Of a stretch of 38,554 nt of DNA, positions 1 through 38,554 are shown in pieces. Position 1 is the stretch's first letter. Each line of letters starts with the position of its first letter. The position numbers and the translations under genes are program-made. The notes under the pieces were generated by a model that saw only the letters and a list, made by a program, of their open reading frames with translations, had not been told where the DNA came from and did not search any database. This stretch comes from Rhodospirillales bacterium (GTDB lineage: Bacteria > Pseudomonadota > Alphaproteobacteria > Reyranellales > Reyranellaceae). The DNA lies in the NCBI GenBank assembly GCA_003153415.1, contig PLYQ01000169.1, forward strand, positions 4,500 to 43,053, in the 5' to 3' direction.

Positions 1-2515
1 CATCGGTCACCAGTTCGGAGTAGCGCGAGGCGATGGCGATGTCGCTCTTGGCCAGCACCATGTCCATGTTCGACAGGACGGTGCGGAAGAACGGCCAGTT
101 GTCGTACATCGCCTGCAGCGTCGCCATTCCGTCACCCGGGCGCGCGTCGCTCCACGCCTTGACCGCCGCCCCGAACCCGTACCAGCCCGGCAACATCAGG
201 CGGCACTGCGCCCAGCTGAACACCCAGGGGATGGCGCGCAGATCCTCAATACGTCGCTGGCTCGACCGCGACGCCGGGCGGCTGCCGATATTGAGGGTGG
301 CGATCTCGTCGAGCACCGTGGACTCGCGGAAATACCGGTCGAAGCCCTCGGTCTCGTAGACCAGGTCGCGATAGGCGCGGAAAGCGTGTGCCGACAATTT
401 CTCCATAACGGCCAGATAGTCGGCCGGCGGCGGCGGGCGATCGCCCTCCAGCAGCGTCGCCTCGAGCGTGGCGGCGGCCAGAGTTTCGAGGTTGCGCCGC
501 CCGACCTCGGCGTTGGAATATTTGCCGGCGATCACCTCGCCCTGCTCGGTGATGCGGATCGCGCCCTGCACAGCGCCGGGCGGTTGCGCGAGGATCGCGT
601 CGTAGCTCGGGCCCCCGCCGCGACCGACCGAGCCACCGCGGCCGTGGAACAGGCGCAGCCCGACCTTGTGACGCCGGAAGGTGTCGATCAGCACCAGCTC
701 GGCCTTGTACAGCTCCCAGGTCGAGGTCAGATAGCCGCCGTCCTTGTTGCTGTCGGAGTAGCCCAGCATCACCTCCTGCGTGTCGCCGCGCGAGGCGAGC
801 AGGCGGCGATAGGCAGGCAGCCCCAGGAGCTCGTCCATGATGCGGCCGCAGCGCTGCAGATCGCCGATGGTCTCGAACAGCGGCACGATATCGACGTCCA
901 GCCGGCCCTCGCGTGGACGCAACAGGCCGGTTTCCTTGAGCAGCACGGCCACTTCCAGGATGTCGGAGACGCTGTCGGCCTTGGAGATCACGTAGTTGGG
1001 TATGGCGGCGCGGCCGTAGCGGCGATGCGCGTCGGCCGCCACAGCCAGCATGGCAAGTTCGGCGGCGGTTTCGTCGGCATATGACAAATGCGGCGAGGCG
1101 AGCGGCCGCATGTTGCCCAGTTCGCCGACCAGCAGCGCCACACGTGCGTCCTCTGCGAGCGTCCGATAGTCGACCCCTGCCCCGGCCCCGGCCCCGGCCG
1201 CCTCGACGAGTTCAGCCACGACACGCTCGTGCACATCCGAATTCTGCCGCAGATCGAGCGACGCGAGATGAAAGCCAAAGACGTCGACGGCGCGTCGCAG
1301 CGACCGCAGACGTCCCCGCGCCAGGCCGGCTGAGCCGTTTTCCGTCAGCGACTGGTAGACGATATCCAGGTCCGCTTTCAGATCCCCGGCCGCTTGGTAG
1401 GCCGCCGCCTCGCCGACCGGCGGGTGTGGCGCTTCCAACCGATCGAGCGCCCACGCGGTGGCGGCCAGTCGTGCATAGATGCCGACGATGGCGCGCCGGT
1501 AGGGTTCGTCCTGGCGCTCCGGCGCGCGGTCGGACGATCGTTCGGCCAACCCGCGCAGCCCCTCGGAGGTGTGCACGATGCGGCCATCGAGCGACAGCTC
1601 GCCGCCCAGCAGATGCAGCTCGTCGAGATAGAAGCGCAGCGCCCGCTGGCTCTGCATGGTGAGCGCCTGGCGCGACACGTCGGCGGTGACGAAGGGATTG
1701 CCGTCACGGTCGCCGCCCATCCAGCTGCCCATGCGCAGGAAGGACGGCACATCGAGGTCCTGCCAGGCCGGATCGGTGGCGCCGAGCCGATCCTCGAGGT
1801 CGGCGTAGAAAGCCGGCAGAGCGCGCAGGAAGGTGTGGTCGTAGTAGGCCAGGCCATTGGCGACCTCGTCGATGACCCGCAGGCGCGTGTCACGCAGGAT
1901 GCTGGTCTGCCACAGCGTGAGCACGGCGCGGCGCAACGCCCGGCGGTTGGACGCCAGCTCCTCCGGCGTGAACTGGATGCGGTCGCGCTCGTCGAGCAGG
2001 CGAGCAATCTCCATCTCGCGGTCGATCGAGCTCTTGCGGCGGATCTCGGTTGGATGCGCCGTCAGGACCGCACTGCACAGGGCATGGGCAAAGAACGCGT
2101 CGAGTTGCGTCCGGGAAATGCCGGCGTTCCGGGCGCGCTCGAGCGCATAGGCCATCGTGCCCTGCCGCGGCGCCGCCCTGGCCATGGCGTAGGCCCGGGT
2201 GCGGCGGATGTGGTGCTGGTCCTCGGCGATGTTGGCCAGGTGCGAGAAGTAGCCGAAGGCCCGGATGATGCGGGTCGCGCGGTCCGTCGGCAGGCCGCTC
2301 ATGATGGCCTGCAACTCCTGTCGGGCAGCCTCGTCAGCGTTGCGGTGGAACTGGACGGCAGTGCGGCGGATGTGTTCGACGAGTTCGAACACCGGGTCGC
2401 CCTCCTGGGCACGCACCGTGTCGCCGAGAATACGCCCGAGGAGCCTGGTGTCGTAGCGCAGCGGCACGTCCTTTTCGGGCGTATCAGTGTCGTTGGGACG
2501 CTCCATGGGCTGCAT
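1..2515 (-). CDS. ppc: Phosphoenolpyruvate carboxylase (C-terminus beyond window)
   Basis: Carboxylates phosphoenolpyruvate with bicarbonate to oxaloacetate, an anaplerotic cytosolic reaction. I translated the minus strand from ATG 2515 and found an uninterrupted frame of about 838 codons to the window edge. The hallmark motif LTAHPTE is present with the catalytic His at residue 154. The glycine-arginine loop [11 protein letters not shown] starts at His624, and MGGDRDGNP lies between them. Bacterial enzymes are about 880-950 residues, so only the last stretch is missing. AGGAG lies 6-7 nt before ATG 2515; a second in-frame ATG at 2506 is a less likely start. The ligase gene upstream on the same strand ends 10 nt before this start, so the two may be cotranscribed. 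The many long plus-strand frames here are antisense shadows. Confidence 0.96.
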
Positions 2516-2525
2516 CTTGCTCCTG

Positions 2526-4388
2526 TTACGCGATCTCTAGGACACCCTCGCCGCCTTTGTAGAGCCTCTCCACCAGCGCCTTGCGCCGCTCGAGCGTGGC
2601 GCGCTGGTTGATGTAGCCCTTGTCGGTGATCTCGTGGCCGTCGACCGACGCGGGCTCCTCCATCAGGATCGCGCGGCGCACCCGCATCGAGGAGCCCTTG
2701 CACGCGGCATTCATCCTGGCGAGCCCGTCGCGCACGGTGGCGATCACGGCGGGATGGGCCAGGAGTTCGCCACTGGAGAGCGCCACTTCGCTGTCATCGA
2801 CGAGCTGCCGGCAGGCGGCCAGGTTGGGAAAACCCAGCAGGCCGACATACTCGCGATCCTGACCGCAGATCACCGCGTCCTGCAGCACCGGCGAAGCGGC
2901 AGCGATCGCCGTCGTGCGGAGCGTGCCGACCAAGACGAAGGTGCCGCTGGTCAGTTTGAAATCCTCGACCACGCGGCCATCGAAGATCAGGCCCCAGCTC
3001 GGATCCGCAGGGTCGACGAAGCGGCCGGCATCGCCGATCTTGTAGAAGCCTTCCTCGTCGAACATCTCGGCCGTCAAATCGGGCCGCTTGTAGTAGCCGG
3101 GGGTGACGATCACGCTCTTCAGGCGCAGCTCATAGCGGCCCTCCTCGCCGGTCGGCACGAGCTTCAGCTGCACGCCAGGGAACGGCAGGCCGATCAAGCC
3201 GACCCGCTCGGACGCCCAGTGCACCGTGGTCGCCGTCGGTGCCGTCTCGGTGGAACCCCAGCCCGTCACGAACGGCAGCCGATAGCCGGTGTGCTTCACC
3301 GCCAACATCTCCATGCGCTCGTAGAGGTCGGACGGCAGCGTGGCGCCGCCATAGGCCAGCGAATTCAGGTTCTTGAAGAATTTTTTCGCCAGCCCCTCGT
3401 CCTTCTCCAGTGCCGTCGCCAGCATGGCGTAGCCCGCGGGCACGTTGGCGAAGGAAGTCGGTGAGATCTCCCGCAAGTTCCGCAGCGTCTCGTCGAATAA
3501 GCCAGGCAGCGGCTTGCCGTCGTCGATCCACGTCGTGCCGCCTTCGGCGAGGTTGCCCTGGAACGTGGCATTGCCGCCCATCGTGTGGTTCCACGGCAGC
3601 CAATCGAGCTGCACGGGGGCCGGATCGGTCGGCTTTCGCGTGCGCGCCATCTGCCCCATCGCCAGATTGGCGCACATCATCTCCTGGGTGTTGATCACCG
3701 CCTTGGGCAGGCCGGTGCTGCCAGAAGTGAAGAGGAATTTGCCGATCGTCTTGGACTCGATGTGCGCGATCGACTGGGCCACCACGTCGGTCACCTTCGT
3801 GGCGACGAGTTCGCTCCACGGCAGCGACTGCATCTGCGGCGGCGCTTTGTCGACATGAACCAGCAGAACACCGTCGAGATCGAGGGCGGCGAGCGCACGG
3901 GCGTAGATCTCTCCGTTCTGCACGAACACCAGCCCGGGCTTGATGAGGTCGAAAACGTAGCGGAGCTTGGCGTGGTCCTGGCTCATCACAGAATAGGCCG
4001 GCGACACCGGTGCCAGCGGCGCACGCGCCTGCATGGCCGCCATCGACAGCAGCGCGAACTCGATGGAGTTCGACGACAGGATCATGACCGGCTTGTCGGG
4101 CCCGAAGCCGCGGTCGAGCAGCGCTTGCGTGATCGCATCGACCTGCTTCTTGGCTTCGGCGTAGGTCACCTTCAGCCATTCGCGCGCCGGGCCGCGGCGC
4201 TGCGCCAGCCAGATCCTGTCGGGTGCCTCGGCCGCCCACTTGGCGAGGAAGGCCGGCACGTGCTTCTCGTAAGGCTTCAGCCGGTGGTTCGACTGCAGCA
4301 CGATGCTGCCGTCGCCGCGGCACTCGACCTTGACGTCGCGGCTCAGGAAATCGATCGGCTTGAAGGGCGCCTGCATTACGCTGTCCAA
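2526..4388 (-). CDS. Feruloyl-CoA synthase-like AMP-dependent acyl-CoA ligase
   Basis: Activates an aromatic or other carboxylic acid with ATP and CoA through an acyl-adenylate. About 620 residues. The P-loop [12 protein letters not shown] is at roughly 220-232, PWNHTMGGN near 265, and the adenylate motif GWGSTETAP near 376. Next come YKIGDAG and [13 protein letters not shown] of the hinge, and a C-terminal [16 protein letters not shown] with the late Lys. The hinge and C-terminal wording resembles feruloyl-CoA synthases more than fatty acyl-CoA synthetases. Start choice: TTG 4388 has GGAG 8 nt upstream, while the first ATG (4376, in frame) lies 20 nt from it, so I prefer TTG; ATG 4376 remains possible. 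Divergent from an acyl-CoA dehydrogenase that could process its product. The substrate is inferred, not shown. Confidence 0.85.
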
Positions 4389-4505
4389 CGGCGTTTCTCC
4401 CGAAATTTTGCGTTGATGACGGTTTAGGCAGTGGTCTCTGGCGGAGCAAGCTCGGCCCATCCGCAAGCCGAAACCCCTGCTGCGTCGTCATGCGTCTTCA
4501 GGACG

Positions 4506-4521
4506 GTGAATGGCCGTTCAC
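4506..4521. promoter_or_regulatory. Near-perfect 16-bp dyad between divergent genes
   Basis: GTGAATGGCCGTTCAC is palindromic except for one central T/G pair. It sits in the 183-bp gap between the divergent ligase and acyl-CoA dehydrogenase genes, 50 bp before the latter's start. This is where an operator for both genes would be expected. No regulator gene is adjacent, so the role is only inferred. Confidence 0.3.
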
Positions 4522-4571
4522 ATTACCGCGGTTTTCCGCCAGAGTCCGGCGTAGCACAAAGGGAGAGACCG

Positions 4572-5794
<1,223 letters not shown>

Positions 5795-5795
<1 letters not shown>

Positions 5796-5812
5796 GCGCA
5801 TTCGAATGCGCT
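5795..5812. repeat. 18-bp perfect palindrome at stop codon
   Basis: AGCGCATTCGAATGCGCT is a perfect palindrome beginning on the last base of the stop codon. It could form a small hairpin that adds to the terminator 24 bp downstream. Its outer AGCGC/GCGCT ends recall the tandem hairpins at 37651-37714. Confidence 0.5.
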
Positions 5813-5835
5813 AAGTCCGGCTCCCGGACGAACGC

Positions 5836-5859
5836 AAAGGCCGCCTCCGGGCGGCCTTT
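5836..5859 (+). terminator. Rho-independent-like terminator
   Basis: A perfect 10-bp GC-rich stem (AAAGGCCGCC pairing with GGCGGCCTTT) closes a TCCG tetraloop. The T-run after it is short. It lies 41 bp after the acyl-CoA dehydrogenase stop and before the DUF202 gene's own ribosome site, so it should separate the two units. Confidence 0.8.
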
Positions 5860-5896
5860 GTCGTCTAAGGTACTGCATCGGAGATGGAGGTCGCCC

Positions 5897-6295
5897 ATGG
5901 ATGCAACGGATGTCAACGAGCTGAAGGCGCAGCAGAAGAAGCTCCATCATGTCTCGGAGCACCTCGCCAACGAGCGGACCATCCTCGCCTGGATCCGGAC
6001 CGCACTTGCCGTGATGACGCTGGGCGTCGGCATCAACCGGTTCAGCCTGTTCCTCGAGGAATTCAGCCATGTCGTGCCCGGCGGAAGAAAAGCGAACCTG
6101 CATGCCGAACAATTGGGCATCGGCCTCGTTGTACTGGGCGTCGTGATGATGCTCGGCGCCACCTGGCACTACGCCCACGTTGCTAACGCCATCGACACCG
6201 ACTCCTATCGGCCGGCGCGCCTCGGCATCATCCTGACCTCGCTGCTCGTGGTCGTGCTCGGCGGGGCAAGCTTGTTCTGGTTGCTTTCCCGATAG
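5897..6295 (+). CDS. DUF202 (YidH-family) inner membrane protein
   Basis: A 132-residue membrane protein. The N-terminal soluble stretch ends in the family signature LANERTILAWIRTALAVMTLG (about residues 22-42), which begins the first membrane helix. Two further helices lie near 75-98 and 108-130. This matches DUF202/YidH proteins, whose function is unknown. GGAGG ends 6 nt before ATG 5897, and the frame upstream belongs to the shadow of the acyl-CoA dehydrogenase gene. It follows a terminator and precedes a broken D-lactate dehydrogenase by 13 nt. No biochemical role can be assigned. Confidence 0.88.
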   Translation: MDATDVNELKAQQKKLHHVSEHLANERTILAWIRTALAVMTLGVGINRFSLFLEEFSHVVPGGRKANLHAEQLGIGLVVLGVVMMLGATWHYAHVANAIDTDSYRPARLGIILTSLLVVVLGGASLFWLLSR

Positions 6296-6308
6296 CCAGG
6301 AAGATAGC

Positions 6309-6933
6309 TTGCCCTTCATGGGGAGTGACGGCGCGCAACTGATTGACCGGCTGAAGGCTATCGTCGGCAAAGGCTACGTCCTCACGACTCCCGAGAGCAC
6401 CCGACGCTTCAGTACGGGTATCCGCTTCGGCAGTGGCCCGGTTCTGGCGGTCGTCCGACCGGGCAGCCTGGTCGAGCAGTGGCGGGTGCTGAACGCCTGC
6501 GTGGCGGCCAACAAGACCATCATCGTGCAGGCGGCAAACACCGGGCTCACCGGTGGCTCGACGCCCAACGGCGACGATTACGACCGCGAAATCGTGATCG
6601 TCAGCACGCTGCGCATCCCAAGGTGCACCTGATCGACGACGGCAAGCAGGCGATCTGCCTGCCCGGCGCCACGCTCCACCAGCTCGAGAAGGCGCTACGG
6701 CCGATCAAGCGCGAGCCGCATTCCCTGATCGGCTCGTCTTGCATCGGCGCCTCGATCTTCGGCGGCGTCTGCAACAACTCGGGCGGCCCGTTGATCCATC
6801 GCGGGCCCGTCTTCACCCAGATGACCCTGTTCACACGGATGTTCGAGGCGGGCGCGATCCACCTCGTCAACCATCTCGGCGTCAGTCTGGGCGACGATCC
6901 GGAGACGATCCTCGCCAGACTGGACCGCGGCGA
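6309..6933 (+). pseudogene. dld: Truncated, frameshifted quinone-dependent D-lactate dehydrogenase
   Basis: The first 100 codons from TTG 6309 (AGGA about 7 nt upstream; ATG at 6318 is the alternative) match the FAD-binding start of E. coli-type Dld, including QAANTGLTGGSTPNGDDYDR. At about 6618-6622 the reading frame shifts: one base appears lost between RIP and KVHLIDDG. The similarity then continues in the next frame through REPHSLIGSSCIGAS, GGVCNNSGG and LVNHLGVSLG to about 6933. Intact Dld is near 570 residues; only about 200 are represented, and the rest of the FAD and membrane-binding part is gone. The remnant ends just before the stop of the convergent transporter gene, suggesting a deletion junction. 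Not functional as it stands. Confidence 0.85.
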
Positions 6934-6939
6934 CAGCGG

Positions 6940-8526
6940 TCAGCGGTCGAGCCAGACGTCCTCGAAGCGCCAGCCGTTGTAGATGCTGTTGGTGTGGATC
7001 ACGACGCCCTTGACGTGCGGCTGCCAGCAGCCGGCCGCCTTGCCGTTGTAGATGATTGGCCTCGCGACATCCTCCTGCAGCTTGACGTCGATGTCCTGCA
7101 CCATCGCCAGGCGCTTCTTCTGATCGAGCTCGCGCGACTGCGCCTCGAACAGCTTGGTCATCTCCGGGTCGCAGTAGCCGTTGTAGTTGCGCAGCGAGCC
7201 GCAGGCGTAGCCCTCGAAGAAGGTGACGTCCGGGTCGTCGACCGCGCTGCCGCTGAGATTGAGCGCCACCGTATAGTCCTTCTTGAACACGCGATTGTAG
7301 TAGATGGCGGTGTCGATGATCTCGAGCTCGGCGTCCATATAGATGTGCCGCAAGTGGTCGAGCAGGATCGTCGCCGGATCGCGGAACGTCGCGATGTTGC
7401 GCGTGCTCACCCTGACCTTCAGCCGCTTGTCGGGACCGTAGCCGGCCTCCCTCATCAGGGCGCGCCCCTCCTCGCGGCTCTTCTCGACGTCGCCGTAGCC
7501 GATAATGTTCTTGAGCCTCTCCGGCGGCAGTCCCCATACGCCATCCGGCGGCGCCAGCATGGCACCGCCCAGCGTGTCCTGGCCTTCGCTTATGATGTCG
7601 ACGAAGGCGTGCCGATCGAGCGTCAACGCCATGGCGCGCCGGATCTTCGGATTGTCGAAGGGCGGCAGGTCGCGGTTGACGATGAGATTGGTGGAAACGC
7701 CGGTCGCCCGCATGGTGCACAGGGCCTTGGACGCGTCCTTGCGGATGCCCTTGAGCAGCGGCACCGTGACGTCGGTCGGGAAGGTCATGTCGAACTTGCC
7801 CGCGGTGAAGGCCAGCATGCGGGTCGAGCGGTCGGGAATGATGGTGAACTCGATGCCGTCGAGATAGGGCCGCCCCTTCTTCCAGTAGTCGGGGTTCTTC
7901 GCCAGCTTGATGCTCTCCTTCATCTTGAATTCGACGAACTTGAACGGGCCGGTGCCGATCGGCTTGGTGCGCATTTGCGCCGTCGGGACGTGACATGGAT
8001 AGATCGGCGTGTAGCCGGACGACAGCAACGCCAGCAGCGAGGGTTGTGGCGCCTTGAGGTGGAAGGTGGCGTCGAAGTCGCCATCGGCCGTCACCTTCTC
8101 GACGTTGCTCCACCAGGCCGAACGCGGGTTGCGCCGGAGCTTGTCGGTGCCGGTCAGCATCTCAAAGGTGCATTGCACGTCCTTGGCCGTGAACGGCTTG
8201 CCGTCGTGCCATTTCACTCCCTCGCGCAGCCTGAAGGCGAGCGCCTTGCCGTCGTCGCTCCATTTCCAGCTCGTGGCGAGATCGGGCACGATCGATTCGA
8301 AGCTGTTCTTCGGCACGTTCTGGTCGAACATGACCAGGTTGTTGAAAACGCTCATGAACGGCACCGCCGTCGAGACCGTCGCCTCCTCATGGATCGAGGC
8401 GCTGGGCGGCGTGTCCATATGTTCGATCTTGAGGATGCCGCCGGATTTCTGCGCCCACGCGGCGCTTGCCGTCACAATCGTTAACGCGACCACGCATACG
8501 CACGCGAAACTGGTTCGGCCGTTCAT
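6940..8526 (-). CDS. ABC transporter substrate-binding protein, family 5
   Basis: Periplasmic receptor of the peptide/nickel/opine class (SBP_bac_5), 528 residues. It has a cleavable signal peptide with probable cleavage after AWA (residues 23-25). Family landmarks include PDLATSWKWSDDGKALAFRLR, the loop GVKWHDGKPFTAKDV near residue 105, and the C-terminal YNGKAAGCWQPHVKG region. GGGAGG lies 7 nt before ATG 8526. No permease or ATPase gene is nearby, so it is an orphan receptor that must use a transporter encoded elsewhere, or the remainder was lost with the adjacent dld truncation. The ligand cannot be told from sequence; dipeptides, oligopeptides or other small organics are all seen in the family. 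Confidence 0.92.
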   Translation of the reverse strand: MNGRTSFACVCVVALTIVTASAAWAQKSGGILKIEHMDTPPSASIHEEATVSTAVPFMSVFNNLVMFDQNVPKNSFESIVPDLATSWKWSDDGKALAFRLREGVKWHDGKPFTAKDVQCTFEMLTGTDKLRRNPRSAWWSNVEKVTADGDFDATFHLKAPQPSLLALLSSGYTPIYPCHVPTAQMRTKPIGTGPFKFVEFKMKESIKLAKNPDYWKKGRPYLDGIEFTIIPDRSTRMLAFTAGKFDMTFPTDVTVPLLKGIRKDASKALCTMRATGVSTNLIVNRDLPPFDNPKIRRAMALTLDRHAFVDIISEGQDTLGGAMLAPPDGVWGLPPERLKNIIGYGDVEKSREEGRALMREAGYGPDKRLKVRVSTRNIATFRDPATILLDHLRHIYMDAELEIIDTAIYYNRVFKKDYTVALNLSGSAVDDPDVTFFEGYACGSLRNYNGYCDPEMTKLFEAQSRELDQKKRLAMVQDIDVKLQEDVARPIIYNGKAAGCWQPHVKGVVIHTNSIYNGWRFEDVWLDR

Positions 8527-8654
8527 GTCGTGTCCTCCCTAAGAGGGGCGGTGCGCTGTTCTTTTGTCGTTTGCGCGCAACGCCAAAGCTGTTGCCGGCT
8601 AGTCTACGCGACGCTTTTGTCTTCTCCCCCTTTTTTGCCTTCGCGGCAGCTTGA

Positions 8655-8682
8655 CCGGGCTGCCTGACACAGGCAAGCCCGG
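8655..8682. other. Strong hairpin just upstream of DMT transporter start
   Basis: CCGGGCT-GCCTG pairs with CAGGC-A-AGCCCGG: a 12-bp stem with one bulged A and a 3-nt loop. It ends 6 bp before ATG 8689, where a ribosome site would be. No Shine-Dalgarno sequence is visible there. It may reduce translation from that ATG or mark a terminator-like element. Confidence 0.5.
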
Positions 8683-8688
8683 GCGCCC

Positions 8689-9627
8689 ATGTCCGCGTCA
8701 ACATCCGCGCCCGCAATCGACGCCCCCGACGCAGTGAGCCGCCTGATGCCCTCACGGGTGGCGCGCGGCTTCTTCCTCGCCGTCGTGTCCGGCCTCTTCT
8801 TCACATTCCTCAACGCCGCGGTGAAGGAGCTGGCGAGCGAGATGCCGCCGCTGTTCGTCGCCTGGGGCCGCTGGATCTCGGGCGTCGCGCTGATCGGTGC
8901 GTACCTCCTGGCACGGGTCGGCCTCTGGGGCATGCGCACGCAAGACATGAAGCTCCATTGCTTCCGCGGCCTCTTCCACACGACCGGCTATGGCCTGTGG
9001 TACGAGGCGGTGGTGTGGCTGCCGCTGGCCACCATGGCCGCACTGGGCTTCACCGGCCCGATTTTCATCACCCTGGGCGCCGTTTTCTTCCTCGGCGAGA
9101 CCGTGCACTGGCGGCGCTGGGCCGGCGTGGCGGTGGGATTCGCCGGCATGCTGGTGATCGTCCGTCCCGGCTTCGTGCCGATGAACCCCGGCATCTGGAT
9201 GATGCTGGCCGCGGTGCCGTTGATGGCCGGCTCCAACCTCGTGGCCAAGGTGGTGTCGGGCCGAGACAAGCCGGCGGTCGTGGTGTTCTGGCAGAGCGTG
9301 GTCGGCGCCGTCTGCTTCACGCCGCTCGGCATCTGGTTCTGGCAGACGCCAACCCTGACACAGATCGGCCTCTTCCTGGCCGCTGGCTTCTCCGGCACGG
9401 TGGGATACTTCCTGATCACCTGGGCCTATCGCCTGCTCGATATTTCCGCCCTGCAGTCGATCACCTTCCTTGCCATCGTTTGGGCCGCCTTGATGGACGT
9501 CGCGGTCTGGGGCAAGACCTCCGACATCTGGACGTTCGTGGGGGCGGCGATCATCGTGGCGTCGACGACCTACATCGCCCACCGTGAAACAACACGCGAG
9601 ACGGTGGCGGGAGGAAAGAAGAAATGA
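8689..9627 (+). CDS. EamA/DMT-family transporter
   Basis: Inner membrane carrier of the drug/metabolite superfamily with two EamA repeats, about 10 membrane helices in 312 residues. Helices start with GFFLAVVSGLFFTFLNAAVK at about 27-46 and end at VGAAIIVASTTYIA before a basic tail. Two starts are possible: ATG 8689 adds a soluble 19-residue leader but has no ribosome site and lies behind a hairpin, while ATG 8746 starts right before the first helix. I keep 8689 with doubt. The stop overlaps the next start as ATGA, so it is translationally coupled to the SDR. The substrate is unknown; family members export or import metabolites such as amino acids. Confidence 0.88.
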   Translation: MSASTSAPAIDAPDAVSRLMPSRVARGFFLAVVSGLFFTFLNAAVKELASEMPPLFVAWGRWISGVALIGAYLLARVGLWGMRTQDMKLHCFRGLFHTTGYGLWYEAVVWLPLATMAALGFTGPIFITLGAVFFLGETVHWRRWAGVAVGFAGMLVIVRPGFVPMNPGIWMMLAAVPLMAGSNLVAKVVSGRDKPAVVVFWQSVVGAVCFTPLGIWFWQTPTLTQIGLFLAAGFSGTVGYFLITWAYRLLDISALQSITFLAIVWAALMDVAVWGKTSDIWTFVGAAIIVASTTYIAHRETTRETVAGGKKK

Positions 9628-10394
9628 CGGATCGTCTGGCGGGCAAGGTCGCGCTGATCACCGGCGGTGCCTCGGGACTGGGCGCCAACGCCGCCGAGTT
9701 GATGGTCCGCGAGGGCGCCAGGGTGGTCGTCGCCGACATCGCCGCCGACCGCGGCAAGGCGGTCTCGGACAGGCTGGGCGCGTCCGGCCATTTCGTGAAG
9801 CTCGACGTCACGTCGGAGGACAACTGGAAGGCGGCCATCGCCGAGACCGTGACCAAGTTCGGCGCGCTGCATGTGCTGCTGAATTCCGCCGGTATCGGGC
9901 TCAGCAAAACGGTCGAGGACATCACGCTCGAGGAATGGCGCCGCGTGCACGCCATCGACCTCGACGGCGTGTTCCTGGGCTGCAAGCACGGCGTCGGCGA
10001 AATCAAGAAGCACACCGCCAAGCTCGGCGGTTCGGTGATCAACATCTCGTCGATCTCGGGCATCATCGCCGGCGCCAACATGGCGGCCTACAACTCGGCC
10101 AAGGCGGGCGTGCGGCTCCTGAGCAAATCGGTGGCGCTGCACTGCGCCAAATCGGGCTACAACATCCGCTGCAACTCGGTGCACCCCACCTTCATCGACA
10201 CGCCGATCCTCGACAAGTATCGCGACCGCTTCGGCCAGGAGGTCATGCAGCAGAAGCTCGGCCGCCAGGTCCCGATCGGCCGCCTCGGCCGACCCGAGGA
10301 AGTCGGCTGGGCGCTCGTTTTTCTCGCGTCGGACGAGTCGAGTTTCATGACCGGCTCGGAAGTGATCATCGACGGCGGCATCTCCGCCATGTGA
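9624..10394 (+). CDS. Short-chain dehydrogenase/reductase (classical SDR)
   Basis: NAD(P)-dependent oxidoreductase of 256 residues. The nucleotide-binding TGGASGLG is at 13-20, with an acidic residue after beta-2 (VVVADIAAD) favouring NAD. NSAG is near 88, the catalytic Ser in NISSISG, and YNSAK gives the Tyr and Lys. The C-terminal GSEVIIDGG is typical. ATG 9624 is fixed by the ATGA overlap with the DMT transporter and by GGGAGG 11 nt upstream. Family relatives oxidise cyclic alcohols, hydroxysteroids or 3-hydroxyacyl compounds; nothing here narrows the substrate. A hairpin begins on its stop codon. Confidence 0.93.
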   Translation: MTDRLAGKVALITGGASGLGANAAELMVREGARVVVADIAADRGKAVSDRLGASGHFVKLDVTSEDNWKAAIAETVTKFGALHVLLNSAGIGLSKTVEDITLEEWRRVHAIDLDGVFLGCKHGVGEIKKHTAKLGGSVINISSISGIIAGANMAAYNSAKAGVRLLSKSVALHCAKSGYNIRCNSVHPTFIDTPILDKYRDRFGQEVMQQKLGRQVPIGRLGRPEEVGWALVFLASDESSFMTGSEVIIDGGISAM

Positions 10395-10414
10395 CAGGTG
10401 TGAAACACCTGTCA
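10392..10414 (+). terminator. Perfect hairpin on SDR stop codon
   Basis: TGACAGGTGT pairs with ACACCTGTCA, a 10-bp perfect stem with a GAA loop, starting at the TGA stop. No T-run follows. It probably ends or stabilises the DMT-SDR transcript, and its right arm merges with the REP-like element that follows. Confidence 0.5.
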
Positions 10415-10478
10415 TCCTGAGCGCAGCGAAGGATCTATTGGTCGGTCCGTGAGGTCCTTCGCTATGCTCAGGACGACA
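10410..10478. repeat. REP-like imperfect inverted repeat
   Basis: Two 27-nt arms (10410-10436 and 10452-10478) match in inverted orientation at 23 of 27 positions, separated by 15 nt. The arms carry the CCTGAGCGCAGCGAAGGATC-type core that recurs in many alphaproteobacterial intergenic regions and, when misread as protein, gives SFAALRMT. It lies entirely between the SDR and the hydrolase gene. A palindromic element of the REP/MITE class is the best reading; copy number in this genome cannot be seen. Confidence 0.75.
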
Positions 10479-10494
10479 GAAACAGGAGGACTGA

Positions 10495-11289
10495 ATGCTT
10501 CTCTCTCTCAACGGCCATCGTGTCTATTTCGACCTCGCCGGCCCCCAAAACGCTCCCGTCGTCTGCTTCACCCATTCGCTGAATTCCGACGGCGGTATGT
10601 GGGCCGAGCAGCTCGTGCCGTTGCTTGGCGCCGGCTACCGCGTGCTGCGGCTCGACATGCGCGGCCATGGCGGCAGCGCGCCGGTCGACGGCGACTACAC
10701 GATGGACGCGCTGTCGGCCGACGTGAAGCGTTCGCTCGACGTGTTGGGCATCAAAAAGGTGCACTTCATTGGCCTCTCGATCGGCGGCATGATCGGCCAG
10801 GGCTTTGCGCTCGCCTATCCGAACGCCTTGGCGTCGCTGACGCTCTGCGATACCCAGCCCTCGACACCACCCGGCTCGGCCGGGACGTGGGAGGAGCGCA
10901 AGGCGGTCGTTCGCAAGAGCGGGTTGGCGGCACTCGCCGACAGCACGATGACGCGCTGGTTCACCGACGAGTTCAAGCAGGTCAACCCGGCGCGCTGGCG
11001 CGAGATCCGCGACACGATCAGCGGTACCACGCCCCAGGGCTCCGCGGGCTGCATGTCGGCGATCCAGAACTTCGACTATCTCGAGCGGCTGCCGACCCTT
11101 AAGATCCCGACCCTCGTGATCTGCGGCGACCTCGACGAAGGCACGCCGCCGGATCGCAACAAGCTGATCGCCTCGAAGATCCCCGGCGGCAAGTACGAGG
11201 GCATCGCCCAGGCAAAACACATGCCCAACGTCGAGCGGCCCGAGCAGTTCAACCGCATCATGATGAGCTTTCTGGCGGCCAACCGTTAA
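10495..11289 (+). CDS. Alpha/beta hydrolase, 3-oxoadipate enol-lactonase-like
   Basis: Cytosolic hydrolase of 264 residues. Oxyanion region FTHSLNSDGGMW is near 23-34, RLDMRGHGGS near 52-61, and the nucleophile elbow GLSIGGMIG has Ser about 96. The acid is in the VICGDLDEGTPP strand-turn and the His in AKHMPNVERP near 243. The layout matches PcaD-like lactonases, but the family covers many esters and lactones and no other pca gene is present, so I do not name it PcaD. AGGAGG lies 5 nt before ATG 10495. The acyl-CoA dehydrogenase gene starts 20 nt downstream and is probably cotranscribed. Confidence 0.9.
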   Translation: MLLSLNGHRVYFDLAGPQNAPVVCFTHSLNSDGGMWAEQLVPLLGAGYRVLRLDMRGHGGSAPVDGDYTMDALSADVKRSLDVLGIKKVHFIGLSIGGMIGQGFALAYPNALASLTLCDTQPSTPPGSAGTWEERKAVVRKSGLAALADSTMTRWFTDEFKQVNPARWREIRDTISGTTPQGSAGCMSAIQNFDYLERLPTLKIPTLVICGDLDEGTPPDRNKLIASKIPGGKYEGIAQAKHMPNVERPEQFNRIMMSFLAANR

Positions 11290-11309
11290 GCCATCGTTAA
11301 GGACCTGAA

Positions 11310-12476
11310 ATGGATTTCGCCTTCTCCGAGCACCAACTCGCCATCAAGGACAGCGTCGCCAGGCTCTGCGCCGGCTTCGACGACAAATACTGGCTCAAGA
11401 AGGACAAGGACGGCGGCTTTCCTGAGGACTTTTACAAGGCCATGGCCGCTGCCGGCTGGCTCGGCATTGCCATGCCCGAGGAATATGGCGGCGCGGGGCT
11501 GGGCATCGCCGAAGCCGCCATCATGATGCAGGCCGTGGCCGAGTCGGGTGCAGCGCTACAGGGCGCCTCGGCGATCCATCTCAACGTCTTCGGGCCCAAC
11601 CCGATCGTCGTGTTCGGCACCGACGAACAGAAGAAGCGCATCCTGCCCGATATCATCGCCGGCAAGGTCAAGGGTTGCTTCGCCGTCACCGAACCCGACG
11701 CCGGACTCAACACCACCGCGCTCGACACCAAGGCCGAACGCGATGGCAACGGCTACATGGTGCATGGCAAAAAGACCTGGACCTCGACAGCACAGGTTGC
11801 CGACAAGATGCTGCTGATCGCCCGCACCACGCCCAAGGAGAAGTGCCGGCGTGCCACTGATGGCCTGTCGCTGTTCTACACCGACTTCGACCGCAGCAAG
11901 ATCGAAGTGCGCGAGATCGAGAAGATGGGCCGCAAGGCCGTCGACACCAACCAGGTGTTCATCGACGGCCTAAAAGTTCCGCTCGAGGACCGCATCGGCG
12001 AGGAAGGCAAGGGCTTTCACTACTTACTGCACGGGCTCAACCCCGAGCGCGTGCTGATCGCGGCCGAAGCGATCGGTATCGGCAAGTGTGCGCTGGCGCG
12101 GGCCACGCAATATGCCAAGGAGCGCATCGTGTTCGGCCGGCCGATCGGCAAGAACCAGGCGATCCAGCATCCCCTGGCCGAGAGCTGGATGCAGCTCGAG
12201 GCGGCCAACCTGCTGACCTTCAAGGCGGCCTGGCTCTACGACAACGGCAAGGACTGCGGCGCTGAGGCCAACTCGGCCAAATATCTCGGCGCGCGCTGGG
12301 CCTACGAGGCCTGCGAGCGGGCGATCCTGACCCATGGTGGCTACGGCTACGCCAAGGAGTTCCACGTCGAGCGATTCCTGCGCGAAGTCATGATCGCGCG
12401 CATCGCGCCGGTCAGCGAGCAGCTGATCCTGTGCTACGTCGCGGAGCGCGTGCTGGGCCTGCCCAAGAGCTATTAG
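11310..12476 (+). CDS. Acyl-CoA dehydrogenase, Glu in isovaleryl-CoA-dehydrogenase position
   Basis: FAD-dependent acyl-CoA oxidation, 388 residues. The N-terminal helical domain starts MDFAFSEHQLAIKD. The flavin motif CFAVTEPDAGLNTT is at 123-136 and RIVFGRPIGKNQAIQHPLAE near 274-293. The C-terminal base of medium-chain enzymes (Glu in YEGT) is replaced by Pro367 in IAPVSEQ. Instead Glu246 in GLNPERV sits where isovaleryl-CoA dehydrogenase has its catalytic Glu254, so the enzyme is probably active on branched or unusual acyl-CoAs. AAGGA lies 7 nt before the ATG. It overlaps the convergent FUSC gene by 4 nt. Confidence 0.93.
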   Translation: MDFAFSEHQLAIKDSVARLCAGFDDKYWLKKDKDGGFPEDFYKAMAAAGWLGIAMPEEYGGAGLGIAEAAIMMQAVAESGAALQGASAIHLNVFGPNPIVVFGTDEQKKRILPDIIAGKVKGCFAVTEPDAGLNTTALDTKAERDGNGYMVHGKKTWTSTAQVADKMLLIARTTPKEKCRRATDGLSLFYTDFDRSKIEVREIEKMGRKAVDTNQVFIDGLKVPLEDRIGEEGKGFHYLLHGLNPERVLIAAEAIGIGKCALARATQYAKERIVFGRPIGKNQAIQHPLAESWMQLEAANLLTFKAAWLYDNGKDCGAEANSAKYLGARWAYEACERAILTHGGYGYAKEFHVERFLREVMIARIAPVSEQLILCYVAERVLGLPKSY

Positions 12477-13582
12477 GCCGCCTTGGCCTCAGCGCTCCAT
12501 TCCGTGACCACGCGTTCGAGGTCGCGAAAATTCTGGTGCATCTGCTCCAGGACAAAACCCACGGCAAAGAAACGCTCGGCCGCAGCGGCGGGCAAAGCGA
12601 GTGTCAGGCCCTCCTTCCTCAACGCCTCGATCTCGCTGCCGTAGGCCGCCAGCGCCTGGACAAAAGGATCGAGCGACGGCGGGCCCCAGCGCGCCAGCAG
12701 TGCCGCGCCGCTTGCCCGCATATAATCCGACGCGGCGCTGGCGATCGCACCCAGGCGAGGTTTCAGCCGCACCCGCATCGTCGCCGGCAGCGGCGCCCCG
12801 GCTGCGCGGCCGAGCATGACCAGGTCATGGCGCAGCCTGAGCAATGTGCGGCGGAGCGGGCCGGTGTCGGGCTCTGCCGAGAGCCGCGCGGCACGCTCGC
12901 GCTCAGCCTCGCCGCTGACGGTGTTGATTTCGACCAGCACTTCGCCAATGCCGTCCTGCAGCGGGTACAGTTGGGCGTTGTCCAGTCCCTCGCACACGCC
13001 GGCGAGCAACAGCTCCAGCCCGTGCGCCATCAGGTCGAGCATGCGCGCGGCAGCATGGCGCACCAGGCGATGGGCGCTCGACGGCAGCACGAAGAAGGAC
13101 ACCGCGAGGCCGATGACGGCGCCCAGCGCCACTTCGAGCACGCGGTTGATCGCCGAATCGAGCGGGCTCGAATGAGTGAAGGTCGGCACCAGCAGCACAA
13201 TGATCGCCGTGATCGGCACGACATTGAGGTTGGCCCGGGTGGCCGCGATCGCAGCGAGCGGCGCCACGGCCAGGACCAGCACGGCAAGCAGGGCCAACTC
13301 GCTCTGGTGCGGGATGAGCACGGAGATGGCGCCGCCATAGGCCGCGCCGCCCAGCGTGCCGAGCAGATAGTTGCCGGTGGTCTGGAGTGAGCGACCGACA
13401 CTCATTTGCGTGACGATCACCGCCGTCAGAACCGACCACAGAGGCAGCGGCAGGCTGGCAAGCTGGGCCGCGGCCAATGCCAGCACGGAGGCCAGGGTCA
13501 CCCGGAGGCTGAGCGCCAGATGAACCCGGCGTACGGGAAACCGCGTGCGCAGCCATATCCATATGTTTTTCAGGCGTTTCAC
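12473..13582 (-). CDS. FUSC-family (aromatic acid exporter-like) membrane protein
   Basis: A 369-residue inner membrane protein. Hydrophobic segments between about 22 and 165 give roughly five or six helices (for example VTLASVLALAAAQLASLPLP, LALLAVLVLAVAPLAAIAAT, VALGAVIGLAVSFFVLP). A cytosolic helical domain fills the second half. This half-size layout fits FUSC/ArAE relatives associated with efflux of aromatic acids. The start is GTG 13582, with only a weak ribosome site; no better in-frame ATG exists before the first helix. Partner subunits (HlyD-like or outer membrane factor) are not nearby, so the transport role is inferred. Confidence 0.85.
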   Translation of the reverse strand: MKRLKNIWIWLRTRFPVRRVHLALSLRVTLASVLALAAAQLASLPLPLWSVLTAVIVTQMSVGRSLQTTGNYLLGTLGGAAYGGAISVLIPHQSELALLAVLVLAVAPLAAIAATRANLNVVPITAIIVLLVPTFTHSSPLDSAINRVLEVALGAVIGLAVSFFVLPSSAHRLVRHAAARMLDLMAHGLELLLAGVCEGLDNAQLYPLQDGIGEVLVEINTVSGEAERERAARLSAEPDTGPLRRTLLRLRHDLVMLGRAAGAPLPATMRVRLKPRLGAIASAASDYMRASGAALLARWGPPSLDPFVQALAAYGSEIEALRKEGLTLALPAAAAERFFAVGFVLEQMHQNFRDLERVVTEWSAEAKAA

Positions 13583-13735
13583 GACAGGGCCGACCCAGGG
13601 AATTTTCGTCGCCAGTTAGAGAACCATGGCCGAAACCGGGCGAAAAGTATCAGGTCAGCCTGCAACTATCGGGCAACCATCCGCCAGACGCGGGCGTTTC
13701 CTTGGAAACCACAGGTTCCACCAGTGGAGGAAGCC

Positions 13736-14119
13736 ATGACCCGGTCCCAGTTCTACACCGCCGTCCTGGCGGGAAGCCTTGCCTGCGGTGCGGCCGCGTT
13801 TGCCGCCCCGCCCGTGCCGCCGACGTCGTCGCAAACCCGCGCCGAGACGGCCTGCCAGGACCAAGGCATGCACCCCAATTCACCGGAGCGGGAGCTTTGC
13901 CTCTCCCATGTCACGCGGGCCTTTGACTGGGGCGAGACGAACCTCGCCTATGAGCTCGCCCGGACGACCGGCGAAGCACGCGAGGCCTGCACGGCCTCCG
14001 GCCTCGCGCCCGGCAGCCTGGGCTATCGCACCTGCATCGACGTCGAAGTCGACGCGCGCACCCAGCTCCTGATCCTGGGCGACGACCAGAGCGGCGAGAA
14101 CGTCGCCCGATCGCCGTAG
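13736..14119 (+). CDS. Small secreted Cys-containing protein of unknown function
   Basis: 127 residues with a signal peptide (MTRSQFYTAVLAGSLACG...AFAA, probable cleavage about residue 24). The mature part of about 100 residues has four cysteines (TACQD, ELCLS, EACTA, RTCID), an even number consistent with two disulfides in the periplasm. GTGGAGG lies 6 nt before ATG 13736, which rules out the longer frame from 13406. I recognise no domain. It stands alone between the convergent SRPBCC gene and the divergently transcribed FUSC gene. Confidence 0.8.
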   Translation: MTRSQFYTAVLAGSLACGAAAFAAPPVPPTSSQTRAETACQDQGMHPNSPERELCLSHVTRAFDWGETNLAYELARTTGEAREACTASGLAPGSLGYRTCIDVEVDARTQLLILGDDQSGENVARSP

Positions 14120-14141
14120 CAGGGACGATCAGGGGGGGCGA

Positions 14142-14672
14142 TCAGCGGGGAATGCGCTTTTCGTATTGCCCGTCGATGGCGCGATGGAGATCCCAGAAGG
14201 CCTGTGGCACCCGGCCATTGGCACGCTCAACCAGGACCATAAGCAAGGCGTGCCAGCCGCCGCTCACATTGACCATTTCATCGCGGCCGGCCAGGCGTCG
14301 ATGCGTCAGAGTGAACAACACCTTGTCTCCTTGCGGCGCCAGTTCGAACACGACCTCCGACGAGGGCGGCCAGGAGAACGCAAATCGCCGCGGCGGATCG
14401 TATTCGGTGATCTCGACGACGAACTCGTGACCGTTGGCGTCGATCTCGCGGTACTTCTCCGGCGGCGGCGCGTTGTGCGGCGACAGGTCCGAATGTTTGA
14501 AGCGCAGCGTCATCTTGCCGCCGACTCGAAGGTCGGTCGGGCCCGACGCAAACCACTCGCCGCGCTTCTTCGCGTTTGTCAGATAGGCCCACACCGTCTC
14601 GATCGGACTGGGCAGCAAGCGCTCGAAGCGCACTTCGGTCGGTGAAATGACGGTGCCGTAGTCGTCGCTCAT
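14142..14672 (-). CDS. SRPBCC/AHSA1-type ligand-binding protein
   Basis: Small cytosolic START-like fold, 176 residues. It opens with VRFERLLPSPIETVWAYLT (strand plus helix of the AHSA1 group), followed by LRVGGKMTLRF, FVVEITEYDPPRRFAFSW, and a C-terminal amphipathic helix with GGWHALLMVL. Such proteins bind hydrophobic ligands, but the ligand is unknown. Its start overlaps the arsR stop by 4 nt (ATGA), so it is coupled to the regulator. The ArsR plus SRPBCC pair is a recurrent two-gene unit in bacteria, and the twin-dyad promoter upstream should control both. Confidence 0.9.
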   Translation of the reverse strand: MSDDYGTVISPTEVRFERLLPSPIETVWAYLTNAKKRGEWFASGPTDLRVGGKMTLRFKHSDLSPHNAPPPEKYREIDANGHEFVVEITEYDPPRRFAFSWPPSSEVVFELAPQGDKVLFTLTHRRLAGRDEMVNVSGGWHALLMVLVERANGRVPQAFWDLHRAIDGQYEKRIPR

Positions 14673-15013
14673 TTGCGGCTCCTTTTCTTGCCGGCGTGGC
14701 GCAACAGCGCAGTTTCAAGGTCGTCGAGGCGGGCCGACCAGAAGCGCTGATAGAAGGCGAGCCATCGATCGGCCTGGGCGAGCGGCCCGGCCTCGATGCG
14801 GCAGCGGTGCGAACGGCCCTCGATGGTGCGGCTGAGCAGCCCCGCCTCCTCCAGCACCTTCACGTGCTTGGCGGCGGCGGCAAACGACATGTCGAAGGGC
14901 TCGGCGAGCTCGCCCACCGTGCGCTCAGCAGCCGCCAGGCGGCGCAGCATGGCGCGGCGGGTCGGATCGGACAGCGCGCCGAATACACGATCGAGGGCTT
15001 CTTGTTCAACCAT
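14669..15013 (-). CDS. ArsR-family winged-helix repressor
   Basis: 114 residues. The helix-turn-helix core begins RVFGALSDPTRRAMLRRLA and includes TVGELAEPFDMSFAAAAKHVKVLEEAGLL, with the recognition helix around residues 45-65 and the wing at SRTIEGRSHRCRIE. No cysteine-rich metal site is visible, so metal sensing is unlikely; the coupled SRPBCC protein suggests an organic signal. ATG 15013 is preferred over an upstream TTG (15049) because the promoter at 15021-15049 would place the transcript start at or next to ATG 15013. No Shine-Dalgarno sequence is present, as in leaderless genes. The ATG sits in the centre of operator 1, implying autorepression. Confidence 0.9.
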   Translation of the reverse strand: MVEQEALDRVFGALSDPTRRAMLRRLAAAERTVGELAEPFDMSFAAAAKHVKVLEEAGLLSRTIEGRSHRCRIEAGPLAQADRWLAFYQRFWSARLDDLETALLRHAGKKRSRK

Positions 15014-15022
15014 ATGGTTGAA
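15005..15022. promoter_or_regulatory. Putative ArsR operator 1
   Basis: TTCAACCATATGGTTGAA is a perfect 18-bp palindrome of the form TTCAAC-N6-GTTGAA. It covers the arsR start codon and overlaps the -10 element. The same half-sites and spacing recur 40 bp away at 15045. Confidence 0.75.
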
Positions 15023-15049
15023 TATAGAAGATGCGCCGGCAACGTTCAA
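15021..15049 (-). promoter_or_regulatory. Promoter of arsR-SRPBCC unit
   Basis: Reading the minus strand, TTGAAC (15049-15044) and TATATT (15026-15021) are separated by exactly 17 nt. The expected start point is about 15014-15013, i.e. on the arsR ATG. The -35 lies in operator 2 and the -10 touches operator 1, so repressor binding would block polymerase. Confidence 0.65.
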
Positions 15050-15062
15050 CCTTTTTGTTGAA
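15045..15062. promoter_or_regulatory. Putative ArsR operator 2
   Basis: TTCAAC-CTTTTT-GTTGAA has the same half-sites and N6 spacing as operator 1, start to start 40 bp, close to four helical turns. It covers the -35 of the arsR promoter and lies 47 bp before the preferred epoxide hydrolase start, so it may also control that divergent gene. Confidence 0.7.
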
Positions 15063-15109
15063 TGACAGCAAGCTTGTCATCGCCCACGAAGCGAGAGACC
15101 TTTGGACTC

Positions 15110-16252
15110 ATGACTGCCTCCATCGGTCCTCTCCCCGCTTCCGTCCTGCCCGCCGGTGTGCGAGCGCGCATTTTGCCTGGCATCAACGGCCTCGACATGC
15201 ACGTCCTCGAAGCCGGTTTCGAGACGCCGGGACGGCCCGCTGTGCTGCTGCTGCACGGCTTTCCCGAGCTCGCCTACAGCTGGCGCAAGGTCATGCCGGC
15301 GCTGGCATCGGCGGGCTATCACGCGATCGCGCCCGACCAGCGCGGCTACGGCCGTACCACCGGCTGGGACGCCGATTACGACGGCGACCTCGCGGGCTTT
15401 CGTTTCATGAATTTGCTGCGCGATGCCATCGGCGTGCTGTTCGCAACCGGTCACCGCTCGGCGGAGGCGGTGGTCGGCCACGATTTCGGCGCCTCGGTCG
15501 CGGCCTACGCCGCCCTGGTGCGGCCCGACATCTTCAAGCGCATGGTGCTGATGAGCGCGCCCTTTGCCGAGCCGCCGTCGGTGCCGTTCGGTGACAGACC
15601 GACAGCGAAAGCGCCGGACATCCATACCGCGCTCGCAGCACTCAGCCGGCCGCGCAAACATTACCAGGGGTACTACTCGACCCGGCCGGCCAACGAGAAC
15701 ATGTGGCATGCCCGCCAGGGCGTGCATGACTTCCTGCGCGCCTATTACCATCACAAGAGCGCCGACTGGAAAGCCAACAAGCCGTTCGAGCTCAACGGCT
15801 GGACGGCCGAAGAACTCGCCAAGCTGCCGACCTATTACATCATGGATCTCGCCGAAGGGATGGCCGAGACCGTGGCCAAGGAGATGCCGTCGGCCGCCGA
15901 AATCGCCGCCAACAAATGGCTGCCTGACCGCGAGCTCAAGGTTTACAGCGACGAATACGCCCGCACCGGCTTCCAGGGCGGCCTCAACTGGTATCGCGTG
16001 CGCATCAGCGGCCGGGTGAGCGGCGAGTTGGAAGTCTTCACCGGCCGCACCATCGACGTGCCGTCGACCTTCATCTCGGGCCGCGGCGACTGGGGCATCT
16101 ACCAGACGCCGGGCGCCATCGAGAAGATGCAGAAGAGTGCCTGCACTCAGATGAAGGCGATCCACCTCATCGAGGGTGCCGGCCATTGGGTGCAACAGGA
16201 GCAGCCGGGTGAGGTGAACCGGCTGCTGATCGATTTTCTCATGCAAACGTGA
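15110..16252 (+). CDS. Epoxide hydrolase (alpha/beta hydrolase fold)
   Basis: Opens epoxides to diols through an alkyl-enzyme ester; about 380 residues. The oxyanion motif LLHGFPELAYSW is near 56-67, DQRGYGRT near 90, and the nucleophile elbow GHDFGASVA has Asp about 124. A lid region holds YYHHKSADW, and the His lies in the C-terminal GAGHWVQQEQP. An Asp nucleophile rather than Ser separates it from esterases. ATG 15110 (MTASIGPLP) is preferred; the in-frame ATG at 15062 overlaps operator 2 and has no ribosome site. Divergent from arsR-SRPBCC, whose repressor probably governs it. It overlaps the convergent LysE gene by 14 nt. Confidence 0.88.
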   Translation: MTASIGPLPASVLPAGVRARILPGINGLDMHVLEAGFETPGRPAVLLLHGFPELAYSWRKVMPALASAGYHAIAPDQRGYGRTTGWDADYDGDLAGFRFMNLLRDAIGVLFATGHRSAEAVVGHDFGASVAAYAALVRPDIFKRMVLMSAPFAEPPSVPFGDRPTAKAPDIHTALAALSRPRKHYQGYYSTRPANENMWHARQGVHDFLRAYYHHKSADWKANKPFELNGWTAEELAKLPTYYIMDLAEGMAETVAKEMPSAAEIAANKWLPDRELKVYSDEYARTGFQGGLNWYRVRISGRVSGELEVFTGRTIDVPSTFISGRGDWGIYQTPGAIEKMQKSACTQMKAIHLIEGAGHWVQQEQPGEVNRLLIDFLMQT

Positions 16253-16799
16253 AGGCGGTCGTGAGCACGAGGGTGGCGGCAAAGGCTGCATTGGCGATGC
16301 GCGAGCGCACGGGATCGTAGAACAGCCGGGAGAGCGACGCGCCGGCCAGCAGCCAGCAGACGTGGATCGCCACGATCATGACGATCAGAATCGCCACCTT
16401 GGGCAAAGCGTCGAGCGTCGAGCCGGCAAACACTGCGGCGATCGCGAGATAGGCCTTGGGATTGGCGACAGCCAGTAGGAACGCTCCCGCGAAGGACGGC
16501 GTCCCCGCACCTGCCTGCTTCGACAAAGGCGGTGCCGTCGCGATCCGGAAGGCGAGATAGAGCATGTAGACCGCCGACGCCCCGAGGAGGACGGGCGCCA
16601 GACGCGGCACGGAAAGCAGAAGCGATACGACACCGGCCGCGACCGCGATCAGCACGACCGTCGTGCCGGCAACGAGGCCCAGCAGATAGCCGAGCGAGCG
16701 TCGCAGCCCGTAGGCTGCGCCGACCGCCGTCATGCTGATCGTCGAGGGTCCGGGGCTGCCCATGACGACGACCGCTGCCAAGATCAGCGACAGGACCAT
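16239..16799 (-). CDS. LysE/RhtB-family amino acid exporter
   Basis: A 186-residue inner membrane protein with about six helices. The family signature GSPGPSTISMTAVGAAYGLRR follows the first helix (residues 14-34), and the AVANPKAYLA motif is in the middle. Relatives export amino acids such as lysine, threonine or homoserine lactone; the substrate is not evident. AGGA lies 7 nt before ATG 16799. A 12-bp palindrome 24 bp upstream may be its operator. The 3' end overlaps the convergent epoxide hydrolase gene. Confidence 0.9.
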   Translation of the reverse strand: MVLSLILAAVVVMGSPGPSTISMTAVGAAYGLRRSLGYLLGLVAGTTVVLIAVAAGVVSLLLSVPRLAPVLLGASAVYMLYLAFRIATAPPLSKQAGAGTPSFAGAFLLAVANPKAYLAIAAVFAGSTLDALPKVAILIVMIVAIHVCWLLAGASLSRLFYDPVRSRIANAAFAATLVLTTAFTFA

Positions 16800-16822
16800 G
16801 CCGTGATCCTAGTGCCGCATGA

Positions 16823-16834
16823 AAGACCGGTCTT
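16823..16834. promoter_or_regulatory. 12-bp palindrome upstream of lysE-like gene
   Basis: AAGACCGGTCTT is perfectly palindromic and lies 24 bp before the LysE-type start, in the 46-bp gap to the M28 peptidase gene. AGACCGGTCT-type cores are common in TetR-family operators, but no TetR gene is in the window. Confidence 0.35.
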
Positions 16835-16845
16835 GAACGTTTGTG

Positions 16846-18126
16846 CTACTTGGTCCGCCACCTGGCAGCTTCCGCCGGATCGGCGTTGCAGGCCGCCGCC
16901 ACCAGCGCTGCCGTCAGCAGGGTTGCTTGCCGCAGCTCACTTTGCGCCACCTTGTCCCGCGTGTCCGCGGGCGTCAGGACCACGCGCAAGTGCGCCGTGG
17001 GATCGTCGAAGCCCGCGACCAGACGGATGGCAGGGATGCCGCCCGCGGCGAAGTTGGCGTGATCGGAGTTGGTCATCAGCGGCCGTACGGTACGCAGGCT
17101 TTGGCCGTTGGCCTCGGCAACGCGCAGCAGGAACGGCTCGACGCCGCGATAGCCGCTGCTCAGCGCTGCGAGGTTCGGACTCCCTGCCACTGAGTCGAGA
17201 TTGACGTTGAGCGCGATCTTCGCGCGCTCGGTCTCGCTCAGCGCCGCCACATACTGCGCCGAGCCGGTGAGCGCCCACTCCTCGACGCTGAAGAACATCA
17301 CGCGCAGGCCGCGCCGGAAGCCCGCCACCAGCAGCGACAGGGCGCGCGCGACGGCAAGCACCGATGCGAGACCCGTGCCGTTATCCATGGCGCTCTCGGC
17401 GAGGTCATGACCGTCGACATGGGCGCTCAGCACGACCCATTCGTCGCTCAGCCCCGGATAGTCGTAGACCAGCGTCTCGGTCTCGGCCGGTGCTTCCGCG
17501 GTCTCGATCGTCATGGTGACCGATGGCCAGCCGCCAGCGCGACGGGCCAGACGCGCCGCCGTCTCGGGCGCGATGCCAAGTGCGGGAATGCCCTCGCCGC
17601 CTTCGCGGCCCGAAGAGCCCGCCACGAGGTGGCCAGCGAGCGGTCCGGCGATCAGGAAGCCGACCGCGCCATGGCTCCTCGCCATGTCGTACTTGCGCCG
17701 GCGGTGGATGGTACCGGCGGCGAACATCAGCTCGTGCCGCACCAGCACGATGCGGCCCTTGATCTCGGCGGCGTGCTCGGCGAACTCATCCGGCGTGCCG
17801 CGGCCGAGATCGATCACCTCGGCCGTGAGTGCGTCGCGCGCCGTGGCGATGGTGCGGACCAGTGGATGACAGGCCGCCATGGTGCCACCAGGCAGACGCA
17901 GCGTTGCGGTCTTCGCCCGCCAGCCACCATAGGCAACGGGGATCGAGCGACCCGCATTGGCCGGCGACGCCGCACGTACCCGCTCGCGCAACAGGGCGAA
18001 GGCGCGCTTCTCGCTCGCCGTGCCGGCCAGCCTGCCGCCGCAGTCACAGATGTCGTTGAAATCGCGCCACAGTCCGTGATCTGCCGCGATGCGGCCGGCG
18101 ATGGCTTCGTCGAGCTTCATATCCAT
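16846..18126 (-). CDS. M28-family metallopeptidase with PA-like insert
   Basis: Zinc aminopeptidase-type hydrolase of 426 residues, lacking a signal peptide and therefore probably cytosolic. A PA-like segment (KGRIVLVRHE to GAVGFLIAGP) precedes the catalytic part. Di-zinc ligands are visible in order: LSAHVDGHD (His, Asp), AMDNGTG (Asp), FFSVEEWALTGS (general-base Glu pair), NVNLDSVAG (Asp), and a late His in PTAHLR. ATG 18126 has AAGG 5 nt upstream; ATG 18120 is the alternative. Divergent from the amino acid ABC operon 74 bp away, suggesting a link between peptide hydrolysis and uptake, but this is inference. Confidence 0.9.
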   Translation of the reverse strand: MDMKLDEAIAGRIAADHGLWRDFNDICDCGGRLAGTASEKRAFALLRERVRAASPANAGRSIPVAYGGWRAKTATLRLPGGTMAACHPLVRTIATARDALTAEVIDLGRGTPDEFAEHAAEIKGRIVLVRHELMFAAGTIHRRRKYDMARSHGAVGFLIAGPLAGHLVAGSSGREGGEGIPALGIAPETAARLARRAGGWPSVTMTIETAEAPAETETLVYDYPGLSDEWVVLSAHVDGHDLAESAMDNGTGLASVLAVARALSLLVAGFRRGLRVMFFSVEEWALTGSAQYVAALSETERAKIALNVNLDSVAGSPNLAALSSGYRGVEPFLLRVAEANGQSLRTVRPLMTNSDHANFAAGGIPAIRLVAGFDDPTAHLRVVLTPADTRDKVAQSELRQATLLTAALVAAACNADPAEAARWRTK

Positions 18127-18164
18127 GTGAGCCTTCTAGCATAGGATTTGCTTCCCTCAGCCCC

Positions 18165-18184
18165 GTCTGCGTAACCTCGCAGAC
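18165..18184 (+). promoter_or_regulatory. Dyad/hairpin adjacent to ribosome site of ABC operon
   Basis: GTCTGCG-TAACCT-CGCAGAC is a perfect 7-bp inverted repeat with a 6-nt loop. Flanking CCCC can pair with GGG after a bulged A, which pulls the GGGAGGG ribosome site (18186-18192) into the stem. It may act as a DNA operator or as an RNA hairpin that limits translation. Confidence 0.4.
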
Positions 18185-18200
18185 AGGGAGGGTTTGGGGG

Positions 18201-18959
18201 ATGGACGGCGCGCCGATCATCGTCGCCGAAGGCGTGTCGAAGAAGTTCGGCGACAACCAGGTGCTGACGCGTGTCTCCCTGCCGGTGAAGGAGCGCGACG
18301 TGGTCTGCATCGTAGGTCCGAGCGGCTCGGGCAAGACCACTTTGTTGCGTTGCCTTGCCCTGCTCGAAACACCGAGCGAAGGCCGCATCGTCATGCAGGG
18401 CGTGCCGATCTCGACGCCGCAACCCAATGCCGAGATCAAGGCCGCCGGCCGCGCCGTGCGCTCCGACATCGGCATGGTCTTCCAGCATTTCAATCTGTGG
18501 CCGCATATGTCGGTGCTGGAAAACCTGATCGAGGCGCCGTTGCGCGCCAAGCGCCTGCCGCGTGAGGAGGCGATCGCTATCGCCGAGAGACTCCTGGCCA
18601 AGGTCGACCTCGCCGACAAGCGCGACGCCTATCCGGCGCGCCTATCGGGTGGCCAACAACAACGTGTGGCGATCGCAAGAGCGCTTGCCATGTCGCCCAA
18701 GGTGCTGCTGTTCGACGAAGCGACCAGCGCGCTCGATCCCGAACTGCGCCGCGAGGTGCTGTTGGTCATGCGTCAGCTCGCGAGCGAAGGCATGACCATG
18801 CTGGTGGTCACTCACGAAATGGGCTTCGCGCGCCATGTCGGTACGCGCACCGTGTTTATGGATCGCGGCGAGATCGTCGAGGAGGCGCCAGGGGCTGCCT
18901 TCTTCGACACGCCCAAGACCGAGCGTGCGCGCCGATTCCTGCAACAGTTCGAAGACTGA
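18201..18959 (+). CDS. Polar amino acid ABC transporter ATPase
   Basis: Cytosolic ATPase of a GlnQ/HisP-type importer, 252 residues. Walker A GPSGSGKTT is near 39-47, the Q-loop in IGMVFQHFNLWPHMSV, signature LSGGQQQRVAIARALA near 150, Walker B VLLFDEATSALD near 172, and the switch His in VVTHEM. GGGAGG is 8-9 nt before ATG 18201. First gene of a run with a binding protein 12 nt and a permease 834 nt downstream. It is the only ABC ATPase in the window, so it might also serve the aap genes 7 kb away, which lack one. Confidence 0.95.
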   Translation: MDGAPIIVAEGVSKKFGDNQVLTRVSLPVKERDVVCIVGPSGSGKTTLLRCLALLETPSEGRIVMQGVPISTPQPNAEIKAAGRAVRSDIGMVFQHFNLWPHMSVLENLIEAPLRAKRLPREEAIAIAERLLAKVDLADKRDAYPARLSGGQQQRVAIARALAMSPKVLLFDEATSALDPELRREVLLVMRQLASEGMTMLVVTHEMGFARHVGTRTVFMDRGEIVEEAPGAAFFDTPKTERARRFLQQFED

Positions 18960-18971
18960 AGGGAGATTGAC

Positions 18972-19778
18972 ATGGGTGTCATGAGATTACTGGGAGCGCT
19001 CGCCTTGGCAGGCACCTTCGGCCTGATGGCGGCGACGGGCGTCGACGCGCAGCAGACGCAGTCGCGGCTTTTCGAGGTGACCAAGAGCAAGAAGCTCCGG
19101 GTCTGCCAGTTCCCGCTCTACTACTCGATCTCGTTCCGCAATCCCAAGACCGGCAAGATCGAGGGCATCGACGCCGATCTCGCCGAAGAGCTGGCCAAGG
19201 AGCTCGACGCCAAGCTCGAGATCGTCGAGTCGAGCTTCGGCAGCTTCATTGCCGATCTTCAATCCGGCAAATGCGAGATCGGCATGTTCGGCGTCGGCGC
19301 GACCTTGAAGCGCGCCCAGGCCGTCGAGTTCTCCCACCCTTATCTCATCACCAACATCTATGCCGTGACGCGCAAGGACAGCAAGATCAAGAAGTGGGAG
19401 GACATGGACCAGAAGGGCGTCAAGGCCGCCGTGTCACTCGGCAGCTATATCGAGACCTTCATGAAGGGCTATCTGAAGAATGCCGAAGTCGTCTCCGTGG
19501 CGCCGCCCAACACGCGCGAGGCCGAGCTGGTGGCCCAGCGCGTCGACGTCATCATGACCGACTTTCCGACGGCGATTAAGGTCACCGACGAGTTCGACTG
19601 GGCGACCTACATCCTGCCAGCTGAGAAACTCGCGATCACACCCTATGCCTACGTGGTGCCGCCGGGCGACCAGATCTGGCTGAACTACATCGACCTGTTC
19701 GTCGACACCATCAAGCTCGACGGAAGGCTGTTGAAGTACGCCAAGAAGCACAAGCTCGATCCGATCGTCGCGCCGTAA
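18972..19778 (+). CDS. Polar amino acid ABC transporter substrate-binding protein
   Basis: Periplasmic receptor (SBP_bac_3), 268 residues, with a signal peptide ending about VDAQ (residue 27). The mature start VTKSKKLRVCQFPLYYSISF leads to EGIDADLAEELAKELDAKLE and the hinge EFSHPYLITNIYAVTR. The ligand-binding Asp is in QRVDVIMTDFPTAIK. GGGAG lies 7 nt before ATG 18972. The expected ligand is a polar amino acid or a guanidino compound, the latter only because a ureohydrolase homologue follows in the operon. Confidence 0.93.
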   Translation: MGVMRLLGALALAGTFGLMAATGVDAQQTQSRLFEVTKSKKLRVCQFPLYYSISFRNPKTGKIEGIDADLAEELAKELDAKLEIVESSFGSFIADLQSGKCEIGMFGVGATLKRAQAVEFSHPYLITNIYAVTRKDSKIKKWEDMDQKGVKAAVSLGSYIETFMKGYLKNAEVVSVAPPNTREAELVAQRVDVIMTDFPTAIKVTDEFDWATYILPAEKLAITPYAYVVPPGDQIWLNYIDLFVDTIKLDGRLLKYAKKHKLDPIVAP

Positions 19779-19793
19779 GAGCTGTTGCGCTCG

Positions 19794-20459
19794 ATGTTCA
19801 AGTACCAGTTCCGCTGGGACACGGTCTTCGGCAGCTTCGACTTCCTGATGTCGGGGCTGCAGATGACGTTGATCGTCTCGGCGATCACCCTGGTGCTGGC
19901 GATGATCTTCGGGCTGATCATCGCATTGTTCGACATGTCGCCCTGGCGGATCTTGCGCTGGATCGGCATCACCTTCGGCGAGATCGTACGCAACACGCCG
20001 ATCCTGGTGCAGCTCTTATGGGTCTATTACGTGCTGCCGATTGTGTTCAACGTGCGCATCGAATCGCTGGTGGCGCTGATCATCGGGCTGTCAGTCTATC
20101 AGGCCGCCTTCATCTCCGAAGTCTATCGTTCGGGCATCCAGAGTGTGCCCAAGGGCCACACCGAGGCAGCCCAGGTGCTGGGCCTGTCGCCGCTGCAGTC
20201 GTTCCGCCGCATCGTGCTGCCGCAGGCCATCCGCATGACCCTGCCGCCGCTGGCCTCCAACTTCGTTCAGCTCATTAAGTTCTCCTCGCTGGGGGCGGTG
20301 ATCTCGGTGAGCGAGATCACGCGGCGCGGCATGGAGCTGTCGGCCAGCAACTTCCGGCCGCTCGAGACCTTCACCTTCATCGCCGTCGTCTACTTCTTCA
20401 TCTGCTGGCCGCTCGCCATGGGCATCCGCCTGTGGGAGCGTCGCCTGCAAAGCCGCTGA
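19794..20459 (+). CDS. Polar amino acid ABC transporter permease
   Basis: Inner membrane subunit of 221 residues, His/Glu/Gln/Arg permease type, with about five helices. The EAA loop SVPKGHTEAAQVLGLSPLQS contacts the ATPase. As the only permease gene of the cluster it probably forms a homodimer. ATG 19794 starts MFKYQFRWDTVFG; a TTG at 19785 is too close to the weak AAGAG site. The ureohydrolase-like gene begins 16 nt after its stop. Confidence 0.93.
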   Translation: MFKYQFRWDTVFGSFDFLMSGLQMTLIVSAITLVLAMIFGLIIALFDMSPWRILRWIGITFGEIVRNTPILVQLLWVYYVLPIVFNVRIESLVALIIGLSVYQAAFISEVYRSGIQSVPKGHTEAAQVLGLSPLQSFRRIVLPQAIRMTLPPLASNFVQLIKFSSLGAVISVSEITRRGMELSASNFRPLETFTFIAVVYFFICWPLAMGIRLWERRLQSR

Positions 20460-20475
20460 TCACGGAGCAATGGAC

Positions 20476-21423
20476 ATGGACCGCCCAGGGGAAAAACTTT
20501 CGGACGCCGACCTCTTCACCTCGCCCATGACCTTCATGGGCGCGCCCTACGGCCGGCCGGGAACTGCCAACAAGGCCGCGATCCTGGGCATTCCCTTCGA
20601 CTGCGGTACCAACATGCGGATCGGCGCGCGCGGCGGCCCCGACTCGGTGCGCCAGCAATCGGCCCTGATGCGCCGCTTCAATCCGACCAGCGCCGACTTC
20701 GATCCGGTGGCGGCGCTGGGCCTGGTCGATTGCGGCAACGTCAAGCTCACGCCCAGCAAGATCGTCGATGCCTTCGAACGCACCGAGCAGGCGGTCGATC
20801 GCATCGTGCAGGCCGGCGCCGTGCCCGTCACGATCGGCGGCGACGGCTCGGTCACCGTCCCGGTCGCGCGCGCCGTCGGCAAGAAGTACCCCAAGATGGC
20901 GGCGCTCCACATCGACTCGCACACCGATTCCTATCCCTACGGCGAGGACGAGAAGTACAACTCCGCCACCCAGTTCACCCACGTGGCCGAAGAGGGCCTG
21001 GTCGATCCGGAGTTCTCCTGGCATGTCGGCATCCGCAGCACGACCTATGCGCAAGGCGTCGTGCCGCGCGCCATGAGTCTCGGCTACAAGGTCGTCTCGC
21101 TCGACGAGCTGATCCGCGGCGGCTTCGCCCAGCGCATGGCCGAGTTCCGCGACAAGGTGGGCAAACGGCCGGTCTATCTCTGCTTCGACATGGACGTGTT
21201 CGATCCGTCCTGCGCGCCGGGCGTCTGCACGCCGTCGTGGGGCGGCCTCTCCGCGCGCGAGGGGATCGACCTGCTGCGCTGCCTGGGCGACCTCAACATC
21301 GTGGCAGTCGACGTCAACACCGTGAGCCCGCCGCAGGATGTCAACGGCATGGCCGCCCACCTCTGCGCCCACGTAATCTACGAGACGCTGGTGCTGCTCG
21401 CTCGTCAGATGAAGCTCGCATGA
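20476..21423 (+). CDS. Ureohydrolase-superfamily protein with altered active site
   Basis: Arginase/agmatinase fold, 315 residues. Agmatinases split a guanidino group to urea and amine at a two-manganese site. Metal-site motifs D147-S-H149-T-D151 and D238-M-D240-V-F-D-P are intact. However, the usual GGDHS reads GGDGS with Gly124 replacing the metal-ligand His. The Glu of the late EV(S/N)P motif, which holds the guanidinium, is Thr282 in NTVSPPQD. It is therefore not a standard agmatinase and may act on another amide or be regulatory. Start: GGAG lies 8 nt before ATG 20476 but only 2 nt before ATG 20470. Coupled to the Bug gene by an ATGA overlap. Confidence 0.88.
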   Translation: MDRPGEKLSDADLFTSPMTFMGAPYGRPGTANKAAILGIPFDCGTNMRIGARGGPDSVRQQSALMRRFNPTSADFDPVAALGLVDCGNVKLTPSKIVDAFERTEQAVDRIVQAGAVPVTIGGDGSVTVPVARAVGKKYPKMAALHIDSHTDSYPYGEDEKYNSATQFTHVAEEGLVDPEFSWHVGIRSTTYAQGVVPRAMSLGYKVVSLDELIRGGFAQRMAEFRDKVGKRPVYLCFDMDVFDPSCAPGVCTPSWGGLSAREGIDLLRCLGDLNIVAVDVNTVSPPQDVNGMAAHLCAHVIYETLVLLARQMKLA

Positions 21424-22372
21424 GGTGCCTCACCGTCATCCTCGCCGTCCTGCTCTCGCTCGGTGTGCCGGCGCGCGCCGACTATCCGGAAAGGCCGATC
21501 CGTCTCGTCGTGCCCTTCCCGCCCGGCGGCGTCACCGACGTGGTGGCGCGGCTGATGGCCGACCGGCTGACGGCGGAGCTCGGCCAGCAGGTGGTCGTCG
21601 ACAACAAGGCAGGTGCGGGCGGCGTGATCGGCACGGAAATCGTGGCCAAAGCGGCACCTGACGGCTACACGCTGCTGCTCACCACGCCCAGCCACACCAT
21701 CCACCCGGCCTTCCGCGCCTCGCTACCCTACGACACCGAGAAGGACCTGCAGCCGGTCTCGGTCGTGGGCCGGGTGCCGATGCTGCTGGTCAGCCATCCC
21801 TCGCAACCCTTCACCACCTCCAGGGCTTCATCGAGACGGCCAAGAAGAACCCCGGCAAGCTCAACGTCGGTTCGGCCGGCACCGGCACGCTGCCGCACCT
21901 CACGCTGGAACTGATCATGCTCAAGACCGGCATGCAGGTGACCAACGTGCCCTATCGTGGCGCGGCACCCGCGCTCGGCGACCTGGTAGCGGGCCAGGTC
22001 CAGCTCAAGCTCGACAACTACACGACCTCGGGCCAGCTCATCGCCGACCGCAAATTGAACGCGCTGACCGTTACCAGCCCGAAGCGCTTGCGCCAACTTC
22101 CCGACGTGCCAACGGTCGCCGAGACGATTCCAGGGTTCGAAGGCTATCTCTGGATGGGCCTCATGGCGCCGGGCGGCACGTCGCAACCGATCGTCGACAA
22201 ACTCGCTGCGGCAGCCCGGAAGATCGTGGCCTCACCAAACGTCCAGGCGCGCTTCGACAAGGACGGCGTCGAGTCGGTAGGCGGCAGCCCGGACGACTTC
22301 CGCGCGCTGATCAGCCGCGAGATCGCGCAATGGCGCGAGCTCGCCCGCAACACCAACATCACCGTCGATTAG
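21420..22372 (+). pseudogene. Bug/TctC-type substrate-binding protein, frameshifted
   Basis: Tripartite tricarboxylate transporter receptors bind carboxylates in the periplasm. The first frame from ATG 21420 gives a signal peptide (cleavage near PARA), then DYPERPIRLVVPFPPGG, IGTEIVAKAAPDGYTLLLT and LPYDTEKDLQPVSVV. Near 21816-21822, after PFTT, the frame must change by one lost base to continue LQGFIETAKKNPGKLNVGSA. It then runs in the other frame through NVPYRGAAPALGDLVAGQVQ to the stop at 22372. Both halves together make a full-length protein of about 317 residues. Either a recent inactivation or a single sequencing error; the second half still looks fully conserved. Confidence 0.85.
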
Positions 22373-22387
22373 GCCGCTGACAGCGGC
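22373..22387. terminator. Short hairpin between convergent genes
   Basis: GCCGCT-GAC-AGCGGC lies between the Bug stop and the stop of the convergent hydrolase gene. The stem is 6 bp with no T-run, so any terminator role is weak. Confidence 0.3.
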
Positions 22388-23175
22388 TAGCGCAGATATT
22401 TCTCGAAGAACGCCTTGGTGCGCGCCTCGGCGTCGGGCGCAGCGGAAGGTTCGTATGCCAGGCGATGCGTCGAGCCGTTGGCGCCCGGCACGGTGCGGTT
22501 GGGGGCCACTGAGTCGAAGGAGTGATAGGCGTTGGGATAGTAGACCGTCTCGACCAGATCGGGCCGCGTGAATCCCGCAGCCTGCAGGCGTCGACAATTG
22601 TCGGCCAGCGTCCAGTCGTCCTTGTCGCCGATCAGGATGAGCAGCGGCACATCGACGTTGCTGTCGAACTGCGCCTGGCAGGACGGGTAGTAGGCGACGC
22701 CGGCGCGCAATCCGTGCTGCGCCAGGCCATAGCTCTTCTGCACGGCACGCACCGTCGTCCAACCGCCATGGCTGTGGCCGATCAGGCCGAGGTGGTTCTT
22801 TTGCACGAAGGGCTGGGCATTGAGAAAGTCGAGCGCACCCGCCACGTCGGCCACGCGCATGTTGCCACTGACCACGCCTCCTTTGGTGCAGACCGACTTC
22901 TCGCCACGCGGGCCAAACGAGTCGGGCGCCACCGTCACGTAACCCCAGCTTGCCAGCAGTTTGCCCCAGACCGTGGTGTGGTCGTTGACGCCGGCGCAGC
23001 TGTGCGCCAGCACGATCGCGGGAAACGGGCCGGCGCCGCTCGGTCGATAGAGCCAGCCGCTGATCTCCGGGCCGGCCGGGGCGCTTCCCACAGCGACGCT
23101 GGGGAAACGCACGGTCTGCGCTTCCGCACCGTGGATGCACAGCGCAGCGAGGAAGATCGCAAGAAACCAGCGCAT
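22387..23175 (-). CDS. Secreted dienelactone-hydrolase-family protein
   Basis: 262 residues with a signal peptide (MRWFLAIFLAALCIHGAEAQ, cleavage after AEA). The alpha/beta hydrolase core has VLAHSCAGVNDH near the oxyanion hole and GHSHGGWTT with the nucleophile Ser. The acid is in LIGDKDDWT and the His in NAYHSFD. The late His-Ser-Phe-Asp arrangement is typical of dienelactone hydrolases, where the nucleophile is usually Cys; a Ser here suggests an esterase. Located in the periplasm. Divergent from the EthD gene by 34 bp. The substrate is unknown. Confidence 0.87.
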   Translation of the reverse strand: MRWFLAIFLAALCIHGAEAQTVRFPSVAVGSAPAGPEISGWLYRPSGAGPFPAIVLAHSCAGVNDHTTVWGKLLASWGYVTVAPDSFGPRGEKSVCTKGGVVSGNMRVADVAGALDFLNAQPFVQKNHLGLIGHSHGGWTTVRAVQKSYGLAQHGLRAGVAYYPSCQAQFDSNVDVPLLILIGDKDDWTLADNCRRLQAAGFTRPDLVETVYYPNAYHSFDSVAPNRTVPGANGSTHRLAYEPSAAPDAEARTKAFFEKYLR

Positions 23176-23209
23176 GCGTCATAATACGCGACGGAGGAGA
23201 CACATCAAC

Positions 23210-23545
23210 ATGATCAAGACAGTCGGACTGCTGACGCGCAAGCAGGGCTGGACGCACGAGCAGTTCATGACGCACTGGGTCGAGATCCACGCCCCGCTGG
23301 CGCACGCCGTGCCCGGCCTGCGCCGCTACGTGCAGAACCACATTCACGGCGAGCGCACGCGTCCCGATATTCCGGCGACTGAGGTCGAGATCGACGGCGT
23401 GGCCGAGCTGTGGTTCGACGACGCAGCCGCTCTCCAGAAAGCAGCGCAATCGCCCGAGATGCAGGCCTTGCACGCCGACGGCGCCCAATTCATCGGCCGC
23501 ATCAAGAGCTACACGGTCGAGGAAAAGATCGTCGTCGGCAGCTGA
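23210..23545 (+). CDS. EthD-domain protein
   Basis: 111 residues, one ferredoxin-like EthD domain. It begins MIKTVGLLTRKQGWTHEQF, with the characteristic HWVEIHAPLAHAVPGLRRYV at about 23-42 and a late MQALHADGAQFIGRIKSY. EthD proteins occur beside ether- and ester-degrading oxygenases and hydrolases, but their chemistry is poorly known. GGAGGA lies about 10 nt before ATG 23210; the longer frame to 23135 has no ribosome site. The amidohydrolase starts 15 nt after its stop, so the two are one operon. Confidence 0.88.
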   Translation: MIKTVGLLTRKQGWTHEQFMTHWVEIHAPLAHAVPGLRRYVQNHIHGERTRPDIPATEVEIDGVAELWFDDAAALQKAAQSPEMQALHADGAQFIGRIKSYTVEEKIVVGS

Positions 23546-23560
23546 CGGAGGAAGACCAGG

Positions 23561-25246
23561 ATGTTCGACCTGCTCATCAAGGACGCGGAGATCTTCGACG
23601 GCTCGGGCGCCCAGCCGGTGCACGGCGACGTCGGCGTCAGCGGCGGCAAGATCGCGGCGGTCGGCGGCAAACTGGGCGCGGCCAAGGCGACCGTGAAGGC
23701 CGAGGGCCTGGCACTCGCCCCCGGCATCATCGATGGCCACACCCACTACGACGCGCAGATCACCTGGGATCCCTTCGTCGATCCTTCGCCGGCACTCGGC
23801 GTCACCACGGCGATCCTGGGCAATTGCGGCTTCACCATAGCGCCCTGCCGGCCGGCCGATCGCGATCTTACCCTGCGCCACCTCACGCACGTCGAGGGCA
23901 TGTCGCTCGACGCTTTGCGCGCCGGCGTGCGCTGGGAGTTCGAGAGCTTCCCGCAGTATCTCGACATGCTCACGAGGCTAGGCGTCGGCCCCAACGTCGC
24001 CTGCTTCTCCGGCCATTCCTCGGTGCGCACCTGGGTGATGGGCGAGGAGGCCACGCAACGCGTCGCCACCGACGAGGAGGTCGTCAAGATGGCGGCCCTC
24101 GTGCGCGAGGCGATGGCGGCGGGCGCGGTCGGCTTCGCTTCCTCGACAGCCGAGGCGCACAACGGAGAGGGCGGCCTGCCCATGCCGTCGCGCCTGGCCG
24201 ACGACAGGGAGCTGCGTGCGTTGGTCAACGCGATGGGCGAGAGCCGCGCCGGCGTCTACATGCTGACGCGCGGTGCGAAGACCTCGATCCCCTACCTCGA
24301 GGAGCTGGCCGCCGAGATCAAGCGCCCGGTGGTGATCGCCGCCCTCTTCCACTCCAACACCAACCCGACCGCGGCCTTCACGACTCTTGACCAGGTGAAC
24401 GCGGCCCGCGGTCGAGGCCACCAACTCGTGGCGCAAACCTCGTGCTGCCCGCTCAGCATGGATTTCACTTTCAAGAGCCCGTACCTGTTCGAAAGCATGA
24501 AGTCGTGGAAGGCGGCCATGGCCGCGCACGGCGAGGCCGAACTGAAGGCCGTCTATCGCGATCCGGCGTGGCGCGCGGCGGTGAAGCAGGAACTCGCGGC
24601 CGCGCGCGGCCGGCTGGTGTTCAACGGCGAATGGGACAAACTGTTCGTCGTCGAAGTGGCGAAGCCCGAGAACCAGGCGATGGAAGGCGCGACCTTGGCC
24701 GCGCTCGCGAAGGAAGCCGGCAAGGATCCGCTCGACTTCATCCTCGACTTCGCTTTGTCGGAGAACCTCGACACCGCCTTCGTGGCCCAGCTTCTGCACA
24801 ATGACGAGAAGGCAGTGGCTAAGATCCTCGCCGATCCCAACACCCACATTTCCCTGAGCGACGCTGGCGCGCATCTGACGTTCTTCTGCGATGCCGGCTT
24901 CGGCCTGCATCTGATGGGCCACTGGAGCCGCGATCTCGGCGTGCTCGACCTCGCCCAAGCCGTCCATCGCCTGACCGGCCAGCCGGCCACGCTGTTCGGC
25001 ATCCGCAATCGTGGCCTGGTGCGCGAGGGCTATGCCGCCGACCTGATGCTGTTCGATCCCAGGACCGTCGCCCGCGGCCCCAAGCGCCGCGCCCACGACC
25101 TGCCGTCCGGCGCCGCCCGCCTCACGACCAGCGCCGTCGGCCTGCATGGCGTGTGGATCAACGGCACGCGCGTGGCCGACCAGAAGGGATTCTGCGTCGA
25201 TCCCAAGGCCCGGCCGGGCGAGGTGCTGCGCAATTTTATGTCCTGA
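23561..25246 (+). CDS. N-acyl-D-amino-acid deacylase-type amidohydrolase
   Basis: Cytosolic metal hydrolase of 561 residues in the D-aminoacylase branch of the amidohydrolase superfamily. After a beta-sandwich start (MFDLLIKDAEIFDGSG), GIIDGHTHYDAQ at about 55-66 gives the first metal His pair. GNCGFTIAP near 87-95 is the D-aminoacylase signature. Later metal or catalytic residues are in ALFHSNTN, SCCPLS and SDAGAHLTF. The C-terminal VREGYAADLMLFDP closes the sandwich. GGAGG lies 9 nt before ATG 23561. N-acyl-D-amino acids are the family's usual substrates; the EthD partner hints at a different substrate. Confidence 0.9.
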   Translation: MFDLLIKDAEIFDGSGAQPVHGDVGVSGGKIAAVGGKLGAAKATVKAEGLALAPGIIDGHTHYDAQITWDPFVDPSPALGVTTAILGNCGFTIAPCRPADRDLTLRHLTHVEGMSLDALRAGVRWEFESFPQYLDMLTRLGVGPNVACFSGHSSVRTWVMGEEATQRVATDEEVVKMAALVREAMAAGAVGFASSTAEAHNGEGGLPMPSRLADDRELRALVNAMGESRAGVYMLTRGAKTSIPYLEELAAEIKRPVVIAALFHSNTNPTAAFTTLDQVNAARGRGHQLVAQTSCCPLSMDFTFKSPYLFESMKSWKAAMAAHGEAELKAVYRDPAWRAAVKQELAAARGRLVFNGEWDKLFVVEVAKPENQAMEGATLAALAKEAGKDPLDFILDFALSENLDTAFVAQLLHNDEKAVAKILADPNTHISLSDAGAHLTFFCDAGFGLHLMGHWSRDLGVLDLAQAVHRLTGQPATLFGIRNRGLVREGYAADLMLFDPRTVARGPKRRAHDLPSGAARLTTSAVGLHGVWINGTRVADQKGFCVDPKARPGEVLRNFMS

Positions 25247-25248
25247 AT

Positions 25249-25341
25249 CGTTCCAAATCGTCCCATGCCGTCCCACCCACCTGGGACGGCTCGGATACCA
25301 ATAAAATCTGGCTTTTAGGCGAATCGTCCCAGGTTGGGACG
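25249..25341. repeat. Cluster of CGTCCCA/TGGGACG repeats
   Basis: The 185-bp gap after the amidohydrolase carries three exact CGTCCCA copies (25259, 25269, 25325), two inverted TGGGACG copies (25282, 25335) and one degenerate copy at 25249. Two hairpins result: GCCGTCCCA/TGGGACGGC (25267-25290, 9-bp stem) and CGTCCCA-GGT-TGGGACG (25325-25341). It could terminate the upstream operon or be an operator array for the cupin gene. The rest of the gap to 25431 shows nothing I can name. Confidence 0.55.
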
Positions 25342-25431
25342 CTCACCCCCCCTTCTGCCCGTAGACCGGAAAGGGTCGGGCATTAGAGACCCTCATAAGG
25401 CCGGTGTTGGCCGCCGTGGCATAACCGGGCC

Positions 25432-25908
25432 ATGACCAAGCCCCGCCTCCCCGCCTTCGATCCGAAGGACCTCGCAGAGAGCAACACCACCTCCTATCCG
25501 GAGAAATTCAAGGCGATCAACAGCCGACGCTGGAACCGCCGGCTGGGCGACCATGTCGGCCTCAGCAACTTCGGCGTGAACCTGACACGCATCGAGCCCG
25601 GCGCGCAGTCCTCGGCGCGCCATGCACATGCCCGGCAGGATGAATTCATCTGGGTGGTATCCGGCGAGGTCGTGCTCGAGACCAACGAGGGTCCGCAGAC
25701 GCTGCGGCCCGGCATGTGCGCCGGCTTCGCCGCGGGCTGCGGCAACGCCCACCGCTTCGTCAACAAGACCGACCGGGATGTCATTCTACTGGTGGTCGGT
25801 GACCGCACGCTGTTCGACGAGGTCACCTACCCCGACATCGACAACTACGCCAAGGCCGGCGCCGACGGCAAGTACGTCCACACACGCAAGGACGACACGC
25901 CACATTAA
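25432..25908 (+). CDS. Cupin-domain protein
   Basis: 158 residues, a single cupin barrel. Motif 1, ARHAHARQDEFIWVVSGEV (about 63-81), has the His-x-His and Glu metal ligands. Motif 2, PGMCAGFAAGCGNAHRFVN, has the second-strand His. An intact metal set allows enzyme activity (isomerase, dioxygenase) or sugar/ligand binding; the sequence does not decide. No clear Shine-Dalgarno sequence precedes ATG 25432. Its last 4 nt overlap the end of aapM on the other strand. Confidence 0.88.
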   Translation: MTKPRLPAFDPKDLAESNTTSYPEKFKAINSRRWNRRLGDHVGLSNFGVNLTRIEPGAQSSARHAHARQDEFIWVVSGEVVLETNEGPQTLRPGMCAGFAAGCGNAHRFVNKTDRDVILLVVGDRTLFDEVTYPDIDNYAKAGADGKYVHTRKDDTPH

Positions 25909-26972
25909 CGACCATGGGCGGCCTGCAGCTGCCGCTCGCGCAGCCGGCTCCATTGCGACAGGGCGAAGCAGGCGAACCAGTAGATGGCGCCTGCAAAGAC
26001 ATAGGCTTCCATGTTCATGCCGACCCAGGCGGGATCGGCGAGGGCTGCCTGGGCGATGCCCAACAGGTCGAAGATCGAGACGATCAGCACCAGCGTCGTG
26101 CTCTTGAACAGCGAGATGAATTCGTTGGTCATGGCCGGCAGCGCGATCCTGAGAGCTTGCGGCAGCACGATCAATCGCTGGATGCGCCAGTAACCCAGCC
26201 CCAGCGCCTGCGCCGCCTCGGTCTGGCCCTCGGGCAGCGCCTGCAGGCCGCCGCGCACGGCTTCGGCCATGTAGGCTGCGATCACGAAGGCAAGCCCGAT
26301 CACGGCGCGCGCCAGGCGGTCGACGTTGAAACCGGTCGGCATGATCAGCGGCAGCAGCAGCGAGGCGAGGAAAATCACGGTGATAATCGGCACGCCGCGC
26401 CAGAACTCGATGAATACCACCGAGGCGAATCGGATCAGCGGCAGGCGCGAACAGCGGCCCAGCGCCAGCAGGATGCCGAGCGGGACGGCGATCAGTCCGG
26501 CATAGACGGCGAGGAACAGCGTGAGCATCAGCCCGCCCCACTCGCGGGTCTCGACGAGGCTGAGGCCCCCGCCGCCATAGAGCAGCCAGACGCCCAATGG
26601 TGGCAGGACGATCACGCTGGCGATGACCGCCGCCCGTCGCTGCGGCAGCCCGCGCCACGACAGCAACAGGCCGGTCGCCACGATCAGGATACCCAGAAGA
26701 TCGACCCGCCAGCGCTCGGGGCCGGGATACATGCCGTACATGAATTGGCCGAAGCGCGCGCGGATGAAGACCCAGCAGGCGCCGGAGCTCTTGCAATCGT
26801 CGCGCGACCTGCCCTGCCAGTTGGCGTCGAGCAGCAGCCAGTCGACCAGCGGCACGGAAATGCGCCAGACCACGTAGAGGCAGACCAATGTGACGGCGGC
26901 GTCCATGGGCGTCGCGAATAAACGCTGGCGCAACATCGCGATCCAGCCGGGCAGTGCGGGCGCGGTCTTCAT
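25905..26972 (-). CDS. aapM: General L-amino acid ABC transporter permease AapM
   Basis: Inner membrane permease of 355 residues, the AapM/YhdY type. It has an N-terminal helix (VTLVCLYVVWRISVPL) and a long extra N-terminal domain containing DCKSSGACWVFIRARFGQFMYG, which is characteristic of this subfamily. The permease core follows, with FRWGV-like EFWRGVPIITVIF and the EAA loop ALPEGQTEAAQALGLGYWRI. ATGA overlap with aapQ shows translational coupling. The family's usual next gene, aapP (ATPase), is absent; transcription runs into the end of a convergent cupin gene. Confidence 0.93.
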   Translation of the reverse strand: MKTAPALPGWIAMLRQRLFATPMDAAVTLVCLYVVWRISVPLVDWLLLDANWQGRSRDDCKSSGACWVFIRARFGQFMYGMYPGPERWRVDLLGILIVATGLLLSWRGLPQRRAAVIASVIVLPPLGVWLLYGGGGLSLVETREWGGLMLTLFLAVYAGLIAVPLGILLALGRCSRLPLIRFASVVFIEFWRGVPIITVIFLASLLLPLIMPTGFNVDRLARAVIGLAFVIAAYMAEAVRGGLQALPEGQTEAAQALGLGYWRIQRLIVLPQALRIALPAMTNEFISLFKSTTLVLIVSIFDLLGIAQAALADPAWVGMNMEAYVFAGAIYWFACFALSQWSRLRERQLQAAHGR

Positions 26973-28123
26973 CGCGTCACCAGCCGATGGCGCGCGTTGT
27001 ACCAGTTCATGAACAGCGAGACGGCAAGGCTCAAGGTCAGATAGATGCCGAGCGTGATGGCGATGATCTCGATCGCCTGGCCGGTCGCCACCAGCGCCGA
27101 GCCCATGAACACCGCCACGATCTCGGGGTAGGCGATGGCCGCACCAAACGAGGAGTTCTTGATCAGGTTGAGATACTGGCTGGTGATCGGCGGGATGATC
27201 ACCGGCATGGCCTGCGGGATCACCACCAGCCGCACGACGCGGCCCGGCGTAAGGCCCAGCGCGCGGGCGGCGTCGATCTGACCCTGGCGCACCGACAAGA
27301 CGCCGCCGCGCACCACCTCGGCGATGAAGCCCGCGGCGTAGGTCGACAGAGCCATGAACAGCGCCACGAACTCCGGCACCAGCACGAAGCCGCCGCGATA
27401 GTTGAAGCCGCGCAGGGAGGGCACATCCCAGTTCGTCCCGAAGCCTGCGGCCACGAGAGCGGCGAGCGGCAGCGCCCCGCAGAGCACGAAACCCACCGGC
27501 CAGACCGGAAAATCGCGGCCGGTGCGCGCCTGGCGCGCCCTCGCCCAGCGCGCGAGGACGATCTGCGTCGCGACCAGGATCGCGATGGCAAGCAGCGCCA
27601 GACGGAAGCCCGTCACTTCAGTCGGCGTCGGGATCGACAGGCCGCGGCGGTTGAGGAAGATGACGCCGAGGAAGTCGTAGCTGTCGCGCGGCGTCGGGAG
27701 CGCGGCCAGCACGCCGAAGTACCAGAACAGTACGAAGAACAGCAGCGGGATATTGCGGACGAACTCGATGTAGAAGCCGGCCAGGCTCGACAGCAGCCAG
27801 TTGCGCGACAGCCGCAGCAATCCGACCGTGAAGCCCACCACCGTTGCCACAACGATCGAGGCCGCCGACACCAGCAGCGTATTGACGATGCCGGTCCACA
27901 GCAGCGCCAAGATGGTGTCGGAGGGCTTGTAGCCGGTGATGTTGAACGGCACCTCGATGCCTGAATCGCGCCACAGGAACTTGAAGCCCGACGCGATGCC
28001 GGCCTTCACCATGTTGTCCGAGGCGTTGCGGACGAAGAACCAGATGACCGCGACCATGCCGATGGTCGCGACGGCCTGCCACAGCACATCGCGCACCTTG
28101 CGGTCGCGCAGGAACGTCATCAT
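26969..28123 (-). CDS. aapQ: General L-amino acid ABC transporter permease AapQ
   Basis: 384-residue inner membrane permease, AapQ/YhdX type, partner of AapM. It has an N-terminal helix (AVATIGMVAVIWFFVRNAS), the phrase FLWRDSGIEVPFNITGYKPSDT typical of the family, then EFVRNIPLLFFVLFWYFG. A periplasmic insert with GFNYRGGFVLVPEF precedes the EAA loop SVRQGQIDAARALGLTPGRV. It should form the channel heterodimer with AapM. Separated from aapJ by 144 bp holding two palindromic repeats. Confidence 0.94.
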   Translation of the reverse strand: MMTFLRDRKVRDVLWQAVATIGMVAVIWFFVRNASDNMVKAGIASGFKFLWRDSGIEVPFNITGYKPSDTILALLWTGIVNTLLVSAASIVVATVVGFTVGLLRLSRNWLLSSLAGFYIEFVRNIPLLFFVLFWYFGVLAALPTPRDSYDFLGVIFLNRRGLSIPTPTEVTGFRLALLAIAILVATQIVLARWARARQARTGRDFPVWPVGFVLCGALPLAALVAAGFGTNWDVPSLRGFNYRGGFVLVPEFVALFMALSTYAAGFIAEVVRGGVLSVRQGQIDAARALGLTPGRVVRLVVIPQAMPVIIPPITSQYLNLIKNSSFGAAIAYPEIVAVFMGSALVATGQAIEIIAITLGIYLTLSLAVSLFMNWYNARHRLVTR

Positions 28124-28143
28124 GAGCGCCAGAACTCAAGCCT

Positions 28144-28167
28144 CCTCTCCCCCGCTAGGGGGAGAGG
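28144..28167. repeat. REP-like palindrome, 10-bp arms
   Basis: CCTCTCCCCC-GCTA-GGGGGAGAGG, followed by TTGGGTGAGGGGG. This exact wording is a widespread small intergenic repeat in Rhizobiales and related genomes. It lies between aapQ and aapJ, and its core is repeated in opposite loop orientation in the large palindrome at 28191. Confidence 0.75.
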
Positions 28168-28190
28168 TTGGGTGAGGGGGTTAGGCACGT

Positions 28191-28254
28191 CGTCGCCCAC
28201 TACTCTTGTTCCTCTCCCCCTAGCGGGGGAGAGGAACAAGAGTAGTGGGCGACG
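28191..28254. repeat. Large perfect palindrome, 30-bp arms
   Basis: Positions 28191-28220 pair perfectly with 28225-28254 around a TAGC loop. The inner 10 bp are the CCTCTCCCCC core of the neighbouring REP-like repeat; the outer 20 bp are extra. It lies 14 bp after the aapJ stop, within the aapJ-aapQ transcript. Such a stem would protect the receptor-gene mRNA 3' end or lower readthrough into the permease genes. Confidence 0.85.
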
Positions 28255-28267
28255 CGTCGTGCAAGCG

Positions 28268-29308
28268 TCACTGGAACGGCGGCGTGTAGAGCAGGCCGCC
28301 CTTGGTCCACAGTTCGTTGGCGCCGCGCTTCAGCTTCAGGGCCGAGCCCATGCCGACGGTGCGCTCGTAGCTCTCGCCGTAATTGCCGACCTGCTTGACG
28401 ATGTTGTAGGCCCAGTCGTTGGAGATGCCCATCATGTCGCCGAACTTGCCGTCGACACCGAGCAGCCGGCGGACTTCGGCGCTCTGCGACTTGGCCTTCA
28501 TCTCGCCGACGTTCTTGGACGTGACGCCCAGCGCCTCAGCGGCGATCTGGGCGTTCAGCACCCACCGCACGACCAGCTGCCAGCGCTCGTCGCCCCAGCG
28601 CGTCACCGGACCCTGCGGATCGTTGGAGATGATCTCGGTCAGGATCTGGTGCTCGGCGGGATCCTTGAACTTGATGCGTTGACCCGCCAGCGCGCCGATG
28701 CCGGCGGTATAGGCGTCGCAGCGGCCCTGGTCGTAGGCCGAGATGGCGTCGTCGTTCTTCTGGAAGTTGATGATGGTGACCTTGAGGTTGCGCTCGCGGA
28801 ACCAGTCGGCTGCCGTCTTCTCCTCGGTCGAGCCGGCGGCGACACAGATCGTGGCGTCGGCCAGGTCCTTGACCGCGGCGACCTTGGCCTTGGTGCGCAC
28901 CACGAAGGTCTGGCCCTCGTAGAAATTGATGCCCTGGAAATCCACGCCGAGCGTGGCGTTGCGCGAGAAGGTGATGGTGGTGTTGCGCGCCAGCAGGTCG
29001 ACCTGGCCCGACTGCAGCACGGCCCAGCGCTGCTGCACCGAAGTTGGGGTGTATTTCACCTTGGTGGCGTCGCCCAGCACGGCGGCGGCCAGCGACTTGC
29101 AGTAGTCGACGTCGAGACCGGTCCACTCGCCCTTGTCGTTGGCGAAGGAGAAGCCCGGCAGGCCGAGATGCACGCCGCATTCGATGTGGCCGCGCGCCTT
29201 GACGGCGTCGAGCGTCGGGCTGGGGGCGAGTTGTTGGGCAAAAGCCGAAGACGCGATAGGCGCGCCGACGAGACAAGCCGCCGCGGCGGCCAAACCAATG
29301 AACTTCAT
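28268..29308 (-). CDS. aapJ: General L-amino acid-binding protein AapJ
   Basis: Periplasmic receptor of the Aap/Bzt/Yhd system, 346 residues. A signal peptide ends at AFAQ (about residue 25). The mature protein starts with SPTLDAVKARGHIECGVH, followed by GFSFANDKGEWTGLDVDYCKSLA, the ligand motif LLARNTTITFSRN, and GSTEEKTAADWF. The C-terminal YGESYERTVGMGSALKLKRG is family-typical. GAGGGGG lies just before ATG 29308, excluding a longer start at 29422 that would run into hutF. Broad L-amino acid specificity is the family norm. Divergent from hutF by 46 bp. Confidence 0.95.
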   Translation of the reverse strand: MKFIGLAAAAACLVGAPIASSAFAQQLAPSPTLDAVKARGHIECGVHLGLPGFSFANDKGEWTGLDVDYCKSLAAAVLGDATKVKYTPTSVQQRWAVLQSGQVDLLARNTTITFSRNATLGVDFQGINFYEGQTFVVRTKAKVAAVKDLADATICVAAGSTEEKTAADWFRERNLKVTIINFQKNDDAISAYDQGRCDAYTAGIGALAGQRIKFKDPAEHQILTEIISNDPQGPVTRWGDERWQLVVRWVLNAQIAAEALGVTSKNVGEMKAKSQSAEVRRLLGVDGKFGDMMGISNDWAYNIVKQVGNYGESYERTVGMGSALKLKRGANELWTKGGLLYTPPFQ

Positions 29309-29354
29309 GAATTCCCCCTCAACAGGTGCTGCCCGATACCGTACAAGCCTGAGC

Positions 29355-30656
29355 GTGGCGAGTAAATTGCACCTCGAAACGGCGTTGACGCCCGACGGTT
29401 GGCGGCACGACGTCGTGGCCACGATCGATCATGGCAGTATCGTCAGCATAGTGCCTGCAGGGGCCACAAACACGCAGCGCATCTCGGGCGTCGTCGTGCC
29501 CGGCCTGCCCAATCTTCACAGCCACGCCTTCCAGCGCGCCATGGCCGGGCTCACCGAAAGGCGCGGCAGCGAGACCGATTCCTTCTGGAGCTGGCGCGAG
29601 GCGATGTACCGCTTTGTCGAACGGCTGTGCCCCGATGATCTCGAAGCGATCGCGGCCTTCGCCTACATGGAAATGCTCGAGGCAGGCTTCACCTCGGTGG
29701 CCGAGTTCCATTACCTGCACCACCAGCCCGATGGCCGGCCCTACGACAATATCGCCGAGATGTCGCAGCGCATCGTTGCGGCCGCCGACTTCGTGGGCAT
29801 CGGCCTCACCTTGCTGCCCGTCCTCTATCGCCAGGGCGGCTTCCTGGGCGAACCGCCGTCGGCTGCGCAGCGGCGTTTCATTAACGATCGCGATTCCTAT
29901 GCACGGCTGATGGAGACCAAGGTGCCGGGCGGAACCATCGGCATCGCACCCCATTCCCTGCGTGCGGTCACGACCGATGATCTCAAGTGGGCGGCGACAA
30001 CATGGCGCGGCAAGCCGGCGCACATACATGTCAGCGAGCAGACGCGCGAGGTCGACGACTGCCTCGCCGCGCACGGCAAGCGCCCAGTCGACCTGCTGAT
30101 GGATACCGTCGAGATCGATACGTGCTGGTTCCTGATCCATGCAACGCACGCCGACGATGGTGAAATCGCGCGCATGGCCCGCTCGAAGGCAACCGTCGGC
30201 CTTTGCCCCATCACCGAAGCCAACCTCGGTGACGGACTGTTCGATCTGCCGTCACTCCTGGCCAGGGGCGGCCGCTTCGGCGTCGGCTCCGACTCCAATG
30301 TCCGCATCTCCGCCGCCGACGAGCTGCGCACGCTCGAATACGGGCAACGTCTCTTCCATCGACGGCGCAATGTGCTCGGAGATCCGGCACGCTCGACCGG
30401 CCGCCGCCTCTTCGACGGAGCGCTGGGCCCGAGCGCGATCGCGCCCGGCAGGCGCGCCGATTTCGTGGTACTGCACGACGAGGGCCTTCAGGGCGACAGC
30501 GTCCTCGACCATTGGTTGTTCGCCGCGGACAACACGGCGATCAAATCGGTCTACTGCGCGGGTATCCAGAAGGTGCAGAACGGCCGGCACGTCGATCGCG
30601 AGACGATGGCGGTCCGCTATCGTCAAACTATCGATCGCCTGATGGTGTCCATCTAG
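29355..30656 (+). CDS. hutF: Formimidoylglutamate deiminase (HutF)
   Basis: Histidine breakdown, five-step route: converts N-formimidoyl-L-glutamate to N-formylglutamate and ammonia. About 433 residues of the amidohydrolase superfamily. LHLETALTPDGWRHDVV opens the protein. PGLPNLHSHAFQRAMAGLTER at about 48-68 has the metal His pair, AEFHYLHHQPDG the substrate region, and HVSEQTREV and LIHATHADD later His residues. GSDSNVRISAADELR holds the metal Asp. No ATG fits; GTG 29355 gives the usual family N-terminus, TTG 29367 is the alternative, and no clear ribosome site is seen. No other hut gene is in the window. The 3' end overlaps the esterase stop. Confidence 0.92.
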   Translation: MASKLHLETALTPDGWRHDVVATIDHGSIVSIVPAGATNTQRISGVVVPGLPNLHSHAFQRAMAGLTERRGSETDSFWSWREAMYRFVERLCPDDLEAIAAFAYMEMLEAGFTSVAEFHYLHHQPDGRPYDNIAEMSQRIVAAADFVGIGLTLLPVLYRQGGFLGEPPSAAQRRFINDRDSYARLMETKVPGGTIGIAPHSLRAVTTDDLKWAATTWRGKPAHIHVSEQTREVDDCLAAHGKRPVDLLMDTVEIDTCWFLIHATHADDGEIARMARSKATVGLCPITEANLGDGLFDLPSLLARGGRFGVGSDSNVRISAADELRTLEYGQRLFHRRRNVLGDPARSTGRRLFDGALGPSAIAPGRRADFVVLHDEGLQGDSVLDHWLFAADNTAIKSVYCAGIQKVQNGRHVDRETMAVRYRQTIDRLMVSI

Positions 30657-31522
30657 ATCTTCATCAGCGAGAACAGCACGCGGCTGAGCTCGCTGTCGGG
30701 CTTCTCGAGCTGGCGCGGCTCCTCGAAATGGTTGGCCGAGAAGGTTTCCGTCCGGCTTGCGAGCCGGCCCATGCCCTGCAGGGCCGCGGCAAAGACCTGC
30801 GACTGGCGGCGGAATTCCGGGCTGTCGCCGACCGACCAGGCGACGGCCACCGGACAGCGGATGCTGCCGAGCTGGCGGATGGCACTTGCGGCGGCCTCTT
30901 CCTCGGGCGTGATCTTGACGTACTTGCTGCGCGCCGAGAGCAGCGGCGCATGAAGATCGTACATGCCGCTGATCAGCAATGCGCCCTTGATGACATCGCC
31001 CGGCAGGCCGCGCGCCGCCCAGTCGGTGAGCAGCACGCAGCCGGCGAGATGCGCGCCCGATGAGTGCCCCGCGAGATAGATCCGGTCGGGATCGCCACCG
31101 AAGCTCGCGGCGTGGCGGGCGGTCCAGTCGATGGCTTCGCGGCACTGCTCGATCATCGACGGCAGAGGGACTTCGCTCACGTTGTTGAAGTCGACAGCCA
31201 GAAAAGCCGCGCCCCGGCCGGTCACCGTTGGCGCCGGGTAGGCAACGTCGAGCCGCGAGCCGCGCAACCAGGCGCCGCCGTGCAGAAAGACAAGCACCGG
31301 CGCGCGGGCTGCCTGCGCAGGCGCATAAATATCGACGAGCTGCATGTCGCTCTTGCCATAGCGCTCGGTGCGCGGCGGCATCGCCTGGCGCACGGCCGCA
31401 CATGCCTTGCGAATCTCGGCCTGTATGGCATCGCGCTGCGGCGCCCAATAGAGCTGGTCGTACGCTTGATCGAGCTGTTCCTGCGTGTAGTCGAGGAACA
31501 CCTTGTCCTTGTCCGTCGGCAT
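30653..31522 (-). CDS. Alpha/beta hydrolase (esterase / arylformamidase-like)
   Basis: About 289 residues. FLHGGAWLRGS is the oxyanion-hole motif of hormone-sensitive-lipase and arylformamidase relatives, GHSSGAHLAGCV the nucleophile elbow, AWSVGDSPEFRRQS carries the acid and SANHFEE the His. The N-terminal DKVFLDYTQEQLDQAYDQ matches kynurenine-formamidase-like esterases. ATG 31522 gives that family start; the in-frame ATG 31573 has AAGGA only 2 nt away and adds an unconserved tail. No ribosome site is clear. The stop overlaps hutF's as a palindromic CTAG. The substrate is unproven. Confidence 0.87.
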   Translation of the reverse strand: MPTDKDKVFLDYTQEQLDQAYDQLYWAPQRDAIQAEIRKACAAVRQAMPPRTERYGKSDMQLVDIYAPAQAARAPVLVFLHGGAWLRGSRLDVAYPAPTVTGRGAAFLAVDFNNVSEVPLPSMIEQCREAIDWTARHAASFGGDPDRIYLAGHSSGAHLAGCVLLTDWAARGLPGDVIKGALLISGMYDLHAPLLSARSKYVKITPEEEAAASAIRQLGSIRCPVAVAWSVGDSPEFRRQSQVFAAALQGMGRLASRTETFSANHFEEPRQLEKPDSELSRVLFSLMKI

Positions 31523-31578
31523 GGCCAGACGCAACACGACTATTGTCCGGCACGCAACCTTCTTGTGCCGCATGATCC

Positions 31579-31607
31579 TTCACGGTGTGCACTGCGGGTG
31601 CTAAAAT
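31579..31607 (+). promoter_or_regulatory. Candidate mmsA promoter
   Basis: TTCACG (31579-31584), 17 nt, then TAAAAT (31602-31607), five of six bases of the -10 consensus. The predicted start is about 31613-31615, giving a 5' leader of roughly 117 nt that contains the large inverted repeat at 31618-31713. Confidence 0.5.
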
Positions 31608-31617
31608 GCCGGCTACA

Positions 31618-31713
31618 GCGCGATGACTTTTGCTTCAGCCGTCGGCCCGGCTCCCGCAGCGAAGCGGTGCACGAGCCGGGCCGTCGGCGCGATTCGAGTG
31701 AAAGTCATCGCGC
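31618..31713 (+). promoter_or_regulatory. Nested inverted repeat in predicted mmsA leader
   Basis: Outer arms 31618-31630 and 31701-31713 pair perfectly over 13 bp (GCGCGATGACTTT with AAAGTCATCGCGC). Inside, GGCCCGGCTC (31644-31653) pairs with GAGCCGGGCC (31673-31682), and CCGC/GCGG caps the loop. It ends 8 bp before the GGAGGG ribosome site. It may be a structured leader or a repeat element that landed here. Confidence 0.6.
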
Positions 31714-31730
31714 CTCAATCGGAGGGAAAG

Positions 31731-33227
31731 ATGGTCGCCAGCATCGGACACTACATCGGCAGCAAGATGGTCATGGGCCAGAGCGGCCGCCGCGGCGAGA
31801 TCACCAATCCCGCGACCGGCGAGGTCACCGCCAAGGTGGACTTCGCCTCGGAGGCCGAGGTCGATGTCGCCGTCCAGCTCGCCAAGAAGGCGCAGGTTGC
31901 CTGGGCCGCCACGCCGCCGCTACGCCGCCAGAGGGTGATGTTCAACCTCAAGGGCCTGGTCGAGAAGCGCACCGACGATCTCGCCCGCCTGATGTCGCTC
32001 GAGCACGGCAAGACCTTCGACGACGCCAAGGGCGAGGTCGGGCGCGGGCTCGAAGTCATCGAATTCTCCTGCGCCATCGCCACCCACATGAAGGGCGACT
32101 TCACCGAGCAGGTGGCGTCGGACATGGACTCATGGTCGATCCGCCAACCGATGGGTGTGGTGGCCGGCATCACGCCGTTCAACTTCCCGATCATGATCCC
32201 GTGCTGGATGGGCGCCATGGCGGTGGCCTGCGGCAATGCCTTCATCCTGAAACCCTCGGAGAAGGATCCGAGTGCCCCGATGCTGCTGGCCGAGCTGTTC
32301 GCCGAAGCGGGCCTGCCTCCCGGCATCTTCCAGGTGCTGAACGGCGACAAGGTCGCAGTCGACGCACTCTTGAAGCATCCCGACGTGCCGGCGATCTCCT
32401 TCGTCGGCTCGACGGCGATCGGCCAGTACGTCTATCACACCGGCACGCAAATGAATAAGCGCGTGCAGGCGCTGTGTGGTGCCAAGAACCACATGGTGGT
32501 GATGCCCGATGCCGATCTCGACCAGGTAACCGACGCGCTGATCGGTGCGGGCTATGGCGCGGCCGGCGAACGCTGCATGGCGATCTCGGTCGCAGTCGCG
32601 GTGGGCGATGTCGGCGACAAATTGATGGCCAAGCTCGCGCCGCGCGTCGCGGCGCTGAAGGTCGGGCCCGGCCTCGATCCACAGTCCGAGATGGGCCCGC
32701 TGGTCACGCGCCAGCACAGGGACAAGGTGATGGGCTATGTGGACCAGGGCGTGAAGGAAGGCGCCAAGCTGGTGGTCGACGGCCGCGGGCTGAAACTGCA
32801 GGGCTATGAGAACGGCAACTTCATGGGCGGCTGCCTGTTCGACAACGTCACCAAGGACATGACGATCTACAAGGACGAGATCTTCGGGCCGGTGTTGTCG
32901 GTCGTGCGCTCCAAGAGCTTCGACGAGGCGATCGGGCTGGTGAACGACCACGCTTACGGCAACGGCACGGCGATCTTCACCCGCGACGGCGACGCGGCGC
33001 GCACCTTCGCCAGCAACGTCAAGATCGGCATGGTGGGTATCAACGTTCCGATCCCGGTGCCGGTCGCCTATCACAGCTTCGGCGGCTGGAAATCCTCGGT
33101 GTTCGGCGACCACGGCGTCTACGGCATGGAGGGCGTGCGCTTCTACACCAAGCTCAAGACCATTACGGCGCGCTGGCCGACCGGCATCCGCGCCGGCGCG
33201 GAGTTTGCCTTCAAGGCGCGCAGCTAA
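31731..33227 (+). CDS. mmsA: Methylmalonate-semialdehyde dehydrogenase (CoA-acylating)
   Basis: Oxidises methylmalonate or malonate semialdehyde with CoA and NAD to propanoyl- or acetyl-CoA in valine, beta-alanine and inositol breakdown. 498 residues, the family's usual length. VAGITPFNFPIMIPCWM is at about 148-164, the NAD loop FVGSTAIGQYVY near 227, GAKNHMVVMPDAD, and the catalytic Cys in GAAGERCMAIS near 284. IFGPVLSVVR and VPVAYHSFGGWKSSVFGD are specific to the MmsA class. GGAGGG lies 4-5 nt before ATG 31731. Appears monocistronic behind a candidate promoter and structured leader. Confidence 0.95.
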   Translation: MVASIGHYIGSKMVMGQSGRRGEITNPATGEVTAKVDFASEAEVDVAVQLAKKAQVAWAATPPLRRQRVMFNLKGLVEKRTDDLARLMSLEHGKTFDDAKGEVGRGLEVIEFSCAIATHMKGDFTEQVASDMDSWSIRQPMGVVAGITPFNFPIMIPCWMGAMAVACGNAFILKPSEKDPSAPMLLAELFAEAGLPPGIFQVLNGDKVAVDALLKHPDVPAISFVGSTAIGQYVYHTGTQMNKRVQALCGAKNHMVVMPDADLDQVTDALIGAGYGAAGERCMAISVAVAVGDVGDKLMAKLAPRVAALKVGPGLDPQSEMGPLVTRQHRDKVMGYVDQGVKEGAKLVVDGRGLKLQGYENGNFMGGCLFDNVTKDMTIYKDEIFGPVLSVVRSKSFDEAIGLVNDHAYGNGTAIFTRDGDAARTFASNVKIGMVGINVPIPVPVAYHSFGGWKSSVFGDHGVYGMEGVRFYTKLKTITARWPTGIRAGAEFAFKARS

Positions 33228-33287
33228 AGCCGCGGAATCTCCACAATCGCGACCGACGATCACCGCCCGGTCACGGCGGAGGTCGTC

Positions 33288-33923
33288 ATGCGACGGCATG
33301 CCAATCGATATGCGGTCTTGGCCGCGATGGTCCTGGTCTGCGGCGGCTGCGCGATCGCGCCCGCCACCATCGCCACGTCGCTAATGACGTCGGCCGGCAC
33401 CCACGTCGCCATGGACGCGCTGTTCGGCGAGAGCAAGATGACACGCGACGCGCGCGCGGCCTTCGGACGCGCACCGCCCTGCACCAGCATGACCCACGGC
33501 GTGCAGAACGGCCGGATCGTCACGGTCGTGCGCGATATCGCCTGGTTCGACGTCTACGATTTCGGCGACGGCCGCCGGCTGGTGCCGGCCAGCGGCAACG
33601 GGCTGGTGATGGTCGACTACCAGATCATCAATCGCAGCGACGACGACGTCACGGTGACGCCGCGCCGGCTCACCGTCACCGATGCCGAGGGCAAGCTGAT
33701 GCGCGAGAAAGCCGGCGTCGGCGGCATCCAGTCCGATGAGGCCACGCCCGATGAGGGCGCCGTCCTGCCGATCGACCAGGGCTGGTCAATGGTCTCGGTG
33801 TTCGAGGTGCCGCCCGGCGAATACGCGCTGATGGTGCCCAACGGCCGCACCCCCGGCGATCCAGAACCGACCTGGGTCGACGGCTGTCGCTTCCCTGGCC
33901 CTGCAGGCAAGACGCCGAGCTAG
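33288..33923 (+). CDS. Exported protein of unknown function, possible lipoprotein
   Basis: 211 residues. A basic start and hydrophobic stretch (RYAVLAAMVLVCGGC) resemble a signal peptide, and CGGC could be a weak lipobox, though the -3 residue is Cys rather than Leu. The middle, GLVMVDYQIINRSDDDVTVTPRRLTVTD, looks like the beta-sandwich of DUF4352-like extracellular proteins. I recognise no catalytic motif. GGAGG lies 6 nt before ATG 33288. Its stop overlaps the convergent GMC oxidoreductase stop by 4 nt. Confidence 0.82.
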   Translation: MRRHANRYAVLAAMVLVCGGCAIAPATIATSLMTSAGTHVAMDALFGESKMTRDARAAFGRAPPCTSMTHGVQNGRIVTVVRDIAWFDVYDFGDGRRLVPASGNGLVMVDYQIINRSDDDVTVTPRRLTVTDAEGKLMREKAGVGGIQSDEATPDEGAVLPIDQGWSMVSVFEVPPGEYALMVPNGRTPGDPEPTWVDGCRFPGPAGKTPS

Positions 33924-35560
33924 CGCCCGCCTCGGCCATCCTCGATCACCATCCGCGCCGCCTTGTCGGCGATCATGATGGTCGGCGTGTTGGTGTTGCC
34001 CGAGGTGATCGTCGGCATCACCGAAGCGTCGACCACTCGCAGGCCTTCGAGGCCAATCACGCGGAGACGCTCGTCCACGACCGCGGTCGGATCTGACGGC
34101 AGTCCCATCTTCGCCGTACCGACGGGATGGAAGATCGTGGTGCCGATGTCGCCGGCGGCCTTGGCAAGCGAGGCGTCGTCGTCGCCGACGCTCGGGCCTG
34201 GCAAGTATTCCTCCGGCCGGTGGGCCTGCAGCGCGGGCTGCTTCATCAGGCGACGCGTGACACGGATCGCGTCGGCCGCGACGCGCCGGTCTTCCGGCAT
34301 GGAGAGATAGTTAGGGGCAATGAGCGGCTTGGCGGACGGATCGCTCGAGCGCAGCCGGATCGTGCCGCGCGAGGTCGGACGCAGGTTGCAGGCGCTGACC
34401 GTGATGGCCGGGAAGCGATGCAAGGGCTCGCCGAACTTGTCGAGCGACAGCGGCTGGATGTGGAACTCGATATTCGTCCGGTCCTGGTCGGGCGAGGATT
34501 TCGTGAAAATGCCCATCTGCGACGGCGCCATGGTCAGCGGCCCGGTCTGGAACAGGGCGTATTCGGCGCCCATCAAGGCGCGGCGGATCAGCGAATGGTA
34601 GGTCTCGTTGAGCGTCTTGCTGCCACTCACCTTGAAGATGGCACGCTGCTGCAGATGGTCCTGCAGGTTGCGGCCGACGCCGGGCTTGTCGAGCACCGGC
34701 GCGACGCCGAGTCCGGCAAGCCAGTCGGCCGGACCGACGCCGGAGAGCTGCAGGATCTGCGGTGAGCCGACGGCGCCCGCCGACAGGATGATCTCGCCCC
34801 TGGCGCGAGCCTCGACCAGCTGCCCGTTCTGCCGGAACCGGACGCCGACGCAGCGCTTGCCCTCGAAGACGAGCCTCTCGACCAGTACGCCGGTCTCCAG
34901 TCGCAGGTTGGGCCGGCTGAGCACGGGCTTCAGGAAGGCACGGGCGGCGGACCAGCGCACGCCGCGCTTCTGGTTCACATGGAAGTAGCCCACGCCGAAG
35001 TTGTCGCCGGTATTGAAATCGGGCGTCACCGGGATACCCATCTCGATCGCCGCCTTCTCGACCGCGTCCAGCACGTCCCATTTCACGCGCGGCTGCTCGA
35101 CCCGCCATTCGCCGCCGGCGCCATGGTGCTCGGTGTCACCGAGAAAATGATCGTCGAGCCGCTTGAAGACCGGCAGGACGTCATCCCAGCCCCAGCCGGT
35201 GAGACCGAGCTGCCGCCAATGGTCGTAGTCCGCCGACTGGCCGCGCATCGAGATCATCGCGTTGATGGAGGAGCAACCGCCGATCACCTTGCCGCGCGGA
35301 TAGGCGAGGCTGCGGCCGTTCAGGCCAGGCTCCTTCTCGGTCTGGAACATCCAGTCGGAGCGTGGATTGCCGATGGCGAAAAGATAACCCACTGGAATGT
35401 GGAACCAGATCCAGTTGTCGCGGCCGCCCGCTTCGAGCACCAGGACGCGCGACTTGGGATCCGCGGAAAGCCGGTTGGCCATGACGCAGCCGGCCGAGCC
35501 GGCGCCGACGACGATATAGTCGAAATCTCCCTCGAGAGGGGTGGCCGCGTCCGCCGTCAT
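33920..35560 (-). CDS. GMC-family FAD oxidoreductase (alcohol/choline dehydrogenase-like)
   Basis: 546 residues. The FAD-binding start YIVVGAGSAGCVMANRLS is at 15-32 and LVLEAGG near 45. The signature PRGKVIGGCSSINAMISMRG is near 90, RGEIILSAGAVGSPQILQLSG is signature 2, and the active-site His lies in IFHPVGTAKMG. VVDASVMPTITSGNTNTPT has the second catalytic Asn. The family oxidises primary alcohols or choline; the substrate is not fixed by sequence. ATG 35560 has GGGAG 9 nt upstream. The frame stays open upstream into the SDR gene, but that is antisense-free shadow, not a fusion. Downstream partner of the SDR, 14 nt apart. Confidence 0.93.
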   Translation of the reverse strand: MTADAATPLEGDFDYIVVGAGSAGCVMANRLSADPKSRVLVLEAGGRDNWIWFHIPVGYLFAIGNPRSDWMFQTEKEPGLNGRSLAYPRGKVIGGCSSINAMISMRGQSADYDHWRQLGLTGWGWDDVLPVFKRLDDHFLGDTEHHGAGGEWRVEQPRVKWDVLDAVEKAAIEMGIPVTPDFNTGDNFGVGYFHVNQKRGVRWSAARAFLKPVLSRPNLRLETGVLVERLVFEGKRCVGVRFRQNGQLVEARARGEIILSAGAVGSPQILQLSGVGPADWLAGLGVAPVLDKPGVGRNLQDHLQQRAIFKVSGSKTLNETYHSLIRRALMGAEYALFQTGPLTMAPSQMGIFTKSSPDQDRTNIEFHIQPLSLDKFGEPLHRFPAITVSACNLRPTSRGTIRLRSSDPSAKPLIAPNYLSMPEDRRVAADAIRVTRRLMKQPALQAHRPEEYLPGPSVGDDDASLAKAAGDIGTTIFHPVGTAKMGLPSDPTAVVDERLRVIGLEGLRVVDASVMPTITSGNTNTPTIMIADKAARMVIEDGRGGR

Positions 35561-35574
35561 TGCAGCCACTCCCG

Positions 35575-36423
35575 TCAGATCTGAGAAAAGCCGGAGCCTA
35601 CCGCGTCGATGCCGCGGCCGACGCCCTTTTCGATCCAGCCGAACTCCTTGAGGATCTGCTGGCTGTAGGTGACGCGGCCGTTCACCTTCTCTGCCGGCTC
35701 GCTGGCCAGCAGCAGAACGGCGCGCGCCATCATCGCCGGCGGCTCGCCCTTGGGGTCGTCGAGGCCTGAGACCAACTTGTGATAGACGGTGCCGGGCGTC
35801 GGCACGACGCGCGAGGGCGACACGCAGCTGACGGCGATGCCGCCATAGTGCGCCACCTCCTGGCCCAGCCCCTGGGTGAACCGCTCGAGGGCGGCTTTGC
35901 TGGCGCCGTACATCACTCCGCCGCGCACGGTCTGATCGGCATAGGGGCCGCGGCCCGGTCCGATCGCCGAGCCCGAACTGATATTGACAACCGCGCCGCG
36001 GCGGCCGGCGATCATGTCCGGCAGCACTGCCTTGGCGAGAATGAACGGCGCGTGGACGTTGACGGCGAAGGCCTTGACCCACCGGTTGGTCGGGTAGTCT
36101 ACGGTCGGGACGTAGTAGTTGAGCGCGGCATTGTTCACCAGCGTGTCGACCCGGCCGTAGGCGGCGCGCGCCGCATGGACGACCTTGAGGCACTCGCCCT
36201 CGGAGGAGATATCGGCGGCAACCGCCGTCGCCTCGCCGCCGGCCGCCTCGATGGTCGCGACCGTGCTAGCAAGCGAGCCTTTCAGCTGGTGTTCGCCCTC
36301 GTTCAGGGTGCGCGCCACGCAGACAATCTTGGCGCCCTCGGCCGCCAAGAGCTCGGCGATCGCCTGGCCGATGCCGCGGCTCGCCCCCGTCACGATCGCC
36401 ACCCGTCCGGTCATCCTGGCCAT
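35575..36423 (-). CDS. Short-chain dehydrogenase/reductase
   Basis: 282 residues. Cofactor motif VTGASRGIGQAI is at 10-21, with ARTLNEGEHQLKG after beta-2. NNAA replaces the usual NNAG near 91. The active site has VVNISSGS (Ser), and MYGASKAALERF (Tyr, Lys). A C-terminal extension (FGWIEKGVGRGIDAVG) departs from the usual SDR tail. ATG 36423 has GGGGAGG 5-6 nt upstream; the extension to 36513 lacks a ribosome site. In one operon with the GMC oxidoreductase and divergent from the amidohydrolase by 84 bp. Confidence 0.92.
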   Translation of the reverse strand: MARMTGRVAIVTGASRGIGQAIAELLAAEGAKIVCVARTLNEGEHQLKGSLASTVATIEAAGGEATAVAADISSEGECLKVVHAARAAYGRVDTLVNNAALNYYVPTVDYPTNRWVKAFAVNVHAPFILAKAVLPDMIAGRRGAVVNISSGSAIGPGRGPYADQTVRGGVMYGASKAALERFTQGLGQEVAHYGGIAVSCVSPSRVVPTPGTVYHKLVSGLDDPKGEPPAMMARAVLLLASEPAEKVNGRVTYSQQILKEFGWIEKGVGRGIDAVGSGFSQI

Positions 36424-36507
36424 CGTGGCCTCCCCTTGACAGTCGAAACCTGGCCCTTGCCTGCCCACCCGACGGGCGCGCACAATCGGCCCATAAGGGA
36501 GCGACGC

Positions 36508-37650
36508 ATGCAATACAAACGTATTTCAGCCGACAGCCACCTCGACCTGCCCTGGATGCCGCCCGACCTCTTCACCTCGATGGCGTCGCGCGAGCTGAAG
36601 GACCGCATGCCGCACGTCATCGACACCGATGAAGGCCCGAAATGGGTGGCCAAGAACGGCGCCTCGTTCGGCTTCAAGAACGGCGTCGGACCGGCCGGAT
36701 CGAAGTTCGTCCCGGGCAAGCATCACCGGGTCGACGTTATGGCCGAGACCGGCCTCTATTCCGACGGCGCCAAGGACATCCGCCGTATCTCCGATCCGCA
36801 TCTGCGCATCAAGGACCTCGACCGCGACGGCGTCGACGCCGAGGTGATCTACGGCATCCTGGGCGCCGCCAGCCGGCTGGACGACCGCGAAGCGGGCAAC
36901 CAGATGCTGACGATCTACAACGACTGGCTGAAGGAGTTCTGCAGCCACTATCCCGACCGGCACATCGGCCTGGCCTGCCTACCCTACGGCGACATCGACG
37001 CCGCGGTGAAGGAAATCCATCGCGTCGCCAAGATGGGCATCAAAGGGCTGGAGCTTTCGTGCTCGTGGGACATGGAGCCGATGTGGCACCCGATGTGGGA
37101 GCCCTTGTGGAAGGCGGTGAACGACGTGCAGCTGCCGCTGCATTTCCACACCTTCCCCGCCGTGCCGCCCGACATGATCGGCAAGTATCCCGGACGGGTC
37201 GGCCGCTCGGTGTTCTTCACCATCGTCTCGGGCTTCCAGATGAACCTGGTGAACATCCTCGCTGCTGTCATCGGCGCCAACGTGCTCGAGCGCTATCCCA
37301 ACGTGCGCATCGCCTTCGGCGAGTCAGGCTCCGGCTGGATCCCCTACGCGCTCGACCGCATGGATTTCGAGTGGGAGGACCGCTTCACCGACCTCGGGCT
37401 GAAGATGAAGCCCTCCGACTACTGGCGCCGCCAGTGCAAGGCCACGTTCCAGTTCGACCGCATCGGCGCCAAGCTGATCAACGACATGGGCGCCGAAAGC
37501 CTGATGTGGGGCTCCGATTATCCGCACGGCGACGGCGTGTGGCCGCACTCCGACAAGTACATCAAGGAACAGTTCGCCGACGTGCCGGCGGAACAGGTCA
37601 AGATGATCACCTGCACCAACGCCGGGAAGTTCTACGGCCTGATTAATTAA
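36508..37650 (+). CDS. Amidohydrolase-2 family metal-dependent hydrolase/decarboxylase
   Basis: 380 residues, related to the 2-amino-3-carboxymuconate-6-semialdehyde decarboxylase group. The N-terminal ISADSHLDLP gives the first metal motif (Asp-Ser-His-Leu-Asp in place of the usual His-x-His). LQLPLHFHTFP holds the middle His, RIAFGESGSGWIPY the next strand, and MWGSDYPHGDGVWP the metal Asp. Such enzymes decarboxylate or hydrolyse aromatic ring-derived acids; no specific substrate can be given. AAGGGAG lies 6-7 nt before ATG 36508. Two tandem hairpins follow the stop. Confidence 0.9.
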   Translation: MQYKRISADSHLDLPWMPPDLFTSMASRELKDRMPHVIDTDEGPKWVAKNGASFGFKNGVGPAGSKFVPGKHHRVDVMAETGLYSDGAKDIRRISDPHLRIKDLDRDGVDAEVIYGILGAASRLDDREAGNQMLTIYNDWLKEFCSHYPDRHIGLACLPYGDIDAAVKEIHRVAKMGIKGLELSCSWDMEPMWHPMWEPLWKAVNDVQLPLHFHTFPAVPPDMIGKYPGRVGRSVFFTIVSGFQMNLVNILAAVIGANVLERYPNVRIAFGESGSGWIPYALDRMDFEWEDRFTDLGLKMKPSDYWRRQCKATFQFDRIGAKLINDMGAESLMWGSDYPHGDGVWPHSDKYIKEQFADVPAEQVKMITCTNAGKFYGLIN

Positions 37651-37714
37651 GCGTTTGTCGGCGAACGCCGACAAAGCGCTACAGGCGTTTGCCGGCGCAA
37701 GCCGGCAAAGCGCT
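37651..37714. terminator. Two tandem hairpins between convergent genes
   Basis: TTTGTCGGC-GAAC-GCCGACAAA (37654-37675) and TTTGCCGGC-GCAA-GCCGGCAAA (37688-37709) each have a 9-bp perfect stem and 4-nt loop. They are copies of one 34-nt unit that begins GCG and ends GCGCTA. They fill the whole 62-bp gap between converging genes and probably act as a two-way terminator. Confidence 0.7.
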
Positions 37715-37952
37715 AAGAGAAGGCCTTAAACGTGATCAGGGTGAAGGTTTCCTTTACCCCTACCAGCGTCTGGATCTTGCTGGTGACGAAATGGCCGATG
37801 TCGGTCCTTTCGTCGAGGTAGCATTTCATCAGGAGGTCGTACTGGCCGGAGGTCGAATAGACCTCCGACACCTGTTCGACGTTCACCGCGTCGTCGGCAA
37901 CCTCGTAGGCCTTGCCGAGTTCACACTTCACCATGACGAAGATCGTCTGCAT
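37713..37952 (-). CDS. Stand-alone Lrp/AsnC ligand-binding (RAM) domain protein
   Basis: 79 residues covering only the effector-binding fold of Lrp/AsnC regulators: QTIFVMVKCELGKAYEVA, then VSEVYSTSGQYDLLMKCYLD, the usual ligand-contact loop, and a last strand ETFTLITFKAF. No DNA-binding helix-turn-helix is present, so it may modulate a full-length Lrp, oligomerise alone, or bind amino acids. Its ATG follows directly on the helicase stop (TAAATG), so translation is probably coupled. The stop codon touches the second tandem hairpin. Confidence 0.9.
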   Translation of the reverse strand: MQTIFVMVKCELGKAYEVADDAVNVEQVSEVYSTSGQYDLLMKCYLDERTDIGHFVTSKIQTLVGVKETFTLITFKAFS

Positions 37953-38554
37953 TTACCGACGGGCGAGGAACGCCGGTACGTGATCGCCGAGGCCCTTCGG
38001 TGCGTTGCCGTCGTCGCGCTCACGACGCGGCTCGTGCTGACGCTCCGGCTTGCGGGCCGGACGCTCGGCGCGCGGCTCGCGATGCTGTTCCGAGCGATGT
38101 TCCGGACGATGTTCGCGACCTTGTTCAGGGGGCGCGTGCTCGCGCTCGGGACGGCGTTCGCGATGGGGCCGTTCCGGCTGCGGCTCGTGGGGAGCCGGCG
38201 CTGCGGCCTGGTGTTCGCCTTGCTGTGCCGCCGGCTGTTCGCTGCGCGGTTCACGATGTTCGCGCGGCTCGCGACGCGGGCCCCGGGCACGATCGGGAGG
38301 CCCGCCGCGCGCACCGCCCCGGCCACTGCGACCGCCTCGGCCGCGTCGGCGACCATCGCCGGCCTCCAGCGCCACGGCCTCGAGGCCCGGTACTTCGATG
38401 CGCGGGATCGTGGTGCCGATCAGCTTCTCGATCGCCTCGATCAGGCCGCCTTCGGCCGGCGTAGCGAGCGTGAACGAATGGCCGGTCTTGCCGGCGCGGC
38501 CGGTGCGGCCGATACGATGGACGTAATCCTCGGCATGGATCGGCACGTCGAAAT
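37953..38554 (-). CDS. DEAD-box RNA helicase, C-terminal part
   Basis: Only the last 200 codons are in the window; the start lies beyond the right edge. The visible part begins [20 protein letters not shown], which contains helicase motif VI with its arginine fingers. Then comes [21 protein letters not shown], the end of the RecA2 domain. A low-complexity tail of about 140 residues rich in Arg, Glu, Pro, His and Gln follows, with an RG-rich patch ([17 protein letters not shown]), ending [11 protein letters not shown]. RhlE-type helicases carry such basic tails for RNA binding in ribosome assembly or decay; subfamily is inferred. Confidence 0.93.

Follow-up and report, generated by a model that had tools for sequence, protein, structure and literature searches.

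The arsR-SRPBCC operon of the window (the whole stretch of 38,554 nucleotides that was analysed) is preceded by two dyads of the form TTCAAC-N6-GTTGAA, and this twin-dyad layout is conserved within one ArsR subgroup. From the way in which the dyads share their letters with the promoter boxes and the start codon, we propose that the operon has a leaderless, autoregulated promoter at which ArsR acts as an autorepressor on both dyads, a reading to which we give a probability of about 0.85. The promoter is real, conserved and unusually compact, and it most likely belongs to an autorepressor.

The arsR gene (14669 to 15013, minus strand) encodes a winged-helix regulator of the ArsR/SmtB type with 114 residues (Pfam HTH_20, 8.2e-14, and HTH_5, 1.3e-08; NCBIfam NF033788). 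The domain scored above the curated cut-offs, given here in brackets, for PF01022 with 35 bits (22), PF12840 with 51.8 bits (27) and NF033788 with 69.6 bits (55). The end of arsR is overlapped by 4 bp by the start of a gene for an SRPBCC protein of the AHSA1 type (14142 to 14672, minus strand; 176 residues; Pfam AHSA1, 8.3e-15), to which 2k5g is the nearest solved structure by sequence. The proximal operator dyad, TTCAACCATATGGTTGAA, lies at 15005 to 15022 and the distal operator dyad, TTCAACCTTTTTGTTGAA as read on the top strand, at 15045 to 15062; both match without a mismatch and their starts are 40 bp apart. The earlier note had called the two operators identical, which holds for their arms but not for the inner six bases, these being CATATG in the proximal and CTTTTT in the distal dyad. 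The -35 hexamer TTGAAC (15044 to 15049) and the -10 hexamer TATATT (15021 to 15026) stand on the minus strand with a spacer of 17 nt, and both were assigned from a promoter scan together with the relatives described below. Read toward arsR, the right arm of the distal dyad, GTTGAA, forms the -35 box together with the one base that follows it, and the first two bases of the proximal dyad are the last two of the -10 box. The same proximal dyad also takes in the beginning of the gene, where the ATG (15011 to 15013) and the next two codons, GTT GAA (Met-Val-Glu for codons 1 to 3), stop exactly where the dyad stops. Since the ATG is only 7 nt past the -10 box, the arsR transcript is very probably leaderless, with its predicted 5′ end at the A of the ATG (15013). 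No Shine-Dalgarno sequence is found in the 7 nt between the -10 box and the ATG. The earlier note had described the distance of 40 bp, the seating of one dyad on the -35 box and of the other on the -10 edge and start codon with a 17-nt spacer, and a leaderless geometry lacking a Shine-Dalgarno sequence, and these descriptions stand, the 5′ end itself being a prediction.

A consensus scan of 14900 to 15200 on both strands returned TTGAAC/TATATT as the sole promoter-like site, where shuffled sequences lead one to expect 0.1. The assembly to which the window belongs (5,616,185 bases, 88% complete) has no other copy of the exact dyad. Base composition predicts approximately 0.05 copies in 5.6 Mb, and the reversed control pattern had no copy in the same 5.6 Mb. 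A wider regulon is not shown in the window's genome, where sites with up to two mismatches number 110 versus 38 for the reversed pattern, and none of the five sites with one mismatch is of the start-codon type. An in-frame upstream TTG (15049) was rejected as the arsR start because the relatives do not preserve the reading frame there: their spacing shifts in steps of one base, and in-frame stops are present in many of them 18 to 36 nt 5′ of the ATG.

In the mechanism we propose, one ArsR dimer would sit on each dyad, the distal dimer over the -35 box and the proximal dimer over the -10 edge, the transcription start and arsR codons 1 to 3, such that RNA polymerase would be excluded at both promoter contacts while ArsR is bound. 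An effector would then free ArsR from the DNA, allowing sigma-70 polymerase to use TTGAAC/TATATT and to start at the A of the ATG, and the 5′ end of the messenger would be the start codon. Since operator arms, promoter boxes and codons share letters, the sigma-70 spacer (16-18 nt) would fix the distance between the dyads, and for the same reason the operator would dictate the N-terminal Met-Val-Glu of ArsR. On balance we lean towards the further proposal that this 58-bp element fuses operator, promoter and reading frame, with one repressor dimer for each sigma-70 contact, distances limited to sigma-70 spacer values, and Met-Val-Glu retained for the sake of the DNA rather than the protein. If this is true, polymerase would be blocked at both boxes, and a change in the proximal operator would alter the regulator itself. 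The spacing is not universal and differs where the promoter boxes sit differently (46 bp in Tsukamurella and 49 bp in locus L017).

The Rv2035 protein of Mycobacterium tuberculosis carries a polyketide_cyc2 domain, which we take to be of the SRPBCC type (this label being ours and not that of the published work). The gene with this domain overlaps that of Rv2034, an ArsR-type autorepressor that binds a palindrome near its own coding sequence, with footprints running from -30 to +3 and from -26 to +8 (PMC3338718). The pair thus resembles the window in having an ArsR-type gene that overlaps an SRPBCC-type gene and a palindrome at its own start region, as far as the available text of that paper describes them, and it is by analogy with Rv2034 that we infer binding and autorepression by the ArsR of the window. 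However, the Rv2034 palindrome is single and has other letters (CCGTAAGT-N4-ACTTACGG), whereas the window has two dyads, and the text available on Rv2034 mentions no second operator on the -35 box and does not discuss a leaderless start (PMC3338718). In Cupriavidus metallidurans, leaderless messengers are over-represented among transcription genes, one of them an arsR, but the accessible part of the paper does not connect this with an operator containing the start codon (PMC7563307). Autoregulation and footprints have also been reported for Brucella ArsR6, with no motif given in the portion of the text available (PMC8509827). Among open-licence papers in PubMed Central, a published description of the twin-dyad layout was not found, the nearest cases being Rv2034 and Brucella ArsR6. 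The window would offer a clean natural case in which promoter, operator and coding sequence share a single piece of DNA, under a rule open to test (the sigma-70 spacer plus 23 gives the distance between the dyads). It would also offer a route to such regulators by sequence alone, to the prediction of leaderless starts and to the correction of gene starts.

Relatives were sought by a search with the ArsR protein in 61 genomes, the window's own included, in which the best matches were ranked with one per genome. All 22 best matches (56-100% identity, window included) have both dyads with no more than two mismatches in total, the distal dyad having at most one mismatch and the proximal at most two; the spacing is 39 bp in 11 of them and 40 bp in the other 11, and the offset of the ATG is constant, a geometry compatible in all of them with a 5′ end within 5 nt of the start codon. 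The earlier note had set conservation of the dyads in orthologous loci beforehand as its refutation test, and both dyads are present throughout these 22. Between pairs of the 22 sequences the operator arms are 95% identical versus 33% for the DNA between the dyads (TATA omitted). In seven of the 22 (L083 and L088-L093) the left arm of the proximal dyad, which adjoins the -10 box, reads TTAAAC, CTAAAC or TTAAAT instead of TTCAAC. The subgroup was cut by rank and not by identity, and one match of 56% identity, G031:C10, has no twin dyads. Among 21 lower-ranked matches (L101-L108, L142 and L145-L156; 46-56% identical), made up of the next 19 by rank and two more, twin TTCAAC dyads were found in none, and L143 and L144, two more ArsR paralogues that the window's genome encodes, likewise lack them. 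Many of the 21 have instead one different dyad at the start region, for example TTTAAC-N6-GTTAAA. In each of the three arsR paralogues from the window's genome (L142-L144) the start region has only one dyad, of a related kind, and the ATG follows a -10-like box by approximately 7 nt, most clearly in L143 and L144; a -35-like box (by eye TTGACG, TTGACA or TTGCCC) lies further up and outside any dyad. They are therefore like the window in their start-region dyad and leaderless-compatible geometry but unlike it in having only one dyad. Several of L145-L156 resemble this start-region layout. Leaderless start-region operators may thus be common in this regulator group, and judging from these loci it looks as though the start-region operator is the general layout of the group and the second dyad on the -35 box a feature of one subgroup.

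When 84,980 genomes were scanned for pairs of exact dyads, with any distance of 26-56 bp allowed, 76 loci were obtained. Together with the window their spacings are 39 bp (14), 40 bp (35), 41 bp (11), 46 bp (12), 31 bp (2), and 45, 49 and 50 bp (one each), such that 59 of the 76 scan loci fall at 39-41 bp although 26-56 bp was permitted. In all 59 the proximal dyad contains, at a constant offset, the ATG that begins an ArsR-like gene; three of these loci (L029, L039 and L044) run off the available stretch and in L063 the frame is broken, and all four keep the offset. According to their record titles, the 39-41 bp loci come from Alpha-, Beta- and Gammaproteobacteria, one actinobacterial metagenome-assembled genome (MAG; L043) and one UBP7-labelled MAG (L044), bearing in mind that a contig of a MAG may be misplaced. 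The compact layout is kept in bacteria of several classes though the DNA between the dyads is not, and TTCAAC-N5-GGTTGAA would be a single predicted operator for a group of little-studied arsR-SRPBCC operons, mostly of Proteobacteria.

The 17 scan loci outside 39-41 bp comprise seven Tsukamurella ArsR loci (46 bp), the ArsR locus L017 (49 bp), L010, L055 and seven others, and in the latter (L005, L030, L032, L033, L042, L059 and L068) an ArsR match was not found. In the Tsukamurella loci (L014, L040, L046, L065, L070, L072 and L078) the dyads are 46 bp apart and a Shine-Dalgarno sequence follows the proximal dyad; by eye, the space between the dyads contains a possible -10 box (TACCGT in most) at 17 nt from a -35 box in the distal arm. 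Four of the seven (L040, L046, L065 and L070) have no ATG, GTG or TTG in the open frame ahead of the helix-turn-helix, and in all seven an ACG occurs soon past the Shine-Dalgarno sequence; from its position, ACG is a possible start of the Tsukamurella arsR. In L017, which has an ArsR gene with an SRPBCC neighbour, the dyads are 49 bp apart, the proximal dyad is followed 2 nt later by the ATG, and a -35 box TTGACG is seen by eye between the dyads.

For the comparison of spacing and shared letters we pooled 78 rows, being 56 from the scan, in which perfect arms are given by construction, 17 from the protein search, four from a sample of 398 genomes (see below) and the window. Removed as repeats of one place were L001, L002, L079 (the window), L080 (equal to L051), L081 (L007), L084 (L075), L086 (L035), L119 (L085) and L128, the last taken as a repeat by its sequence, which equals that of L056; L109-L116 were also left out, and L029, L039, L044 and L063 are not among the 78. 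Where the distal dyad had been misread as proximal (L045, L051, L098 and L100) that reading was dropped and the true proximal sites of these loci were counted. Taking ungapped ArsR identity below 90% over the first 100 residues left 46 representatives, in which the spacing is 40 bp in 27, 39 bp in 14, 41 bp in four and 46 bp in one. Across the 78 rows it is 39, 40 or 41 bp in 77 and 42 bp in none, and the remaining row is L014 (46 bp, read as TTG), a leadered Tsukamurella locus. Dyad distances of 39, 40 and 41 bp are those that sigma-70 spacers of 16, 17 and 18 would give. In the ArsR tree, in which there are few columns per row and many unresolved forks, the spacing classes need 16 changes by parsimony; class 40 alone needs 14, at least eight of them forced by well-supported branches of this tree of few columns. 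Gain or loss of a single base is thus frequent and yet stays inside the limits of the sigma-70 spacer.

The earlier note had ascribed the spacing to about four helical turns, and one could suppose that the dyads are spaced for cooperative side-by-side binding on one face of the helix, with the fit to the promoter secondary. Distances of 39-41 bp do amount to 3.7-3.9 turns, and cooperativity was inferred by the authors for Rv2034, where both half-sites of the palindrome together bind more strongly, according to the text available (PMC3338718). We consider this explanation quite unlikely, since 39, 40 and 41 bp interchange repeatedly, 42 bp (four turns) is absent and the values match spacers of 16-18. 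Furthermore, Tsukamurella (46 bp) and L017 (49 bp), where the promoter boxes are placed differently, differ in distance, Tsukamurella by approximately half a turn. Helical phasing was accordingly rejected as the cause of the spacing, the observed distances being 39-41 bp, or 46 and 49 bp where the promoter boxes sit differently.

The -35 box is TTGAAN in 36 of the 46 representatives and TTGAC followed by A or T in 10, the scan loci being unable to show TTGAC by construction; the latter form is found in seven of the 22 protein matches and in all four sample rows. The corresponding change of the outermost base from A to C is absent from the other three arms, both in the 46 representatives and in the 22 protein matches. 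By its letters, then, the -35 arm satisfies the -35 consensus at the cost of dyad symmetry. This bears on the alternative that the proximal dyad alone is the true operator, the distal one being weak or auxiliary and conserved mainly through its -35 box. The right distal arm is indeed GTTGAC and not GTTGAA in 10 of the 46 representatives, and the three arsR paralogues from the window's genome do with one start-region dyad and, by eye, a plain TTGACG, TTGACA or TTGCCC further up. However, the left arm of the distal dyad, which lies outside the -35 box, keeps the letters TTCAAC in all but one of the 22 best protein matches, which would be odd for a mere -35 box, and we regard this alternative as unlikely, if the least so of those considered here. 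The -10 box is TATATT in 32 of the 46 representatives, and codon 2 is GTT in all 22 protein matches versus 14 of 222 other Val codons in the 46 representative genes. Because GTT is rare among the other Val codons, GTT GAA at the start is most readily taken to be retained for the sake of the operator. A pyrimidine stands directly 5′ of the ATG in 40 of the 46 representatives and in 18 of the 22 protein matches, and every one of the 77 rows with a spacing of 39-41 bp has ATG as its start codon; both would be expected if the transcript begins at the A of the ATG.

The association of the two dyads with arsR was also seen from the side of the DNA. In 398 sampled genomes of the same phylum, TTCAACNNNATGGTTGAA was found at 26 sites, window included. 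Seven of these sites start an arsR gene, and all seven have a distal dyad at 39-40 bp with at most two mismatches; the other 19 have none (Fisher's test, 1.5e-6 if the sites are independent). Twin dyads also lie between a membrane-protein-like gene and a divergent gene in L010 (near 5561-5624, 46 bp) and L055 (near 1066-1133, 50 bp), with a different ArsR-like gene, named by eye, further down in L010. Since the twin dyads precede other genes in these two loci, the sequence is not exclusive to the ArsR subgroup, and one might propose that a different regulator occupies the dyads while ArsR acts elsewhere. We hold this to be the least probable of the alternatives, given that among the 26 sampled sites of the proximal type the distal dyad occurs only at arsR genes (7 of 7 versus 0 of 19) and that the ArsR paralogues from the window's genome have different dyads of their own at the start region.

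The coupling of arsR to SRPBCC in the earlier note, seen in the window as the 4-bp overlap, extends to the relatives, with an SRPBCC homologue directly after arsR in 69 of the 78 rows. In three of the remaining rows (L014, L043 and L054) Pfam assigns the next gene to the AHSA1 type; a double AHSA1 gene is present in L053, and a long gene resembling it in L071. A PF06983 gene comes first in L006 and L127 with the SRPBCC homologue approximately 0.85 kb on, while in L050 the arsR frame is fused and probably broken, the homologue standing just behind it, and L061 is at an edge.

The divergent neighbour in the window is an epoxide-hydrolase-like alpha/beta hydrolase (15110 to 16252, plus strand; Pfam Abhydrolase_1; epoxide hydrolase structures 4ufo and 5cw2) with an alternative ATG at 15062 that overlaps the distal dyad. 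From it the earlier note had suggested an organic-epoxide signal, and the switch would in that case sense an organic epoxide and co-control the hydrolase. The protein does resemble epoxide hydrolases, and its gene is within 1.5 kb upstream in all 19 rows of the window's clade. In the other 59 rows it was not found (56 without a match, some having less than 1.5 kb available, and three at an edge); one weak alpha/beta-hydrolase match of 29% identity lies approximately 1.8 kb upstream in L011. Even within the clade only five of 19 rows have the start of the hydrolase gene 140 bp or less from the proximal dyad, and in 14 it is more than 300 bp away, and a promoter-like site directed at it was not found in the scan of 14900 to 15200. 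Since the hydrolase is limited to the window's clade (19 of 78 rows, where SRPBCC is nearly everywhere) and mostly lies more than 300 bp off, the epoxide signal is weakly founded and we think it very unlikely. The hydrolase is a neighbour and at most a candidate part of the switch.

SmtB, CadC, CzrA and ArsR are classical metal sensors with an operator over their own promoter. The ArsR of the window is like them in its winged-helix family and in the operator over its promoter, but unlike them it has, by eye, no cysteine pair or histidine site of their alpha-3 or alpha-5 kind, and its partner is an SRPBCC gene and not an efflux pump or reductase. Such efflux or reductase genes of a classical metal ars operon are absent, the neighbours being the SRPBCC and epoxide-hydrolase-like genes. 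An effector other than a metal is plausible from the sequence, which has one cysteine and, by eye, no such metal site. For Rv2034, zinc and six other metal ions failed to relieve binding or repression, in the text available (PMC3338718). The only cysteine of the ArsR in the window, Cys71, is in the wing and is present in 75 of the 78 aligned rows; it could possibly serve as a redox or electrophile sensor, or be structural. By eye, Cys71 is also present in 10 of the 11 printed ArsR paralogues. The window further encodes, at 13736-14119, a protein of 127 residues with no Pfam or NCBIfam match at E 0.001, and relatives of this protein occur near arsR-SRPBCC in many loci of the window's clade.
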